A DNA stretch of 64,000 bases from Sphaerotilus mobilis (GTDB lineage Bacteria > Pseudomonadota > Gammaproteobacteria > Burkholderiales > Burkholderiaceae_C), in assembly GCF_004216565.1 (NCBI RefSeq), contig NZ_SGWV01000007.1, positions 62,001-126,000 on the forward strand, in the 5' to 3' direction. Both the position numbers and the translations under genes were made by a program. Under the pieces are notes generated by a model. That model ran no database searches. It was not told where the DNA came from and saw nothing but the letters and a program-made list of their open reading frames with translations. Below are positions 1 to 64,000 of this stretch, piece after piece. Positions within the stretch are counted from its first letter, which is position 1; each line of letters begins with the position of its first letter.

Positions 1-1
1 G

Positions 2-502
2 ATGCGCGACGGCATTGAGCTCGACACGCTGCGCGGCAGCTATGCCGGTGCATTGGGCTGGCCGCAGTTCATGCCCAGTTCCTGGCTGCGCCACGCGGTC
101 GACTTCGACGGCGATGGCCGCATCGCGCTGCACACCAGCCCGGTCGACGCGATCGGCAGCGTCGCCAACTTCCTGGCCGCCCATGGCTGGCAGACCGGCC
201 TGCCCAGCACCTACAGCGTCACGCCGCCCAGCCAGGCAGATGCGCTGGCCACGCTGCTGGCGCCCGACATCAAGCCCAGCTTCGCGCCGATCGTGATGGC
301 GCAGCTCGGCGCGGCGCTCGACGAGGCCGCGATCAACCACGACGGCCCGCTCGCGCTGGTGCGGCTCGAAAACGGTGACAGCGCCGAACCCACCTACGTC
401 GCCGGCACCCAGAACTTCTGGGTCCTGACCCGCTACAACTGGTCGGCCTACTACGCCAGCGCCGTGCTCGAACTGGGCCGCGCTGTGGCCCAGGCCCGCT
501 GA
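2..502 (+). CDS. mltB: Lytic murein transglycosylase B, C-terminal part (5' end outside window)
   Basis: The last 166 residues of a periplasmic lytic transglycosylase, which cleaves the MurNAc-GlcNAc bond of peptidoglycan and leaves a 1,6-anhydro end. The motif GALGWPQFMPSSW near the start of the visible part is the family signature. The segment DFDGDGRIAL fits the EF-hand-like calcium loop of the E. coli Slt35 family. The frame is open from the first bases, so the signal peptide and catalytic Glu lie upstream of the window. The stop is TGA, followed after 31 bases by the ABC-F gene, with no terminator visible between them. The family call is firm; which MltB paralogue it is cannot be judged. 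Confidence 0.88.
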   Translation: MRDGIELDTLRGSYAGALGWPQFMPSSWLRHAVDFDGDGRIALHTSPVDAIGSVANFLAAHGWQTGLPSTYSVTPPSQADALATLLAPDIKPSFAPIVMAQLGAALDEAAINHDGPLALVRLENGDSAEPTYVAGTQNFWVLTRYNWSAYYASAVLELGRAVAQAR

Positions 503-533
503 GCGCACGACCTTCCCTTCCTTCCCGGTCCCC

Positions 534-2519
<1,986 letters not shown>

Positions 2520-2548
2520 GGCGACAGATCGATCCAGCGACGGATTGG

Positions 2549-2584
2549 CCACAAAAGACTGGATGTTCATACAGTCTTTTGTGG
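2549..2584. repeat. Perfect 12-bp inverted repeat around the LexA box
   Basis: The arms CCACAAAAGACT (2549-2560) and AGTCTTTTGTGG (2573-2584) are exact reverse complements separated by 12 bases. The LexA-like site lies in the centre and shares its outer CT/AG with the arms. As RNA it would form a stable stem ending 15 bases before the ATG at 2599; as DNA it gives a long symmetric operator. It might also serve as a terminator for the gene ending at 2519, because the right arm contains TTTT. Confidence 0.8.
2559..2574. promoter_or_regulatory. Candidate LexA box
   Basis: CTGGATGTTCATACAG fits CTG-N10-CAG and differs from the common CTGT-N8-ACAG form at one base of the left half-site. It lies 25-40 bases upstream of the ATG of the radical-SAM-like gene, a normal place for an SOS operator. 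lexA itself is encoded 3.4 kb downstream. From memory, the related Pseudomonas aeruginosa gene PA0069 belongs to the LexA regulon, which supports the reading. Confidence 0.72.
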
Positions 2585-2598
2585 CAGACTGACGGCCC

Positions 2599-3837
2599 AT
2601 GAGCCGTGCCTCCCCACGCCGTGTCCAGCGCGCCCCCGGCCGCGTCGCCCCGCAACGTCGACTGCCCAAGGCGGTGCTGCCCGACGCAGTGTTGCCAGAC
2701 GCGGTGCTGCCAGACGCCGTCCAGCCAGAAACCGCCGCCCCCGTTCTTGAGCCGGTCCACGGACCGACGCTCACGCTGTTCGACCCGCTTGAAGCCCACA
2801 CACCGGCCAGCCGCCGACGGGGTCGCCCGCGACGCGCCGAGGGGCTCGACGACCCGGTCGCAGCGACTGGCTTGCGCGAACAGCCCTGGCCGGTCAGCCG
2901 GCGACGGGGCGAAGCCACGGTCGCCAAGGCCGCGGTCGCCCATGCCGCAACCGACGAGCGCCCCGCCGTCGTCATCCCCGAGACCTGCCTGAGCCTGCTG
3001 CGCGCCAACGACCGCCACGAGCTGCCCTGCCCGCTGGTGGCCAATGCCTACCGGACCGAGGACGCGGCGGAGGGCCCCTTGCGCGTCCTCGCCAAGGTCA
3101 ACGCCCCACAGCGTCTGCGCGAGGCCTTGCGCCGACCCGGCCTGGTCGCCCGACCGATCCAGCTCGGCACGCTGGCCGATCCCTACCTGGACGTCGAACG
3201 CGAGCAGCGCCTGACCCGCGCGCTGCTGGAGATCCTGGCCGAGGCGCGCCACCCGGTCGGCCTGCTGACCGCATCTCCCGCCGTGGTGCGCGACCTCGAC
3301 CTGCTGGCCGATCTGGCCAGCCGCCAGCAGGCGCTGGTGCTGATGCGCATCACCCCGGAAGTCTGCCCCTTGGGCCTGGTCGGTGAGCCCGCGACAGCCC
3401 CAGCGGCCCCGGCCGCCGCAAAACGAGGGCGCAAGGCCGCGCCAGTCGTACCAGCCGCACCCGGCGCACCCCAGCGCGACCAACTCGCCGCCAGCCCGTG
3501 GTTGAACTCGCTGGCGCGCCTGGCGGCAGCGGGTGTGCCGGTCGGGGTGGTGCTCGATCTGGCCGCCGATGGCCTCGACACCCGCAGCCTGCTGGCCCCG
3601 GACGGCGATCCCGCCCGTCGCGCGGCCTGGCTGGCGCTGTTCACGCAACTGCGCGCAGCGGGGGCCACGCTCTGGCGCTGCCCGTTGCCGACCGATCGCC
3701 TGGCCGACGCGCTCGCGCTCGGCGACCTGGCGGCGGCGGCCGGCCTGTCCGGCCCATGGCCGACGCTCGACGTGCGGCCGTTCGTGGCGCCCGCTGCGGT
3801 GCTGCCAAGCGGCCCGCGTCAGGTCACCTTGTTCTGA
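2599..3837 (+). CDS. PA0069/SPL-like radical SAM homologue lacking the CxxxCxxC motif (probable pseudoenzyme)
   Basis: A 412-residue protein. Residues from about 130 on resemble the PA0069 family of radical SAM proteins (spore-photoproduct-lyase-like): an NAYR remnant, then LAKVNA, a run reading PIQLGTLADPY, VEREQRLTRALLEILAE, HPVGLLTASP and RDLDLLADLA. In ordinary members the segment after N-x-Y-R carries the CxxxCxxC that binds the 4Fe-4S cluster, followed by about 20 residues. Here that stretch is replaced by a short TEDAAEGP, so no cluster motif remains. The N-terminal 120 residues are low-complexity, with an AVLPD repeat. The frame is intact, codon use is normal and a LexA box lies upstream. 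A non-catalytic role is inferred; no active function is claimed. Confidence 0.62.
   Translation: MSRASPRRVQRAPGRVAPQRRLPKAVLPDAVLPDAVLPDAVQPETAAPVLEPVHGPTLTLFDPLEAHTPASRRRGRPRRAEGLDDPVAATGLREQPWPVSRRRGEATVAKAAVAHAATDERPAVVIPETCLSLLRANDRHELPCPLVANAYRTEDAAEGPLRVLAKVNAPQRLREALRRPGLVARPIQLGTLADPYLDVEREQRLTRALLEILAEARHPVGLLTASPAVVRDLDLLADLASRQQALVLMRITPEVCPLGLVGEPATAPAAPAAAKRGRKAAPVVPAAPGAPQRDQLAASPWLNSLARLAAAGVPVGVVLDLAADGLDTRSLLAPDGDPARRAAWLALFTQLRAAGATLWRCPLPTDRLADALALGDLAAAAGLSGPWPTLDVRPFVAPAAVLPSGPRQVTLF
2671..2730 (+). repeat. 15-bp tandem repeat inside the radical-SAM-like gene
   Basis: Four tandem units of 15 bases (2671-2685, 2686-2700, 2701-2715, 2716-2730), the first being GCGGTGCTGCCCGAC and the last diverged. 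In frame they encode AVLPD three times and then AVQPE. The period is a multiple of three, so gain or loss of units would keep the frame. Confidence 0.85.
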
Positions 3838-3893
3838 ATCGGGCGGGCGCGGCATGGCCTTGGTGGCGTCAGGGTCGAAAGACCATATTTTGA

Positions 3894-3906
3894 ACAATTA
3901 GATTGT
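3894..3906. promoter_or_regulatory. Candidate OhrR operator
   Basis: ACAATTAGATTGT is a near-palindrome with ACAAT/ATTGT arms, like the AT-rich OhrR boxes of other bacteria (TACAATT/AATTGTA type). It lies 20 bases upstream of the chosen ohrR start in an AT-rich patch that stands out from the GC-rich surroundings. Autorepression of ohrR and, by read-through, ohr is inferred. Confidence 0.55.
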
Positions 3907-3926
3907 GTGCAATTAAAGTCCAGCGC

Positions 3927-4397
3927 ATGACTTCCGCTGCACCGCTCGCCACCGACCTGCCCTTGCCCGACGACGGCCTGCGGCTGGACCAGCAGCTGTG
4001 TTTTGCGCTGTATTCCGCCTCGCTGGCGATGACCAAGCTCTACCGGCCCCTGCTCGACACGCTGGGCCTGACCTACCCGCAGTACCTCGTCATGCTGGTG
4101 CTGTGGGAACACGGCAGCGTCTCTGTCGGCGAACTGGGCGAACGCCTGAACCTCGATTCCGGGACGCTGACGCCGCTGCTCAAGCGCCTGGAGGGACAAG
4201 GCCGCATCGCCCGCGAACGCAGCGCCAGCGACGAACGCCGCGTCGACGTGAGCCTGACCGACGACGGTCGCGCGCTGCGCGAGCAGGCCCGCGCCATCCC
4301 GCCCCGCATCCTGGAAGGCGCGGGCTGCACCGTCGCCGAGCTGGGATCACTCACCCGCCGGCTGCAGGCCTTGCGGCAGACGCTGCAGGACCGCTGA
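3927..4397 (+). CDS. ohrR: MarR-family organic hydroperoxide sensor-repressor OhrR
   Basis: A 156-residue winged-helix repressor. The segment LDQQLCFALYS contains the conserved peroxide-sensing cysteine (C25). A second cysteine, C134, suggests the two-cysteine type that forms an intersubunit disulfide, as in Xanthomonas. The MarR wing is visible as SASDERRVDVSLTDDG. The ATG at 3927 was chosen over a TTG at 3903 because the latter would place the operator inside the gene. ohr follows 98 bases downstream on the same strand, so repressor and target appear paired. Confidence 0.88.
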   Translation: MTSAAPLATDLPLPDDGLRLDQQLCFALYSASLAMTKLYRPLLDTLGLTYPQYLVMLVLWEHGSVSVGELGERLNLDSGTLTPLLKRLEGQGRIARERSASDERRVDVSLTDDGRALREQARAIPPRILEGAGCTVAELGSLTRRLQALRQTLQDR

Positions 4398-4495
4398 ACG
4401 CGTCGTCCGACACCCGCCTTCGACTTTCCCGCCCGCCTTTTGGGCACACCCACCGCCGACCCCGGCACGTCACCACGTCCACAGAAGGAAACGCC

Positions 4496-4924
4496 ATGTC
4501 CCTCCAGCAAGTGCTCTACACCGCCCACGCCACCTCCACCGGCGGCCGCGACGGCAGCTCGAACTCCGACGACGGTCGCCTGGCGGTCAAGCTGTCGGTG
4601 CCCAAGGGCCTCGGCGGCGACGACGGCGCCGGCACCAACCCGGAACAGCTGTTCGCCGCCGGCTATTCGGCCTGCTTCCTGGGCGCGCTGAAGTTTGTCG
4701 CCGGCCAGAAGAAGGTCGCCCTGCCGGGCGATGTGTCGATCAAGGCCGACATCGGCATCGGCCCGATTCCGACCGGCTTCGGCATCCAGGCCGCGCTGAC
4801 GATCTCGATCCCGGGCATGGCCCAGGGCCAAGCTGACGAACTGGTTCAGGCCGCCCACATCGTCTGCCCCTACTCGAATGCGACGCGCGGCAACATCGAC
4901 GTGACGCTGACCACCGTGGTCTGA
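4496..4924 (+). CDS. ohr: Organic hydroperoxide resistance protein Ohr
   Basis: A 142-residue OsmC/Ohr-superfamily thiol peroxidase that reduces organic and fatty-acid hydroperoxides in the cytoplasm. The two catalytic cysteines are present: C60 in GYSACF and C124 in HIVCPYSNATRGN. Arg19 and Glu50, which order the active site in the family, are also in place. A good ribosome site (AGAAGGA) precedes the ATG. The lipoyl/dihydrolipoamide system is the usual reductant, but those genes are not in the window. Confidence 0.95.
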   Translation: MSLQQVLYTAHATSTGGRDGSSNSDDGRLAVKLSVPKGLGGDDGAGTNPEQLFAAGYSACFLGALKFVAGQKKVALPGDVSIKADIGIGPIPTGFGIQAALTISIPGMAQGQADELVQAAHIVCPYSNATRGNIDVTLTTVV

Positions 4925-4941
4925 GCGTCCGAACCGCCCGG

Positions 4942-5958
4942 TCAGGCCCGGCTGCGGTCCGCCAGCAGGCGCAGCAGCAGCTCGACCCGGGCCTGGGCAG
5001 GCGTCAGGCCACCGGCGCTGGGCAGGGCCTCGGCCGTGCCCGGCAGGATCACGCCGGCGCCGTGGCGCAAGGCCCGCAGCACCGCCACGCCGTGGTGGCT
5101 GGCTCGCATCAAGCTGGACCGCAGGTCGTCGTGGATGGTGCCGTTGCCGGTGCAGGCCACCACGATGCCCTGCACGCCCGCATCCAGCAGCAGGTCGACC
5201 AGACGACCGTCCGCGCCCCCGTGGCTGACGACGATCTGGACCTCGGGCCAGACCTCGGCCGCCAGCACGGCCAGGCCCAGCGGCTCGCCGGCCGGCCAGT
5301 CGCGCAGCCGGCGCAGGCGTCCTTCCTCGATGTAGCCGATCGCGCCCGCATCGCCCGCGCCGAAGGCATCCGTGCGGTACGGGTGGACCTTGCGCACCTC
5401 CAAACCCGACCAGACCGTGCCAGCGACCACCGCCAGCACACCGCGCGCGCCGGACAGGCTGGCCAGCTCAATGGCGTGGCGCAAGTTGTGGGGGCCATCG
5501 GCCTCGGACGAACTGGCCGGCCGCATCGCAGCGGTCAGCACCAGCGGCTTGTTCGGTGCCAGCACGCGCTGCAGCAGATAGGCGGTCTCCTCCAGCGTGT
5601 CGGTGCCGTGGGTGACGACGATGCCGTCGACCTCGTCACGCGCCAGATGAAACGCGGCCCGTTCAGCCACCCGGCGCCAGACCGCGTGGCTCATGTCCTT
5701 GCTGTCGACCTGCGCGATCTGCTCGGCTTCAAGCCTCAGGCCCGCGGCCAACAGCGTGTCCATTCCCGGCACGCCATCGATCAGGTCCGCCACCCGGACA
5801 AGACCGGCGCTGTAGCCGATGTTGTCGCGCGCACTGCCCGCCTTGCCGGAGATCGTGCCCCCGGTTCCGAGCACCACCACACAGCCGCCACGACGCGGTT
5901 CGTGCACATGGGCAACGCTCGCCTGGGTTCCCTCGATCGCTTTGCTTGTCATGGCCAT
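4942..5958 (-). CDS. L-asparaginase (asparaginase/glutaminase family)
   Basis: A 338-residue amidohydrolase that converts asparagine to aspartate and ammonia. The first catalytic threonine is in VLGTGGTISGKAG near the N-terminus and the second in VTHGTDTLEETAY. The TAAMRP segment that follows is also conserved. The N-terminus has no signal peptide, so a cytoplasmic enzyme is likely. An alternative ATG lies 6 bases further in. The gene is divergent from lexA with only about 80 bases between the two starts, and one LexA box sits 5 bases upstream of its ATG, so SOS-linked control is possible. It converges on ohr. Confidence 0.9.
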   Translation of the reverse strand: MAMTSKAIEGTQASVAHVHEPRRGGCVVVLGTGGTISGKAGSARDNIGYSAGLVRVADLIDGVPGMDTLLAAGLRLEAEQIAQVDSKDMSHAVWRRVAERAAFHLARDEVDGIVVTHGTDTLEETAYLLQRVLAPNKPLVLTAAMRPASSSEADGPHNLRHAIELASLSGARGVLAVVAGTVWSGLEVRKVHPYRTDAFGAGDAGAIGYIEEGRLRRLRDWPAGEPLGLAVLAAEVWPEVQIVVSHGGADGRLVDLLLDAGVQGIVVACTGNGTIHDDLRSSLMRASHHGVAVLRALRHGAGVILPGTAEALPSAGGLTPAQARVELLLRLLADRSRA

Positions 5959-5962
5959 GGAA

Positions 5963-5978
5963 CTGGATAAAAATACAT
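5963..5978. promoter_or_regulatory. Candidate LexA box 1 at lexA
   Basis: CTGGATAAAAATACAT matches the CTG-N10-CAG pattern except for the final base. It is followed after 3 bases by a second, better site. Paired LexA boxes in front of lexA are the rule in E. coli and support autoregulation here. Confidence 0.55.
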
Positions 5979-5981
5979 GTA

Positions 5982-5997
5982 CTGGATGAACAGCCAG
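5982..5997. promoter_or_regulatory. Candidate LexA box 2 at lexA
   Basis: CTGGATGAACAGCCAG is an exact CTG-N10-CAG site 45 bases upstream of the GTG start chosen for lexA. Its position inside the longer open frame argues that the ATG at 5977 is not the start. Confidence 0.68.
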
Positions 5998-6042
5998 TGC
6001 CCCGCGTCAGCCGGCGTCGGGCGTCTTGCCGGCGAGGCCGAT

Positions 6043-6732
6043 GTGAACGACAGCCCCAAACTCACCGCGCGACAGCAGCAGGTGCTCGACCTGATCCAGA
6101 GCACCATCGAGCGCACCGGTGCGCCGCCCACCCGGGCCGAGATCGCCGCCGAACTCGGATTCAGGTCCGCCAACGCCGCCGAGGAACACCTGCAGGCACT
6201 GGCCCGCAAGGGCGTCATCGAGCTGCTGGGCGGCACCTCGCGAGGCATCCGTCTGCAGTCTGACACATTGCGTTCGATCCACGAGTCACGCCTGAAGGGC
6301 ATCGGTCAGCAGTTCAATCTGCCCCTGGCCGCGCTGGCCCAGCTCACGTTGCCGCTGGTCGGTCGGGTCGCCGCCGGCCACCCGATCCTGGCCCAGGAAC
6401 ACGTCGACCAGACCTACACCGTCGAAGCCCACCTGTTCGCCCGAAAGCCGGATTTCCTGCTCAAGGTGCGCGGCATGAGCATGCGTGACGCCGGCATCCT
6501 CGACGGCGACCTGCTCGCGGTGCAACGCGCCAACGACGCCAAGAACGGCCAGATCGTCGTGGCCCGGCTTGGTGACGAGGTGACGGTCAAGCGTTTCAAG
6601 CGCAGCAAGTCGGGCATTGAGCTGATCCCCGAGAACCCCGACTTCGACATCATCCACGTCGACGAACAGAGCCCCGAGTTCACGCTCGAGGGCCTGGCCG
6701 TGGGCTTGATCCGAAACACGATGCTGATGTAG
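6043..6732 (+). CDS. lexA: SOS transcriptional repressor LexA
   Basis: A 229-residue repressor from the GTG at 6043. The N-terminal winged helix includes [13 protein letters not shown] and [15 protein letters not shown]. The C-terminal S24 serine-peptidase fold has Ala111-Gly112 as the self-cleavage site (RVAAGHP), Ser146 in GMSM and Lys183 in TVKRF as the catalytic dyad. RecA-stimulated cleavage of this bond would induce the SOS genes. An upstream ATG (5977) would add 22 residues but overlaps the LexA boxes, and the product from GTG has the normal family length. Confidence 0.95.
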
Positions 6733-6912
6733 GCACCGTGACGTCGTGCCGGTACGGGCCCCCCGGAGTCGACGGGGAACCCTGCATGTGGTTCCGGCTT
6801 TGCCGATACAACGTCAAGAGCAATCAGACGGCAGCCCGCAAGGATGCAACGTGGCAACACGAGAGCCCCAGCGCATGACTTCCGTCCCGCCCCCATCCGA
6901 CCGGAGTTCGTC

Positions 6913-7290
6913 ATGCAACGTTGGCTGCAACAGTATTTCTTTCAACTCGGCGCCGGCTTCAAGCTGCAGGCTGACTCGCCCGCCATCGAACCGCGCGGGC
7001 CAGGCCCGCTGGCCGCCCGAGGCCAGGCGTCCCATGCCTCACCGCGCCGCAGCCGCACCCGCCGGGCCATCGTCGTCACGACACTGCCGTCCGCTGCCGG
7101 ACGGGTGCTGGAAGGCATCAGCCTGGACAACGCCAGCCGCGTGCGCCTGCGTGTTGACCCGAGCGATGGCGGCCGCACCCGCATCTGCGGCCGCATGGCC
7201 GATGTCTGCGATGCACTGGATGCCTTGATCGCACGGGAGGCCGCCCGCGACGCCGCGCTGCTGGTGCAGGCCCACACGTCGGCCGACTGA
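6913..7290 (+). CDS. Hypothetical protein
   Basis: A 125-residue protein starting MQRWLQQYFFQLGAGF from the ATG at 6913. It has an Arg/Ser/Pro-rich middle and a C-terminal part with a regular VRLRVDPSDGG... pattern ending in an Ala-rich helix. I do not recognise a family. It lies 180 bases after lexA and 35 before mnmH. An upstream in-frame ATG at 6844 is possible but would add an unlikely basic leader. Coding is supported by GC-rich third positions and the in-frame stop before mnmH; function is unknown. Confidence 0.5.
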   Translation: MQRWLQQYFFQLGAGFKLQADSPAIEPRGPGPLAARGQASHASPRRSRTRRAIVVTTLPSAAGRVLEGISLDNASRVRLRVDPSDGGRTRICGRMADVCDALDALIAREAARDAALLVQAHTSAD

Positions 7291-7325
7291 AGGCACCGTC
7301 CGCCGCGCCGCACGACAATCGCGGC

Positions 7326-8390
7326 ATGAGTCTTCAACGTGTCGCCGCGCCCGAGGTCCTGCAGGCGCTGGATCGTTACAGCGCCATCATCGATGTGCGC
7401 TCCCCTTCCGAGTTCGCCGAGGACCACCTGCCCGGCGCGATCAACTGGCCGGTGCTGGACGACGAGGAGCGCCGCGTCGTCGGCACCCTCTATAAGCAGG
7501 TCTCTGCCTTCGACGCCCGAAAGCGCGGTGCCGCACTGGTGGCCCGGCGCATCGCCGATCACATCGACCAGTGGGTTGCCCCGGTCGACAAACACTGGAA
7601 ACCGCTGGTCTATTGCTGGCGCGGCGGCGACCGGTCCGGGACGATGTCCTGGTTCCTCGACCGCATCGGTTTTCGCACCAGCGTGATCGACGGGGGCTAC
7701 AAGGCCTACCGCCAGCAGATCCGAGACGACCTCGATCACTGGCCCGAGCGTTTCCAGTGGCGGGTCCTGTGCGGCAAGACCGGCTCGGGCAAGACCCGCT
7801 TGTTGCACGCGCTGGCCCGTCAAGGCGCCCAGGTGCTGGACCTCGAGGGTCTGGCGGTCCACCGCGGCTCGATCCTCGGCCTGCCACCGGGCGAGACCCA
7901 ACCCAGCCAGAAGATGCTGGACAGCCGCATCTGGCAGGCGCTGCGCGGCTTCGATCCGGCCCGGCCGGTCTACGTCGAGAGCGAAAGCAAGAAGCTCGGC
8001 CAGCGCTGGCTGCCCGAGGCCCTGGTCCATCGCATGCGCGCCCATGGCCGCTGCGTGCTGGTCACGATGAGCGACGAGGCCCGCCTGGCGCTGCTGTTGG
8101 AGGACTACGACCACCTGCATCGTGACCCCGAAAACTTCTGCCGCTTGCTGGACGGCCTGGCGGAGTTGCGAGGGCGCGAGCGCGTCAAGCAATGGCAGGC
8201 GCAGTCCCGCGCCGGCGAGACCGCGGCCGTCTTCCGCGACCTGATGCACCAGCACTACGACCCGGGCTACATGAGCTCGCTGGGTCAGCATTTCGAAGGG
8301 TTGGCAAGCGCGCGCACGCTGCTGCTCGCCGATGGCGGCGTGACCAGCCTGGATGCGGCGGCGCGCGAGTTGCTGGACAACGAGGGCTGA
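7326..8390 (+). CDS. mnmH: tRNA 2-selenouridine synthase
   Basis: A 354-residue enzyme (YbbB/SelU) that replaces sulfur with selenium at the wobble 2-thiouridine of certain tRNAs using selenophosphate. It also catalyses geranylation of the thiouridine. The N-terminal rhodanese domain has IIDVRSPSEF and the catalytic Cys97 in LVYCWRGGDRSG. A P-loop GKTGSGKT follows at about residue 150. No selD or selenocysteine genes are in the window. A strong hairpin follows the stop, so the transcript probably ends here. Confidence 0.93.
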   Translation: MSLQRVAAPEVLQALDRYSAIIDVRSPSEFAEDHLPGAINWPVLDDEERRVVGTLYKQVSAFDARKRGAALVARRIADHIDQWVAPVDKHWKPLVYCWRGGDRSGTMSWFLDRIGFRTSVIDGGYKAYRQQIRDDLDHWPERFQWRVLCGKTGSGKTRLLHALARQGAQVLDLEGLAVHRGSILGLPPGETQPSQKMLDSRIWQALRGFDPARPVYVESESKKLGQRWLPEALVHRMRAHGRCVLVTMSDEARLALLLEDYDHLHRDPENFCRLLDGLAELRGRERVKQWQAQSRAGETAAVFRDLMHQHYDPGYMSSLGQHFEGLASARTLLLADGGVTSLDAAARELLDNEG

Positions 8391-8397
8391 AAGGACA

Positions 8398-8430
8398 AAC
8401 GGCGCACCTGGGAAGGTGCGCCGTTCTTTA
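8398..8430 (+). terminator. Rho-independent terminator after mnmH
   Basis: A perfect 12-bp stem, AACGGCGCACCT / AGGTGCGCCGTT, with a four-base loop, followed by CTTTA. It lies 8 bases after the mnmH stop and before the convergent phaB. Confidence 0.85.
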
Positions 8431-8509
8431 GGGAGGTCGTTGGTGCTGACGCCACCACTCGCCCCACGCCGGGCTGGAAAAGGTCCTCAGGACCCTTTCC
8501 GGTCCTGAC

Positions 8510-9247
8510 TCACCCCATGTGCAGGCCGCCGTTGCAGCTGAAGTCCGCACCGGTCGTGAAGCCCGAATCGTCGCCAGCCAGCCAGCCGACGATCGAAGCG
8601 ATCTCTTCGGGCGTGCCCAGGCGCTTGACCGGGATGGTGGCGACGATCTTCTCGAGCACTTCCGGCTTGATCGCGCGGACCATGTCGGTGCCGATGTAGC
8701 CCGGGCTCACGGTGTTGACGGTGACGCCCTTGGACGCGAGTTCCTGCGCCAGAGCCATCGTGAAGCCGTGCATGCCGGCCTTGGCGGCCGAGTAGTTGGT
8801 CTGACCCGCCTGGCCCTTCTCGCCGTTGACCGACGAGATCTGGATGATGCGACCGAAGCCACGCTCGGCCATGTCGGCAACCACCTGCTTGGTGACGTTG
8901 AACATCGACGTCAGGTTGGTGCTGATGACGGCTTCCCAGTCTTCCTTGCTCATCTTCAGGAACATGCGGTCACGCGTGATGCCGGCGTTGTTGACCAGCA
9001 CGTCGATCGGGCCGTGTTCGGCCTTGGCCTTGGCGAAGGCTTCGACGGTCGAGTCCCAGTCGGCGACGTTGCCGGCCGATGCGTAGAAGGTGTAGCCGAG
9101 GACACGCTGCTCCTCGATCCACTTCACGTGGTCACGGCTCGGGCCGCAGCCTGCGATGACCTTGAAGCCTTCCTTCGCCAGTCGCTGGCAGATGGCGGTA
9201 CCAATGCCACCCATGCCACCCGTCACATACGCCACTTTCTGTGCCAT
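8510..9247 (-). CDS. phaB: Acetoacetyl-CoA reductase (NADPH)
   Basis: A 245-residue short-chain dehydrogenase that reduces acetoacetyl-CoA to (R)-3-hydroxybutyryl-CoA, the monomer of poly-3-hydroxybutyrate. The nucleotide motif VTGGMGGIG is at residues 8-16, NNAG at 86-89, catalytic serine in QISSVNG, and Tyr152/Lys156 in NYSAAKAG. The PhaB-specific NVTKQV and CGPSRDHVKW segments support the call over FabG. It lies 172 bases downstream of phaC on the same strand. The usual thiolase gene phaA is not between them. Confidence 0.94.
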   Translation of the reverse strand: MAQKVAYVTGGMGGIGTAICQRLAKEGFKVIAGCGPSRDHVKWIEEQRVLGYTFYASAGNVADWDSTVEAFAKAKAEHGPIDVLVNNAGITRDRMFLKMSKEDWEAVISTNLTSMFNVTKQVVADMAERGFGRIIQISSVNGEKGQAGQTNYSAAKAGMHGFTMALAQELASKGVTVNTVSPGYIGTDMVRAIKPEVLEKIVATIPVKRLGTPEEIASIVGWLAGDDSGFTTGADFSCNGGLHMG

Positions 9248-9357
9248 TGCTCTGCTCCTCTGTGCAAGTCGATCTTGGACGGCCGCATCATCGCGCGGCC
9301 AGATCGGTTCACGGGTCCGTACTCACCCCGTATCGTTTGCGACCCGTCCCATGTTGG

Positions 9358-9398
9358 GGACAGGCCGGTCTCCTGTCCGGCGCTCGACGGTCAGCGCC
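9358..9398. other. Two adjacent hairpins between phaC and phaB
   Basis: GGACAGG/CCTGTCC (9358-9378) and GGCGCT/AGCGCC (9379-9398, extendable to 8 bp) lie head to tail in the 172-base gap. Neither has a T-run. They could attenuate read-through from phaC into phaB or protect the phaC mRNA end; this is inference only. Confidence 0.4.
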
Positions 9399-9419
9399 GG
9401 AATTTCCTGCCGAAGGTCC

Positions 9420-11177
9420 TCAGACCTTCTGCTTGACGTAGCGGCCCGGTGCCGGCTCGATCGCCTTGTACTTGCGATTGCCCGGCGTCTTGGGCGCGGC
9501 CTTGAGCTTGCTGCCGTGGGCCTTGAGCCAGTCGGACCAATCCGGCCACCAGCTGCCAGCCTGATCGGTGGCGCCTTCGAGCCACTGGTCAGCGGTCTTG
9601 GGCAGCTTGTCGTTGGTCCAGAAGTTGCGCTTCTTCTTGGCCGGCGGGTTGATCACGCCGGCGATGTGGCCGGAGGCGCCCAGCACGAAACGCAGCTTGC
9701 CCTTGAGGAGCTGGGTGTTGAGGTAGGCCGAGTCCCAGGGGACGATGTGGTCCTCGCGCGAGGCGTAGATGTAGAACGGCGCCTCGATCTTGCCCAGGTC
9801 GACCTTCTCGCCGCAGACCGTCGTCGCACCCGGCACCTTGAGCTTGTCCTCGAGGTAGGTGTGGCGCAGGTACCAGCAGTACATCGGGCCCGGCAGGTTG
9901 GTGCTGTCGGAGTTCCAGTACAGCAGGTCGAAGGGCGGCGGCGTCTCGCCCTTGAGGTAGTTGCCGACGACGTAGTTCCAGACCAGGTCGTTCGGACGCA
10001 GGAAGCTGAAGGTGGCCGACAGTTCCTTGCCCTTGAGCAGCTTCGGGCCCTTGGGCGCCTTCTCGCCGATGGTCATCTCGCGGACCTTGACCATGGCCTC
10101 GTCGATGAACAGGTCCAGCACGCCGGTGGCGCTGAAGTCGAGGAAGGTGGTCAGCAGCGTGACGCTGGCGGCCGGTTGCTGGCCGCGCGCGGCCAGCACG
10201 GCCAGGGCGGTGCTCAGCAGCGTGCCGCCGACGCAGAAGCCCAGCATGTTGAACTTCTCGCTGCCGGAGATCTCGCCGACCACCGAGATCGCCTTGATGA
10301 CGGCATCCTCGATGTAGTTGTCCCAGGTCTTGGCGACGAGGCTCTCGTCCGGGTTGCGCCAGCTGACCACGAAGACGCGGTGGCCTTGCGCGACGGTGTA
10401 GCGGATCAGCGAGTTGTCCGGCTGCAGGTCAAGGATGTAGAACTTGTTGATGCACGGCGGCACGAACAGCATCGGGCGCTCATGCACCTGCTCGGTCAGC
10501 GGCTTGTATTCGATCAGCTGGAACAGCTCGTTTTCGAACACCACCGAGCCCTCGGTCGTGGCGACGTTGCGGCCGACCTCGAACAGGCTCTCGTCGGTCT
10601 GCGACACATGCCCTTGGCGGATGTCGTCGAGCAGGTGCTGCATGCCCAGCGCGATGCTCTCGCCCTTGGTTTCGATGGCCTTCTTCTGCGCTTCCGGGTT
10701 GGTCGCCAGGAAGTTCGACGGCGCCGCAGCATCGATCCACTGCTGGACCGCGAAGCGAACCCGTGCGCGGGTCTTGGCGTCGCCGTCGACGGCCTCGGCC
10801 AGTTGCATCATCGTGCGGGCATTGAGCAGGTAGACAGCGGCCGAGAAACTCGACAGCGGGTTGCTCTTCCACGCTTCGTTGGAGAAACGACGGTCTCCGG
10901 CCATGGCCTGGAAGGAGCCAGAAATCGCGCCGTTCCAGAGCTGGCCGGCAGCGGCCATGTACTCGGACTGGATGCGGTTGAGCTCCGCCGGCGCGATCTT
11001 CAGCTGCGAGAAGCCCTTGAGCGATTCGCCCAGGCTGGCACCGAGTTCGCCGATCTGCTGGCCGGTCTCACCGAACTGCGGCGCACCGGCCATGGAGAAC
11101 GCCTGCTTCAGGCTCTCTTCGAGGTTGAGGCCCATCGGCCCGCCCAATCCGGGCATTTGCCCGAGGAATGCACTCAT
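9420..11177 (-). CDS. phaC: Class I polyhydroxyalkanoate synthase
   Basis: A 585-residue enzyme that polymerises (R)-3-hydroxyacyl-CoA into storage polyester on the granule surface. The lipase-like box GFCVGG holds catalytic Cys315; Asp476 (REDHIVPWDSAY) and His504 (ASGHIAGV) complete the triad. The length is normal for class I (Ralstonia 589), and no phaE partner is needed. The ATG at 11177 was chosen because GGAGGAGACG lies directly upstream; a longer open frame reaching 11531 has no such site. A CATAAT hexamer about 90 bases upstream could be a -10 box. phaB follows on the same strand. Confidence 0.96.
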   Translation of the reverse strand: MSAFLGQMPGLGGPMGLNLEESLKQAFSMAGAPQFGETGQQIGELGASLGESLKGFSQLKIAPAELNRIQSEYMAAAGQLWNGAISGSFQAMAGDRRFSNEAWKSNPLSSFSAAVYLLNARTMMQLAEAVDGDAKTRARVRFAVQQWIDAAAPSNFLATNPEAQKKAIETKGESIALGMQHLLDDIRQGHVSQTDESLFEVGRNVATTEGSVVFENELFQLIEYKPLTEQVHERPMLFVPPCINKFYILDLQPDNSLIRYTVAQGHRVFVVSWRNPDESLVAKTWDNYIEDAVIKAISVVGEISGSEKFNMLGFCVGGTLLSTALAVLAARGQQPAASVTLLTTFLDFSATGVLDLFIDEAMVKVREMTIGEKAPKGPKLLKGKELSATFSFLRPNDLVWNYVVGNYLKGETPPPFDLLYWNSDSTNLPGPMYCWYLRHTYLEDKLKVPGATTVCGEKVDLGKIEAPFYIYASREDHIVPWDSAYLNTQLLKGKLRFVLGASGHIAGVINPPAKKKRNFWTNDKLPKTADQWLEGATDQAGSWWPDWSDWLKAHGSKLKAAPKTPGNRKYKAIEPAPGRYVKQKV

Positions 11178-11342
11178 CGTCTCCTCCATCGCGTCACGGT
11201 GCATGGCGCGGGCCATGCGTCGGGAAAACCGTTGGTCCGGACCGAGAAGGTCTGGACAGTGAAAATGATTATGGGTCGTGAGCCTTGCATGAAACTGTAG
11301 CTGTCGCGCCCGCGACACCCGAGAAACCCACTGGAAACTTCG

Positions 11343-11648
11343 ATGTATCTCGTTGCCATCGCCTGGTTGTACGTCGTCCTGATGATGGCTGCGGCCGAGG
11401 CCATGCACCCGGGCGGCACGGTGCTGGGCGCCTTCTTCACGATGCTGCTCTACGGCATCGGGCCGGTCGCGCTGGTGCTCTACCTGCTGGGCACGCCGAT
11501 GCGCGCCAAGGCCCGTCGCCAGGCCGAACAACAGGACGCCGCAGCGCCGCGCAGCTCGGCAGACGCCGCATCAGGCCCGCTCGCGCAGCCAGACCAGGCC
11601 CGCCATGCGGCCGGTGGTCCGGTCGCGACGGTAAGAGAAGAACCGTGA
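11343..11648 (+). CDS. Small two-helix membrane protein, hypothetical
   Basis: A 101-residue protein with two predicted transmembrane helices (about residues 3-20 and 28-50) and a hydrophilic, Ala/Gln/Arg-rich cytoplasmic tail. It is divergent from phaC and converges on pgeF, sharing 78 bases with it at the 3' ends. I recognise no named domain. The helix pattern and the good start context support a real gene; the function is unknown. Confidence 0.6.
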   Translation: MYLVAIAWLYVVLMMAAAEAMHPGGTVLGAFFTMLLYGIGPVALVLYLLGTPMRAKARRQAEQQDAAAPRSSADAASGPLAQPDQARHAAGGPVATVREEP

Positions 11649-12407
11649 CGCGTCGGTGACGGTGCACCAGCCGGTGCCGCCGTCGTTGCCCCCCACGGCA
11701 GACACGCCGGCCTGCGCCAGACGCAGCCGCGCAAGCTGCGGCAGGTCGGCCCACCATTTGCCCGGATGACCGAGGCGCGGCCTGAAACAGGCCCCTGGCT
11801 CATCGACCGAGCCACCGAAAGCAGCCAGCACGTCGGCACCGACCTCGAAGGCCGCCGGCCCGATACAGGGACCCAGCCAGGCCTCGACGCGGTCCGGCGC
11901 GACACCATGGCGCGCGTGCAGCGCCGCCAGCGTCGCGTCCAGCACACCACCGGCTAGGCCACGCCAGCCGGCGTGCGCGGCGGCCACGGCGCGGCCATCG
12001 CGGTCGGCGAACAACACCGGCAGGCAGTCGGCCACCTGGACCTCGCAGGCCAGACCGGGCCGGCCGCACACCGATGCGTCGGCCACCGGCACGGGGCGGT
12101 CGTCGTCAGGCGCATCAAACTCCTCCAGCCCCTCAAGCTCTTCCAGAGCCTGCACCAGCACACCGTGGACCTGGTTCAGCCGCACCGGGCGGGCGCCAAT
12201 CCAGCCTTGCAGGCGTGCGCGGTTGAGGGTGACGGCTGCCGGGTCGTCCCCAACCTCGACCTTGAGGTTGAGCCCATCAAAAGGCGCCGCGCTGACGCCG
12301 CCTGCTCGGCTGCTCATGAAGGCGCCGATGCGCGGGTGGCTGAAGACCGGCCAGAGGCCGCGATCGTCCTGCCGCGTCGTCGGCGACGCGGGTGTCGTCG
12401 GCTTCAA
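11571..12407 (-). CDS. pgeF: Multicopper-oxidase-like purine nucleoside phosphorylase / peptidoglycan editing factor (YfiH/LACC1 family)
   Basis: A 278-residue cytoplasmic protein of the YfiH family (LACC1 in animals). The metal-ligand motifs are present: NQVHG, the cysteine in ADCLPVL and the histidine in AAHAGWRGLAGG. The later segment WLGPCIGP is also typical. Family members act on purine nucleosides and, in E. coli, correct peptidoglycan precursors. The start overlaps the stop of the upstream GST-type gene by ATGA, so the two are translationally coupled. The last 78 bases overlap the convergent small membrane gene. Confidence 0.88.
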   Translation of the reverse strand: MKPTTPASPTTRQDDRGLWPVFSHPRIGAFMSSRAGGVSAAPFDGLNLKVEVGDDPAAVTLNRARLQGWIGARPVRLNQVHGVLVQALEELEGLEEFDAPDDDRPVPVADASVCGRPGLACEVQVADCLPVLFADRDGRAVAAAHAGWRGLAGGVLDATLAALHARHGVAPDRVEAWLGPCIGPAAFEVGADVLAAFGGSVDEPGACFRPRLGHPGKWWADLPQLARLRLAQAGVSAVGGNDGGTGWCTVTDASRFFSYRRDRTTGRMAGLVWLRERA

Positions 12408-13045
12408 TCCTGCGCGTCCGGGCAGGCCGAGGGCTGCGCGGCCTGGAAGGCGGGCAGCGCCATGCAGGCGTCAAAGATGCGCATGACGGTGGGGAGGCCA
12501 TCGAGCCGACAGTCGAAGCGCTGGGCGTTGAAGATCTGTGGCACCAGCAGGCAATCGGCCAGGCCGGGTGTGTCGCCGTGGCAATGGCGGCCGGTCTGCG
12601 GCTCGCTGGTCAGGCGGCGCTCGACCACCTCCAGTCCCCCTTCGACCCAGTGGCGGTACCAGGCGTTCTTGGCGTCCTCGCTGACGCCCAGGTCCTTGAC
12701 CAGGTAGCGCAGCACGCGCAGGTTGTTGAGCGGATGGATCTCGCAGGCGATGTCCAGCGCCAGCGAGCGCACCCGCGCGCGTCCGAGCGCATCGGCCGGC
12801 AGCAGCGCCGGTTCCGGGTGGGTCTCGTCGAGGTATTCGATGATGGCCAGCGACTGGCTGATGGCATGGTCACCGTCGACCAGCAGCGGCACCAGGCGCT
12901 GGGCCGAGCGGGCCGCGTAGTCCGCCGCGAGCTGCTCGTTGCGCACCAGATGGACCGGCTGGTAGTCGTAGGGCAGGCCCTTCAGCGCCAGGGCGATGCG
13001 GACCCGGAACGAGGCCGATGAGCGGTGATAGTTGTAGAGCTGCAT
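12404..13045 (-). CDS. maiA: Maleylacetoacetate isomerase (zeta-class glutathione S-transferase)
   Basis: A 213-residue GST-fold protein. The N-terminal active-site segment YNYHRSSASFRVRIALALKG carries the SSxxxRVR signature of the zeta class. LVPLLVDGDHAISQSLAIIEYLDE forms the glutathione-binding region. The C-terminal helical domain has GLADCLLVPQIFNAQRF. The family isomerises maleylacetoacetate or maleylpyruvate in aromatic-acid and tyrosine breakdown. No other pathway gene is nearby, so the physiological substrate is not settled. It is coupled to pgeF through an ATGA overlap. Confidence 0.88.
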   Translation of the reverse strand: MQLYNYHRSSASFRVRIALALKGLPYDYQPVHLVRNEQLAADYAARSAQRLVPLLVDGDHAISQSLAIIEYLDETHPEPALLPADALGRARVRSLALDIACEIHPLNNLRVLRYLVKDLGVSEDAKNAWYRHWVEGGLEVVERRLTSEPQTGRHCHGDTPGLADCLLVPQIFNAQRFDCRLDGLPTVMRIFDACMALPAFQAAQPSACPDAQD

Positions 13046-13103
13046 GGTCTTCCAGAGGGCGGCGGGATCATGCCACGCAGACCCTCGCCGCTACACTGGA
13101 TCG

Positions 13104-13649
13104 ATGCCTCCTACGCCCCGCATCAAGCACTGCCGAGCCTGCGGCACGCCGGTCGACTACCGGGTGCCGGTCGATGACAACCGGGAGCGCGCGGTCTGCC
13201 CGGCCTGCCACGAGGTGCACTACCAGAACCCCTGCAACGTGGTCGGCACGGTGCCGCACTGGGAAGACAAGGTGCTGCTGTGCCGCCGCAACATCGAGCC
13301 CCAGCGCGGCCTCTGGACCCTGCCTGCCGGCTTCATGGAACTGGGTGAAACGACCGCCGAAGGGGCCCTGCGCGAGACCATCGAGGAGGCCGGCGCGGCC
13401 ATCGAGATGCTGCCGCTCTACACCGTGTTGAACGTGGTGCGGGCCGGTCAGGTCCACCTGTTCTACCGGGCCGCGCTGCAGCACCTCACCTTCGACCCGG
13501 GCCCCGAGACCATTGAAGTGGCGCTGTTCAGCGAAGCCGACCTGCCCTGGCACGAGCTGGCCTTCCGCACCGTGCGCGTGACGCTGGAGCACTACTTCGC
13601 CGACCGCCGCAGCGGCCACTTCGGCATGCACCACGGCGACATCACCTGA
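13104..13649 (+). CDS. NUDIX hydrolase with N-terminal zinc ribbon (NudC/ADP-ribose pyrophosphatase-like)
   Basis: A 181-residue protein. Two CxxC pairs (HCRACG and VCPACH) form a small zinc ribbon in the first 40 residues. The NUDIX box GFMELGETTAEGALRETIEE with the EEAG that follows supplies the Mg2+-binding glutamates. The family hydrolyses nucleoside diphosphates linked to another moiety; the substrate is not deducible here. The start ATG lies in the short gap next to the divergent maiA. Confidence 0.85.
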   Translation: MPPTPRIKHCRACGTPVDYRVPVDDNRERAVCPACHEVHYQNPCNVVGTVPHWEDKVLLCRRNIEPQRGLWTLPAGFMELGETTAEGALRETIEEAGAAIEMLPLYTVLNVVRAGQVHLFYRAALQHLTFDPGPETIEVALFSEADLPWHELAFRTVRVTLEHYFADRRSGHFGMHHGDIT

Positions 13650-13713
13650 GCCCTGCCGACCTCGGCCTCCTGACGGACGACGCCGGACCGCGCGCCGCCC
13701 CACCTCCCCTGCC

Positions 13714-15924
13714 ATGAACGACGCCGCGCCCTCGCCCGCCTCCGATCCCTCAAACCCAAGCGGTGACGAGGCGTCCGACCCGGTCATCGCCCGGCTGCGC
13801 GAGGACCTGATCCACCCCGATCCGCTGCTGGACTGCCTGATCGAGGTTTGCCGGCTGCACGGCGTCAACGTGTCGCGCGCCGCGCTCAGCGCCGGCCTGC
13901 CGCTGGAGGACGGTCGCCTGACGCTGGCCCTGGCCGATCGAGCCGCTGCCCGCGCCGGCATGAGCACGCGCCTGCAGCGCCTGCGCCGCACCCGCATCGA
14001 CCCGGCCACGCTGCCGGCCATCCTGTTGCTCAAGGGCGGCAATGCCTGCGTGCTGCTGGGCTGGACCGCCGACGGCGATGCCCGTGTGCTGCTGCCCGAG
14101 ACCGGCCAGGGCGCCATCGTTATGCACCGCAACGAGCTGCGGCGGCGCTACACCGGCGTGGTGCTGTTCGTGCGGCCGCACTTCCGCTTCGACGAGCGCA
14201 CCGCGCAGCCGCCGCCGGCCGATCAGGGTCACTGGTTCTGGTCGGCCGTCAGCAGCCAGCGCGGCGTCTACCGCGACGTGCTGTGGGCCGCGCTGCTGAT
14301 CAACCTGTTCGCGCTGGCCTTCCCGATCTTCACGATGAACGTCTACGACCGCGTGGTGCCCAACCACGCGACCGAGACCCTGTGGACCCTGGCGATCGGC
14401 CTGCTGATCGTGCTGGGCGCAGATCTCTACCTGCGCCTGCTGCGCAGCCGCTTCGTCGACGAGGCGGGTGCGCGCATCGACCTGCAGCTGTCGGCCAGCC
14501 TGCTCGAACGGGTGCTGGGCATGAAGCTGGAGAACCGCCCCGCCTCTGTCGGCAGCTACGCAGCCAACCTGCGTGGCTACGAGCAGGTGCGCGACTTCAT
14601 CGCCGCCTCCACCGTGACGACGCTGATCGACCTGCCCTTCGCGCTGCTGTTCCTGCTGGCGATGAGCTGGATCTCCGGCTGGCTGGCCCTGCCGGTGCTG
14701 CTGGCCTTTGGCGCCATCCTGTTCATGGGCTGGTCACTGCAAGGCCGCCTGCACCGACTGGCCAAGTCGACCCACCAGGCCAGCGCCCAGCGCAATGCCA
14801 CGCTGGTCGAGGCGCTGACCGGCTTGGAGACGCTCAAGACGCAGGCTGCCGAGAGCGTCATCCAGGCGCGCTGGGAACGCGGCAACCAGTTCCTGGCCCA
14901 GGCCCAGGTCGCCATGCGCGGGTTGGCCAACCGGGCCAGCTACGGCACCTCGACGCTGGTGCAGGCGGTGTCGCTGCTGATCGTCGTGATCGGCGTCTAC
15001 TTGATCAACGACCGCCAGCTGACCATGGGCGCCCTGATCGCCTGCACCACGCTGGCCTCGCGGGCGCTGGCACCGGCCGGCCAGATCGTCGGCCTGCTGA
15101 TGCAGTACCAGGGCGCACGCACGGCGCTGGAGGCCCTCAACGGCGTGATGGACCAGCCGATCGAGCGCGAGGCCGGCCTGAACTTCCTGCACCGCCGCGA
15201 GCTGCGCGGCGAGATCGAGCTGCGCGACGTGCACTTCGCCTACCCCGGCCGCGACGACGCGGTGATCGACGGCGTCAGTCTGCGCATCCAGCCCGGTGAA
15301 CGGGTGGCGCTGATCGGCCGGGTCGGTTCGGGCAAGAGCACGCTGCAGAAGCTGATGCTCGGGCTCTACCAGCCACGTTCCGGCGCGGTGCTGCTCGACG
15401 GCATCGACCTGCGCCAGCTCGACCCGGCCGATGTGCGCCGCAACATGGCCTATGTCTCGCAGGACATCACGCTGTTCTACGGCACGCTGCGCGAGAACAT
15501 CACGCTGGGCATGCCCTATGCGGACGACCAGAGCGTGGCCACCGCCGCAGAGATCGCCTGCCTGACCGAGTTCATCCACCGCCATCCGCGCGGCTACGAC
15601 CTGCCGGTGGGCGAACGGGGCGAGCTGCTGTCGGGCGGCCAGCGTCAGAGCGTGGGCCTGGCCCGGGCGCTGCTGCACAACGCGCCGCTGCTGCTGCTCG
15701 ACGAGCCGACCAGCGCGATGGACTTCTCGACCGAGGCGCAGGTCACCCGCCAAGTGGCCGACTTCGCCATCGGCCGCACCGTCGTGCTGGTCACGCACCG
15801 CACCTCGATGCTGGCATTGGTCGACCGCGTCATCGTGGTCGACGGTGGCCGCATCGTCGCCGACGGTCCGCGCGACCGCATCCTGGAGGCCCTCCAGTCG
15901 GGCCGCATCACGAGGGCCGCATGA
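13714..15924 (+). CDS. lapB: Type I secretion permease/ATPase (LapB/RtxB family)
   Basis: A 736-residue inner-membrane ABC exporter subunit. Residues 1-155 form a C39-like domain that lacks the catalytic cysteine (segments CLIEVCRLHGV and ILLLKGGNACVLLG), as in LapB/HlyB-type transporters. About six membrane helices span residues 180-460. The ATPase has Walker A GRVGSGKST, signature LSGGQRQ and Walker B LLLLDEPT. It overlaps lapC by ATGA and is followed by the adhesin gene, so the likely cargo is LapA. Confidence 0.93.
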   Translation: MNDAAPSPASDPSNPSGDEASDPVIARLREDLIHPDPLLDCLIEVCRLHGVNVSRAALSAGLPLEDGRLTLALADRAAARAGMSTRLQRLRRTRIDPATLPAILLLKGGNACVLLGWTADGDARVLLPETGQGAIVMHRNELRRRYTGVVLFVRPHFRFDERTAQPPPADQGHWFWSAVSSQRGVYRDVLWAALLINLFALAFPIFTMNVYDRVVPNHATETLWTLAIGLLIVLGADLYLRLLRSRFVDEAGARIDLQLSASLLERVLGMKLENRPASVGSYAANLRGYEQVRDFIAASTVTTLIDLPFALLFLLAMSWISGWLALPVLLAFGAILFMGWSLQGRLHRLAKSTHQASAQRNATLVEALTGLETLKTQAAESVIQARWERGNQFLAQAQVAMRGLANRASYGTSTLVQAVSLLIVVIGVYLINDRQLTMGALIACTTLASRALAPAGQIVGLLMQYQGARTALEALNGVMDQPIEREAGLNFLHRRELRGEIELRDVHFAYPGRDDAVIDGVSLRIQPGERVALIGRVGSGKSTLQKLMLGLYQPRSGAVLLDGIDLRQLDPADVRRNMAYVSQDITLFYGTLRENITLGMPYADDQSVATAAEIACLTEFIHRHPRGYDLPVGERGELLSGGQRQSVGLARALLHNAPLLLLDEPTSAMDFSTEAQVTRQVADFAIGRTVVLVTHRTSMLALVDRVIVVDGGRIVADGPRDRILEALQSGRITRAA

Positions 15925-17432
15925 ACGCCGTCCCACCCCAAGCGCGCGACGAAGCGCCGCGCAGCGAGAGCGCCCCGGCCACCCAGGTCGGCATGGCCAC
16001 GGCCGAAGCCAGCACGGCCCCCGGCCGCATCGAACGTGCCCAGGTCTTCTTCGGCAAGGTCATGAAGCACCTGTTCGGCCGCACCGTCGCCGACCAGCCC
16101 GACCCCGGGGCGGAGCAGCGCGCCCGTCAGAACCGCTTCAACTACGAATACGAGGCGCTGGACCTGATGAGCCGCGAAGACACCGCGCGCGCCCAGCTGA
16201 TCGTGCGCGTGGTGGCGCTGACGGTGCTGGTGCTGCTGCTGTGGGCGGCGATCGGCCAGATCGACGAGGTCACGCGCGGCGACGGCAAGGTCATTCCCTC
16301 GCGCCAGCTGCAGGTGGTGCAGTCGCTCGACGGCGGCGTGGTCTCGGAGATCCTGGTGCGCGAGGGCGACAACGTCGAAGAAGGCCAGCTGCTGCTGCGC
16401 ATCGACGAGACCCGCGCCACCTCCGGCGTGCGCGAAAGCGCCGCGCAGGTCTTCGCGCTGAAGGTCCGCCAGGCCCGCCTGAAGGCGCTGGCCGAAGGCG
16501 CGAGCTTCAACCCGCCGGCGCCCCAGCCGGGCAACACGGAGGAGGCGCGCATCGTCGACGAGGAGCGCAACCTCTACAACGCCCGCGTCAGCGAGCTGCA
16601 GGCCACGCTGTCGGTCAGCGAACAGCAGCTCAACCAGCGCGAGCAGGAGTTCGGCGAGGCCCGGGCGCGCCAGTCGGCCGCCCAGCGCGCGCTGGCGATC
16701 TCGCGCCAGGAACTGCAGAAGACCAAGCCGCTGTTGTCGACCGGCGCGATCTCCGAGGTCGAGGTGCTGCGGCTGGACCGCGAGGTCAGCCGCAACCGCG
16801 GCGACGTGGAGCAGGCCGCCTCGCAGATCGCCCGCGTGCAGGCCGCCATCTCGGAGGCCCGCCGCAAGCGTCAGGAAACCGAGCTGCAGTTCCGCAACGA
16901 GGCCCGGCGCGAACTGTCCGATGTGCTGGGCCGGCTGAGTGCGCTCAACCAGGGCGCCGTCGCGCTGGCCGACAAGGTCAACAAGGCCCAGGTCCGTTCG
17001 CCGGTGCGCGGACGCATCCAGCGCCTGCTGGCCAACACCGTCGGCGGCGTGCTGCAGCCGGGCAAGGACATCGTCGAGATCGTGCCGCTGGACGACACCC
17101 TCGTGCTGGAGGCCCGCGTCGAGCCCAAGGACATCGCCTTCATCCACCCCGGCCAGGCGGCCTCGGTGAAGTTCACCGCCTACGACTTCTCGATCTATGG
17201 CGGGCTGGAGGCGGTGGTCGAGAACATCAGCCCCGACACGCTGATCGACGAGCGCGGCAATGCCTACTACCTCGTCCGGGTGCGCACCAACCGACCGGAG
17301 TTCGGGGCCGATCAGCCGATCATTCCGGGCATGACGGCGACGGTGGACATCCTGACCGGCAAGAAGTCGGTGCTGTCCTACCTGCTCAAGCCCATCCTGA
17401 AGGCCCGCGCCTACGCCCTGCGGGAACGCTGA
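15921..17432 (+). CDS. lapC: Type I secretion membrane-fusion protein (HlyD/LapC family)
   Basis: A 503-residue periplasmic adaptor that bridges LapB and the outer-membrane channel. An N-terminal cytoplasmic tail is followed by one membrane helix (about residues 92-112). The lipoyl half-motifs GDGKVIPSRQLQVVQSLDGG and VRSPVRGRIQRLL flank a long coiled coil of about 200 residues. The C-terminus ISPDTLIDERGNAYYLVRV matches HlyD-family beta domains. A weak hairpin (17439-17456, ACCCCT/AGGGGT) follows the stop. Confidence 0.93.
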   Translation: MNAVPPQARDEAPRSESAPATQVGMATAEASTAPGRIERAQVFFGKVMKHLFGRTVADQPDPGAEQRARQNRFNYEYEALDLMSREDTARAQLIVRVVALTVLVLLLWAAIGQIDEVTRGDGKVIPSRQLQVVQSLDGGVVSEILVREGDNVEEGQLLLRIDETRATSGVRESAAQVFALKVRQARLKALAEGASFNPPAPQPGNTEEARIVDEERNLYNARVSELQATLSVSEQQLNQREQEFGEARARQSAAQRALAISRQELQKTKPLLSTGAISEVEVLRLDREVSRNRGDVEQAASQIARVQAAISEARRKRQETELQFRNEARRELSDVLGRLSALNQGAVALADKVNKAQVRSPVRGRIQRLLANTVGGVLQPGKDIVEIVPLDDTLVLEARVEPKDIAFIHPGQAASVKFTAYDFSIYGGLEAVVENISPDTLIDERGNAYYLVRVRTNRPEFGADQPIIPGMTATVDILTGKKSVLSYLLKPILKARAYALRER

Positions 17433-17693
17433 CCCGCCACCCCTTGAAACAGGGGTCTGGAACTGAAAACCGCGCCCCATCGCGCGCCGTGACTTATTCA
17501 CGCGCCAGATGCACCATTTATGTGTGTCGAGGTGTGTGACGCGTATCAATCGCGCCCTTTCTGATGCGTCGCCGAAGATCCCAAGCGATATGCTTCATAT
17601 CCATATGTGGGTGACTTCATCCTTTACTTGAAGTTGGCCGCGCAGCCTCCCGCTGCGCCTGTCGCCCCACAGCCGGTAGGAGTGCACGACGTC

Positions 17694-20600
17694 ATGGCTG
17701 AACAAACTGAAACCCAGGTCACCCCGAACGCCGCGATCCCTGCGATCGTGCCGGTGGCCCCGATCGAGCCCGCAGCCGAGGTGGCGGTGCCGGCCGCCGC
17801 CGTGCCGGAGACCATCGCCAGCCTGAAGGACGTCCAGCTCATCCCCGACTACATGCCCGCCCGACTGCCGGCCGGCATCGTGCTGGGCATCACCGGCGAG
17901 GTGGTGATCCGCACGCCTGATGGCACGCTGCGCCAGCTCAAGGTCGGCGACGAGATCCGCAAGGGCGACATGATCCTGACGTCGCAGGACGGCATCGTCG
18001 AGATGAACGCCGAAGGCAGCCGCCTGGCGCGCAGCCCGATGGGCAATGACCTGCTGATCGACCCGCCCTCGGCCGGTCCGAGCGACCCGGGCTCCCTCGG
18101 ACCCGGCCTGCGCATCGGCCGCCTGAACGAGGCCGTCGCCGGCCAGAGCTGGGACATCGAAGGCGTCGGTGAAGACCAGCGCGGCATCGGCGACCTGCGC
18201 ACCGACGAGGACGTCAGCGCGGACGTGAACGCCGGCGTGCGCACGGTCGTGCCGGCGCTGAACATCACCAACGGCACGGCCGATGAGGGTGACGGCACCC
18301 TGCCCTTCACCGTTACGCTCACCCAGCCGGCCGATCGGCCGCTGGTCGTGACGCTGGACACCGGCGCGCCCGGCGACACCGCCACGCCCATCGCCGACTA
18401 CGGCGTGATCGAGCATTCCCTCGACGGCGTCACTTGGACCGAGGGCACCACGGTGACGGTGCCCGTCGGCACGACCGAGATCCAGGTCCGCGTGACGCTG
18501 GTGCCCGACAACATCCACGAACCCGACGAGACGCTGACGCTGATCGGCACCATCACCGACCCGGTCACCGACCTGCCCGGCGGCGGCGGCAGCGGCATCG
18601 GCACCATCGTCAACGACGACCCGGTGCCCACGGTGGTGACGGTCACGCCGCGCAACCCGGATTCGGAGGGCGCCGACAACATCGCCGACGTGCTCGAAGG
18701 CACGGCAACCGCCAACACCGTCACCTACGACGTGGTGCTGCGCAACCCGTCGAGCACGCCGACCCCCTTCGCGGTCAGCCTGGCCGGCCGGGCCAGTGGC
18801 AACACGCTGGCGGCCGATCCGGCCAGCGACCTCGCCGAGATGACCGTGACATACCCGGGCGGCACGCCGATCCCGGTGACGGGCGGCTCGATCACCGTGC
18901 CGGCAGGCGTGACCGAATTCGTCATCGAGATCCTGACCCGCCCGGACGCGGTCGACGAGACCCACGAAACCTTCGCGCTGACCGTCGGCGGCGTCGAGCA
19001 GCTGGTCACCATCCTGGACGACGACAGCTCGCCGGTCGTGTCCACGACGACCGTGCAGGCGCAGGAGGAAGGCCCCAACGTCAACCTCGGCCTGGCCGCG
19101 CCGACCGATGCCGACGCCGGCTCCACGCTGACCATCACGGTCACCGGCCTGCCGACCATCGGCACCGTGCTGCTGGCCGATGGCACGCCGGTGGGCAACA
19201 ACACCGTGCTCACGGCCGAACAGCTCGCCGGCCTGCAGTACCGCCCGCCGCTTGACCACGTGGCGGGCACGCCGGCCGGCAGCTTCAGCTACAGCGTCAG
19301 CGATGGCGTCAACGTGACGCCCGGCCAGGCCACGATCAACCTGGCGGCCATCAACGACCGCCCGGTCGCCAACGACGACAGCCTGCCGGCGACCGAGGAC
19401 ACGGTGGCCACCTTCACCGTCGCGCAACTGCTGGGCAACGACACGGACGTCGACAACCTGCCTGCGGACCTGCGCGTCGTCTCGGTCAGCAGCGGCACCG
19501 GCGGCACCGCCACCTTGAACACCGCCGACGGCACCGTGACCTTCACGCCCAATGCCAACTTCAACGGTGCGGCAACCTTCACCTACACGATCAGCGACGG
19601 AAGCCTGGTCAGCCCGCCGGCCACCGCGACAGTCAACGTTGCCTCGGTCAACGACCTCCCGGTGATCACGCTGCCCAGCACCGGATCGGCCGGGCTGACG
19701 ACCCGGGAGGACGAAGCCCGGGTGTTCTCGTCTGCGACCGGCAATGCCCTCACCGTCAGCGACGCCGATGGGCCGGACACGATCCTGTCGGTCACCGTGA
19801 ACGTCTCCCAGGGCAGCTTCACACTGGGCGCCACACCCCTTGGCGAGCTGACCGAAGTGACCGGTGACGGCAGCACCAGCGTGCGCATGACCGGCACGGC
19901 TGCCGCGATCAACGCCGCACTGGAGGGCTCGAGCTTCCTCAACAACCCGGACCAGTACAGCCACGTCGTCAGCGGTGGATTGTTGGTGGCGGCACCCGGT
20001 CAGCCCACGCCAACGCTGAGCCTGTCGGTCAACGACGGCATCACCACGGTTAACAGCCCGACCTCCAACCTGGTCGTTCAGTCGCTCGCGGACATCGTTT
20101 CGGCAACCCGTCTGACGGACAAGAATCAGGCCTTTTCCGTCAACCTGACAAGTGGCTTCGAGGATCCGAGCGCGTTGATCACCAGCATCGATGGACAAGC
20201 CATCGCGATCGGCCAATCCATCGTGCTCAGTAACGGCCAAGGCACCGTTCGCCTCGACGATGCACAGAACATCACCTACACGCCGACCACCGACTTCATC
20301 TCGCCGGTCGTCAGCAACGTGTTGATCCCCGGCCAGTTCATCTTCACCGTCCAGGCCGGCGGTTCCACGGAATCGACCCTGTACAACGTGCAGGTCGCCG
20401 ACACGCCGAACGCGGGCATCCTGAGCGCTGTGGCACCGGTCGCCGAGACGCTCACCGGCCTGGCCGGCCAGACCGACGTGTTCGCGTGGACGCTGGCCGA
20501 GGCCGGCACCGAGACAGCGCCCAAGACCTGGCAGGTGCAGGGCTACGACGTGGCGCCGGCCAGCCAGAACGGCGACGTGCTGGACCTGCGCGACCTTCTG

Positions 20601-20831
20601 GTCGGTGCCAGCAACGACAACATCGGGTCCTACCTGGACTTCAGCCGGATCGGCGGCGACACCGTGCTGACGGTCAACAACGACGGCCAGGGCGCCGCCA
20701 ACCTGAGCATCACGCTGCAGGGCGTCGATCTGAACGCTGCGCTCGGCCTGGGCGCGGACGCGACCGACGTGCAGATCGTCGCGAGCATGGTGGCGCAGGG
20801 CAAGCTGCTGGCCGACATCACGTCGACCTGA
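17694..20831 (+). CDS. lapA: LapA-like type I-secreted surface adhesin with N-terminal retention module
   Basis: A 1045-residue, Asp/Thr/Gly-rich protein with few bulky or basic residues. Residues 55-113 (LPAGIVLGITGEVVIRTPDG..., KVGDEIRKGDMILT) form the retention module that lodges in the outer-membrane pore. Residues 180-310 and 315-440 look like Calx-beta domains ending in IVNDD and ILDDD. Residues 560-660 form a cadherin/VCBS-like repeat (RPVANDDSLPATEDT). The last 85 residues (DVLDLRDLL to the end) match the VCA0849-type secretion tail. No GGxGxD RTX nonapeptides are visible, and the protein is small for a LapA. The usual [TAP]AAG cleavage site is missing; PPSAGP (124-129) is the nearest candidate. 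An AGGAG site supports the ATG at 17694. Confidence 0.85.
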   Translation: MAEQTETQVTPNAAIPAIVPVAPIEPAAEVAVPAAAVPETIASLKDVQLIPDYMPARLPAGIVLGITGEVVIRTPDGTLRQLKVGDEIRKGDMILTSQDGIVEMNAEGSRLARSPMGNDLLIDPPSAGPSDPGSLGPGLRIGRLNEAVAGQSWDIEGVGEDQRGIGDLRTDEDVSADVNAGVRTVVPALNITNGTADEGDGTLPFTVTLTQPADRPLVVTLDTGAPGDTATPIADYGVIEHSLDGVTWTEGTTVTVPVGTTEIQVRVTLVPDNIHEPDETLTLIGTITDPVTDLPGGGGSGIGTIVNDDPVPTVVTVTPRNPDSEGADNIADVLEGTATANTVTYDVVLRNPSSTPTPFAVSLAGRASGNTLAADPASDLAEMTVTYPGGTPIPVTGGSITVPAGVTEFVIEILTRPDAVDETHETFALTVGGVEQLVTILDDDSSPVVSTTTVQAQEEGPNVNLGLAAPTDADAGSTLTITVTGLPTIGTVLLADGTPVGNNTVLTAEQLAGLQYRPPLDHVAGTPAGSFSYSVSDGVNVTPGQATINLAAINDRPVANDDSLPATEDTVATFTVAQLLGNDTDVDNLPADLRVVSVSSGTGGTATLNTADGTVTFTPNANFNGAATFTYTISDGSLVSPPATATVNVASVNDLPVITLPSTGSAGLTTREDEARVFSSATGNALTVSDADGPDTILSVTVNVSQGSFTLGATPLGELTEVTGDGSTSVRMTGTAAAINAALEGSSFLNNPDQYSHVVSGGLLVAAPGQPTPTLSLSVNDGITTVNSPTSNLVVQSLADIVSATRLTDKNQAFSVNLTSGFEDPSALITSIDGQAIAIGQSIVLSNGQGTVRLDDAQNITYTPTTDFISPVVSNVLIPGQFIFTVQAGGSTESTLYNVQVADTPNAGILSAVAPVAETLTGLAGQTDVFAWTLAEAGTETAPKTWQVQGYDVAPASQNGDVLDLRDLLVGASNDNIGSYLDFSRIGGDTVLTVNNDGQGAANLSITLQGVDLNAALGLGADATDVQIVASMVAQGKLLADITST

Positions 20832-20865
20832 AGGACGGCGGCCTGTTCCCAGGCTGTGTCGTCTA

Positions 20866-20900
20866 AACGACCAGGCGCCCGATGTGGGCGCCTCGTCGTT
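20866..20900. terminator. Bidirectional terminator between lapA and lapD
   Basis: A 15-bp stem, AACGACCAGGCGCCC / GGGCGCCTCGTCGTT, with one mismatch and a five-base loop. TTT follows on the plus strand and TTTA on the minus strand. It ends directly at the lapD stop codon and separates the convergent genes. Confidence 0.82.
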
Positions 20901-22802
20901 TCAGGGCCGCACCGCCGGGCCGGTCCAGGTGTCGAAGCCGACGTCGCGCACGGTCTCCAGATCCTGGACCCGGGCGACGCCTTCGGCACCAACCTGCAGA
21001 CCCAGGCCGCGCAGCGTCGAGACCAGACCGCGGACGAACTGCTGGCGCGCCGTCTGATCGGCCAGTTCATGCACCAGCGAGGGCGCGAGCTTGACGTAGT
21101 CGATGCCGGCCTGCGCGGCCAGCGCGAAGTCGGGCACCTGTTCACCGGCATGTTCCAGGCCGACCCGCACGCCCAGCGCCCGGACCTGTCGACCCAGTTC
21201 GACCAGCGCCTCCGGGTGACGTGCGATCTGCACCGCGTCGATGTCAAAGCACAGGCGCGATGCTGGCGAGCCGGCCGCCCGCAGCCGGGCCAGCAGACGG
21301 GCGATGAAACCGGTGGTCAGCAAGGACACCGGCGACACGCTGACGCAGCGCGCCTGGCCGTCGGCCGCGATGGCGCGCAGCGCCAGTTCAAGCACGCACA
21401 GGTCGATCTCGGGCATCAGCCCAGTGCGCAGGGCATGTGGCAACCAGTGCGCGGCCACCTCATGGGGCCCACCCGGAACGAGTTGCAGGCGCAAAGGACA
21501 TTCGAGGTGCAGTTGCTGGCCGTCACGGCCGACCACCGGAAACTCGCCCAGCCGCGCCCTGCCGTCCACCACCGCCTGGCGGATCGCCTGGCGCCAGGCC
21601 TGCTCACCGCTCAGCTGGGTCGGCGTCGCGGCCGGCGCGCCGAACTCGATCGAGAAAGGCCCGGCGGCTTCGGCTCGGGCCAGCGCCGCGTCGGCGCCGG
21701 CCAGCACCTCATGCAGGACCTGCCCGAGCGCCAGCGGCTGCACCGCCAGCACGACCGACACGCCGTCATAGGCCTGCAGCCGCTCGCCCAGCCGTGCCAT
21801 CAGCTCGGCCGGCACGGCGTCATGCCAGCCGGCGGCACCATGCACGGCGGCCAGGTCACTGCCGTTGAGTCGACCGGAGAACAGCGGCACGAGCGTGACC
21901 AGCGGCAGGCGCAAGCGGTCGGCCAGCAGCTTGAGCATGGCGTCGGTGGCGAGGTGGCCGCGTTGGCGGTTCAGCTCGGCCAGACCTGTTACCCGCAACA
22001 GCAGCAGCCGCCCGCCGCCGTGGCCTTCGTGGTCGAGCTGCTGCTGCAGCTGGGCCATGAAGTGGCTGCGGTTGGACAGGCCGGTCAGCGCATCCTCGTT
22101 GGCAACCCGGCGCAAGTGGTCCAGCGCCGTGGTCTGCTCGGTGAACTGGCTGCGCACCCGCTCGACCATGGTGTTCATCGCCCGGCTCAGCGCCCGCAAC
22201 TCGGGCGTCGCCGGCTCGTCGGTGGTGACATAGCGGCGCTCGCTGAGGGCCTCGGCCTGGGCCACGACCGCATCGAGCGGGCGGCGCAGGCGCAGCACCG
22301 CGAGGTGCGCGATCAGGCCTCCGACCAGGCCGAGCACCAGCATCCAGACCGTCGTGCTGACGGCACCACGCCACAGGTCGGCATAAGCAAAGACCGGCTG
22401 GCTGACCACCTCCAGATGCCCGATGGCGGCCCAGCCGGACGTGACCTCGGCGCGGCCCGGGATGGAGGCGATCGGGACCAGCTGCTCGAACCACGCCGGC
22501 ACGTCAGCCAGTCGCGGGGCCGCACGGCGCGCGAACAGCTCGCCCCCTTCCGGCGACAGCAGCCGGATCGACTGGTAGTGGCCGATGTCGAACTGCGAGG
22601 CGATCGCCAGCTCGATCAGGCCGCGATCCCCGCCCTGCTGCGTCAGTGTCAGCGCCAGCGACTGGGCGTTGTCGCTGTTCTTCAGCGCCAGCTGGGTTTG
22701 CAGGTAACTGCGCGCGGTCCAGGTTGTCACCAGGACACTGCCGACCAGCGCGAACAGGATCAGGGTCGCCACCAAGGCCTGCACCTGGCGTATCAAGGAC
22801 AT
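20901..22802 (-). CDS. lapD: LapD-type c-di-GMP receptor (degenerate GGDEF-EAL)
   Basis: A 633-residue inner-membrane protein. One N-terminal helix, a periplasmic LapD/MoxY-type domain (about residues 30-150), a second helix (about 152-172) and a HAMP linker precede a GGDEF and an EAL domain. The GGDEF site reads NGSDL and the EAL motif reads ECPLRL, so neither cyclase nor phosphodiesterase activity is expected. In the Pseudomonas system c-di-GMP binding to the dead EAL domain makes LapD sequester LapG, which keeps LapA on the surface. It lies 25 bases downstream of lapG in the same minus-strand unit. Confidence 0.9.
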   Translation of the reverse strand: MSLIRQVQALVATLILFALVGSVLVTTWTARSYLQTQLALKNSDNAQSLALTLTQQGGDRGLIELAIASQFDIGHYQSIRLLSPEGGELFARRAAPRLADVPAWFEQLVPIASIPGRAEVTSGWAAIGHLEVVSQPVFAYADLWRGAVSTTVWMLVLGLVGGLIAHLAVLRLRRPLDAVVAQAEALSERRYVTTDEPATPELRALSRAMNTMVERVRSQFTEQTTALDHLRRVANEDALTGLSNRSHFMAQLQQQLDHEGHGGGRLLLLRVTGLAELNRQRGHLATDAMLKLLADRLRLPLVTLVPLFSGRLNGSDLAAVHGAAGWHDAVPAELMARLGERLQAYDGVSVVLAVQPLALGQVLHEVLAGADAALARAEAAGPFSIEFGAPAATPTQLSGEQAWRQAIRQAVVDGRARLGEFPVVGRDGQQLHLECPLRLQLVPGGPHEVAAHWLPHALRTGLMPEIDLCVLELALRAIAADGQARCVSVSPVSLLTTGFIARLLARLRAAGSPASRLCFDIDAVQIARHPEALVELGRQVRALGVRVGLEHAGEQVPDFALAAQAGIDYVKLAPSLVHELADQTARQQFVRGLVSTLRGLGLQVGAEGVARVQDLETVRDVGFDTWTGPAVRP

Positions 22803-22827
22803 AAGCCACCCATGGAGTTACAAGACA

Positions 22828-23595
22828 TCACAGAAAACCCTGTTCACGGGCCCTTGCGAGCAAATCACGCCAACGCGACAGGCGCGCCAGCGGATCCCCC
22901 GCGCCCGGACCCTGAGTACCGGTCCAGAGCCCTTCGGCATTGAAACTGAATACCGGCGCCAGATCGGGTCGACGCGACGCCGGGCGAATTTCCGGGACCA
23001 GATTGTCAAGAATCGACGGGTCGCTCGAACCCGCCACCGGATAGTAGGCCAGCACCATGTGGGCCTGCTGGCTCGAACCGCCCGAGCCGTTCAGCGTGGC
23101 CTTGACATACACCAGCCGAAGCCGCGCCGTCGGCACCCCGGCGGCGATCAGGCTGAAGTACTTCGCGATCGCATAGTCCTCGCAATCGCCGGCACCGCGT
23201 CCGAACATCTCGATCGGGGTCGCCCAATAATCGATCTGGCTCCACACGTCGATATCGTCGCGAAAGGTCACGCGGCGATTGAAGAACTGGTTGACCTGCT
23301 GCAGCCGGACCTCGTCGTCCTGCCCCGCCAACTGGCTGACCAGATCGGTCAGCGCGCGCACCGAATCCGGTGTCGATCCACCGTGCCGGAGGGCCGACTG
23401 TCGCAGGCGATCCACATCCCAGGCCGAAGATTCCCGCCAGGCCAGCATCAGGACCACGCCGAGCACTGCCAGCGCCAGCCCGGCCAGAATCGCCCGCCGA
23501 CCCGAGCGACGTCGCGGAAAAATGCCGAAAACCCACGATCCGGTCACAAGTTGTGACCACGTGGCGGTTTGCGGCGGGCTCAGGAATCTCGGCAT
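22828..23595 (-). CDS. lapG: LapG-type periplasmic cysteine protease (transglutaminase-like)
   Basis: A 255-residue protein with an N-terminal membrane segment (about residues 35-53) and a bacterial transglutaminase-like protease domain. The catalytic triad is readable as Cys138 (GDCEDYA), His179 (QQAHMVLAYY) and Asp197 (ILDNL). Acidic residues around the cysteine correspond to the calcium site of LapG. Its role would be to cut the LapA retention module and release the adhesin when c-di-GMP is low. It precedes lapD and is divergent from lapE. Confidence 0.93.
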   Translation of the reverse strand: MPRFLSPPQTATWSQLVTGSWVFGIFPRRRSGRRAILAGLALAVLGVVLMLAWRESSAWDVDRLRQSALRHGGSTPDSVRALTDLVSQLAGQDDEVRLQQVNQFFNRRVTFRDDIDVWSQIDYWATPIEMFGRGAGDCEDYAIAKYFSLIAAGVPTARLRLVYVKATLNGSGGSSQQAHMVLAYYPVAGSSDPSILDNLVPEIRPASRRPDLAPVFSFNAEGLWTGTQGPGAGDPLARLSRWRDLLARAREQGFL

Positions 23596-23777
23596 TGCTA
23601 CCTTATGGGTCGGCAGTCCGGCGAGTTGACCATGAACCCGGCTGGCCCTGCAGACACAGCAGGCCCCAAAAGGCGTCGCTTATCCGGCCGTTCGCTTGGG
23701 TTGCCTTGCCCAAGCCGATGGGGCTGTGGGATACTGGACCAAACTAATATCGATGCGCTTGCGCATCCGCCCCCACC

Positions 23778-25658
23778 ATGATCAAGCCGTCCTTCCCGAT
23801 GATTGGAAAAATGGCGCTGGCCTGCCAGCTGGCCATGGTTTTCCCGGCCTGGGCCCAAGGCCCTGCAGCCGATCCGCTGAAGGATGCAGCGCAACGCGCG
23901 ATTTCCTCGAATCCCGAAGTGACGGCCCGCCTGAATGCCTTTCGGGCGGCGGTCGACGAGGTCGGCGTCGCTCGCGGCGCGTATTTGCCACGGGTCGACC
24001 TGAGCGCCGATGCAGCGCGCATCCGGGATCGCATCGACTCGCGCACGCCGCCCAACGGTTCGATGACCAGCACCGGCATCGCGTTGACCGCAACCCAGTT
24101 GTTGTGGGATGGCCTGGCCACCGTAAACCAGGTTCAGCGCCTCGACCATGCGCGCCTGGTGAGGTATTTCGAGTTCATCGACGCCAGCGAGCAGACCGCC
24201 CTGGAAAGTGCCCGGGCCTATTTCGACGTGTCGCGTGCACGCAAGCTGGTCCAGCTTGCCGAGGACAACTATGTGCAGCACCGTCAGGTGTTCGAACAGA
24301 TCCAGTCGCGTGTGAAGGCCGGTGTCGGCCGCGGCGTCGACCTCGAACAGGTCGGTGCGCGTCTGGCGCTGGCCGAGTCCAACCTCGCCACCGAGACCGC
24401 CAACCTGCACGACGTCACCGAGCGTTACCGCCGTGTCGTCGGCGCCCTGCCCCCGGCGGAACTGCCGATGGTGAATTCGCTCGATCGCAGCCTGCCCGCG
24501 TCGGCCGCCCAGGCGGTCGACCAGAGCGTCAAGCGCAATGCGCTGGTGGCGGCGGCGGTCGAGAACTTTCGGTCCTCGCAGTCGCAGAGCAAGGAGCGCG
24601 ACGGCCTCTGGCACCCGCGCGTCGAAGCCCGGCTGCGCAGTGGCGCAGGCAACAACTTCGACGGCGTGCCAGACCAGAAGCGCGAGACCTCCGCAGGCGT
24701 CTACCTCAACTGGAACCTGTTCAACGGCGGGGCCGACCAGTCGCGCATCCGCCAGTCAGCCAACCTGCTCAACCAAGCCGCCGACCAGCGCGACAAGGTC
24801 TGCCGCGAGGCCCGGCAGACCGCCGCGATCGCCTTCAACGACGTGCGCACCCAGACCGAGCAGATCGGCTACCTCGACCGCAACGTGCAGGCCACCGTCA
24901 AGGCCCGCGACGCCTACCGCCAGCAGTTCGACATCGGCCAGCGCAGTCTGCTGGACGTGCTCAACGCCGAGAACGAGCTCTACGTGGCGCGCCGCGCGCT
25001 GACCTCGGCCGAACACGACCTGGGCATCGCCAAGGCCCGCACCCACGCATCGGCCAGCACGCTGGTCGCGGTGCTGGGCCTGGTGCGCGCCAGCGAGGCC
25101 AATGAGGAACCCGAAGACGGCCGCTTCTGGCAAGCCGGTGACGATGGCGCCGCCCGCTGCCCGATCAGCGCCACCGAGCTGGCATTGGCGACCAAATCTG
25201 ACCTGGACGCTCGCGCCCGGCAGACGGCGCCGGTCGAGGTCTCAGCCGTCTCCGCTGCACCCACCCTGGCTGCCGCGTCGACGGCCCGCGCACTGCCGCC
25301 GGTCGAGCGCCAGGCCGAACCGGCGGTGTCCTCGGTGTCGCAACGCCTGCTCGATTGGTCGGCAGCCTGGTCGACCAAGGACGTGACGCGCTACCTGAGC
25401 TTCTACGACGCCAAGTTCCAGCCGACCAGCGTGTCGCGCAAGAAGTGGTTCGACAACCGCACCAAGCTGCTGCGCAAGGCCGGTCCGATCGACCTGCGCA
25501 TCTCCAACGTGCAGCGCAAGACCCTCTCGCCGACCCAGGTCGAGACCCGCTTCGACCAGGACTACGCCTCGGGTTCGGTCAAGGACAAGAGCCAGAAGGT
25601 CCTCGTCTGGCAACGTCGCGGCAGCGAGTGGTACATCGTCAAGGAATCGAGCCGCTGA
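23778..25658 (+). CDS. lapE: TolC-family outer-membrane exporter (LapE) with C-terminal NTF2-like domain
   Basis: A 626-residue protein with a signal peptide ending in FPAWAQ. Residues 35-445 are a TolC channel with paired OEP repeats (for example LTATQLLWDGLATVNQVQRLDHARL and the second-half LNWNLFNGGADQSRIRQSAN). It should complete the LapB-LapC exporter. Unusually, an Ala/Val/Pro linker leads to about 105 extra residues (SVSQRLLDWSAAWSTKDVTRYLSFYD to WYIVKESSR). These look like the NTF2/SnoaL-like domain (Cds6 type) often attached to cell-wall proteins. That domain would lie in the periplasm. It is transcribed away from lapG across a 182-base gap. Confidence 0.88.
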   Translation: MIKPSFPMIGKMALACQLAMVFPAWAQGPAADPLKDAAQRAISSNPEVTARLNAFRAAVDEVGVARGAYLPRVDLSADAARIRDRIDSRTPPNGSMTSTGIALTATQLLWDGLATVNQVQRLDHARLVRYFEFIDASEQTALESARAYFDVSRARKLVQLAEDNYVQHRQVFEQIQSRVKAGVGRGVDLEQVGARLALAESNLATETANLHDVTERYRRVVGALPPAELPMVNSLDRSLPASAAQAVDQSVKRNALVAAAVENFRSSQSQSKERDGLWHPRVEARLRSGAGNNFDGVPDQKRETSAGVYLNWNLFNGGADQSRIRQSANLLNQAADQRDKVCREARQTAAIAFNDVRTQTEQIGYLDRNVQATVKARDAYRQQFDIGQRSLLDVLNAENELYVARRALTSAEHDLGIAKARTHASASTLVAVLGLVRASEANEEPEDGRFWQAGDDGAARCPISATELALATKSDLDARARQTAPVEVSAVSAAPTLAAASTARALPPVERQAEPAVSSVSQRLLDWSAAWSTKDVTRYLSFYDAKFQPTSVSRKKWFDNRTKLLRKAGPIDLRISNVQRKTLSPTQVETRFDQDYASGSVKDKSQKVLVWQRRGSEWYIVKESSR

Positions 25659-25691
25659 GGCTCTTCCCCGCGCGCCCGGGCTGGGCGCCAC

Positions 25692-26627
25692 TCACTTGCG
25701 CATCAGGGTGCTCTTGCCGAACAGGCTTTCGACCAGGTCGACGGCCAGTTCGGCCGTCTGGTTGCGCAGGTCGAAGGCGGGGTTGAGTTCGACCACGTCC
25801 AGCGAGGCGAGCCGGCCGGTGTCGGCCACCATCTCCATGCACAACTGGGCCTCGCGGTAGGTCGGGCCGCCGGGCACCGTCGTTGCCACGCCAGGGGCGA
25901 TACCGGGATCGAGGAAGTCGACGTCGAAGCTCACATGCAGGTGGGTGCGCTCGTCGAGCGTGGCCAGCGCCAGTTCCATCGCGTGGCGCATGCCCATCTC
26001 GTCGATGTAGCGCATGTCGAAGACCTCGATGTCCTGCTCGTGCACCAGGCGCTTCTCGCCTTCGTCGACGCTGCGGATGCCGATCTGGCGGATCGCCTTG
26101 GACGAGATCGCCGGCACCGCGCCCGACATGCCCGTCAACGCGGCCGGCCCGAGGCCGCACAGACAGGCCACCGGCATGCCGTGGATGTTGCCGCTGGGCG
26201 TGATGGTCGAGGTGTTGAAGTCCGCGTGCGCATCGAGCCAGAGCACCCGCAGCTTGCGGCCGGTCTCGCGGCAATGGCGCGCCACCGCGCTGATCGAGCC
26301 AACGCCCAGGCAGTGGTCGCCACCCAGCATGATCGGCAGGTGCCCGGCCCGCAGGCTGGCATAGACGGCATCGTGCGCAAGTTGGTTCCAGGCCACCACC
26401 TCGGCAAGGTGCCGGTAGCCGTCGACCGGGGGCTGCCAAGGATTGGCCGGGCCGCTGACATTGCCGCGGTCATGCACGACCAGGTCATGCGCTTCAAGGC
26501 GCTGGCGGATGCCCGCGACGCGCAGGGCCTCCGGGCCCATCGAGGCGCCACGCGCGGACGCGCCGACATCGGTGGGGACGCCGATCAGGTCGACGATGCG
26601 GGGTGGCGTGTGCGTGTGCAGCGGCAT
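25692..26627 (-). CDS. rocF: Arginase (ureohydrolase family)
   Basis: A 311-residue binuclear manganese enzyme that hydrolyses arginine to ornithine and urea. The metal motifs GGDHCLGVGS, DAHADFN and SFDVDFLDP are all present with their His/Asp ligands. The HADFNT and SGNIHGMP segments suit arginase rather than agmatinase. The ATG at 26627 was chosen because it sits one base after the stop of the upstream LOG-family gene. A longer frame would overlap that gene. It is the last gene of the minus-strand run that begins with ctpA. Confidence 0.9.
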   Translation of the reverse strand: MPLHTHTPPRIVDLIGVPTDVGASARGASMGPEALRVAGIRQRLEAHDLVVHDRGNVSGPANPWQPPVDGYRHLAEVVAWNQLAHDAVYASLRAGHLPIMLGGDHCLGVGSISAVARHCRETGRKLRVLWLDAHADFNTSTITPSGNIHGMPVACLCGLGPAALTGMSGAVPAISSKAIRQIGIRSVDEGEKRLVHEQDIEVFDMRYIDEMGMRHAMELALATLDERTHLHVSFDVDFLDPGIAPGVATTVPGGPTYREAQLCMEMVADTGRLASLDVVELNPAFDLRNQTAELAVDLVESLFGKSTLMRK

Positions 26628-26628
26628 G

Positions 26629-27549
26629 TCAGACGTCCTCCGCATGGCGCCCGTCAAGCGGCACGTCGCGGTCCAGGTCGTAGTAGGCCGACAGATGCGC
26701 CCAGGCGTCCTCGGCGGTCTCGACGAACTGGAACAGGTGGACGTCGTCGGGGCTGATCATGCCGGTCTCGATCAGCACGTCGAAGTTGATCAGGCGGGTC
26801 CAGAACTCGCGCCCGAACAGCAGGATGGGCCGGCGCCGCGACTTGCCGGTCTGGATCAGCGTGAGCGTCTCGAACAGCTCGTCGAGCGTGCCAAAGCCAC
26901 CGGGGAAGCAGACCAGCGCGATGCTGCGCATCACGAAGTGCATCTTGCGCAGCGCGAAGTAGTGGAACTGGAAACACAGCTCCGGCGTGATGTAGGCATT
27001 GGGCTCCTGCTCGTGCGGCAACACGATGTTCAGCCCGATGCTCTTGCCGCCGACCTCGTGGGCCCCGCGGTTGCCCGCTTCCATGATGCCGGGGCCACCG
27101 CCGGTGACGACATAGATCGGCGTCTCCAGCCGGCGCGACTTCTCGGCGACGATGCTGGCGAAGCGGCGCGCCTGCTCGTAGTAGCGGCTCATCTGCAGCT
27201 GCATGCGGGCCCGCGCGAGGGCCGTCGCATCGCCATCGGCCTCGGCCTGTGCGAGCCGCTCGGTGGCACTGTCCAAGGGCAAGATGCGCGCGCTGCCGAA
27301 GATCACGATGGTCTGCTCGATGCCCAGTTCCTGCTGGATCAGCTCGGGCTTGAGGAGTTCGAGCTGCATGCGCACCGGCCGCAGTTCCTCGCGCAGCAAG
27401 AAGGCGGTGTCGGAGAAGGCCAGGCTGTAGGCACTCTCGGGACCGCTGTAGCGCGAGGGCAGCGTGAGGGCTTGGGCCTCTTCCTCGGCAGACGGGAAGT
27501 TGCGGACGGCAGAGCGTCCGGACAGGTTCTTGTGGGGTGGCTTGTCCAT
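26629..27549 (-). CDS. LOG-family protein (TIGR00730-type Rossmann fold)
   Basis: A 306-residue cytoplasmic protein. The motifs VVTGGGPGIMEAGNRGA and CFPGGFGTLDELFE (PGGxGTxxE) define the LOG/lysine-decarboxylase-like family. Members include cytokinin-activating phosphoribohydrolases and nucleotide 5'-monophosphate nucleosidases. The longer form with about 90 extra N-terminal residues is common in proteobacteria, and its substrate is uncertain. An ATG at 27549 was chosen over one 21 bases upstream. The 3' end abuts arginase. Confidence 0.85.
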   Translation of the reverse strand: MDKPPHKNLSGRSAVRNFPSAEEEAQALTLPSRYSGPESAYSLAFSDTAFLLREELRPVRMQLELLKPELIQQELGIEQTIVIFGSARILPLDSATERLAQAEADGDATALARARMQLQMSRYYEQARRFASIVAEKSRRLETPIYVVTGGGPGIMEAGNRGAHEVGGKSIGLNIVLPHEQEPNAYITPELCFQFHYFALRKMHFVMRSIALVCFPGGFGTLDELFETLTLIQTGKSRRRPILLFGREFWTRLINFDVLIETGMISPDDVHLFQFVETAEDAWAHLSAYYDLDRDVPLDGRHAEDV

Positions 27550-27630
27550 GGCCGCAGCATAGCGGCGCACGGTGTCAAGACAAGGTCAGCAGGCGCTCGA
27601 CGGCGGGTCGGCGAGCGCGTCGTGGCCGAC

Positions 27631-28401
27631 TCAGTGACGCTTGCCGCAGACCGGGCAAGCGGCCTCGCGGCCGACCCGGATCTCGGTCCATTCGAGCGTG
27701 CGGCCATCGAGCATCTGTAGCCGCCCGGCCAGCGAGGTGCCGATGCCCGCGAGCAGCTTGAGCGCCTCGGCCGCCTGCATCGTGCCGATGATGCCCACCA
27801 GCGGCGCGAACACGCCCATGGTGGCGCAGCGCACTTCTTCCATGCCGGCATCGGGCGGGAAGACGCAGGCATAACAGGGGTGGTCCTCGCCACGGCTGTC
27901 CCAGACCGAGATCTGGCCGTCAAAGCCGATCGCGGCGCCCGAGACCAGCGGCTTGCGGTGCGCCACGCAGGCCGCGTTGACGGCATGGCGGGTGGCGAAG
28001 TTGTCGCTGCAGTCGAGCACGACATCGGCCTCGGCGACCCAGGCATTGAGCAGGGCCGCGTCGGCGCGCTGCTGCATCGGACGAACCCGCACCTCTGGAT
28101 TGATCGCGGCGACGGTGGCTGCCGCAGACGTCACCTTGGGCCAGCCCACCCGGGCGTCGGTGTGGGCGATCTGGCGCTGCAGATTGGTCCGGTCGACGGT
28201 GTCGTGGTCGGCCAGCGTGATCGTGCCCACACCCGCACTGGCGAGGTAGAGCAAGGCCGGCGAGCCCAATCCGCCCGCACCGATCACCAAGGCATGACCG
28301 CGCACGATGCGCCGCTGGCCTTCGACGCCGATGTCGTCGAGCAGGATGTGCCGGCTGTAGCGCAGCAGCTGGTCGTCGTCGAGATCGTCGACCACGACCA
28401 T
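27631..28401 (-). CDS. moeB: HesA/MoeB/ThiF family adenylyltransferase
   Basis: A 256-residue E1-like enzyme that adenylates the C-terminal glycine of a sulfur-carrier protein (MoaD or ThiS). The ATP site GAGGLGSPALLYLASAGVG and the NLQRQ motif are clear. A CYACVFPP plus ACPVCGKRH pair gives the four zinc cysteines. MoeB and ThiF cannot be told apart from sequence alone, and no carrier gene is nearby. The start overlaps the ctpA stop by one base. Confidence 0.88.
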   Translation of the reverse strand: MVVVDDLDDDQLLRYSRHILLDDIGVEGQRRIVRGHALVIGAGGLGSPALLYLASAGVGTITLADHDTVDRTNLQRQIAHTDARVGWPKVTSAAATVAAINPEVRVRPMQQRADAALLNAWVAEADVVLDCSDNFATRHAVNAACVAHRKPLVSGAAIGFDGQISVWDSRGEDHPCYACVFPPDAGMEEVRCATMGVFAPLVGIIGTMQAAEALKLLAGIGTSLAGRLQMLDGRTLEWTEIRVGREAACPVCGKRH

Positions 28402-29858
28402 CAGTTGTTGGTCGCCTCGCCGGCCTTGCGTTCGACCTGGGTCTTGCTGACCTGCACCGACTTGCCCTTCAGGCGGTTGAGCGCCTGCTGCAGTTGGAAG
28501 TCCTCGTTCGAGCCGAACTCGGGCAGGCGCGGCTGGGCCTTGTCCTTGCCGGCGGCGTTGTTGGCCTCTTCCAGCTTGCGCAGGGCTTCCTCGCGGGCCT
28601 TCTCGCGTGCAGCGTCCTTTTTGGCATCGCTGGCGCCACTGGACGCGCCGAGGTGACGGTCGAGGTCGGCCTCGCGCATGCGCAGGGCGGCGAAGGGGCT
28701 GCCTTCGGCGGTCTCGTCGACCAGCACGTCCGGCACGATGCCCTTGGCTTGGATCGACTGGCCCGACGGCGTGTAGTAGCGCGCCGTGGTGATCTTCAAG
28801 GAGGTGTTGGGCATGGGCAGGCGCGTCAGCTCGCTCTGCACCGAGCCCTTGCCGAAGGTCTGCGAGCCCATGATGACGGCGCGCTTGTGGTCCTTCAGGG
28901 CGCCGGCGACGATCTCGCTGGCCGAGGCCGAGCCTTCGTTGACCAGCACCACCACCGGCACGTTCTTGATCAGCGCCGGGATGCTGGCCAGCACATCGTT
29001 GCCATCGCGCGAGTAATAGGCCGGCGCAGCCCGCAACGTGCTGCGCGACTCGGCGATCTGGCCGTTGGTGGTGACGACGATCGCGTCACGCGGCAGGAAG
29101 GCCGCCGACACGCCCACGGCAACATCGAGCAGGCCGCCCGGGTCGTTGCGCAGGTCGAGCACGAGGCCCTTCAGGCCGGGCTCCTGCTTGAAGATGTCCT
29201 TGAGCTGCTCGGCAAAGTCGCGCAGCGTCGGCTCCTGGAACTGGTTGATGCGGATCCACGCGTAGCCGGGTTCGACCACCTTGGAACGCACGCTCTTGGT
29301 CTTGATCTCCTCGCGCACGATGCTGACCGGGAAGGTGCGGTTCTCGGACTTGCGCAGGATGGTGAGCATCACCTTGGTGTTGCTCGGGCCGCGCATGCGC
29401 TTGATGGCCTGGTCCATCGTCAGGCCCTTGACGGCCGTGTCGTCGATGCGAGTGATCAGGTCACCGGTCTGCAGGCCGGCACGGAAGGCGGGCGAGCCCT
29501 CGATCGGCGAGACCACCTTGACCAGGCCGTCCTCCATCTCGATCTGGATGCCCACGCCGGTGAACTTGCCGCTGATGCCCTCGTGGAATTCCTTGAAGGC
29601 CTGGCCCTCGAAGTAGGCCGAATGCGGGTCGAGCCCGGCGACCATGCCGCCGATGGCGTCACGGATCAGCTTCTTCTCGTCGACCGGTTCGACATACGAG
29701 CGCTTGACGAGGTCGAAGACCGCTGCGAGCTGCTGCATGTCCTCGATGGGCAACGGCGACATCGCGCTGCGCGCGGTGGCCTGCAACTGCATCGTCGCCA
29801 AGGCTCCGGCCACCGCACCTGCGAGGACCCAGCCTGCCACCTTCAACTTGCTACCCAT
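28401..29858 (-). CDS. ctpA: Carboxy-terminal processing peptidase (S41)
   Basis: A 485-residue periplasmic serine protease. An N-terminal signal/anchor helix (about residues 8-26) precedes a PDZ domain (GVGIQIEMEDGLVKVVSPIEGSPA). The S41 core has the catalytic serine in GSASASEIVAGAL and the lysine in QTFGKGSVQ. A Lys/Glu-rich tail of about 70 residues follows. The enzyme trims C-termini of envelope proteins. It heads the run ctpA-moeB-LOG-arginase. A GGGCCTGA/TCAGGCCC hairpin lies 16 bases upstream of the ATG. Confidence 0.93.
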   Translation of the reverse strand: MGSKLKVAGWVLAGAVAGALATMQLQATARSAMSPLPIEDMQQLAAVFDLVKRSYVEPVDEKKLIRDAIGGMVAGLDPHSAYFEGQAFKEFHEGISGKFTGVGIQIEMEDGLVKVVSPIEGSPAFRAGLQTGDLITRIDDTAVKGLTMDQAIKRMRGPSNTKVMLTILRKSENRTFPVSIVREEIKTKSVRSKVVEPGYAWIRINQFQEPTLRDFAEQLKDIFKQEPGLKGLVLDLRNDPGGLLDVAVGVSAAFLPRDAIVVTTNGQIAESRSTLRAAPAYYSRDGNDVLASIPALIKNVPVVVLVNEGSASASEIVAGALKDHKRAVIMGSQTFGKGSVQSELTRLPMPNTSLKITTARYYTPSGQSIQAKGIVPDVLVDETAEGSPFAALRMREADLDRHLGASSGASDAKKDAAREKAREEALRKLEEANNAAGKDKAQPRLPEFGSNEDFQLQQALNRLKGKSVQVSKTQVERKAGEATNN

Positions 29859-29874
29859 GATTTGCGTCCTTGCC

Positions 29875-29892
29875 GGGCCTGACCTCAGGCCC
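29875..29892. other. Short hairpin upstream of ctpA
   Basis: GGGCCTGA and TCAGGCCC form a perfect 8-bp stem with a two-base spacer, 118 bases past the fbpC stop and 16 bases before ctpA on the minus strand. There is no T-run. It may end the iron-transport transcript or lie in the ctpA leader. Confidence 0.4.
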
Positions 29893-30010
29893 CTTGTGCA
29901 TGCTGTCGGAGTATAGGTGTCGGGCCCATGCCCACCATCACTTGCAGGCCTCTGGAAAGGTCGATCAACACGGCCTTCCCGGCTGTTTCATGCTGTTTCC
30001 GTGGCAACGT

Positions 30011-31090
30011 TCACCCCCCGGATCCGGGGGCTGGCGGAAAGGTCACGACATGGTCGACCTGGGCCCGCACGCCGATCCACTCGCCGACCGCGTGATCGTG
30101 GTGCGATGGCACGTGCGCGAGCACCTGCTCGCCGCTGACGAGTTGCAGCGTGTAGAGGAACTCGGAGCCGCGGAAGGCCTTGGCCTGGATGCGCGCCTTC
30201 ACCGGGCTGTCGTCGTCGTGCACGATGTCGTCGGCCCGCAGCAGCACCTCGCAGCGCCCGCTGGCATCGGGCAGCGGGCACTCCTGCGGATCGGCCAGTT
30301 CGCCCAGCGGCGTCATAACACGCAAGCCCTGCGCGTCGACGCTGACCTGTCCGGGCGTGAACACGCCATGGCCCACGAACGTGGCGACGAAGCGCGTGGC
30401 CGGCCGGTGGTAGAGCGCATAGGGCTCGTCCCACTGGTCGAGCGTGCCGTGCTGCATGACGCCGACCTCGTCGGCCAGCGCAAAGGCTTCGAGCTGGTCG
30501 TGGGTGACGAACAGCGCGGTCGTGCCGGTCTGCTTGAGGATGGCGCGCACCTCTTGCGCCAGCCGCTCGCGCAGATCGACGTCGAGGCTGGAGAACGGCT
30601 CATCCATCAGCAGCAGGCGCGGCTGCGGCGCCAGCGCACGAGCCAGCGCGATGCGCTGCTGCTGTCCGCCCGACAGCTGGTGCGGGTAACGGCGCGCTGC
30701 GCCGCCCAGGCCGACCAGATCGAGCATCTGGGTGACACGCTCACGCTGCTCCGCGCGCGACAGGCCGTGCAGGCCGAAGGCGACGTTTTGCGAGGCGGTC
30801 ATGTGCGGGAACAGGGCGTAGTCCTGGAAGACCATGCCGACGCGGCGTTCGCGGGCGTCGAGGTGCAGTCCGGTCGCGGCCTCGCTGACCGGGCGGCCGT
30901 CGAGCACGATGCGGCCGGCCTGCAGGCGCTCCAGCCCCGCCACCGCGCGCAGCAGCGTCGTCTTGCCGCAGCCCGAAGGCCCCAGCAAAGCGCCGATCTG
31001 GCCACGCCGCAATCCCAGGCTGACGTGGTGGACGGCCGGCCGCGGGGCGCCGGCGTACTGGACGGAGATCTGGTCGAGCTGGAGGTACAT
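30011..31090 (-). CDS. fbpC: Ferric-iron ABC transporter ATPase (FbpC-like)
   Basis: A 359-residue ATPase with Walker A GPSGCGKTT, signature LSGGQQQR and Walker B LLLMDEPFSSLD. The C-terminal TOBE-like regulatory part has CEVLLRADDIVHDDDSPVKA, as in FbpC/FutC. It is divergent from the permease fbpB across a Fur box, so iron-starvation control of both is likely. No periplasmic ferric-binding protein gene is adjacent. Phosphonate or polyamine ATPases are the alternative, but the Fur site and the permease favour iron. Confidence 0.85.
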   Translation of the reverse strand: MYLQLDQISVQYAGAPRPAVHHVSLGLRRGQIGALLGPSGCGKTTLLRAVAGLERLQAGRIVLDGRPVSEAATGLHLDARERRVGMVFQDYALFPHMTASQNVAFGLHGLSRAEQRERVTQMLDLVGLGGAARRYPHQLSGGQQQRIALARALAPQPRLLLMDEPFSSLDVDLRERLAQEVRAILKQTGTTALFVTHDQLEAFALADEVGVMQHGTLDQWDEPYALYHRPATRFVATFVGHGVFTPGQVSVDAQGLRVMTPLGELADPQECPLPDASGRCEVLLRADDIVHDDDSPVKARIQAKAFRGSEFLYTLQLVSGEQVLAHVPSHHDHAVGEWIGVRAQVDHVVTFPPAPGSGG

Positions 31091-31160
31091 CGCAAGGTGC
31101 CTGGATACCCTGATCGGCCGGCCGGTGCCGGTGGTCTCGCCCTATCATAACGAGGCCAAT

Positions 31161-31179
31161 CACAATGAAAATCATTCTC
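31161..31179. promoter_or_regulatory. Fur box in the fbpC-fbpB divergent promoter
   Basis: CACAATGAAAATCATTCTC matches 15 of 19 positions of the classical Fur consensus. It lies 27 bases upstream of fbpB and 71 upstream of fbpC, so one Fur dimer pair could repress both directions. Confidence 0.75.
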
Positions 31180-31205
31180 GATCAGATCTGCGGCGGGGGC
31201 CGACC

Positions 31206-32822
31206 ATGAGACGCGCGAGCCTCGCGCTGGGCCTGCTGTGCCTGTTGCTGGCCTTGCCGGTGATCAGCCTGGCGAGCGCCTGGCTGGCACTCGATGCCGC
31301 CGCGCTGGAGGTGCTGCGCCATCAATTCACCACCGTGCTGGCCGACTACACCCGCGGCTCGCTGATGCTGGCCGTGGCGGTGGGCGTGGGCGTGGCGATG
31401 GTTGGCACCGGCGCGGCGGTCGCGGTGACGCTGTTCGACTTCCCCGGCCGGCGCCTGTTCGAGCTGACGCTGCTGCTGCCGCTGGCGATGCCGGCCTATG
31501 TGCTGGCCTACGTCTACACCGACACGCTGCAATCGAGCGGCGCGCTGCAGATCTGGCTGCGCGGCCTGACCGGCGCCCGCGGTGCGCTGTGGCCGGACGT
31601 GCGCAGCCTGTGGGGCGCCGTGGTGCTGTTCGTGCTGGCGCTCTACCCCTACGTCTACCTGCTGACCCGCACGGCGCTGGCCGGACGGGGTTCGACGCTG
31701 CTGGAGGCCGCCCGGCTGCTGGGCGCCGGGCTGGTCCGCCGCATCGTCACCATCGCCCTGCCGCTGGCCCGCCCGGCGATCGCCGCTGGCGTGTCGCTGG
31801 CGCTGATGGAAACGCTGGCCGACTACGGCGTCGGCGCCTATTTCGGCCTGCAGACCTACACCACCGGCATCTACCGGGCCTGGCTTTCCTTCGGCGACCG
31901 GCTCGCGGCCGCCCAGCTGGCCACCGTGTTGCTGGTGGTCGTCGGCCTGCTGGCCTGGGCCGAACAGAAGGCCCAGGCTCGGTTGCGCTACGCCACGACC
32001 CGACCGGCCGGTCGCGGCGCGGATGCCCAGCCGCTGCGCCTGCGCGGCCTGCCGGCGGCGATCGCGGTGCTGGTCTGCGCCCTGCCGGTGCTCGCCGGCT
32101 TCGTGATCCCCGTGTTGCTGCTGCTGCGGCTGGTGGTGCGCGAAGCGCTGTATGGCGAGTTCGGCCTGCCCTGGGACCGCTTCCTCGGCTGGTCCTGGTC
32201 AACGCTGCAGCTCGCCGGCACGGCGGCGGTGCTGGCTGCGCTGCTGGCGCTGGCCCTGGCGCTGGCGCTGCGTTGGCGTCCGGCTCCCTTGTTGCAGGCG
32301 GGCGTGCGGGTGGTCTCGCTGGGTTATGCGGTGCCCGGCGCGGTCATCGCCATCGGCCTGCTGCTGCCGGCCGGCTGGCTGCAACAGCGTTTCCCGGGCT
32401 CGACCTGGGGAACGATCCTGACCAGCACGACGCTCGGCCTGGTCTATGCCTACCTGGTGCGCTTCTCGGCGGTCGCGCTGCAGTCGGTGCAGGCCGGCAT
32501 GGCGCGCCTGCCGACCAGCCTGGACGAGAGCGGGCGCATGCTGGGCGCGGGGCCCTGGCGGCTGTTCGTGCAGGTGCATGGGCCGCTGCTGCTGCCGTCG
32601 GTGCTGGGTGCTGCGCTGTTGGTCTTTGTCGACGTCATGAAGGAACTGCCCGCCACGCTGGTGCTGCGGCCCTTCGACAGCGACACGCTCGCCGTGGTCG
32701 CCTACCAGCTGGCGCGCGACGAGCGCCTGGCCGAGGCGGCGCTGCCCTCGCTGGCCATCGTGGCCGTCGGCCTGATCCCCGTGCTGATGCTGGCCCGCGC
32801 GATCCGGCGCGCCGACCGCTGA
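31206..32822 (+). CDS. fbpB: Ferric-iron ABC transporter permease (FbpB-like, two fused domains)
   Basis: A 538-residue inner-membrane protein with about 12 hydrophobic helices in two homologous halves. Each half carries an EAA loop that contacts the ATPase: LLEAARLLGAGLVRRIVTIALPLARPAI in the first and LDESGRMLGAGPWRLFVQVHGPLL in the second. Duplicated permeases of this kind are typical of FbpB/SfuB iron systems. The ATG at 31206 follows the Fur box directly; a longer frame runs through the promoter. The substrate-binding protein is missing here. Confidence 0.87.
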   Translation: MRRASLALGLLCLLLALPVISLASAWLALDAAALEVLRHQFTTVLADYTRGSLMLAVAVGVGVAMVGTGAAVAVTLFDFPGRRLFELTLLLPLAMPAYVLAYVYTDTLQSSGALQIWLRGLTGARGALWPDVRSLWGAVVLFVLALYPYVYLLTRTALAGRGSTLLEAARLLGAGLVRRIVTIALPLARPAIAAGVSLALMETLADYGVGAYFGLQTYTTGIYRAWLSFGDRLAAAQLATVLLVVVGLLAWAEQKAQARLRYATTRPAGRGADAQPLRLRGLPAAIAVLVCALPVLAGFVIPVLLLLRLVVREALYGEFGLPWDRFLGWSWSTLQLAGTAAVLAALLALALALALRWRPAPLLQAGVRVVSLGYAVPGAVIAIGLLLPAGWLQQRFPGSTWGTILTSTTLGLVYAYLVRFSAVALQSVQAGMARLPTSLDESGRMLGAGPWRLFVQVHGPLLLPSVLGAALLVFVDVMKELPATLVLRPFDSDTLAVVAYQLARDERLAEAALPSLAIVAVGLIPVLMLARAIRRADR

Positions 32823-32862
32823 CGCGGCGCGCCGTCGGCCCCACCTCGCCCGCCCGACCGCC

Positions 32863-33900
32863 ATGTCCGACGACCTGGTCGTGCTGCGCCCGCAAGGCCT
32901 GTACTGCCCACCCGGCGACTTCTGGATCGACCCCTGGCGCCGCGTGGACCGCGCCATCGTGACCCACGCCCATGCCGACCACGCCCGCAGCGGTCACGGC
33001 CACTACCTCGCCACCGCCGTCAGCGCCGGTGTGCTGCGGGCCCGGCTGGGCGACATCCGCCTGCAGGGCCTGGCCTATGGCGAGGTGATCGAGCACCACG
33101 GCGTGCGCGTCAGCCTGCATCCGGCCGGGCATGTGCTGGGCTCGGCCCAGGTGCGGCTGGAACACGGTGGACGCGTCTGGGTCGCGTCGGGCGACTACCA
33201 CCTGCGCGGCGACGCGCCACCCGGCGAGGCCGCCAACCCGACCTGCGACGCCTTCGAGCCGGTGCGCTGCGACACCTTCATCACCGAATCGACCTTCGGC
33301 CTGCCGATCTACCGCTGGCGTCCCGAGGCTGAGGTGTTCGGCCAGATCGACGCCTGGTGGCGCGACAACGCCGCCGCCGGCCGGCCCAGCCTGCTGCAGG
33401 CCTACAGCTTCGGCAAGGCCCAGCGCCTGCTCGCCGGGGTGGACCCCGCCGTCGGCCCGATCGCCGTGCATCCGACGGTCGACGCCATCAACCGGGCCTA
33501 CCGGGACGCCGGTGTTGACCTGCCGGCGACCCGCCGCATCGACGACCTGAGTCCGGCCGAGCGGGGCCGTGCGCTGCTGATCACGCCGCCGTCGGCGCGG
33601 CAAGGCCTCTGGCTGGGCGAGCGCGCCGACGCGGGGCCCGAGCCCGCCGTGGCCTTCGCCAGTGGCTGGATGGCGGTCCGTTCAGCGCGGCGCCGACCCG
33701 GGCTGGACCGCGGCTTCGTGCTCAGCGACCACGCCGACTGGCCCGGCCTGCAACGCGCCATCGCGGCCACCGGCGCCGAGCGTGTCATCGTCACCCACGG
33801 TCAGGAGGAGGTGATGGTCCGCTGGCTGCGCGAACAGGGCCTGGACGCTGGCCGTTTCCCCACGCCCTACGGCCAGGACGAGGCATCCGACAATGACTGA
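32863..33900 (+). CDS. Metallo-beta-lactamase-fold exonuclease (ligase-associated type)
   Basis: A 345-residue protein of the MBL/beta-CASP group. The metal motif [11 protein letters not shown], a later [11 protein letters not shown] and ASGDY are visible. The C-terminal [12 protein letters not shown] and IVTHGQEE match the 'ligase-associated DNA exonuclease' family. That family normally sits with an ATP-dependent DNA ligase and a Lhr-type helicase, neither of which is in the window. It overlaps queF by 8 bases, so the neighbour relation may be chance. Confidence 0.8.
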
Positions 33901-34801
33901 TATGAACGACCTGAACGACACGACCGCCGCGCCCAGTCTGCTCGCCGCGCACACGCACACGCACACGCCGCCGCACCACGACCCGGCCGATTCGCCGCTG
34001 GGCCGCGTCTCGGCCTACCGCGACACCTACGCCCCCGAGCTGCTCTACCCGATTGAGCGCCAGCCCAAGCGCGACGAGATCGGCGTGATCGGCGCCCTGC
34101 CCTTCATGGGCTGCGACCTGTGGACCGCCTACGAGCTGTCGTGGCTGAACCTGCGTGGCAAGCCCCAGGTGGCGCTGGCGCAGTTCACGGTGCCCTGCGA
34201 GTCGCCGGCCATCGTCGAGAGCAAGTCCTTCAAGCTCTACCTCAACAGCTTCAACATGAGCCGCTTCGAGTCGGCCGATGTCGTGCGCGAGCTGCTGCAG
34301 CGCGACCTGAGCGCCGCCTTCGGCCAGCGCGTGGGCGTCAAGGTGCTGAGCGCCTACGACTTCGCGGCCCAGCGCATCGAGGAACTGGACGGCGTCGACC
34401 TGGACCGGCTCGACCTCGACTGCGATGCCTACGAGCCCGCGCCCGAACTGCTCACCGCCGCCTTCGACGAGAAGCCGGTGACCGAGACCCTGACCTCGGG
34501 CCTGCTCAAGAGCAACTGCCTGGTCACCGGCCAGCCCGACTGGGGCAGCGTCCAGATCCGCTACAGCGGCCCGCAGATCGACCAGGCCGGCCTGTTGCGC
34601 TACCTGGTCAGCTTCCGCCAGCACAACGAGTTCCACGAACAGTGCGTCGAACGCATCTACATGGACGTGCTGACGCGCTGCAAGCCGGTCCAGCTGCAGG
34701 TCTACGCCCGCTACACCCGGCGCGGCGGACTGGACATCAACCCCTGGCGCACCAGCCACCCCGCCACGCCGCCGCGCAACCTGCGCACCGCGCGGCAGTG
34801 A
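33893..34801 (+). CDS. queF: NADPH-dependent 7-cyano-7-deazaguanine reductase (type II)
   Basis: A 302-residue tunnelling-fold enzyme that reduces preQ0 to preQ1 in queuosine biosynthesis. The catalytic cysteine is in [20 protein letters not shown] and the substrate glutamate in [16 protein letters not shown]. The N-terminal half has [20 protein letters not shown], as in bimodular type II enzymes. An unusual His/Thr run lies at residues 20-29 ([10 protein letters not shown]), encoded by an alternating CACACG tract. The start overlaps the exonuclease gene. Confidence 0.95.
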
Positions 34802-34838
34802 CGCCCACCCACCAGCCTTGACGGCAGGAGACCTCGAC

Positions 34839-35198
34839 GTGATCACGCTGCACGGCATCCCCAACTGCGACACCGTCAAGAAGGCCCGCGCCTGGCTGGA
34901 GGAACACGGCCGGCCCTATGCCTTCCACGACTTCAAGAAGATGGGCGTGCCCGAAGCCGAGCTCGACCGCTGGCTTGCCGAGGTCGGCTGGGAGCGCCTG
35001 CTCAACCGCAGCGGCACAACGTGGCGCAAGCTCGACGAGGCCGTGCGCGCGGCGGTGGTCGACGCGGCCAGCGCCCGGGCCCTGATGCTGGCCCAGGCCA
35101 GCGTGATCAAGCGCCCGGTGACCCGCTGGCCAGACGGCGTCACCACCGTCGGCTACAGCGCCGAGGCCTATGCGGTGCGGCTGGCCTCGCTGGCCTGA
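34839..35198 (+). CDS. Spx/ArsC-family protein (YffB-like)
   Basis: A 119-residue thioredoxin-fold protein. ITLHGIPNCDTVKKARAWLEEHG gives the single N-terminal cysteine, and VIKRPVTRW carries the conserved Lys-Arg-Pro. It resembles E. coli YffB, not a proven arsenate reductase. The GTG at 34839 has a GCAGGAG ribosome site eight bases upstream. Its last 31 bases overlap the convergent acr3. Its closeness to the arsenic genes is probably accidental. Confidence 0.82.
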   Translation: MITLHGIPNCDTVKKARAWLEEHGRPYAFHDFKKMGVPEAELDRWLAEVGWERLLNRSGTTWRKLDEAVRAAVVDAASARALMLAQASVIKRPVTRWPDGVTTVGYSAEAYAVRLASLA

Positions 35199-36223
35199 GC
35201 GGCCCCGCCGGCTTCATACCAGCCGCGTGTGCGATTGACCACGCGCACGACGACCAGCATCACCGGGACCTCGATCAGCACGCCAACCACGGTGGCGAGC
35301 GCGGCCCCGGACTCGAAGCCGTAGAGGCTGATCGCGGCAGCCACCGCCAGCTCGAAGAAGTTGCTCGCACCGATCAGGGCCGACGGGCACGCCACCTCAT
35401 GCGCCTCGCCGACGCGCCGGTTGAGCCAATAGGCCAAGCCGGCGTTGAAGACCACCTGGATCAGGATGGGCAGCGCCAGCATCGCGATCACCAGCGGCTG
35501 CGTCAGGATGGCCCGGCCCTGGAAGGCGAACAGCAGCACCAGGGTGGCCAGCAAGGCGCCGATCGACCACGGGCCGATGCGTGCGAGGGCGGCCTCCAGC
35601 GCGGCCGCACCACGGGCCAGCAGCGCGCGCCGGATCACCTGTGCGATCACCACCGGGATGACGATGTAGAGCACCACGGAGGTGACCAGCGTGTCCCACG
35701 GCACGCTGATCGCCGACAGCCCCAGCAGCAGCGCGACGATGGGCGCAAAGGCGAACACCATGATGCTGTCGTTGAGGGCGACCTGCGACAGCGTGAACAA
35801 CGGGTGCCCGCCGGTCAGACGGCTCCAAACAAAGACCATCGCGGTGCAGGGCGCGGCGGCCAGCAGGATCAGGCCGGCGATGTAGCTGTCGTGCTGTTCG
35901 GCCGGCAACCAGGGCGCGAAGACGTGCCGCACAAAGATCCAGCCCAGCAGCGCCATCGAGAAGGGCTTGACGGCCCAGTTGACGAACAGCGTCACGCCGA
36001 TGCCGCGCCAGTGGCGACGCACCTGGCCGAGCGCGCCGAAGTCGATGCGCAGCAGCATCGGGATGATCATCACCCAGATCAGCAGCCCGACCGGCAGGTT
36101 GACCCGTGCCACCTCCATCGCACCGATGGCCTGCACGGGCCCTGGCAAGAGCTGACCCAGCCCGATGCCCGCGACGATGCACAGGGCCACCCAGGCCGAG
36201 AGGTAGCGTTCGAAGAAGCTCAT
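35168..36223 (-). CDS. acr3: Arsenite efflux permease Acr3
   Basis: A 351-residue integral membrane protein with about ten helices that exports arsenite. The family motif AAPCTAMVFVWSRLTGG holds the conserved cysteine needed for transport. LVTSVVLYIVIPVVIAQ and GASNFFELAVAAAIS are further Acr3 landmarks. It starts one base after the arsC stop and is the last gene of gap-arsJ-arsC-acr3, so these four probably form one transcript. Confidence 0.93.
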   Translation of the reverse strand: MSFFERYLSAWVALCIVAGIGLGQLLPGPVQAIGAMEVARVNLPVGLLIWVMIIPMLLRIDFGALGQVRRHWRGIGVTLFVNWAVKPFSMALLGWIFVRHVFAPWLPAEQHDSYIAGLILLAAAPCTAMVFVWSRLTGGHPLFTLSQVALNDSIMVFAFAPIVALLLGLSAISVPWDTLVTSVVLYIVIPVVIAQVIRRALLARGAAALEAALARIGPWSIGALLATLVLLFAFQGRAILTQPLVIAMLALPILIQVVFNAGLAYWLNRRVGEAHEVACPSALIGASNFFELAVAAAISLYGFESGAALATVVGVLIEVPVMLVVVRVVNRTRGWYEAGGAAQASEASRTA

Positions 36224-36718
36224 TCAGAGCTTTCCGATCGCATCGACCTCGCGCTGGATCGCCAGGCTGTCGAGCGAGGCCAGCGGCAGTGCCAGCATCA
36301 GCTCGATGCGGCGCTTGAGCACCAGCGCGGTGTCCCAGAACACCTTGGCCTGCTGGGCCTCGCTGCCGTCGAAGGCCGAGGGATCGGCCACGCCCCAGTG
36401 CGCGGTCATCGGCTGACCCGGCCAGACCGGGCAGACCTCACCGGCGGCGTTGTCGCAGACGGTGAAGACAAAGTCGAAGGCCGGTGCGCCGGGCTGGGCG
36501 AACTCGTTCCAGTCCTTGCTGCGGTAGCCGTCAACCGGCAAGCCCAGTTCACGCAAGGTCTGCAGCGCCAACGGGTGCACCCGGCCGGCCGGTTGGCTGC
36601 CCGCCGACCAGGCCTGGAAACGGCCACGGCCCAGGCCGTTGAGCAGGCCCTCGGCCATGATCGAACGGGCCGAGTTGTGGGTGCAGACGAACAGCACGTG
36701 GTAGGTCTTGTCGGACAT
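36224..36718 (-). CDS. arsC: Arsenate reductase (LMW phosphatase type, thioredoxin-coupled)
   Basis: A 164-residue enzyme that reduces arsenate to arsenite. The CX5R phosphate loop is C12-THNSA-R18. C88 in FTVCDN and C96 in GEVCPVWPG are the candidate relay cysteines of the thioredoxin-dependent family. Its arsenite product would be exported by the adjacent Acr3. The gene lies 16 bases downstream of arsJ. Confidence 0.92.
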   Translation of the reverse strand: MSDKTYHVLFVCTHNSARSIMAEGLLNGLGRGRFQAWSAGSQPAGRVHPLALQTLRELGLPVDGYRSKDWNEFAQPGAPAFDFVFTVCDNAAGEVCPVWPGQPMTAHWGVADPSAFDGSEAQQAKVFWDTALVLKRRIELMLALPLASLDSLAIQREVDAIGKL

Positions 36719-36734
36719 GGCAAGGCTCCGGTTC

Positions 36735-38057
36735 TCAGGATGCGACAGGGGTTGAAGGAAGTTCGCGGCGCAGCGGCAGGTTCAGCGTCACCAGCCAACA
36801 GATCAGCAGCAGCAGGCCCGAGCCCAGCAGCGCGGCCATCAGCCCGCCCCACTGGTAAAGCAGGCCCGACATCAAGGTGCCCAGGAAGCGGCCCAGCGCG
36901 TTGGCGGCGTAGTAGAAGCCGACGTCCTCGGCCGCTTTCTCCGAGCCGGCATAGGCCAGCACCAGGTAGGAATGCACCGACGAGTTGACCGCGAAGGCAA
37001 AGCCGAACAACCCGAGACCGGCGACCACGACCCACTCCAGGTGTGGCACCTGCATCGCCACCAGCCCGGCCAGCACCAGCGGCACGACCGCCAGCAGCGC
37101 CGACCACAGCCGCGCGGCCGGCACCTCGGTGCTCAGGCCATCGGCGCTGCGTCGCACCAGGGCCGGCGCGCTCGCCTGCACCACGCCGTAGCCGATGGTC
37201 CACAGCGCGACGAAGGCGCCGACCATCGTGAAGGTCCAGCCCGAGGCATACAGGAACACCGGCACACCCACCACGAACCAGACATCGCGCGCGCCGAACA
37301 GCGCCACCCGCGCGGCGGCCAGGCCGTTGATGCCGCGGCTCTTGGCGAACAGCTCACGCGCCGACTTCGACGCCTTGGCCTTGCCCATCAGGCGCGGCAC
37401 GAAGCCGACCACGCCGATGAAGACCAGGACCAGCAGACCCGCCATCAGCCACAGCGCCTGCTGGAATCCCAGCGCCTCCAGCAGCAGCCCGCCGAGGAAG
37501 AAGCCCACGCCCTTCATCGCGTTCTTGCTGCCGGTGAAGAAGGCCACCCACTTGAAGAGCTGACCCGACGCCTCGCCAGCGGTCAGCTTGATGGCCGACT
37601 TGCTCGCGGTCTTGGTCAGGTCCTTGGCCACCCCGCAGATGCCTTGGGCGCCCACCACCCAGGCCACCGACATCGCCACCGTCCAGTCCGGCGACAGGGC
37701 CGACAGCAGCAAGAAGCCGGTGATCTGCGTGGCCAGGCCCACCGCCAGCATCCGCGCGATGCCGTAGCGTGTGGCGAGCCAGCCGCCGATCAGGTTGGCG
37801 GCGATGCCCGCCGCTTCGTAAAGCAGGAACAGGAAGGCCAGCGTGAACGGCGAGTAGCCCAGCCGGTAGAAATGCAGCAGCACCAGCATGCGCAAGGCGC
37901 CGTCGGTGAGCGTGAAGCCCCAATACGCGGCCGTCACGATCGCGTAGTTGCGTGCCCCTCGCCCGTCGGCGACGACGGGCGATCCCCCGTGGGGATGCGG
38001 GCCGGCTTGAGACGGCCCGGCGCTCGGCCCTTGCGTGGCGTCGTGTTGCATGGTCAC
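36735..38057 (-). CDS. arsJ: Organoarsenical efflux MFS transporter ArsJ
   Basis: A 440-residue MFS protein with about twelve helices and a polar, Pro/His-containing N-terminal tail of about 35 residues. The segments [22 protein letters not shown] and [18 protein letters not shown] are typical of ArsJ. ArsJ exports 1-arseno-3-phosphoglycerate made by its partner GAPDH, which gives arsenate resistance without reduction. The start overlaps the gap stop by ATGA, matching that partnership. Confidence 0.92.
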
Positions 38058-39097
38058 AGGCCGCGCTGCTGCAGGTGGCAGGCCAGATCGACCATCCGGC
38101 AGGCATAGCCCATCTCGTTGTCGTACCAGGCGTAGACCTTCAGCAGCGTGCCGTCGGTGACCATCGTCGAGGGCGCGTCAACGATCGAGCTGCGGGTGTC
38201 GCGGGCGTAGTCCGCGCTGACCAGCGGTCGCGTCTCATAGCCCAGGATGCCCGCCAGCGGACCGCGCGCGGCGGCCTCGAACAGGGCGTTGACCTCGTCG
38301 ACGCTGGTCTCGCGCTTCATCTCGAACACGCAGTCGGTCAGCGAGGCATTGAGCACCGGTGCGCGCACCGCATGGCCGTTGAGCTTGCCCTTCAGTTCGG
38401 GATAGATCAGCGCGATAGCGGTGGCACTGCCGGTCGTCGTCGGTGCCAAGCTCTGCATCGCGCTGCGGGCACGTCGCAGGTCCTTGTGCGGCGCGTCAAC
38501 CACCAAGTTGGTGTTGGTCGGGTCGTGGATGGTGGTGATCTGGCCGTGGCGGATGCCGATCGCCTCATGCACGACCTTGACCACCGGCGCCAGACAGTTG
38601 GTGGTGCAGGACGCCGCCGTGACGATGCGGTCACGCGCCGGGTCATACAGCTCGTGGTTGATGCCCACGACGATGTTGAGCACACCGCCGACCTTGACCG
38701 GTGCGGCCACGATGACCCGCTTGGCACCGCGGTCCAGATGGCCTTGCAGCGTCTCGGGCGTCAGGAACTTGCCGGTGCATTCGAGCACCACGTCCACGCC
38801 CAGATCGCCCCACGGGATCTCGGCGGACGTGGCGTGTGACGAGAACGCCAGACGCCGGTCGCCGATGCGCACCGTGTCCTCGCCCTCGGCGGCAATGTCC
38901 GCGCGCCAGCGGCCCTGCACGCTGTCGAAGGCCAGAAGGTGCGCGGTGGCCGCAGCGCCGCCCTTCAGCTCGTTGAGGTGCACGACCTCCAGGCGATTGC
39001 CCGCGCGCGGATCGTCCGCGCCCCGCTCGGCCGCGCCCATCGCGGCGCGCAGCGCCAGACGGCCGATGCGGCCCATGCCATTGATGCCCACCTTCAT
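38054..39097 (-). CDS. gap: ArsJ-associated glyceraldehyde-3-phosphate dehydrogenase
   Basis: A 347-residue GAPDH. The NAD motif [11 protein letters not shown] is at residues 3-13 and the catalytic Cys164 lies in [10 protein letters not shown]. Position in the operon and coupling to arsJ mark it as the arsenate-resistance paralogue, which makes 1-arseno-3-phosphoglycerate for export. The N-terminal insertion with Asp/Arg-rich residues around position 25-36 also suits that subgroup. It is divergent from the TlpA-like gene across a 201-base AT-richer gap that should hold its promoter. Confidence 0.92.
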
Positions 39098-39275
39098 GAC
39101 TGCGGTTCTCCAGGGTGCAGGAATTGATCTAACAATTCCAGTTTAGTTGAATGATTGCGGCGGCTTGTGACAGCGGCGTGACGCTTGCCGGTCGGGATCG
39201 GGTAGATCCGGTGCAGGCGGGCCACCACGCTCAGGTATCGTCTCCATATATCAGCAGATCTGAATATTTGACAGA

Positions 39276-39284
39276 CCCCCCCCC
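39276..39284 (+). repeat. C9 homopolymer in the leader of the TlpA-like gene
   Basis: Nine consecutive C residues lie 14 bases before the ATG at 39299, next to a TTCGGGAG stretch that contains the ribosome site. Such tracts can change length by slippage. An effect on expression is inference. Confidence 0.7.
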
Positions 39285-39298
39285 TTCGGGAGCACGCC

Positions 39299-39886
39299 AT
39301 GGACAACACGCAGCGCCAGCGCACCGCGCCGAAGGACCGGCACGCCAAGGTCAGTCAGGACCGGCGTCAGCTCCTGACGATCGCCTGCTTGAGCGCCGCC
39401 GGAGCGGCCCTCAGCCCTAGCCCGGCATGGGCCCAGTCCCCGCCCGCCAGCGAGAAGACGGCCGCACCGCCACCGCCCGTCGGCTCGCGCCTGCCACTGC
39501 CCGACTTCACGCTGCTGGACGGCCGCCGCCTGGCCGCGTCGGAGCTGGCCGGTCAGGTCGTCGTGCTGTACTGGTGGGCCAGCTGGTGCCCCTTCTGCGC
39601 GGTGCAGTCACCACTGATCGACCAGTTGCAGCGTGCCCATCGCGGACAGGGTCTGCGTGTCGTCGGCCTGTCGATCGACAAGAAGCCTGAAGAAGCCTCG
39701 GCCCATCTCGCGCGCAAGGGCTACGCCTACACGTCAGCCTGGGTCTCGCCGGAACTGGCCCGCACGCTGCCCAAGCCCAAGGGCCTGCCGGTGACGGTGG
39801 TGCTCGGACGCGACGGGCGGGTGGTGATGAGCGAATCCGGCCAGCTGTTTCCCGAAGACATCGAAGGCATCGCCCGGTTTCTCTGA
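39299..39886 (+). CDS. TlpA/ResA-like thioredoxin-fold protein with twin-arginine-type leader
   Basis: A 195-residue protein. The leader has DRRQLLTIACL and an Ala-rich stretch ending PAWAQ, suggesting export, perhaps by Tat. The thioredoxin fold holds WASWCPFC with C97 and C100, then PLIDQLQRAH and GLPVTVVLGRDGRV. The cis-Pro is in GLPVT. It would be a periplasmic thiol-disulfide oxidoreductase. It is embedded in the arsenic island on the opposite strand, converging on arsI. A link to arsenic is not shown by the sequence. Confidence 0.83.
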   Translation: MDNTQRQRTAPKDRHAKVSQDRRQLLTIACLSAAGAALSPSPAWAQSPPASEKTAAPPPPVGSRLPLPDFTLLDGRRLAASELAGQVVVLYWWASWCPFCAVQSPLIDQLQRAHRGQGLRVVGLSIDKKPEEASAHLARKGYAYTSAWVSPELARTLPKPKGLPVTVVLGRDGRVVMSESGQLFPEDIEGIARFL

Positions 39887-39923
39887 GCCGGCTGGCGCGA
39901 CATCACCGGGCCGGGCGAGCCGC

Positions 39924-40439
39924 TCAGCAGCAGCTGCCGCCCGCCTTCGCCGCCGCACCGTTCACGGCAATCCCGATCGGCTTGCCGCGTGGCGCACGCG
40001 GGGCGCAGCAGGACGACGCGTCGGCAGCCACCGGTGCGGCCGCAACCACGACGGCAGCGGGCTTCTCGCTGAACACCGGGATGCTGTCGAGCGTGTGGTA
40101 GTGCTCCCAGGCGATGCCCTGAGGATCGGTCAGCCAGTGCTTGTCGCTGCGGGCGTAGCAGCAGGTGGTCTCGCCGACGTCGTGCAGCGCCAGGTCGGCC
40201 GATTCGGCGCGGGCCTTCAATTCGGCCAACTCTTCGGCGCTGTCGGTCTGGATGCCCAGGTGGTCGATGCCGGGCGTGCTGCCGCGCGTCGAGATCGCGA
40301 AGTTGATGCGCGGGTCTTCCAGCATCCACTTGGCGTAGTCCGCTTCGACGCGGGTCGGCTCGGCGCCGAACATGCGACTGTAGAAGGCGATGCTGGTCGA
40401 CAGGTCGTCAACATGGGCATGGACGTGGAAACGCTTCAT
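39924..40439 (-). CDS. arsI: ArsI/CadI-family dioxygenase-fold metalloenzyme (C-As lyase candidate)
   Basis: A 171-residue vicinal-oxygen-chelate protein. H5, H60 (IDHLGIQ) and E112 (WEHYHT) are plausible Fe(II) ligands. The vicinal pair C93-C94 in ETTCCYA is the arsenical-binding site of ArsI lyases, which cleave methyl or phenyl from trivalent organoarsenicals. The C-terminal 45 residues are an Ala/Val-rich tail with two further CC pairs (SSCC and the final SCC). CadI-type cadmium resistance is the alternative. It lies 14 bases downstream of arsR. The ATG at 40439 opens the recognisable domain. Confidence 0.85.
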
Positions 40440-40453
40440 GGCGGGGTCCTCTT

Positions 40454-40783
40454 TCAGCAGTGGCAGGCAGGTGGGTTGCCGTCGGTCACCGCACAGGCGG
40501 CGCCTTCGCAGCAATGGGCGGTCAGGTAGCCGAGCAGCGCGTTCATGCGCTCGTAGGCGGCCCGGTAGATCAGGTTGCGGCCGTCGCGCGACTGGGTGAT
40601 CAGCCCGGCCTGCGTCAGCTCCTTCAGGTGGAAGGACAAGGTGTTCGCCGGGATCTCCAGCTGCGCAGCCAGGGTGCCTGGCGTCAGCCCGTCCGGGCCG
40701 GCGACGACCAGGGCGCGGAACAGCCGCAGGCGATGCGCCTGGGCCAGTGCGGCCAGGGCGCGGATGACGTCTTGATCTTCCAT
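40454..40783 (-). CDS. arsR: ArsR-family metalloregulator
   Basis: A 109-residue winged-helix repressor. [16 protein letters not shown] and [16 protein letters not shown] form the DNA-binding domain. The As(III) site is C-terminal: C91 and C92 (TAHCCEG) plus C97, as in the Acidithiobacillus-type ArsR rather than the CxC-in-helix type. Two more cysteines (C107, C109) end the protein. It probably represses its own arsR-arsI transcript and perhaps the downstream ars genes. The ATG at 40783 was chosen; a longer frame enters the hox promoter region. Confidence 0.9.
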
Positions 40784-40785
40784 GT

Positions 40786-40810
40786 TTCGATCTTCGTTGA
40801 AATGTCGAAG
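40786..40810. promoter_or_regulatory. Candidate ArsR operator
   Basis: TTCGA (40786-40790) and TCGAA (40805-40809) form an inverted pair, and inside it CTTCG (40792-40796) pairs with CGAAG (40806-40810). It lies just upstream of the arsR start, overlapping the expected leader. Assignment rests on position and symmetry only. Confidence 0.42.
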
Positions 40811-40939
40811 CGCCGTCAAGAGGCGCTGCGCCGACCGGTCAGCCGCCTTCCGGTGCCGGCGCACGAACGGAAGGTCCTTGACCACCCCGCCGGCGATGGT
40901 CGCCCAGGCCGCCGCAGACGGCGCCGAAAACATGCGACA

Positions 40940-40952
40940 AATCAAACACTTG
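40940..40952. promoter_or_regulatory. IHF-binding site upstream of hoxK
   Basis: AATCAAACACTTG matches the IHF consensus WATCAANNNNTTR at every defined position. It is about 40 bases upstream of the -24 element, where IHF bends DNA to bring a sigma54 activator to the promoter. Confidence 0.68.
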
Positions 40953-40989
40953 CCCGCACCGCCCCGGACTTACCCGAGGGCGGCGGGTT

Positions 40990-41006
40990 CCGGCACGGCT
41001 CTTGTG
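40990..41006 (+). promoter_or_regulatory. Sigma54 (-24/-12) promoter of the hydrogenase operon
   Basis: CCGGCACGGCTCTTGTG has GG and GT separated by exactly 10 bases and matches YTGGCACG-N4-TTGCW with two substitutions. It lies 48 bases before the hoxK ATG. The activator HoxA, with its GAFTGA loop, is encoded at the far end of the same locus. Confidence 0.75.
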
Positions 41007-41053
41007 AAACAGAAGCCGGCACACCCGGGAGTGGTGGGCGAGGAGACAAGACG

Positions 41054-42127
41054 ATGGAGACCTTCTACGAGGTGATGCGGCGCCAGGGCATTTCGCGGCG
41101 CAGCTTTCTCAAATACTGTTCGCTGACCGCGACGTCGCTGGGGCTGTCGCCGGCCTTTGTGCCGCAGATCGCCCATGCGATGGAAACCAAGCCGCGCACC
41201 CCCGTGCTGTGGCTGCACGGGCTGGAATGCACCTGCTGCTCGGAGAGCTTCATCCGCAGCGCGCACCCGCTGGCCAAGGATGTCGTGCTGTCGATGATCT
41301 CGCTGGACTACGACGACACCTTGATGGCCAGCGCGGGTCACCAGGCCGAGGCCATCCTCGAAGAGGTGATGACGAAGTACAAGGGCAATTACATCCTGGC
41401 CGTGGAGGGCAACCCGCCGCTCAACCAGGACGGCATGAGCTGCATCATCGGCGGACGCCCCTTCGTCGACCAGCTGCGCCACGTCGCCAAGGACGCCAAG
41501 GCCATCATCAGCTGGGGCTCGTGTGCCAGCTGGGGCTGCGTGCAGGCGGCCAAGCCCAACCCGACGCGGGCCACGCCGGTCCACCAGGTGATCACCGACA
41601 AGCCCATCATCAAGGTGCCCGGCTGCCCGCCGATCGCCGAGGTGATGACCGGCGTCATCACCTACATGCTGACCTTCGACCGCATCCCCGAGCTGGACCG
41701 CCAGGGCCGGCCGAAGATGTTCTACAGCCAGCGCATCCACGACAAGTGCTACCGCCGGCCGCACTTCGACGCCGGCCAGTTCGTCGAGCACTTCGACGAC
41801 GAGTCCGCACGCAAGGGCTACTGCCTCTACAAGGTCGGTTGCAAGGGCCCGACCACCTACAACGCCTGTTCGACGGTGATGTGGAACGAGGGCACCAGCT
41901 TCCCGATCAAGGCCGGCCACGGCTGCATCGGCTGCAGCGAGGACGGCTTCTGGGACAAGGGCTCGTTCTACGACCGCCTGACCAACATCCATGCCTTCGG
42001 CGTCGAAGCCAATGCCGACCAGATCGGCGGCACCGCAGCCGGCGTGGTGGGCGCCGCCGCCGTGGCCCATGCGGCCGTCTCGGCGATCAAGCGCGCGAAC
42101 ACCGCCCCGGCCGACGGCCAACGCTGA
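41054..42127 (+). CDS. hoxK: Membrane-bound [NiFe]-hydrogenase small subunit (oxygen-tolerant type)
   Basis: A 357-residue electron-transfer subunit. The Tat leader contains SRRSFLKYC and ends around AHA. In the mature protein C17, C19 and C20 (ECTCCSE) and C115 and C120 (GSCASWGC) give the extra cysteines of the 4Fe-3S proximal cluster that allows H2 oxidation in air. Further cluster residues follow in [17 protein letters not shown] and [11 protein letters not shown]-terminal hydrophobic helix ([15 protein letters not shown]) anchors it in the membrane. It is the first gene after the sigma54 promoter and is followed by hoxG. Confidence 0.97.
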
Positions 42128-42153
42128 ACACCCAGACCAGGAGACATGACGCC

Positions 42154-44010
42154 ATGGGCGCTTACGAGACACAGGGCTTCAAGCTCGACGACACCGGCCG
42201 ACGCATCGTCGTCGACCCGGTCACCCGCATCGAGGGTCACATGCGCTGCGAGGTCAACCTCGACAGCAACAACGTCATCCGCAACGCCGTGTCGACCGGC
42301 ACGATGTGGCGCGGGCTGGAGGTCATCCTCAAGGGCCGCGACCCGCGCGATGCATGGGCCTTCGTCGAACGCATCTGCGGCGTCTGCACCGGCTGCCATG
42401 CGCTGACCTCGGTGCGGGCGGTGGAGGACGCGCTGGGCATCCGCATCCCGAAGAACGCCCACCTCATCCGCGAGATGATGGCCAAGACGCTGCAGGTGCA
42501 CGACCACGCGGTCCACTTCTACCACCTGCATGCGCTGGACTGGGTCGACGTGGTGTCGGCGCTGAAGGCCGATCCGAAGAAGACCAGCGACCTGCAGCAG
42601 CTGGTCTCGCCCTCGCACCCGCTGTCCTCGGCGGGCTACTTCCGCGACATCCAGAACCGTCTGAAGAAGTTTGTCGAGAGCGGCCAGCTCGGCCCCTTCA
42701 TGAACGGCTACTGGGGCAACAAGGCCTATGTGCTGCCGCCCGAAGCCAACCTGATGGCGGTGACCCACTACCTGGAGGCCCTGGACCTGCAAAAGGAATG
42801 GGTCAAGGTCCACACCATCTTCGGCGGCAAGAACCCGCACCCGAACTACCTGGTGGGCGGCGTGCCCTGCGCGATCAACATCGACGGCGACGGCGCTGCC
42901 GGGGCGCCGATCAACATGGAGCGGCTGAACTTCGTCAAGGCCCGCATCGACGAGATGGTGGAGTTCAACAAGAACGTCTACGTCCCCGATGTGCTGGCGA
43001 TCGGCACGATCTACAAACAGGCCGGCTGGCTGCACGGCGGCGGCCTGTCGGCCACCAACGTGGCCGACTACGGCACCTACGAGAAGGTCGCCTACGACGC
43101 CGCCACGCAGCAACTGCCCGGCGGCGTCATCCTGGACGGCAACTGGGACAAGATCCACCCGATCGATCCGCGTGACCCGGAACAGGTGCAGGAGTTCGTC
43201 AGCCACAGCTGGTACCAGTACGCCGACGAGACCAAGGGCCTGCACCCCTGGGACGGCGTGACCGAACCCCACTACGAGCTGGGCGCCAAGACCAAGGGCA
43301 CACGCACCGCCATCGACCAGATCGACGAGAGCGCGAAGTACTCCTGGATCAAGGCACCGCGCTGGCGCGGCCATGCGGTCGAGGTCGGCCCGCTGTCGCG
43401 CTACATCCTGGCCTATGCCCACGCGAAGCAGGGCAACACCTTTGCCCAGCGCCCCAAGGAACAGATCGACCAGTCGGCCGAGGCGATCAACCGCGCCATC
43501 CCGAAGGCCCTGGGCTTGCCAGAGACCCAGTACACCGCCCAGCAACTGCTGCCCACCACCATCGGCCGCACGCTGGCCCGGGCGCTGGAGAGCCAGTACT
43601 GCGGCGAGATGATGGTCGACGACTTCAAGGAGCTGGTGGCCAACATCAAGGCCGGCGACCGCGCCACCGCCAACGTCGAGAAGTGGGACCCGAGCACCTG
43701 GCCCAAGGAGGCCAAGGGCGTGGGCACCGTGGCCGCACCGCGCGGCATGCTGGGCCACTGGATCCGCATCAAGGACGGAAAGATCGAGAACTACCAGTGC
43801 GTCGTGCCGACCACCTGGAACGGCAGCCCGCGCGACGGCAAGGGCCAGATCGGTGCCTTCGAGGCCAGCTTGATGAACACGCCGATGGTCAACCCCGAGC
43901 AGCCGGTCGAGATCCTGCGCACCTTGCACAGCTTCGACCCCTGCCTGGCCTGCTCGACCCACGTCATGAGCCCCGACGGTGCCGAGCTGGCGACCGTCAA
44001 GGTGCGCTGA
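42154..44010 (+). CDS. hoxG: Membrane-bound [NiFe]-hydrogenase large subunit
   Basis: A 618-residue catalytic subunit carrying the Ni-Fe(CN)2CO site. The N-terminal ligand pair is [12 protein letters not shown] and the C-terminal pair [10 protein letters not shown] 15-residue extension ([15 protein letters not shown]) follows the terminal histidine and would be removed by HoxM after nickel insertion. It is co-exported with HoxK through the Tat leader of the small subunit. The ATG at 42154 has an AGGAGA site upstream. Confidence 0.97.
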
Positions 44011-44032
44011 AACGAACAAGAAGGAGACACCC

Positions 44033-44239
44033 ATGAGAAGCACCCAGTTCCTGGCCGCGACGATCGGTCTCACGCTGGCGGGGGGCGCTGCGGCGCATGG
44101 CGGGCATGGCTCGGAAGGTCATGTCCATGACCTGCTGGCCGAGCTGTTCGGTGCGCTGCAGGCCGAACCGTCGCTGACGCTGTGGCTGGTGGTCGGCGCC
44201 ATCGCGGTCGGCCTGCTGCTGGCCCGCAAGGGCCGCTGA
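44033..44239 (+). CDS. Small His-rich membrane-anchored protein between hoxG and hoxZ, unknown
   Basis: A 68-residue protein with a strong AAGGAG ribosome site. A cleavable signal (RSTQFLAATIGLTLAGGAAA) is followed by HGGHGSEGHVHD, a short amphipathic stretch and one transmembrane helix (LWLVVGAIAVGLLLA) ending in KGR. The mature protein would be about 47 residues, with five histidines facing the periplasm next to the anchor. The Ralstonia locus runs directly from hoxG to hoxZ, so this is an extra gene. A role in metal handling or hydrogenase anchoring is only a guess from position and composition. Confidence 0.72.
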   Translation: MRSTQFLAATIGLTLAGGAAAHGGHGSEGHVHDLLAELFGALQAEPSLTLWLVVGAIAVGLLLARKGR

Positions 44240-44300
44240 GCCTGATCCCTGAGCCCTGAGCACCAAGCACTTTCCCATCGCCATCCACGAAGGAGGCCCC

Positions 44301-45044
44301 ATGAGCCACGCCACCCTCGATGCGCCGGCCCGGCGTCTGGCCGATGCCACCGGCATCGACGATGCCGCCGTCGCTGCCGCGCCGTCGATCAAGTCGGTCT
44401 ATGTCTACGAGGCCCCCGTGCGCCTGTGGCACTGGGTCAACGCACTGGCCATCAGCGTGCTGGCCCTCACCGGCTACTTCATCGGCGCGCCCTTGCCGAC
44501 GATGCCCGGCGAGGCCAGCGACCATTTCCTGATGGGCTACATCCGCTTCGCCCACTTCGCGTCGGGCTATGTGCTGGCGGTCGGCCTGCTGGGCCGCATC
44601 TACTGGGCCATCGTCGGCAATGCCCATGCCCGCGAGCTGTTCACATTGCCCATCCTGAGCCGTGCCTACTGGCGTGAGGTGCTGACCATGCTCAAGTGGT
44701 ACGCCTTCCTGGTGCCGCAGCCCAACCAGTACGTCGGCCACAACCCCATGGCACGGCTGGCGATGTTCTTCGGCTACTTCCTGGTCACGCTCTTCATGGT
44801 CTGCACCGGCTTTGCGCTCTACGGCGAGGGCTCACAGGCCGGCTCGTGGCAGGAGCAGTTGTTCGGCTGGGTGATCCCGCTGATGGGCCAGAGCCAGGAC
44901 GTGCACACCTGGCACCGCATGGGCATGTGGTCGCTGGTGATCTTCGTGATCCTGCACGTCTACGCGGCGATCCGCGAAGACATCATGGGTCGGCAGAGCA
45001 TCGTCAGCACGATGATCTCGGGCTTCCGGACCTTCAAGCGATGA
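44301..45044 (+). CDS. hoxZ: Ni/Fe-hydrogenase b-type cytochrome subunit
   Basis: A 247-residue membrane protein with four helices that binds two haems b, anchors HoxKG and passes electrons to quinone. Haem-ligand histidines are in RLWHWVNALAI, HFASGYVLAVG and DVHTWHRMGMWSLVIFVILHVY. The N-terminal 35 residues are a soluble Ala/Asp-rich extension. It follows the small His-rich gene and overlaps hoxM by ATGA. Confidence 0.95.
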   Translation: MSHATLDAPARRLADATGIDDAAVAAAPSIKSVYVYEAPVRLWHWVNALAISVLALTGYFIGAPLPTMPGEASDHFLMGYIRFAHFASGYVLAVGLLGRIYWAIVGNAHARELFTLPILSRAYWREVLTMLKWYAFLVPQPNQYVGHNPMARLAMFFGYFLVTLFMVCTGFALYGEGSQAGSWQEQLFGWVIPLMGQSQDVHTWHRMGMWSLVIFVILHVYAAIREDIMGRQSIVSTMISGFRTFKR

Positions 45045-45685
45045 CCGGCCCCCACGACCCGTCGCCGATGGGCACGACGGTGCTGGGCATCGGCAACGTA
45101 CTGTGGGCCGACGAGGGCTTCGGCGTGCGCTGTGTCGAGGCGCTGCAGCAGCGCTGGGACTTCACGCCCGAGCCGCAGCTGATCGACGGCGGCACGCAGG
45201 GCCTCTACCTGATCCAGCACGTGCAGGCGGCGAGCCACCTGCTGATCTTCGACGCGATCGACTACGGCCTGCCGCCTGGCACGCTCAAGGTCGTCGACGA
45301 TGACGAGGTGCCGCGCTTCCTGGGTGCCAAGAAGATGAGCCTGCACCAGACCGGCTTCCAGGAGGTGCTGATGCTGGCCCGCCTCACCGGCCACTACCCG
45401 TCGCGCATCCGCCTGATTGGCTGTCAGCCCGAAGAGCTCGAGGACTACGGCGGCAGCCTGCGCCCGGTCGTGCGCGCCGCGATGGAGCCAGCCCTGGCGC
45501 TGGGCCTGCAAACCCTGCGCGACTGGGGCCACATCGCCATCGACCGCCGCGCGCCGCTGGCCACCGACGATGCGGTGACGGTGCCGACGCTGGCCCTGGG
45601 TGCCTATGAATCCGGCCGGCCGCCGGCCGAGCAGGCCTGCCGGATCGGCGACGAGCGTTTCCTCGTCACCGCGACGCCCCGCTGA
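45041..45685 (+). CDS. hoxM: Hydrogenase maturation endopeptidase
   Basis: A 214-residue member of the HyaD/HybD family that clips the C-terminal extension of HoxG once nickel is bound. Nickel-contact residues are Glu in NVLWADEGFGV, Asp in IFDAIDYG and His in KMSLHQTGFQ. The start overlaps the hoxZ stop. The C-terminal 40 residues after DWGHIAID extend beyond the core fold. Confidence 0.94.
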   Translation: MTGPHDPSPMGTTVLGIGNVLWADEGFGVRCVEALQQRWDFTPEPQLIDGGTQGLYLIQHVQAASHLLIFDAIDYGLPPGTLKVVDDDEVPRFLGAKKMSLHQTGFQEVLMLARLTGHYPSRIRLIGCQPEELEDYGGSLRPVVRAAMEPALALGLQTLRDWGHIAIDRRAPLATDDAVTVPTLALGAYESGRPPAEQACRIGDERFLVTATPR

Positions 45686-45696
45686 AAGCCCACGCC

Positions 45697-46017
45697 ATGT
45701 GCATCGGACTGCCCCTGCAGGTCATCGCCACCCGACCGGGCTTTGCCACCGTGGCCGGCAACGGCCCGCGTGCCGTGCCGCGCGAGGTCGGCACGCTGCT
45801 GGTCGAACCACCTCAGCCGGGCGACTGGCTGCTGGTCTTCCTCGACCAGGCCCGCGAGGCCATCACGCCGACTCGGGCCGCCGAGGTCGCTGCCCTGCTC
45901 GACCAGCTGGAGGACGTCATGCACGGCCGCAGGCATGACGACGCGCTTGCCTTCGCGCTGCCGTCCGCCATCGATCCCCACGCGCTGGCGGCCCTGACCG
46001 GCCAGCACCGCATCTGA
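45697..46017 (+). CDS. hoxL: HypC/HupF-family chaperone HoxL
   Basis: A 106-residue chaperone of the HypC family starting MCIGLPLQV with the essential Cys2. The PGDWLLVFLDQAREAI segment is typical. In the Ralstonia system HoxL serves the membrane-bound hydrogenase in oxygen, alongside the general HypC also encoded here (52016). The position right after hoxM agrees. Confidence 0.92.
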   Translation: MCIGLPLQVIATRPGFATVAGNGPRAVPREVGTLLVEPPQPGDWLLVFLDQAREAITPTRAAEVAALLDQLEDVMHGRRHDDALAFALPSAIDPHALAALTGQHRI

Positions 46018-46032
46018 AGACGGAGTTGCCCC

Positions 46033-46530
46033 ATGACCCTCGACATCCTCGACGCCCCGCAGACCTTGGACCCACCGACACAGGACCCCGCCGCCGGCAG
46101 TGCCCCGCTGGTCTGCCGGCTGGTGACGCAACACGGCGCCGTCTGGGCCACCAACGCCACGCTGGACACCGTGCTGGCGCAACCCGGCGACCAGGTGCTG
46201 TTCTTCCACGGTGATCCGGTGCGCTTCCCCGAGGTGCTGGACGTGGCCGTCGTGCTGCCCGAGCTGCAGCGCGTCGCCGCGCGCCCCTTCGGCATCGCCG
46301 TGGCCTGCAGGGCCGATGAAGACGCGCTGGCGCGCCGCTTTGCCAGCACACGCTGGCCGGCGCTGGTCTTCCTGCGTGACGGGCAATACGTCGGCGTGAT
46401 CGCCGGCATGCACGACTGGACCGACTACGTCGCCCAGGTGGCTCAGATGCTGAGCCAGCCGACCCGGCGCGTGCCGGGTGTCGGCATCCCATTGGTCGCC
46501 GCAGGGCAGAACGGCCCGGCTTGCCACTGA
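46033..46530 (+). CDS. hoxO: Hydrogenase accessory protein HoxO (HyaE/HupG family)
   Basis: A 165-residue protein with a thioredoxin-like fold but no CxxC. FFHGDPVRFPEVLDVAVVLPEL and WPALVFLRDGQYVGVIAGMHDW mark the HyaE/HupG family. It binds the Tat leader of the small subunit and helps assemble HoxK before export. It stands in the normal hoxL-hoxO-hoxQ order. Confidence 0.9.
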   Translation: MTLDILDAPQTLDPPTQDPAAGSAPLVCRLVTQHGAVWATNATLDTVLAQPGDQVLFFHGDPVRFPEVLDVAVVLPELQRVAARPFGIAVACRADEDALARRFASTRWPALVFLRDGQYVGVIAGMHDWTDYVAQVAQMLSQPTRRVPGVGIPLVAAGQNGPACH

Positions 46531-46565
46531 CCGCGCCGGCCCCGATCGACTCAACGAGAACACCG

Positions 46566-47489
46566 ATGAACACGACACCCACGACCGCCCGCCCCTTCCC
46601 GATCCCGGTCGTTGCCGAGGGTCTGCCCATCGGCCCCGGCAGCCAGATCGACGACGAGGACGGCACGCTGGACTACCTGGTCATGCCACAAGGCATGAGC
46701 ACCTGGACGGCACCACGCCTGCCCGAGCCGGAAGAACTGGCCGGCCACGACGGCGCGATCCGTGCGCTCGATGCCGTGCTGGCCACCGCCCGCGCCGCCG
46801 TCGACGGCGAGCGGGTCGAACCCGTCGCCCTGCACCACCTGGGCCTGAACGAGCAGGACCTGGCCCTGCTCAACCAGGTGCTGGGCGAGGGCGAGGTCAG
46901 CGCCCAGGTGCTGGCCGATCCGGATCTGCCCGAGGCGCCGGTCGCACAGGTGCAGGAATCCGTCTTCCCGGGCGTCTGGCGCGTGGTCGGGCGAGATGCC
47001 AGCGGCGCAGCCTTCGACCTGATCGAGGTCGGCAGCGTGCCGCAGATCCTGCGCGACGCGGCCTGGGCCGACAGCCTGCGCCCATCACCAAGCGAGGTCG
47101 CGCCCACTCCCGGCGTGTTGAACGCCCAGGCCCTGCGCGTCGAACTGGACGAGCAGCGCGCGGCCCGTGCCACGCTGGGTGCGGCGGCCGAGCCCCATGT
47201 CGTCAACCTGACGCTGCTGCCGGTCACGTCCGAAGACATCGGCTGGCTGGACCACCACCTGGGCACCGGCCGCGTCGTGATCTTGTCGCGCGGTTATGGC
47301 AACTGCCGCATCACCAACTGCCTGGCTGCGGGCACCTGGCGACTCGTCTACTACAACTCCCAGGACCAGGTCATTCTCAACACCATCGAGATCGGCCCCC
47401 TGCCCGAGGTCGCCTGCGCCGCGCCCGAAGACCTGCACGACAGCGTCGAGCGCCTGGCTGACGTGCTGCATTGGGTGCGCCAGTCGTGA
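46566..47489 (+). CDS. hoxQ: Hydrogenase accessory protein HoxQ (HyaF/HupH family)
   Basis: A 307-residue cytoplasmic assembly protein. HHLGLNEQDLALLNQVLGEGEVSA and SRGYGNCRITNCLAAGTWRLVYYNSQD are family landmarks. It acts with HoxO and HoxR on maturation of the small-subunit clusters under oxygen. Its stop overlaps the GTG of hoxR (GTGA), implying coupling. Confidence 0.92.
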   Translation: MNTTPTTARPFPIPVVAEGLPIGPGSQIDDEDGTLDYLVMPQGMSTWTAPRLPEPEELAGHDGAIRALDAVLATARAAVDGERVEPVALHHLGLNEQDLALLNQVLGEGEVSAQVLADPDLPEAPVAQVQESVFPGVWRVVGRDASGAAFDLIEVGSVPQILRDAAWADSLRPSPSEVAPTPGVLNAQALRVELDEQRAARATLGAAAEPHVVNLTLLPVTSEDIGWLDHHLGTGRVVILSRGYGNCRITNCLAAGTWRLVYYNSQDQVILNTIEIGPLPEVACAAPEDLHDSVERLADVLHWVRQS

Positions 47490-47728
47490 ACCCGGCCGTC
47501 GACGCCAGCCGCTTCGAAGGCAGCTACCTGGGCGACGCCGCCCGGCTGCCGGCCGATGCGCGGCTCGAATGCAAGATCTGCTGGTGGGTCTACGACCCGG
47601 CGCAGGGTGATCCGGTCTGGCAAGTGGCCCCGGGCACGGCCTTCACGGACCTGCCTGACCATTGGCGTTGCCCGACCTGCGACGGCGCCGCCGACCAGTT
47701 CATGGTGATCGACGCCCAGGCGTCGTGA
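47486..47728 (+). CDS. hoxR: Rubredoxin HoxR (HupI family)
   Basis: An 80-residue protein with one mononuclear iron site made by two CxxC pairs: LECKICWWVYDP and WRCPTCDG. HoxR/HupI helps keep or build the proximal cluster in air. GTG at 47486 was taken as start because it overlaps the hoxQ stop; a TTG 15 bases upstream is the alternative. Confidence 0.92.
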   Translation: MNPAVDASRFEGSYLGDAARLPADARLECKICWWVYDPAQGDPVWQVAPGTAFTDLPDHWRCPTCDGAADQFMVIDAQAS

Positions 47729-47735
47729 CAACGAC

Positions 47736-48239
47736 ATGCGCGCTATTGCCCTCCGGTCGACCCTCGATGCACGCGTGCGCATGCTGCAGGCGCGCTTTCG
47801 CGCCATTGCGGCCGGTCCGATGCGGGATCTGCCGCTGAACCACCCGGGTCTGCCGGTCGAGGCGATCGGCTTCGAGCCCGATGCGGCCGACCCGGACTGG
47901 GCGCTCGGCGTGCTGCTGACGCCCTGGTGCATGAACCTGGTTCGCCTGCCCTGTCTGGCCGACGCCGCCACGCTGGCCGTGGGCCACAAGGCCAGCCGAA
48001 CCGTCGGTGACGGCGACGTCACCTTCATCGGCGCCTTCGACGAGGCCATCGGCGGCTATGAGACCTGCTCGCTGTTCTCGCCGATGCAGGCCTTCGCCGA
48101 CGCCAGCAGCGCCCGCGATACCGCGCGCGAGGTGCTGGCCGAGCTGCGTCGCCCGGTCGTCGCCGCGCCACCTGCTGCATCCGAACGCCCGGCCGCGCCC
48201 AGCCGTCGCGGCTTCCTGTTCGGCCTGCGGGGCGCCTGA
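47736..48239 (+). CDS. hoxT: HybE-family hydrogenase assembly chaperone HoxT
   Basis: A 167-residue protein. LPLNHPGLPVEAIGF, LGVLLTPWCMNLVRLPC and YETCSLFSPMQAFAD are typical of the HybE/HupJ family. The C-terminal part is Ala/Pro/Arg-rich and ends FLFGLRGA. It lies between hoxR and hoxV as in Ralstonia. Confidence 0.9.
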   Translation: MRAIALRSTLDARVRMLQARFRAIAAGPMRDLPLNHPGLPVEAIGFEPDAADPDWALGVLLTPWCMNLVRLPCLADAATLAVGHKASRTVGDGDVTFIGAFDEAIGGYETCSLFSPMQAFADASSARDTAREVLAELRRPVVAAPPAASERPAAPSRRGFLFGLRGA

Positions 48240-48243
48240 GGCC

Positions 48244-49416
48244 ATGTCCGCCCCCCTCGACCTTCTTGGCTCGCTGCGCCTGCGCCCCGGTGTGGCACCG
48301 CCCGAAGGCATCCTGGGTGGTCGTGCGGACGTCAGCGCCGCGCTGCTGCGGGGCCAGACGCCCGGCGCAGCGATCGAGCGTGTGGCCCTGCTGCACACGC
48401 TCTGCGCGACGGCGCATCGGCAGGTGGCGCAGCGCGCGGTCATGCTGGCGATGAGCAGTCAGGACGCTGCACCGGACGCCGCACCGGATGCCGCCACGAT
48501 CGACAGGCTGGCTGCCGACATCGCCCGCGAACACGCCCGCCGCATCGGCCACGACTGGGCCCTGGCCTGGGGTGGCGTGTCACAGGCCGGCGCCCTGTCC
48601 CGCTTGCCCCGCAAGGCCGATGCGCACGTGCTGGCCGACTGGCTCGCCAGCGAATGGCTGGGCCTGCCTCCGTCGACATGGCTGCAGGACATGGTCGGGC
48701 CCGACCGCACGATCGACGTCGGCCGCGACCTGCCCCGCCTCATCGCGGCCCTGCAACGCAGCGCGCAGGCCTGTCCGGCCGGCATCGCCGCGCCGCTCGT
48801 GCTGGCCGTGCAACGCTGCCTGGCCCTGCCCTTCACGCCCGGCCCGATCAGCGCACCCTTGCGGCTGGAAGACCCGGCGCAAGCCCGCGCCCTGGGCCAC
48901 GCGATGACCACGCCCGGCTACTGCCGCGCGCCGACCTGGGTCGACACCGTGACGGACAACGCGCCGACCACCGTGCCCGACACCGGGCCCTGGAACCGGC
49001 TGGAGCGCCCCCCAGCGACGACCGCACCCACCGTCGCCGTGCGCCTGCTGTCGCGCTGGGTCGAGCTGCTGCGGCTGGCCTTGCCCCTGGATGCGGGCGG
49101 CTGGCGGCCAGCCCACGGCGCCGTGTCGCTGGGTGAGGGGCACGCGCTGACTTGGGTCGAGACCTCGCGCGGCCTGCTGGCTCATCGTGTGAGCCTGCAA
49201 GGCCATGGACCCGACACCCGGGTGTCCGACTGGCAGGTGCTGGCGCCGACCGAGTGGAACTTCCACCCGCATGGCACGCTGGCCCATGCGCTGGCCGCCT
49301 GGCCAGCCGACCATCCGGACACGCCCGAGGCCGTGCGCCTGCTGGCCTGCGCCTACGATCCGTGCATGGCCTGCGAGATCGAAATGACCACCGTGGAGCG
49401 CACCCCACATGCATGA
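48244..49416 (+). CDS. hoxV: HoxV (HupK family), large-subunit-like scaffold
   Basis: A 390-residue protein distantly related to the hydrogenase large subunit. Only the C-terminal pair DPCMACE is kept; the N-terminal CxxC is absent. The family is thought to carry the Fe(CN)2CO unit on its way to the large subunit. The ATG at 48244 follows the hoxT stop by four bases, and the 3' end overlaps hypA by 8 bases. Confidence 0.88.
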   Translation: MSAPLDLLGSLRLRPGVAPPEGILGGRADVSAALLRGQTPGAAIERVALLHTLCATAHRQVAQRAVMLAMSSQDAAPDAAPDAATIDRLAADIAREHARRIGHDWALAWGGVSQAGALSRLPRKADAHVLADWLASEWLGLPPSTWLQDMVGPDRTIDVGRDLPRLIAALQRSAQACPAGIAAPLVLAVQRCLALPFTPGPISAPLRLEDPAQARALGHAMTTPGYCRAPTWVDTVTDNAPTTVPDTGPWNRLERPPATTAPTVAVRLLSRWVELLRLALPLDAGGWRPAHGAVSLGEGHALTWVETSRGLLAHRVSLQGHGPDTRVSDWQVLAPTEWNFHPHGTLAHALAAWPADHPDTPEAVRLLACAYDPCMACEIEMTTVERTPHA

Positions 49417-49750
49417 GCTGAGCCTGGCGGGCGGCATCCTGCGCCTGGTCGAACAGACCGCCGAACGTGACCCGTTCGAGCGTGTGCGCCGCCTGCGTCT
49501 GAGCGTGCCGGCGCTGGCCGGCGTCGAGGTCCGGGCGCTGCGCTTCGCGCTTGAATCGATCGCGCCGGGAACGCTGCTGGCCGGCGCGGCCGTCGACATC
49601 GACGAGCCACCGGGTCAGGCCTGGTGCATGAGCTGTTCCACCTCGGTGACGCTGAGCCAGCGCATCGACCCCTGCCCGCATTGCGGTGGCCATCGGCTGC
49701 ATGTGACCGGCGGCACCGAGATGAGGCTGGTCGACCTGCAGGTTGATTGA
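49409..49750 (+). CDS. hypA: Hydrogenase nickel incorporation protein HypA
   Basis: A 113-residue nickel metallochaperone. MHEL with His2 is the N-terminal nickel site. The zinc site is formed by CMSCSTSV and CPHCGG. It hands nickel to the large-subunit precursor together with HypB. Its TGA overlaps a TTG that opens a frame continuous with hypB through a 12-bp repeat. Confidence 0.95.
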
Positions 49751-49761
49751 GGCGATCCCTT

Positions 49762-49857
49762 CAGCCGCAACATCAGCCGCAACATCAGCCAGAACATCAG
49801 CCAAAACATCCGCCACAACGTCAACCACAACATCCCCCACAACATCAACAACAAGGA
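49762..49857 (+). repeat. 12-bp tandem repeat between hypA and hypB (8 units, in frame with hypB)
   Basis: Eight consecutive 12-base units starting with CAGCCGCAACAT (49762-49773) and drifting downstream; the last, CAACAACAAGGA, is the most diverged. Read in the hypB frame the units encode [28 protein letters not shown] and QQQG without a stop. Codons such as CAA, CAT and CCA differ from the GC-rich usage around it. Confidence 0.9.
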
Positions 49858-49869
49858 CAGGAGCCCACC

Positions 49870-50865
49870 ATGTGCGTCGTCTGTGGCTGTGCCGGCGAGA
49901 TGCGCGGCGATCAACCGGCGGTTGCCGAGAACGGTGATCTGCACTTCGGTGCCGGCGCGGCGCGTGTCTCGGTGCCGGGCATGAGCAGCGCCCGCACCAT
50001 CGCGCTGGAGGCCGATGTGCTGGGCGAGAACCAGCGCCATGCCGACGCCAACCGGGCCCACTTCGCGGCCCACGGCGTGCGCGCGCTCAACCTGGTCTCC
50101 AGCCCCGGATCGGGCAAGACCACGCTGCTGTGCGCCACCATCGCCGCGCTGCGCCAGCGCGCACCGATGCGCGAGATCGCGGTCATCGAAGGTGACCAGC
50201 AGACCGCCCACGACGCCGACCGCATCCGCGCCACCGGCGTGCCAGCCATCCAGGTCAACACCGGCAAGGGCTGCCACCTCGACGCGCCCATGGTCGCCGC
50301 CGCGTTCGGGCAACTGCATCGGCATGAGCCTCATCACGGGCATGGGCATGAACATGGACACGGACATGGACATGACCACCGTCACGTCCACGACCATGAC
50401 CACGCACATGCCCATGCCAACGACGCCTCGCTGCTGTTCATCGAGAACGTCGGCAACCTCGTCTGCCCGGCGATGTGGGACCTGGGCGAGGCAGCCAAGG
50501 TCGCGATCCTGTCGGTCACCGAAGGCGAGGACAAGCCGCTGAAGTACCCCGACCTGTTCGCGGCCGCACAGCTGATGGTCATCAACAAGGTCGACCTGCT
50601 GCCGCACCTGCGCTTCGATGTCGCGGCCTGCATCGCGGCGGCCCGTCAGGTCAATCCGGCCATCGAGGTGCTGCTGGTCTCGGCCACCACCGGGCAGGGC
50701 CTGGACGCCTGGCTGGACTGGCTGCTGGACGAGGACGTGGACAGCGCGCTGACCGCCGTGAGTCCCGCCCCGCACGCAGCCCCGGCCGAAAGCCCCAACG
50801 CGCTGCTGGCCCGCATCGCCGTGCTGGAGGCCGAGCTGGCCGCCCTGCGTGCCGGCATCGCGTGA
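49870..50865 (+). CDS. hypB: Hydrogenase nickel incorporation GTPase HypB, with internal His-rich insertion
   Basis: A 331-residue GTPase. [10 protein letters not shown] provides the N-terminal CxxCGC metal site. The G domain has [45 protein letters not shown] and NKVDLLPHL. Residues 150-182 form an insertion with 17 histidines in 33 residues, between the metal/switch segment and FIENVGN. In most His-rich HypBs this tract is N-terminal. GGACAGGAG before the ATG supports this start. A TTG at 49747 overlapping the hypA stop would add 41 residues rich in QPxH repeats. Confidence 0.93.
50317..50415 (+). repeat. His-codon-rich tract inside hypB
   Basis: Thirty-three codons with 17 His (mixed CAT and CAC) alternating with Gly, Asp, Glu and Ala. 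The varied codons suggest selection for the histidines rather than a recent simple-repeat expansion. Confidence 0.85.
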
Positions 50866-50879
50866 CACGCCGCAACGAC

Positions 50880-52025
50880 ATGGCCCGCCTCCTCGCCACT
50901 GGTGCCTACCTGAAGAACACCGCCGGCCTGTGGCTGGACGGGTGCTGGACCGCGTCGCCCACGCATGGCGACCTGGGCACGCCGCAGGCCTGCCGGGCGC
51001 TGGAGGCTTCCCTGCACCAGCTGGTCGCGCGCGCCGGCCATCGGCTCGACGGCATCGCGCACGACCTGCATCCGGACTTCCACAGCACACGCTTGGCCGA
51101 GGCGCTGGCCGACCGGCTGGGCGTGCCCGCCATCGGCGTGCAGCACCACCTCGCGCATGTCGGGGTCGTGCTGGCCGAGCAGGCGCTGGCGGGCACGCCT
51201 GTCGACGGCCCCGTTATCGCCATCGTGCTGGACGGCTACGGGCGCGGCGACGACGGCGGCGCCTGGGGCGGCGAGCTGCTGCGGGTCGACCGCGGACAGG
51301 CTCGGCGCGTGAGCCACCTCGCCGAGCTGCCGCTGCCCGGCGCGGACCGGGCCGCCCGCGAGCCCTGGCGCATGGCCAGCGCCGTGCTGCACCGGCTGGG
51401 CCGGGGCGACGAGATCGTCTCGCGCCACGCCGGCCATGTCGGCCTCGAACGGGCACAGGGCCTGAAGCAGATGCTCGAACGTGGCCTGAACTGCCCGCCC
51501 ACGTCCAGTGCCGGCCGCTGGTTCGACGCCGCCGCCGCCGCGCTGGGCCTGTGCTGGCAGCAGCACGACGAGGCCGAGGCCGCGCAGGCGCTGGAGGCGC
51601 TGGCCGCGCAGCATGACCCGGCATCGAGCGGCCAACCCGCGCTCAGCACCGCCCGCCTGGTCGACGAGCACATCGACCTCGCGCCGGTGCTGGCCGACCT
51701 GTTCGATGCCCGCGCCGAGCCGGCCCGGCTGGCGCACCACTTCCACCTCGCGCTGGCCGATGGCCTGGCCCGCGCCGCCACATCCGCTGCCCACGCGGCC
51801 GGCACCGACACCATCGTGCTGGCGGGCGGCTGCTTCTTCAACCGGCTGCTGTCGACAGCGCTGCGCGCCATGCTTGAGCGGCGCCGTCTACGCGTGCTGC
51901 GCCCGGTCGCCCACAGCTGCGGCGACGCCGCTCTGGCGCTCGGTCAGGCCTGGATCGCCGGGCAACGGCTGTCGCACGCCAACCCGTCCCCGATCTCCTT
52001 GCTGGAGCCCACGCCATGTGCCTAG
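50880..52025 (+). CDS. hypF: Truncated HypF-type carbamoyltransferase (C-terminal domain only)
   Basis: A 381-residue protein matching only the C-terminal Kae1/TobZ-like part of HypF, which transfers a carbamoyl group to HypE. Seen are AHDLHPDFHSTRLA, VQHHLAHVGVVLAE, VLDGYGRGDDGGAWGGELL and VLAGGCFFNRLL. The acylphosphatase, zinc-finger and YrdC domains of full HypF (about 750 residues) are missing. A similarly short HypF1 is known in the Ralstonia locus. A GTG at 50862 overlapping the hypB stop is an equally possible start. The end overlaps hypC by 10 bases. Confidence 0.87.
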   Translation: MARLLATGAYLKNTAGLWLDGCWTASPTHGDLGTPQACRALEASLHQLVARAGHRLDGIAHDLHPDFHSTRLAEALADRLGVPAIGVQHHLAHVGVVLAEQALAGTPVDGPVIAIVLDGYGRGDDGGAWGGELLRVDRGQARRVSHLAELPLPGADRAAREPWRMASAVLHRLGRGDEIVSRHAGHVGLERAQGLKQMLERGLNCPPTSSAGRWFDAAAAALGLCWQQHDEAEAAQALEALAAQHDPASSGQPALSTARLVDEHIDLAPVLADLFDARAEPARLAHHFHLALADGLARAATSAAHAAGTDTIVLAGGCFFNRLLSTALRAMLERRRLRVLRPVAHSCGDAALALGQAWIAGQRLSHANPSPISLLEPTPCA

Positions 52026-52309
52026 CCCTGCCCGCGCGCATCGTCGCCCTGTTGCCCGACCAGCAAGCCCTGGTCGACCTCGGCGGTGTGCGCAAGCCCG
52101 TCGACATCGCGCTGGTGCCGGAAGCCCGTGTCGACGATTACGTGGTCGTGCACGTCGGCCACGCCATCGGCCTGATCGACCCGGAAGAGGCCGCGCGCAC
52201 GCTGGCCTTGTTTGCCGAGATGGATGCCGTGTCGGGCGCCACGTCAGCCGCCATGTCAGCCGCGAACTCAGATCCCCAAATGACCGCCCCCGCCGGAGAC
52301 CGCGCATGA
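52016..52309 (+). CDS. hypC: Hydrogenase maturation chaperone HypC
   Basis: A 97-residue chaperone starting MCLALPARI with the essential Cys2 that carries the Fe(CN)2CO precursor with HypD. VVVHVGHAIGLIDPEEA is the family C-terminal helix. About 20 further residues, rich in Ser, Ala and Met, form an odd tail. The stop overlaps hypD by ATGA. Confidence 0.94.
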   Translation: MCLALPARIVALLPDQQALVDLGGVRKPVDIALVPEARVDDYVVVHVGHAIGLIDPEEAARTLALFAEMDAVSGATSAAMSAANSDPQMTAPAGDRA

Positions 52310-53481
52310 AATACGTCGACGAGTTCCGCGACGGTGAACTGGCCCGCCGCATCGCCGAACGCATCGCGGCCGAGGCCGATCCGGCGCGCGACTACCGCTT
52401 CATGGAGTTCTGCGGCGGCCACACCCATGCCATCGCCCGCTACGGCATCGCCGAACTGCTGCCACCGCAGGTGCGCATGATCCACGGCCCCGGCTGTCCG
52501 GTCTGCGTGCTGCCGATCGGCCGGGTCGACCAGGCCATCGACCTGGCGCTCAACCGGGGTGCGATCGTCTGCACCTACGGCGACACGATGCGCGTGCCGG
52601 CCTCGGGCGGGCTGTCGATGATCAAGGCCAAGGCCCGTGGCGCGGACATCCGCATGGTCTATTCGCCGGCCGATGCGCTGGCGGTGGCGCGCCAGCATCC
52701 GGATCGCGAGGTGGTGTTCTTCGCCATCGGCTTCGAGACCACCACGCCGCCGACCGCGCTGACGCTCAAGCGCGCCCAGGCCGAGGGGCTGGACAACTTC
52801 AGCCTGCTGGCCTGCCATGTGCTGACGCCTGCGGCGATCACCCACCTGCTCGATGCGGCCGAGGCCCGCGACATCCGCGACACGCTCGGCGCCGTGCCGC
52901 TGGACGGCTTTGTCGGCCCGGCCCACGTCAGCATCCTGATCGGCTCGCGGCCCTATGAGGGCTTCGCGGCCGACTACCGCAAGCCCGTCGTCATCGCCGG
53001 CTTCGAGCCGCTGGATGTGATGCAGGCCATCCTGATGCTGGTGCGCCAGGTCAACGACGGCCGCGGCGTGGTCGAAAACGAGTTCACCCGCGCCGTCACC
53101 CGCGACGGCAACCGGGCCGCACAGGCGCTGGTGGCCGAGGTCTTCGAGCCGCGCGAGTCCTTCGAATGGCGTGGCCTGGGCGAGGTGCCGAACAGCGCGT
53201 TGCGGCTGCGTCCGGCGCTGGCCCGCTTCGATGCCGAACGTCGCTTCGATCTGCGCTACCAGGCGGTGGCCGACCACAAGCAATGCGCCTGCGGCCAGAT
53301 CCTGCGCGGCGTCAAGCGACCGACCGACTGCACGCTGTTCGGCACGGTCTGCACGCCCGACAACCCGATCGGCTCGTGCATGGTCTCCAGCGAAGGAGCC
53401 TGCGCGGCGCACTACAGCTACGGCCGTTTCCGCGACATCCCCATCCGGGTCGAGACCGGCACGGCTGCCGCCAACGCCTGA
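52306..53481 (+). CDS. hypD: Hydrogenase maturation protein HypD
   Basis: A 391-residue iron-sulfur protein that assembles the Fe(CN)2CO group. Conserved motifs are FMEFCGGHTHAI, GPGCPVCVLP, FFAIGFETTTP and the C-terminal cluster cysteines in HKQCACGQILRG, PTDCTLFGTVC and GSCMVSSEGACAAHY. The start is coupled to hypC by ATGA. Confidence 0.96.
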   Translation: MKYVDEFRDGELARRIAERIAAEADPARDYRFMEFCGGHTHAIARYGIAELLPPQVRMIHGPGCPVCVLPIGRVDQAIDLALNRGAIVCTYGDTMRVPASGGLSMIKAKARGADIRMVYSPADALAVARQHPDREVVFFAIGFETTTPPTALTLKRAQAEGLDNFSLLACHVLTPAAITHLLDAAEARDIRDTLGAVPLDGFVGPAHVSILIGSRPYEGFAADYRKPVVIAGFEPLDVMQAILMLVRQVNDGRGVVENEFTRAVTRDGNRAAQALVAEVFEPRESFEWRGLGEVPNSALRLRPALARFDAERRFDLRYQAVADHKQCACGQILRGVKRPTDCTLFGTVCTPDNPIGSCMVSSEGACAAHYSYGRFRDIPIRVETGTAAANA

Positions 53482-53496
53482 CGCAAGGAGCGAGAC

Positions 53497-54555
53497 ATGG
53501 CCATCAAGCCCGACTACATCCGCCCGCTGGACCTGCGCCACGGCCGCATCGACATGAACCACGGCGCTGGCGGCCGGGCCAGCCTGCAGCTGATCGAAGA
53601 GGTCTTCGCCGCTGCCTTCGACAACGACTTCCTGCGCCAGGGCGACGACGCCGCGCGCCTGCCGCCGCCCCCGCCCGGCCACGGCCTGGTCATGGCAACC
53701 GATGGGCATGTGATCTCGCCGCTGTTCTTCCCCGGTGGCGACATCGGTGCGCTGGCCGTGCACGGCACCGTCAACGACGTCGCCATGCTGGGCGCGACGC
53801 CGCTCTACCTGTCGGCCAGCTTCATCCTCGAAGAAGGCCTGCCGCTGGCCGACCTGGTCCGCATCGTGCGCTCCATGGCCGAGGCCTCGCGGGCGGCTGG
53901 CGTGCCGGTTGTCACCGGCGACACCAAGGTGGTCGAACAGGGCAAGGGCGACGGCGTGTTCATCGCCACCACCGGCATCGGCGCGTTGCCACCTGGCCGG
54001 CGCATCGGCGGCGCACAGGCCCGGCCGGGCGACGTGGTGCTGGTCTCGGGCACGCTGGGCGATCACGGCGTGGCGGTGCTGTCGCTGCGCGAATCGCTGG
54101 CCTTCGAGACCACGATCGAGAGCGACAGCGCCGCCCTTCACGGCCTGGTCGCCGCACTGCTGGCGAGCGTGCCCGAAGGGGCGGTGCGCACGCTGCGTGA
54201 CCCCACCCGCGGCGGCCTGGCCAGCACGCTCAACGAGATCGCCCGCCAGTCACGCGCGGGCATCACGCTGGACGAGGCGGCGTTGCCGATCCGCGCCCAG
54301 GTCGAAGCCGCCTGCGAGCTGCTGGGGCTGGACCCGCTCTACATGGCCAATGAGGGCAAGCTGGTCGCCGTCGTCGCGCCCGAGGCGGCCGATGCGGCGC
54401 TGGCCGCCCTGCGCGCTCACCCGCTGGGTGCACAGTCCGCACGCATCGGCACGGTCGGCGTCGACGCCCAGCACTTCGTGCAGATGCGGACCCGCTTCGG
54501 CGGCCGGCGCATGGTCGACTGGCTCAGCGGCGAACCGCTGCCGAGGATCTGCTGA
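53497..54555 (+). CDS. hypE: Hydrogenase maturation protein HypE
   Basis: A 352-residue PurM-like ATPase. It dehydrates the carbamoyl group on its C-terminal cysteine to a thiocyanate and gives cyanide to HypD. The required C-terminal cysteine is present (PLPRIC). MNHGAGGRASLQLIEEVF and RDPTRGGLASTLNEIA are family segments. In Ralstonia hypX follows here; in this window hoxA comes next after 52 bases. Confidence 0.96.
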   Translation: MAIKPDYIRPLDLRHGRIDMNHGAGGRASLQLIEEVFAAAFDNDFLRQGDDAARLPPPPPGHGLVMATDGHVISPLFFPGGDIGALAVHGTVNDVAMLGATPLYLSASFILEEGLPLADLVRIVRSMAEASRAAGVPVVTGDTKVVEQGKGDGVFIATTGIGALPPGRRIGGAQARPGDVVLVSGTLGDHGVAVLSLRESLAFETTIESDSAALHGLVAALLASVPEGAVRTLRDPTRGGLASTLNEIARQSRAGITLDEAALPIRAQVEAACELLGLDPLYMANEGKLVAVVAPEAADAALAALRAHPLGAQSARIGTVGVDAQHFVQMRTRFGGRRMVDWLSGEPLPRIC

Positions 54556-54607
54556 TGTGCCGCGCAGGCCGGGCGCGGAGAATGCGCGCTCGCCCTTTCC
54601 ACCCCCG

Positions 54608-56206
54608 ATGAAGCCGCTGTCCCCGTCCCCCGATCCCGACGAGCTGCCCAGCGTCCTGCTGGTCGATGACGAGCCACGTTCGCTCGATGCGATGCGCCGC
54701 ACGCTCGAAGAAGACTTCCGCGTGTTGACCGCCGGGTCCGCCGCGGACGCCCGCCGGCTGCTGGAGGCCGAGCCGGTAGACGTCATCCTGTGCGACCAGC
54801 GCATGCCCGGCCAGAGCGGCGTCGACTTCCTCAAGGACGCCCGCTTGCACTGGCCCGAGGCGGTGCGCATCGTCATCTCGGGCTACACCGACAGCGAGGA
54901 CATCATTGCCGGCATCAACGACGCCGGCATCTTCCAGTACCTGCTCAAGCCCTGGGTGCCCGACCACCTGCTGGCCACCGTGCGCCAGGCCGTCGAGGCC
55001 CGCACGCTGCGCCACGGCCTGGACCGGCTGGAGCTGGACCTGCGTGCCGGCAACCCGGCGCTGCGGGCGCGCCGGGCCGAACGCCAGCGCGAGGTGCGCG
55101 CGTCGTTCGACTTCCAGCGCATCGAACGTGCGCCCGGCAGTCCGCTGGACGGCATCTGCGAGCTGGCCGCGCGGGTCGCCCGCTATGACCTGCCGGTGCT
55201 GGTGCTGGGCGAGTCGGGCACTGGCAAGGAGCTGCTGGCCCGCGCGATCCACGTCGCCTCGCCGCGTGCGACGGGGCCCTTCGTGGTCGAGAACTGCGCC
55301 GCGCTGGCCGACACGCTGCTCGAAAGCGAGCTGTTCGGCCACAAGCGCGGTGCCTTCACCGGCGCCTTCGAGGACCATGTCGGCCTGTTCCAGCGCGCCC
55401 ACGGCGGCACCGTCTTCCTCGACGAGATCGGCGAGACCTCGCCGGCCTTCCAGGTCAAGCTGCTGCGCGTGCTGCAGGAAGGCGAGGTGCGCCCGGTCGG
55501 TGCCTCGCGCGCCGTGGCGGTCGATGTGCGGGTGGTCGCGGCCACGCACCGGCAACTGGCCGACGAGGTGCGCGCCGGTCGCTTCCGTCAAGACCTCTAC
55601 TACCGCATCGCCGGCGTCACGCTGCAGGTGCCGCCGCTGCGCGAGCGGCCCGGCGACATCGTGCCCATCGCAACCCGACTGCTGGACACCGTGGGCCGCG
55701 AACTCGGCCGCAGCGGCCTGTGTTTCGGCCCCGATGCGCTGGCCTGTCTGCTGGCTTACCCCTGGCCCGGCAACATCCGCGAGCTGCGCAACGAGATCGC
55801 CCGCGCCATCGCCTTGAGCGACGACGACACGCTCGATGCCCACGCCTTTTCGGCGGCCGTCTTGCATGGCCAGGCCGGCCCTTCGAACGGCGGCCGCGAC
55901 AACGGCCTGCCCGCCAACGGCACCCTGCAGGAAAGACTCGATGCGATCGAGGCCCGGCTCCTGCGTGAAGCCCTGCTGCGCCAGCGCTGGAACAAGACCC
56001 GGGTGGCCGACGAGCTGGGGCTATCGCGGGTCGGCCTGCGCGCCAAGATGCAGCGCTTCGGCCTGGGCGACAAGCCGGCGCGTCTGCCCGGTCACGCCGA
56101 TGCCACTGATGCCGCTGATGCCGCTGATGCCAACGATGCCGTCGACAGCATGGACACCATCGACACCATGGCCGCGATCGACATCGCCGACCGCTCATCG
56201 CCATGA
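54608..56206 (+). CDS. hoxA: NtrC-family hydrogenase transcription activator HoxA
   Basis: A 532-residue response regulator. The receiver domain has Asp63 (VILCDQRMP). The AAA+ domain has Walker A GESGTGKE and the sigma54-contact loop RGAFTGAFEDHVGLF. The C-terminal Fis-type helix-turn-helix includes NKTRVADELGLSRVGLRAKMQRFGL. In Ralstonia the unphosphorylated form activates hox promoters; here the target would be the -24/-12 site at 40990. The last 45 residues or so are an unusual Asp/Ala-rich repeat tail. The stop overlaps hoxB by ATGA. Confidence 0.94.
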   Translation: MKPLSPSPDPDELPSVLLVDDEPRSLDAMRRTLEEDFRVLTAGSAADARRLLEAEPVDVILCDQRMPGQSGVDFLKDARLHWPEAVRIVISGYTDSEDIIAGINDAGIFQYLLKPWVPDHLLATVRQAVEARTLRHGLDRLELDLRAGNPALRARRAERQREVRASFDFQRIERAPGSPLDGICELAARVARYDLPVLVLGESGTGKELLARAIHVASPRATGPFVVENCAALADTLLESELFGHKRGAFTGAFEDHVGLFQRAHGGTVFLDEIGETSPAFQVKLLRVLQEGEVRPVGASRAVAVDVRVVAATHRQLADEVRAGRFRQDLYYRIAGVTLQVPPLRERPGDIVPIATRLLDTVGRELGRSGLCFGPDALACLLAYPWPGNIRELRNEIARAIALSDDDTLDAHAFSAAVLHGQAGPSNGGRDNGLPANGTLQERLDAIEARLLREALLRQRWNKTRVADELGLSRVGLRAKMQRFGLGDKPARLPGHADATDAADAADANDAVDSMDTIDTMAAIDIADRSSP

Positions 56207-57207
56207 CCCGCCTCAACACCCTCTGGCTGCAATCGGGTGGCTGCGGTGGCTGCAGCATGTCGCTGCTGTGCGCCGACACGCCCGACTTCCAGGCCACGCT
56301 GCGGCAGGCCGGCATCGAGCTGCTGTGGCACCCGTCGCTGTCGCTGGACGGCGGTGTCGAGCTGCAGGCGCTGCTGGCCGATTGCCTGGCCGGCCGCGTC
56401 CGGCTGGACGCGCTGTGCATCGAAGGTGCCCTGCTGCGCGGCCCGCACGGCAGCGGCCGTTTCCACGTGCTGGCCGGCACGGACGTGGCCATGGTCGACT
56501 GGGTGCGCCAGCTTGCCGCCGTCGCGCGGCATGTCGTGGCGATCGGCAGCTGCGCGGCCTGGGGCGGCATCAGCGCCAGCGGCCCCAACCCGACCGATGC
56601 CTGCGGCCTGCAGTTCGAGGACGAACACCGCGGCGGCCTGCTGGGCGCCGACTTCATCGCGCGCGGCGGCCTGCCGGTCATCAACGTGGCCGGTTGCCCG
56701 ACGCACCCGGGCTGGGTCATCGACAGCCTGTCGGCGCTGGCCGCCGGGCTGCTCGGCTCGAACGACCTGGACGCGCTGGGCCGCCCGCGCTTCTATGCCG
56801 ACCAGCTGGTCCACCATGGCTGCACCCGCAACGAGTTCTACGAGTTCAAGGCCAGCGCCGACAAGCCGTCCGACCTCGGCTGCATGATGGAACACATGGG
56901 CTGCAAGGGCACCCAGGCCCATGCCGACTGCAACACCCGGCTGTGGAATGGCGAGGGCTCCTGCACACGCGGCGGCTATGCCTGCGTGAGCTGCACCGAG
57001 CCCGGCTTCCAGGACCCCGGCCACCCGTATCACCAGACGCCCAAGCTGGCCGGCATCCCCATCGGCCTGCCGACCGACATGCCCAAGGCATGGTTCGTCG
57101 CGCTGGCCTCGCTGTCCAAGAGCGCGACGCCGAAGCGGGTGCGGCAAAACGCGAACGCCGACCACGTCGTGGTGCCGCCGGTGGCGCGGAAAACCCGCTT
57201 GAAGTGA
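56203..57207 (+). CDS. hoxB: Regulatory (H2-sensing) hydrogenase small subunit
   Basis: A 334-residue small subunit without a Tat leader, as expected for a cytoplasmic sensor. LQSGGCGGCSMSLLC, AIGSCAAWGGIS and VAGCPTHPGW hold proximal-cluster residues. CMMEHMGCKG and CVSCTEPGFQDP hold the distal and medial clusters. Unlike HoxK it has the ordinary GGC spacing and no extra pair. The C-terminus is a short basic tail. Confidence 0.95.
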   Translation: MTRLNTLWLQSGGCGGCSMSLLCADTPDFQATLRQAGIELLWHPSLSLDGGVELQALLADCLAGRVRLDALCIEGALLRGPHGSGRFHVLAGTDVAMVDWVRQLAAVARHVVAIGSCAAWGGISASGPNPTDACGLQFEDEHRGGLLGADFIARGGLPVINVAGCPTHPGWVIDSLSALAAGLLGSNDLDALGRPRFYADQLVHHGCTRNEFYEFKASADKPSDLGCMMEHMGCKGTQAHADCNTRLWNGEGSCTRGGYACVSCTEPGFQDPGHPYHQTPKLAGIPIGLPTDMPKAWFVALASLSKSATPKRVRQNANADHVVVPPVARKTRLK

Positions 57208-57217
57208 AGGCCTCGTC

Positions 57218-58708
57218 ATGAGCCGCACGCTGGTCGTCGGACCCTTCAACCGCGTCGAGGGCGACCTGGAGGTGCGCCTGGACATCGTCGACGGCCGTGT
57301 GCAGTCGGCCCGCGTCAACGCGCCGATGTACCGCGGCTTTGAGCAGATGCTGGTCGGCCGTGATCCGATGGACGCGCTGTTCATCGTGCCGCGCATCTGC
57401 GGCATCTGTTCGGTCTCGCAGAGCGTGGCCGCCGCGCGCGCGCTGGCCGATCTGGCCGGCGTGGAGGTGCCGCCCAACGGGCTGATCGCGACCAACCTGA
57501 TGCTGGCCTGCGAGAACCTGGCCGATCACCTGACGCACTTCCACCTGTTCTTCATGCCCGACTTCGCCCGGCCGGTCTACGCGTCCCAGCCGTGGTTTGC
57601 CGAGGTCGAACGGCGTTTCGCTGCCGGCAGGGGCGAACATGCCCGCGCGGCCACCGCCGCACGCCAGCGCTGGTTCACGCTGATGGGCACGCTGGGCGGC
57701 AAGTGGCCCCACACGCAGAGCATCCACCCGGGCGGCAGCAGCCGTGCGATCGACGCCTCCGAGCGCCTGCGTCTGCTCGCCAAGGTGCGCGAGCTGCAGG
57801 CCTTCTGCGAGCAGACCCTGTTCGGCGCGCCGCTCGAACACATTGCCCATCTGGCCGATGAAGACGCCTTGTCGGCCTGGGCCGATGGCCCGGGCGCGGC
57901 CAGTGATCTGGCGCTGTTCCTGCGCTGCGCCGACACGCTGGACCTGGGCCGTGCCGGCATCGGGCCAGGCCGCACGCTGAGCGTGGGGGCCTACCGGCAG
58001 GCCGATGGCTCGCATGGCCTGGCGGCGGGTGTCTGGACCGCCGACACCGCCGTGCAGCCGCTCGATGCCGCCCGCTACAGCGCCGAGCTGACCGAGGACG
58101 CCACCCACGCCTGGCTGGCCACACGACCCGGTGACGAGCCCCATGCCGATCCGGCCCGTTCGCCCCGACACGGCCACACCCAGCCGCAGCCGGACAAGCC
58201 CGGCGCCTACACCTGGAACAAGGCGCCCCGGCTGGCCGGTCGGGTGGTCGAGACCGGTGCGGTCGCCCGCCAGCTCGCCAGTGGCCAGCGCCTGATCGAA
58301 GAGGCGGTGCGACGTGACGGCACCAGCGTGCGCACCCGCGTGCTGGCCCGCCTGATCGAGATCGCCCGCGTGTTGCCCGAGATGGTCGGCTGGCTGGCCG
58401 CGCTGCGCCCGGGCGAGCCCTACAGCGCCCCCTTCCGCCTGCCCGAGGACGGCGTCGGCGTCGGCCTGACCGAGGCCGCACGCGGCGCGCTGGGCCATTG
58501 GGCGGAGGTGCGCGACGGCCGCATCGCCCGCTGGCAGATCGTCGCCCCGACCAGCATCAACTTCTCGCCGCGCGACGCCGAAGGCACTCCCGGTGCGCTC
58601 GAAGCCGCACTGGTCGGCGCGCGGGTCGAGCCCGGCGAGACGACGCCGGTGTCGGTGCAGCACATCGTGCGCTCCTTCGACCCTTGCATGGTCTGCACGG
58701 TCCACTGA
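57218..58708 (+). CDS. hoxC: Regulatory (H2-sensing) hydrogenase large subunit
   Basis: A 496-residue NiFe-site subunit. Ligand pairs are PRICGICSVSQS and DPCMVCTVH. The protein ends at this histidine, so no C-terminal extension has to be cut, as in other sensor hydrogenases. With HoxB it detects H2 and inhibits HoxJ kinase activity. The gene starts 10 bases after hoxB. Confidence 0.96.
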   Translation: MSRTLVVGPFNRVEGDLEVRLDIVDGRVQSARVNAPMYRGFEQMLVGRDPMDALFIVPRICGICSVSQSVAAARALADLAGVEVPPNGLIATNLMLACENLADHLTHFHLFFMPDFARPVYASQPWFAEVERRFAAGRGEHARAATAARQRWFTLMGTLGGKWPHTQSIHPGGSSRAIDASERLRLLAKVRELQAFCEQTLFGAPLEHIAHLADEDALSAWADGPGAASDLALFLRCADTLDLGRAGIGPGRTLSVGAYRQADGSHGLAAGVWTADTAVQPLDAARYSAELTEDATHAWLATRPGDEPHADPARSPRHGHTQPQPDKPGAYTWNKAPRLAGRVVETGAVARQLASGQRLIEEAVRRDGTSVRTRVLARLIEIARVLPEMVGWLAALRPGEPYSAPFRLPEDGVGVGLTEAARGALGHWAEVRDGRIARWQIVAPTSINFSPRDAEGTPGALEAALVGARVEPGETTPVSVQHIVRSFDPCMVCTVH

Positions 58709-58718
58709 TCGCCTGGCC

Positions 58719-60116
58719 ATGACCGAGCGCAGCGCCCCGCGTCCCCTGCCCCCGGCCATGCCGGCGATGCCGGCGGGCGCCGAGGGCATCGACGAGTCGA
58801 CCTGGCTGGACGTGATCCACAAGATGGACGAGGTCTATTCGCAGCTGGTCGCTGACGAGGTCGCGCTGGAGGAGAAGAACGCCCAGCTCGAACAGTCGCA
58901 GCGCTTCATCTTCAGCCTGCTGGCCTCGATGAGCGATGTGCTGCTGGCCTGCAGCGAAGACGGTCGCATCGAGGAGACCAACGCGGCGCTGTGCACGCTG
59001 GTCGGCCGTCAGGATGCGGCCTTGCGTGGCCGCCCGATGGCCGAGCTGATGGCATCGCCCGACGACGCCGACGCGACCGCACCCGAGGCCCGCTTGCGAG
59101 CCCTGACGCAGGCCGTGCAGGCGCGCCGCGATGCCTTGTCGGTGGAGCTGCAGCTGGTCGATGCACAAGGCCAGTCCGTGCCGGTGGACTTCAACTGCAC
59201 CGCCCGCTTCGACGCGGGCGGGCGCCGCGTCGGCCATGTCTGGGTCGGCCGTCCGATGGGCGAGATCAAGCGCGCCTACCGCGAGCTGCAAGAGGCGCAC
59301 GAGGCCCTCAAGCGCACCCAGCAGCAGCTGCTGCATGCCGAGAAGATGGCCTCGCTCGGCCGCCTGGTGGCCGGCGTCGCGCATGAGCTGAACAACCCGA
59401 TCAGCTTCGTGCTGGCCAATGTGCATGCCTTGCAGCGCTACAGCGAACGGCTCGGCCGCTACCTCGATCAGGTCCATGCCGGGACACCGCTGGAGGCGCT
59501 GGCCGAACAACGCAGCGCGCTGCGCATCGACCCGATCCTGAAGGACCTGCCCTCGCTGATGGAGGGCACGCTCGAAGGCGCCCAGCGCACCGCCGACATC
59601 GTGCAGGGCCTGCGCCGCTTCTCGGCCATGGACCGCGAGGAACGCCAGGCGGTGAACCTGCACGCCGTCATCGACAGGGCCCTGCACTGGGTCGCCAAGG
59701 CCAGCCCCAGCCACCTGCTGGTCCACCGCGACCTGGGCGAGCCGGTGACGGTCAGCGGCAGCGCCGGGCGGCTGCAGCAGGTGCTGATGAACCTGGTCCA
59801 GAACGCGCTGGACGCGGCCAGCACGGCCCATCCGGACGCCAGCGATCCGCCCGAGCTCTGGATCAGCAGCCAGCTCGACGCCACCACCCGCCAGGTCGAG
59901 ATCCGCCTGCGCGACAACGGCCCGGGCATCCCGGTCGAACACCTGCCGCGTGTCTTCGACCCCTTCTTCACCACCAAGCCGGTCGGCAAGGGCACCGGCC
60001 TGGGCCTGTCGATCAGCTACGCCATCGTCGAGCAGCACGGCGGCGAGCTGCGGGCCGAGAACGCGCCCGAGGGCGGCGCGGTGTTCGTGTTGAACCTGCC
60101 CATCGACATGGGCTGA
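58719..60116 (+). CDS. hoxJ: Hydrogenase-regulating sensor histidine kinase HoxJ
   Basis: A 465-residue soluble kinase without membrane helices. A PAS domain (about residues 62-180, [20 protein letters not shown]) contacts the regulatory hydrogenase. The H box has His222 ([13 protein letters not shown]). The ATP-binding domain has N (LVQNALDAA), G1 (RDNGPGI) and G2 ([10 protein letters not shown]) boxes. In the known system HoxJ phosphorylates and so silences HoxA when H2 is absent. The nickel permease hoxN that follows in Ralstonia is not found. Confidence 0.94.
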
Positions 60117-60136
60117 CACAGCGCAAGCCGGCGCAT

Positions 60137-61270
60137 TCACCCCAGCTCGAACCCCGCCTCCGCCACCGCCACGCCGTTGACCTGCACCACGACCCGATGC
60201 CAGCCGGGGTGATAGGTCCGGGTCGAGATCGGCCTGAGCGCATGGCGGCGGACAAAGGCGCGGCTTTCGTTCGGGGCGAGGTCGAGCTTCCAGCCCTTGA
60301 AGACCTTGGGCGAGGTGCTGCCGTTGGCCTTGACGTGGTGGACGGCGTAGTCGACCAGCAGGGTCTGCGCCTCGGGCGAGGTGGAGATCAGCGTCAGGCC
60401 CAGCTCGACCGACTCACCCAGGCAGATGCTGGCGGGCGCGATGCGCAGCCGGGCATGGCCCTGCAGGGGCTGGCCGAGGCCCCAGGCGTGCAAGACGGCC
60501 AGGTCGCCCTGCTTGACCAGCGTGCGGCTGGCGTGGCGCAGCAAGGCACGGCGGGCTTCGCTGGCGTCGGGCAGGTGACGGGCCAGCCAGTCGGCGATGC
60601 GCTCGGGATGGTCCTTGGCGATGTCGTTGAGGTGGTTGGCCACCGAGCGGCGCACATAGGCGCTGGCGTCGTCCTGAAGGGCTTCGAGCAGCGGCCGCGT
60701 CGGTGACGGGTCGGCCACCAAGGCCTTGAGCTGCAAGCCCCAGGGCAGGCGCGGCCGGCTGCCTTCGCTGACCAGGCGGCGCACATGCGCGCTGCGGTCC
60801 GTCGTCCAGCGCTGCAGCGTGGCGTAGACCAGCGCCGGATGCCGGACGATGAACGGCCGGATCGCGAACTCGGCGGTGAAACGCTGGGTCATCGCGTGCA
60901 AGGCCGACAAGGCCCGTTCGGGCTGCTGCTGACCGTGGCGGGCGATGTGTTCGGCCATGGCCCAGACGGGCCAGCCGGCGAGGCCCTGCGCGCCGGTGCG
61001 CGAGGCAGCGGGCTCGTCGAAGTCGCCCGCGTCGGCCGGCGCGAGAGCGGCTTCCAGTGCATCGGCGGCGCGCTCGAAGTGGGTCGGCAAGCTGGCCTGC
61101 AGCGCGTCGGCCAGTTGCATCGCGCGGGCCTTGAAGGCCAGCGCGTCCAGGTCGACGCTGGCCACGCGCACGAAGGTCTCCGCGTCAAAGTCATGACAGA
61201 CGCGCGACAGGTGTTGCGCCATCGCGGCGATGCTGGCGTCGTCCAGCAGGTTCTTCAGGGGTTCGGCCAT
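60137..61270 (-). CDS. HEAT-repeat DNA alkylation repair-like protein (AlkC/AlkD family)
   Basis: A 377-residue alpha-helical repeat protein. MAEPLKNLLDDASIAAMAQHL at the start and ASAYVRRSVANHLNDIAKDHPE in the middle are typical of AlkC-like 3-methyladenine glycosylases. The C-terminal 100 residues turn to beta structure (VELGLTLISTSPEAQTLLVDY...), as in long AlkC proteins with an Ig-like tail. No HhH motif is seen, and none is expected. The ATG at 61270 was chosen; one 9 bases upstream is possible. It converges on hoxJ. Confidence 0.8.
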   Translation of the reverse strand: MAEPLKNLLDDASIAAMAQHLSRVCHDFDAETFVRVASVDLDALAFKARAMQLADALQASLPTHFERAADALEAALAPADAGDFDEPAASRTGAQGLAGWPVWAMAEHIARHGQQQPERALSALHAMTQRFTAEFAIRPFIVRHPALVYATLQRWTTDRSAHVRRLVSEGSRPRLPWGLQLKALVADPSPTRPLLEALQDDASAYVRRSVANHLNDIAKDHPERIADWLARHLPDASEARRALLRHASRTLVKQGDLAVLHAWGLGQPLQGHARLRIAPASICLGESVELGLTLISTSPEAQTLLVDYAVHHVKANGSTSPKVFKGWKLDLAPNESRAFVRRHALRPISTRTYHPGWHRVVVQVNGVAVAEAGFELG

Positions 61271-61307
61271 GGTGTGCATTCTGGCGACAACGCCACAGCC
61301 GTGATAT

Positions 61308-61325
61308 CCGTCACAGCGCCGTCAC
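61308..61325 (+). promoter_or_regulatory. Candidate Pho box upstream of phoX
   Basis: CCGTCACAGCGCCGTCAC contains two GTCAC repeats at the 11-base spacing of PhoB sites and agrees with 12 of 18 consensus positions. It lies 56 bases before the phoX ATG. Confidence 0.5.
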
Positions 61326-61380
61326 GGAAGGCTGCGAGCCTCGCGGGCTGTCTGCAACACCAACCCACTGGAGCAACACG

Positions 61381-63309
61381 ATGGCAAAAGACTTCGACAC
61401 GATGGAAGACAGCAACCGCTCGGCCAACCCGAGCTTCCACGAGGTCTCGGACCCGTCGCGCCGCACGCTGCTGCGGGGCGGTCTGGGTGCCCTGCTGGGC
61501 GGCTCGCTCGGCCTGGGCTCGCTGGCCGGCTGCGCCAGCATGGGCGGCATGATGGGCGGCAAGCTGATCGGTTTCGAGAGCGTGCCGCTGTCGACCGCTG
61601 ACGCTGTCACCGTGCCCAAGGGCTATGTCGCGCAGGTCATCGCCGCCTGGGGCGAGCCGGTCGGCCTGTCGGGCGAGACCCCGGCCTTCAAGTTTGACGG
61701 CAAGAACACCGCCGCCGAGCAGGCCGCCCAAATGGGCATGCACCACGACGGCATCCACTTTTTTGTGCAGGACGGCTCGGCCGACGCGACTAAGAGCGGC
61801 CTGCTGGTGATGAACCACGAATACGTCGACGACGGCCTGCTGCATGCCGACGGCATCGCCACCTGGTCGGCCGAGAAGGTCAAGAAGTCGCAAGCCGCAC
61901 ACGGCGTGTCCGTCATCGAGGTTGAGTTCAAGGACGGCAAGTGGACCAAGGTCTCGCCGTCGCCGTGGGCCCGCCGCATCACCGCCACCACGCCGATGGG
62001 CGTGGGTGGCCCGGCCGCCGGCCACAAGCTGATGCAGACCGCTGCCGACCCGAAGGGCATGAAGATCCTCGGCACCATCAACAACTGCGGCACTGGTCAG
62101 ACCCCCTGGGGCACCTTCTTGACCTGCGAAGAGAACTTCATCAACTACTTCAACGGCCCGGCCACGCCGAACGCCGATCAGAAGCGCTGGGGCCTGCAGA
62201 AGGTCGATGCCAAGCTCTACCGCTGGCATGAGCACGACGAGCGCTTCGACGCCGTCAAGCACCCCAACGAGATCCACCGCCACGGCTGGGTCGTCGAGAT
62301 CGACCCGATGGACGCCAGCTCCACGCCGGTCAAGCGCACCGCCCTGGGCCGCGCCGCGCACGAGGGCGCCACGATTGCCGTCACGCGTGACCAGCGTGCC
62401 GTCGTCTACATGGGCGAGGACGCCCGCTTCGAGTACATCTACAAGTTCGTCAGCCGCGATGCGATCAAGGCCGGCGGTGCCCGCGCCAATGCCACGCTGC
62501 TGGACCACGGCACGCTCTACGTCGCGCGCTTCGACGCCGATGGCAAGGGCACCTGGATCCCGCTGGTGCATGGCCAAGGCCCGCTGACGGCGGCCAACGG
62601 CTTTGCCGATCAGGGCGAGGTGGTGATCAAGACCCGTCAGGCCAGCGACCTGCTGGGCGCCACCAAGATGGACCGCCCGGAATGGACGGCGGTCGACCAG
62701 AAGTCGCGCAAGGTCTGGTGCACGTTGACCAACAACAGCAACCGCGGCACTGGCACGAACGCTGCCACCGACGCCGCCAACCCGCGCGCCAACAACACGA
62801 TGGGCAACATCATCGAGTGGATCGACAGCGGCGACTTCGACGGCACCACCTTCGCGTGGAAGCACTTCGTGCTGGCCGGTGATCCGACGCTGGCCCGCGC
62901 CGAGGCCAAGGGCAACATCAAGGGCGATGCCTACGCCTGCCCGGACGGCCTGTGGGCCGACGCGCGTGGCGTGTTGTGGATCCAGACTGACATGTCGACC
63001 TCGGCCATGGGCAAGGGCGATCTGGTCAACATGGGCAACAACATGATGTTGGCCGCCGACCCGGCCACGGGTGAGACCCGTCGCTTCCTGACCGGCCCGA
63101 AGGGCTGCGAGATCACCGGCGTGACCATCACGCCGGACGGCCGCACGATGTTCCTGAACGTGCAGCACCCCGGCGAGCCGGCCAGCGAGCGCAACGACCC
63201 GGCCAACCCGCGTGCGGTGTCGAACTGGCCTGACCAGCGTGCCGACGGCCGTCCGCGTTCGGCCACCGTGGTGGTGCGCAAGGCCGATGGCGGCCTGATC
63301 GGCACCTGA
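61381..63309 (+). CDS. phoX: PhoX-family alkaline phosphatase (Tat-exported)
   Basis: A 642-residue calcium/iron phosphomonoesterase of the DUF839 type. The leader has SRRTLLRG and then a possible lipobox LAGC at Cys51, so it may be a Tat-exported lipoprotein. NHEYVDDGLLHADG, GTFLTCEENFINYF and a later YACPDGLWADARGVLWIQTD are family segments. It would release phosphate from organic esters outside the cytoplasm when phosphate is scarce, in line with the Pho box upstream. Confidence 0.92.
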   Translation: MAKDFDTMEDSNRSANPSFHEVSDPSRRTLLRGGLGALLGGSLGLGSLAGCASMGGMMGGKLIGFESVPLSTADAVTVPKGYVAQVIAAWGEPVGLSGETPAFKFDGKNTAAEQAAQMGMHHDGIHFFVQDGSADATKSGLLVMNHEYVDDGLLHADGIATWSAEKVKKSQAAHGVSVIEVEFKDGKWTKVSPSPWARRITATTPMGVGGPAAGHKLMQTAADPKGMKILGTINNCGTGQTPWGTFLTCEENFINYFNGPATPNADQKRWGLQKVDAKLYRWHEHDERFDAVKHPNEIHRHGWVVEIDPMDASSTPVKRTALGRAAHEGATIAVTRDQRAVVYMGEDARFEYIYKFVSRDAIKAGGARANATLLDHGTLYVARFDADGKGTWIPLVHGQGPLTAANGFADQGEVVIKTRQASDLLGATKMDRPEWTAVDQKSRKVWCTLTNNSNRGTGTNAATDAANPRANNTMGNIIEWIDSGDFDGTTFAWKHFVLAGDPTLARAEAKGNIKGDAYACPDGLWADARGVLWIQTDMSTSAMGKGDLVNMGNNMMLAADPATGETRRFLTGPKGCEITGVTITPDGRTMFLNVQHPGEPASERNDPANPRAVSNWPDQRADGRPRSATVVVRKADGGLIGT

Positions 63310-63329
63310 GCCCACTCAGGACCGTTGGA

Positions 63330-63393
63330 CTGGCTCAGCGCATGAGCCAGCCCCTCGACACCACGAGCCCGCCTGGGGAGACCCGGCGGGCTC
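63330..63393. terminator. Two hairpins between phoX and the caspase-like gene
   Basis: CTGGCTCA/TGAGCCAG (63330-63350, five-base loop) and GAGCCCGCC/GGCGGGCTC (63365-63393, 11-base loop) stand between convergent genes. T-runs are absent, so the terminator call is moderate. Confidence 0.55.
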
Positions 63394-63418
63394 GCTGCAT
63401 GTGGCGCCGGCCGGATCG

Positions 63419-64000
63419 TCAGGCCAGCAGTGGCACCGCCATGTCCTTGACCACCTGCGGCGCGATCAGGCTGGGCGTCTGGGCATAGCCCAGGTCGGCC
63501 AGTTCGCGGCCGACCGCCTCGACCAGCTGGGCGAAGCTCAGCGTGCGGGCGGCGCCCTTGCGTCGACCGGCGGCCTCGCGGCGGTCGCGCCTCAGGGTCT
63601 TGACCAGGCTGTAGGTGAAGGCGCCGTGGGCGATCGGGCCGTGTTCGTACTCATGCGCGAACTGGGCATCGCTGCAGGCGTAGATCAGCGTCGGCAGATA
63701 CGGTCCGAGGTGGCCGCGCGCCTGCGCCGTGCCGGCCTTGCGGGTGCTGGCCGGTGCGCTGCCCGCGCGCAGGTCCATCGCCTGCCCGAGCCGGTGGGTG
63801 GCACGCAGGGGGGTGTCGTCGCGACCGCTGCCGGCCGCTCGTGTCGGCGCCTTGCCATTGAAGCGTTCGTCATAGGCCTTGCTGGGCGCCTCGAAGCTGC
63901 GCGGCAGCCACATCTCGCGCGCGCCATCCCAGCGCAGCATGCGGTGGCGGATGTCGTCGGGCGGGTTCAGGCCGCGCACGCGCTGGGCCGCCGCACGGGT
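63419..64000 (-). CDS. Caspase-like (peptidase C14 / metacaspase) protein, C-terminal part
   Basis: The frame is open to the window edge, so the N-terminal part, including the expected His-Cys dyad, lies outside. The visible 194 residues contain LIYACSDAQFAHEYEHG and GAFTYSLVKTLRR, which match the segment after the catalytic cysteine in bacterial caspase-like proteases. A preceding stretch rich in Arg, Ala and Pro looks like an insertion. The target and role are unknown. It converges on phoX. Confidence 0.65.
   Translation of the reverse strand, partial: TRAAAQRVRGLNPPDDIRHRMLRWDGAREMWLPRSFEAPSKAYDERFNGKAPTRAAGSGRDDTPLRATHRLGQAMDLRAGSAPASTRKAGTAQARGHLGPYLPTLIYACSDAQFAHEYEHGPIAHGAFTYSLVKTLRRDRREAAGRRKGAARTLSFAQLVEAVGRELADLGYAQTPSLIAPQVVKDMAVPLLA

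Follow-up and report, generated by a model that had tools for sequence, protein, structure and literature searches.

A cysteine-less, LexA-boxed paralogue of the PA0069/SplB-like radical SAM family in Sphaerotilus mobilis, a candidate pseudoenzyme

PA0069 belongs to the LexA regulon of P. aeruginosa. Pseudoenzymes have typically lost their catalytic residues while retaining selection beside an apparently active paralogue. According to the accessible text of the respective papers, SOS control of splB-like genes is predicted for alpha- and beta-Proteobacteria (PMC3323433), LexA-site control of a SplB-like gene is predicted in Bacteroidetes as well (PMC8565304), and a link between SplB and the SOS response is mentioned in PMC3765255. 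The accessible parts of PMC3323433 and PMC8565304 describe their SOS-regulated splB genes as photolyase or radical SAM repair genes and hold no cluster-less paralogue of splB, and no tested function for the PA0069 branch was found in the literature on SplB-like SOS genes, as far as its text is accessible. Our literature search, with subscription papers mostly outside its reach, found nothing linking PA0069 with LexA and nothing joining Leptothrix, radical SAM and LexA; it likewise returned no example of a radical SAM pseudoenzyme by title or abstract start, and nothing under 'degenerate', 'inactive', 'non-catalytic' or 'pseudo' radical SAM.

The locus described here lies in a window of 64,000 nucleotides from Sphaerotilus mobilis, the window being the whole stretch of DNA that was analysed. 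Like the published SOS-regulated splB genes, it is a SplB-like gene under a predicted LexA site. With the PA0069 family (NCBIfam NF033668), the encoded protein shares common descent, the core at aa 162-252 and the upstream LexA box, but it is without the cluster motif and the TKS lysine, its EPR motif is reduced and its C-terminal part is shorter. With SplB (PDB 4FHC and variants), it shares a predicted barrel, a weak structural match and a DNA-repair context, but it does not have the [4Fe-4S] site, and Foldseek matched the two at E about 1e-3. As in pseudoenzymes in general, catalytic residues are lost, selection is kept and an apparently active paralogue is found alongside. SOS regulation being already known, the new part is the maintained cluster-less paralogue.

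Coding sequence, lost active site and predicted fold

The gene occupies positions 2599..3837 on the forward strand, begins with ATG and encodes 412 aa with zero internal stops, in agreement with the original prediction of an intact frame. Its open reading frame, profile match, missing motif and selection mark it as a cysteine-less PA0069/SplB-like paralogue at what we call locus B. NF033668 matched the protein at E 6.4e-23 and 81.3 bits, below the family cut-off of 360 bits, and the match was confined to aa 162-252, corresponding to profile positions 94-184 of 348; this profile match, together with the tree placement described below, indicates descent from within the PA0069 family. A Pfam scan of the window protein gave nothing at E<=1, and PF04055 matched neither this protein nor its orthologue from Leptothrix discophora. 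A sequence search against solved structures returned weak matches only (SkfB, E 6.8e-4; NifB, E 0.025) and was set aside. The protein had been proposed, by eye, as a PA0069/SPL-like relative over the barrel region, and this stands for the family profile at aa 162-252, while the structural match is only weak.

A conserved barrel core, aa 122-260 (2962..3378, forward strand), contains the family match, and 119 of its 139 residues are identical in L. discophora. It is followed by a linker that varies in sequence comparison, aa 261-298 (3379..3492, forward strand), and by the C-terminal part of the barrel with a tail ending in -LF, delimited by alignment and model (3493..3834, forward strand).

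Motif searching found no C-x3-C-x2-C in the window protein, and the family CxxxCxxC within NPYRGCEHGC was absent both by motif search and in alignments. At the site of the missing segment and its following loop (aa 150-165; 3046..3093, forward strand), the stretch NPYRGCEHGCIYCYARPTHS..LSPGLDFETRI of normal relatives faces NAYRTEDAAEGPLRV, which leads straight into the next strand, the cysteines and ~20 residues after them being absent. This bears out the earlier claim that CxxxCxxC and about 20 following residues are gone. Their proposed replacement by a short acidic stretch holds too, although that stretch is not conserved between the two Cys-less species, L. discophora having VEAAAGDAPGGLRI at this point. 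Losses beyond the motif, which the original prediction had missed, include the helix after strand 245-251, two C-terminal helices and the lysine of TKS, a residue that contacts SAM in SPL and is replaced in the window protein to give TAS. The EPR motif has shrunk to EP or EG in the Cys-less proteins. From these sequence changes we infer that the window protein probably carries no [4Fe-4S] cluster and performs no radical chemistry.

An AlphaFold2 model of the window protein was built from 15 sequences, with 14 of the 17 genome-scan loci used; L089-L091 were left out of the structure alignments because they are distant and their starts are unclear or their frame is broken. Mean pLDDT was 71.7, the core at 121-250 being confident, the C-terminal part mostly confident and the tail at aa 1-119 low-confidence with pLDDT mostly <50. 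Matched by eye, each of the eight strands in the model of a normal relative has a counterpart in the window model. What that relative has and the window model, again by eye, lacks is the cluster loop, one helix following strand 245-251 and two helices at the C-terminus. Foldseek placed a non-radical-SAM aldolase barrel first (E 6.7e-4) and spore photoproduct lyase at ranks 2-5 (E 1.1e-3 to 1.7e-3, TM by target 0.35-0.40); a normal relative modelled alike matched SPL first, at E 8.6e-8 and TM 0.54. The strands are kept, and weak SPL matches (E about 1e-3) are mixed with those to other TIM barrels; these weak matches together with the missing helices and loop suggest a fold of which no more than the outline survives, with erosion near the active site. 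A structural match to the radical SAM barrel was accordingly found only in outline, weakly and behind the aldolase barrel.

Three cysteines, C144, C256 and C361, occur in both Cys-less proteins and in 0 of the 13 other alignment rows. Together with a core under constraint, they would suit a re-tooled enzyme in which these residues and C130 form a new active site that holds metal or performs thiol chemistry. However, the retention of four cysteines at 71% identity is unremarkable, and a single site joining C144, C256 and C361 appears doubtful from the model because C144 precedes its strand and the other two follow theirs; we consider such re-tooling unlikely.

Two loci in the Leptothrix/Sphaerotilus genus

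Across a set of 13 genomes of the genus, which includes Leptothrix discophora CCM 2812, Leptothrix sp. C29, Sphaerotilus hippei, S. sulfidivorans and two MAGs, 13 family copies were found in nine genomes, the remaining four genomes being without any. Nine of these copies lie at locus B and four at locus A; start codons of the relatives were picked by hand. The syntenic marker of locus B is an upstream gene for an ABC-F ATPase, recognised by Pfam and synteny and lying at 534..2519 on the forward strand of the window. The locus-B gene sits directly behind it in six cases (window, L032, L035, L037, L041 and L042) and ~0.8 kb behind it in L039, and no ABC-F gene was present in the stretch fetched around L038 and L040. 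In Sphaerotilus hippei (G003, L095), asparaginase and lexA stand behind the ABC-F gene without the locus-B gene, which is found elsewhere in that genome (L040) and appears from this arrangement to have moved or been rearranged.

The gene is found outside this strain. The orthologue of L. discophora CCM 2812 is 71% identical, equally cysteine-less, flanked by the same neighbours and preceded by the same LexA box. The S. mobilis genome itself also carries a normal locus-A copy, with CEHGCIYC, a PA0069 score of 434 bits, which exceeds the family cut-off, and a LexA box. CxxxCxxC is present in 11 of the 13 genus copies and absent from the remaining two, those of the window and of L. discophora. 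PA0069 scores at locus B descend from 444 bits (L042) through 308 (L039), 272 (L038), 237 (L040) and 196 (L041) to 163 (L035), 157 (L037), 82.5 (L. discophora) and 81.3 (window), and the two locus-A copies measured score 434 and 444 bits. The genomes with a normal locus-A copy are those holding the four lowest-scoring locus-B copies.

A tree of 47 rows, built from all 13 genus copies and 34 of 48 loci from the family and the order, separated the nine locus-B copies from all other rows with support of 100/98, and loci A and B together from the 34 family and order rows with 99/96; the four locus-A copies formed a clade of their own with support of only 84/68. The tree software flagged L037 as a long end branch and both Cys-less rows as atypical in letter composition. 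With the root assumed to lie outside the genus, the grouping of A with B points to a duplication within the Leptothrix/Sphaerotilus genus. The cysteines were probably lost once, in the ancestor of the two Cys-less species.

The PA0069 profile matched 107 of 250 order genomes, 103 of them over the cut-off, and the rows below it, besides the window gene, were partial matches, some apparently split or at contig ends. The window protein matched 198 of 299 family genomes at E<=1e-12, with nothing better than about 1e-24, besides its own gene, among the matches listed. A search for Cys-less relatives with profile A2 (E<=1e-35) in 399 order and 399 family genomes, samples that partly overlap and in which at most four candidates per genome were scored where shown, gave only the gene's own genome among the candidates listed, and a viral contig scan found no relative of the window protein. 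Among the genomes examined, the Cys-less form was seen in two species only; the survey of Burkholderiales for the same loss with a LexA box thus added L. discophora and no third species.

The locus-B gene L041 (4710-5933, G009) reads CEHACVGC, after which the usual loop gives way to a different, longer stretch, apparently remodelling of another kind at that position. PA0069 matches in G355 (C9:108359-110446) and G444 (C7:97359-99446) are split at about profile position 73-80, each inside one long open frame of 703 and 722 aa, respectively, as if an in-frame insert, for example an intein, were lodged at or near the cysteine motif. L057 was rejected as a motif-less copy, the full motif being missing there because its open reading frame begins inside it.

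The LexA box and its surroundings

As had been predicted, a LexA box precedes the open reading frame. The sequence GACTGGATGTTCATACAGTC (2557..2576, forward strand) ranks first in the 64 kb at 26.0 bits on a weight matrix trained on 16 boxes of relatives, those of the window and L. discophora excluded; since the 16 were picked by the CTG-N10-CAG pattern, the matrix leans on that core. The highest score in 30 Markov-simulated 64-kb sequences was 14.8 bits, and the next sites in the window reach 18.3 (before lexA), 13.7 (before a MarR-type gene) and 11.3 bits (before lexA). Bare CTG-N10-CAG occurs 25 times in the window against 31.8 expected, which is not significant, and a strict LexA-like pattern found nothing. 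The 20-nt box is identical upstream of the L. discophora orthologue. Around it lies an inverted repeat with 14-bp arms (2548..2585, no strand assigned; 13-bp arms in L. discophora) that could either lengthen the operator or fold into a weak hairpin. The lexA gene itself follows at 5977..6732 on the forward strand (ORF limits, translation possibly starting further inside), and LexA-like sites lie at 5961 and 5980. The 13.7-bit site, GATTGTGTGCAATTAAAGTC at 3901-3920, stands directly before the MarR-type gene (3927-4397) and is perhaps that regulator's own operator.

Within the genus, 11 of 13 copies have an upstream LexA box with an AT-rich core, and no AT-rich LexA box was found upstream of L038 and L039, both at locus B with cysteines present. 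Such a box also accompanies 11 of the 17 genome-scan loci, six of the 17 being shared with the genus set. Because SOS control of splB-like genes has already been published, the box of the window paralogue is best read as inherited, a kept feature of the family, and the predicted LexA site suggests that the window gene is SOS-controlled. An element TGGCA-(C/G)ACT was observed 3' of the LexA box in the seven boxed locus-B promoters and was not seen in the four locus-A promoters; it is possibly a -10 region.

Selection, rival explanations and a proposed role

A decaying pseudogene, its frame open by chance and aided by GC-rich sequence, would fit the large losses of family motifs and the longest branch of the tree, which is the stem of the Cys-less pair (2.61). 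GC-rich DNA does keep frames open fairly often: 47/500, 22/500 and 19/500 substitution-only neutral simulations stayed open at 0.35, 0.5 and 0.7 changes per site, so the open frame alone is weak evidence and dN/dS is the real evidence. By NG86, dN/dS between the window gene and its L. discophora orthologue is 0.33 (bootstrap 0.26-0.43), not near 1, with 0.34 in the core, 0.28 in the C-terminal part and 0.52 in the linker, where the interval extends up to 1.24; a normal locus-A pair and the ABC-F gene gave 0.27 and 0.22 as controls. Maximum likelihood with codon frequencies gave 0.107 for the whole gene, 0.074 for the core and 0.054 for the C-terminal part, the two controls giving 0.093 and 0.069; dS of the Cys-less pair was saturated, at 2.1 over the whole gene and 3.8 in the C-terminal part. 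Substitutions at codon positions 1/2/3 number 91/77/174, an excess at the third. An alignment built without regard to codons has 10 gaps inside the gene, of which eight have lengths divisible by 3; the remaining two, of 11 and 10, lie side by side and add up to 21. The 10 gap events of the codon-guided alignment, being whole codons by construction, were dropped as evidence. With the 119 identical core residues and the identical LexA box, these results make decay distinctly improbable, and the dN/dS of 0.33 indicates that the protein is kept by selection.

Evolution is faster in the Cys-less pair than in the normal one (NG86 0.33 vs 0.27; tree path 0.52 vs 0.21). The long stem of the Cys-less pair gives way to shorter tips (0.45 and 0.07), a pattern that resembles rapid change with constraint restored afterwards, and if the loss happened once in a common ancestor, which is simplest, constraint would have acted after the loss.

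Family descent and the normal copy in the same genome would be compatible with a protein that is still a radical SAM enzyme, its cluster supplied by a partner chain or some other source. With CxxxCxxC absent, the cluster loop missing, the TKS lysine changed to alanine and EPR reduced to EP or EG, and since in SPL, by the accessible text of PMC3742179, mutation of any one motif cysteine abolishes both cluster and activity, we give this very little credence. A sequencing or assembly error behind the missing segment, in favour of which nothing was found, can practically be dismissed, given a second species with the same loss, in-frame differences around it and graded loss in other locus-B copies.

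The claim that the gene is maintained as a pseudoenzyme and is not decaying therefore agrees with what we found, catalytic residues lost and purifying selection kept, and this reading of the window protein is well supported by sequence comparison. We consider it probable, if some way from certain, that the protein is a pseudoenzyme born by duplication, still selected and damage-induced, that works without catalysis, by binding lesions, as a decoy or as a regulator. An ancestral LexA-controlled PA0069/SplB-like radical SAM gene would have duplicated in the Leptothrix/Sphaerotilus genus, the copy at locus A staying normal and that at locus B, mostly behind the ABC-F gene, diverging stepwise, first in the post-cysteine loop and C-terminal helices and later, in the L. 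discophora lineage, by loss of the cluster cysteines and the TKS lysine. Upon DNA damage, LexA would be cleaved and both the window protein and the normal copy produced; the former would then use what is left of its barrel face, and its basic, AT-hook-like tail, to bind DNA or the normal enzyme, leaving it to act as binder, decoy or regulator.

The tail in question (aa 1-121; 2599..2961, forward strand) is low-confidence in the model, probably disordered, and by its charges basic, with an AT-hook-like RRRGRPRR at aa 72-79 that reads RRRGRPPR in L. discophora. The likeness to an AT-hook was seen by eye, and Pfam found no AT-hook match in either protein. A second RGR motif lies in the linker (KRGRK in the window protein, TRGRPRK in L. 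discophora). The tail has a net charge of +6 and the whole protein +9, vs +1 and +2 in the two normal A copies measured. High charge is not limited to the Cys-less pair, L035 carrying +11 and L037 +9, and RGR stretches also occur in L037 and L040, with RGRG in the two normal A copies.

Homology, loss, A/B grouping, box and purifying selection come from the computations themselves; as to function, we infer that the protein most likely binds DNA or a partner, without catalysis, in the SOS response. More tentatively, the window protein might be an SOS effector free of any cluster: a barrel, induced by damage and binding DNA, that flags lesions for its catalytic sister or competes with it, possibly via the new cysteines. 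SplB-like genes recur in predicted SOS networks, as far as the accessible text of the sources goes, and a paralogue minus the catalytic site, with LexA box and selection retained, would separate the role of the fold, in binding and recognition, from that of the chemistry. The genus thereby offers a natural series of intermediates, leading from the full enzyme to an apparently cluster-free protein.
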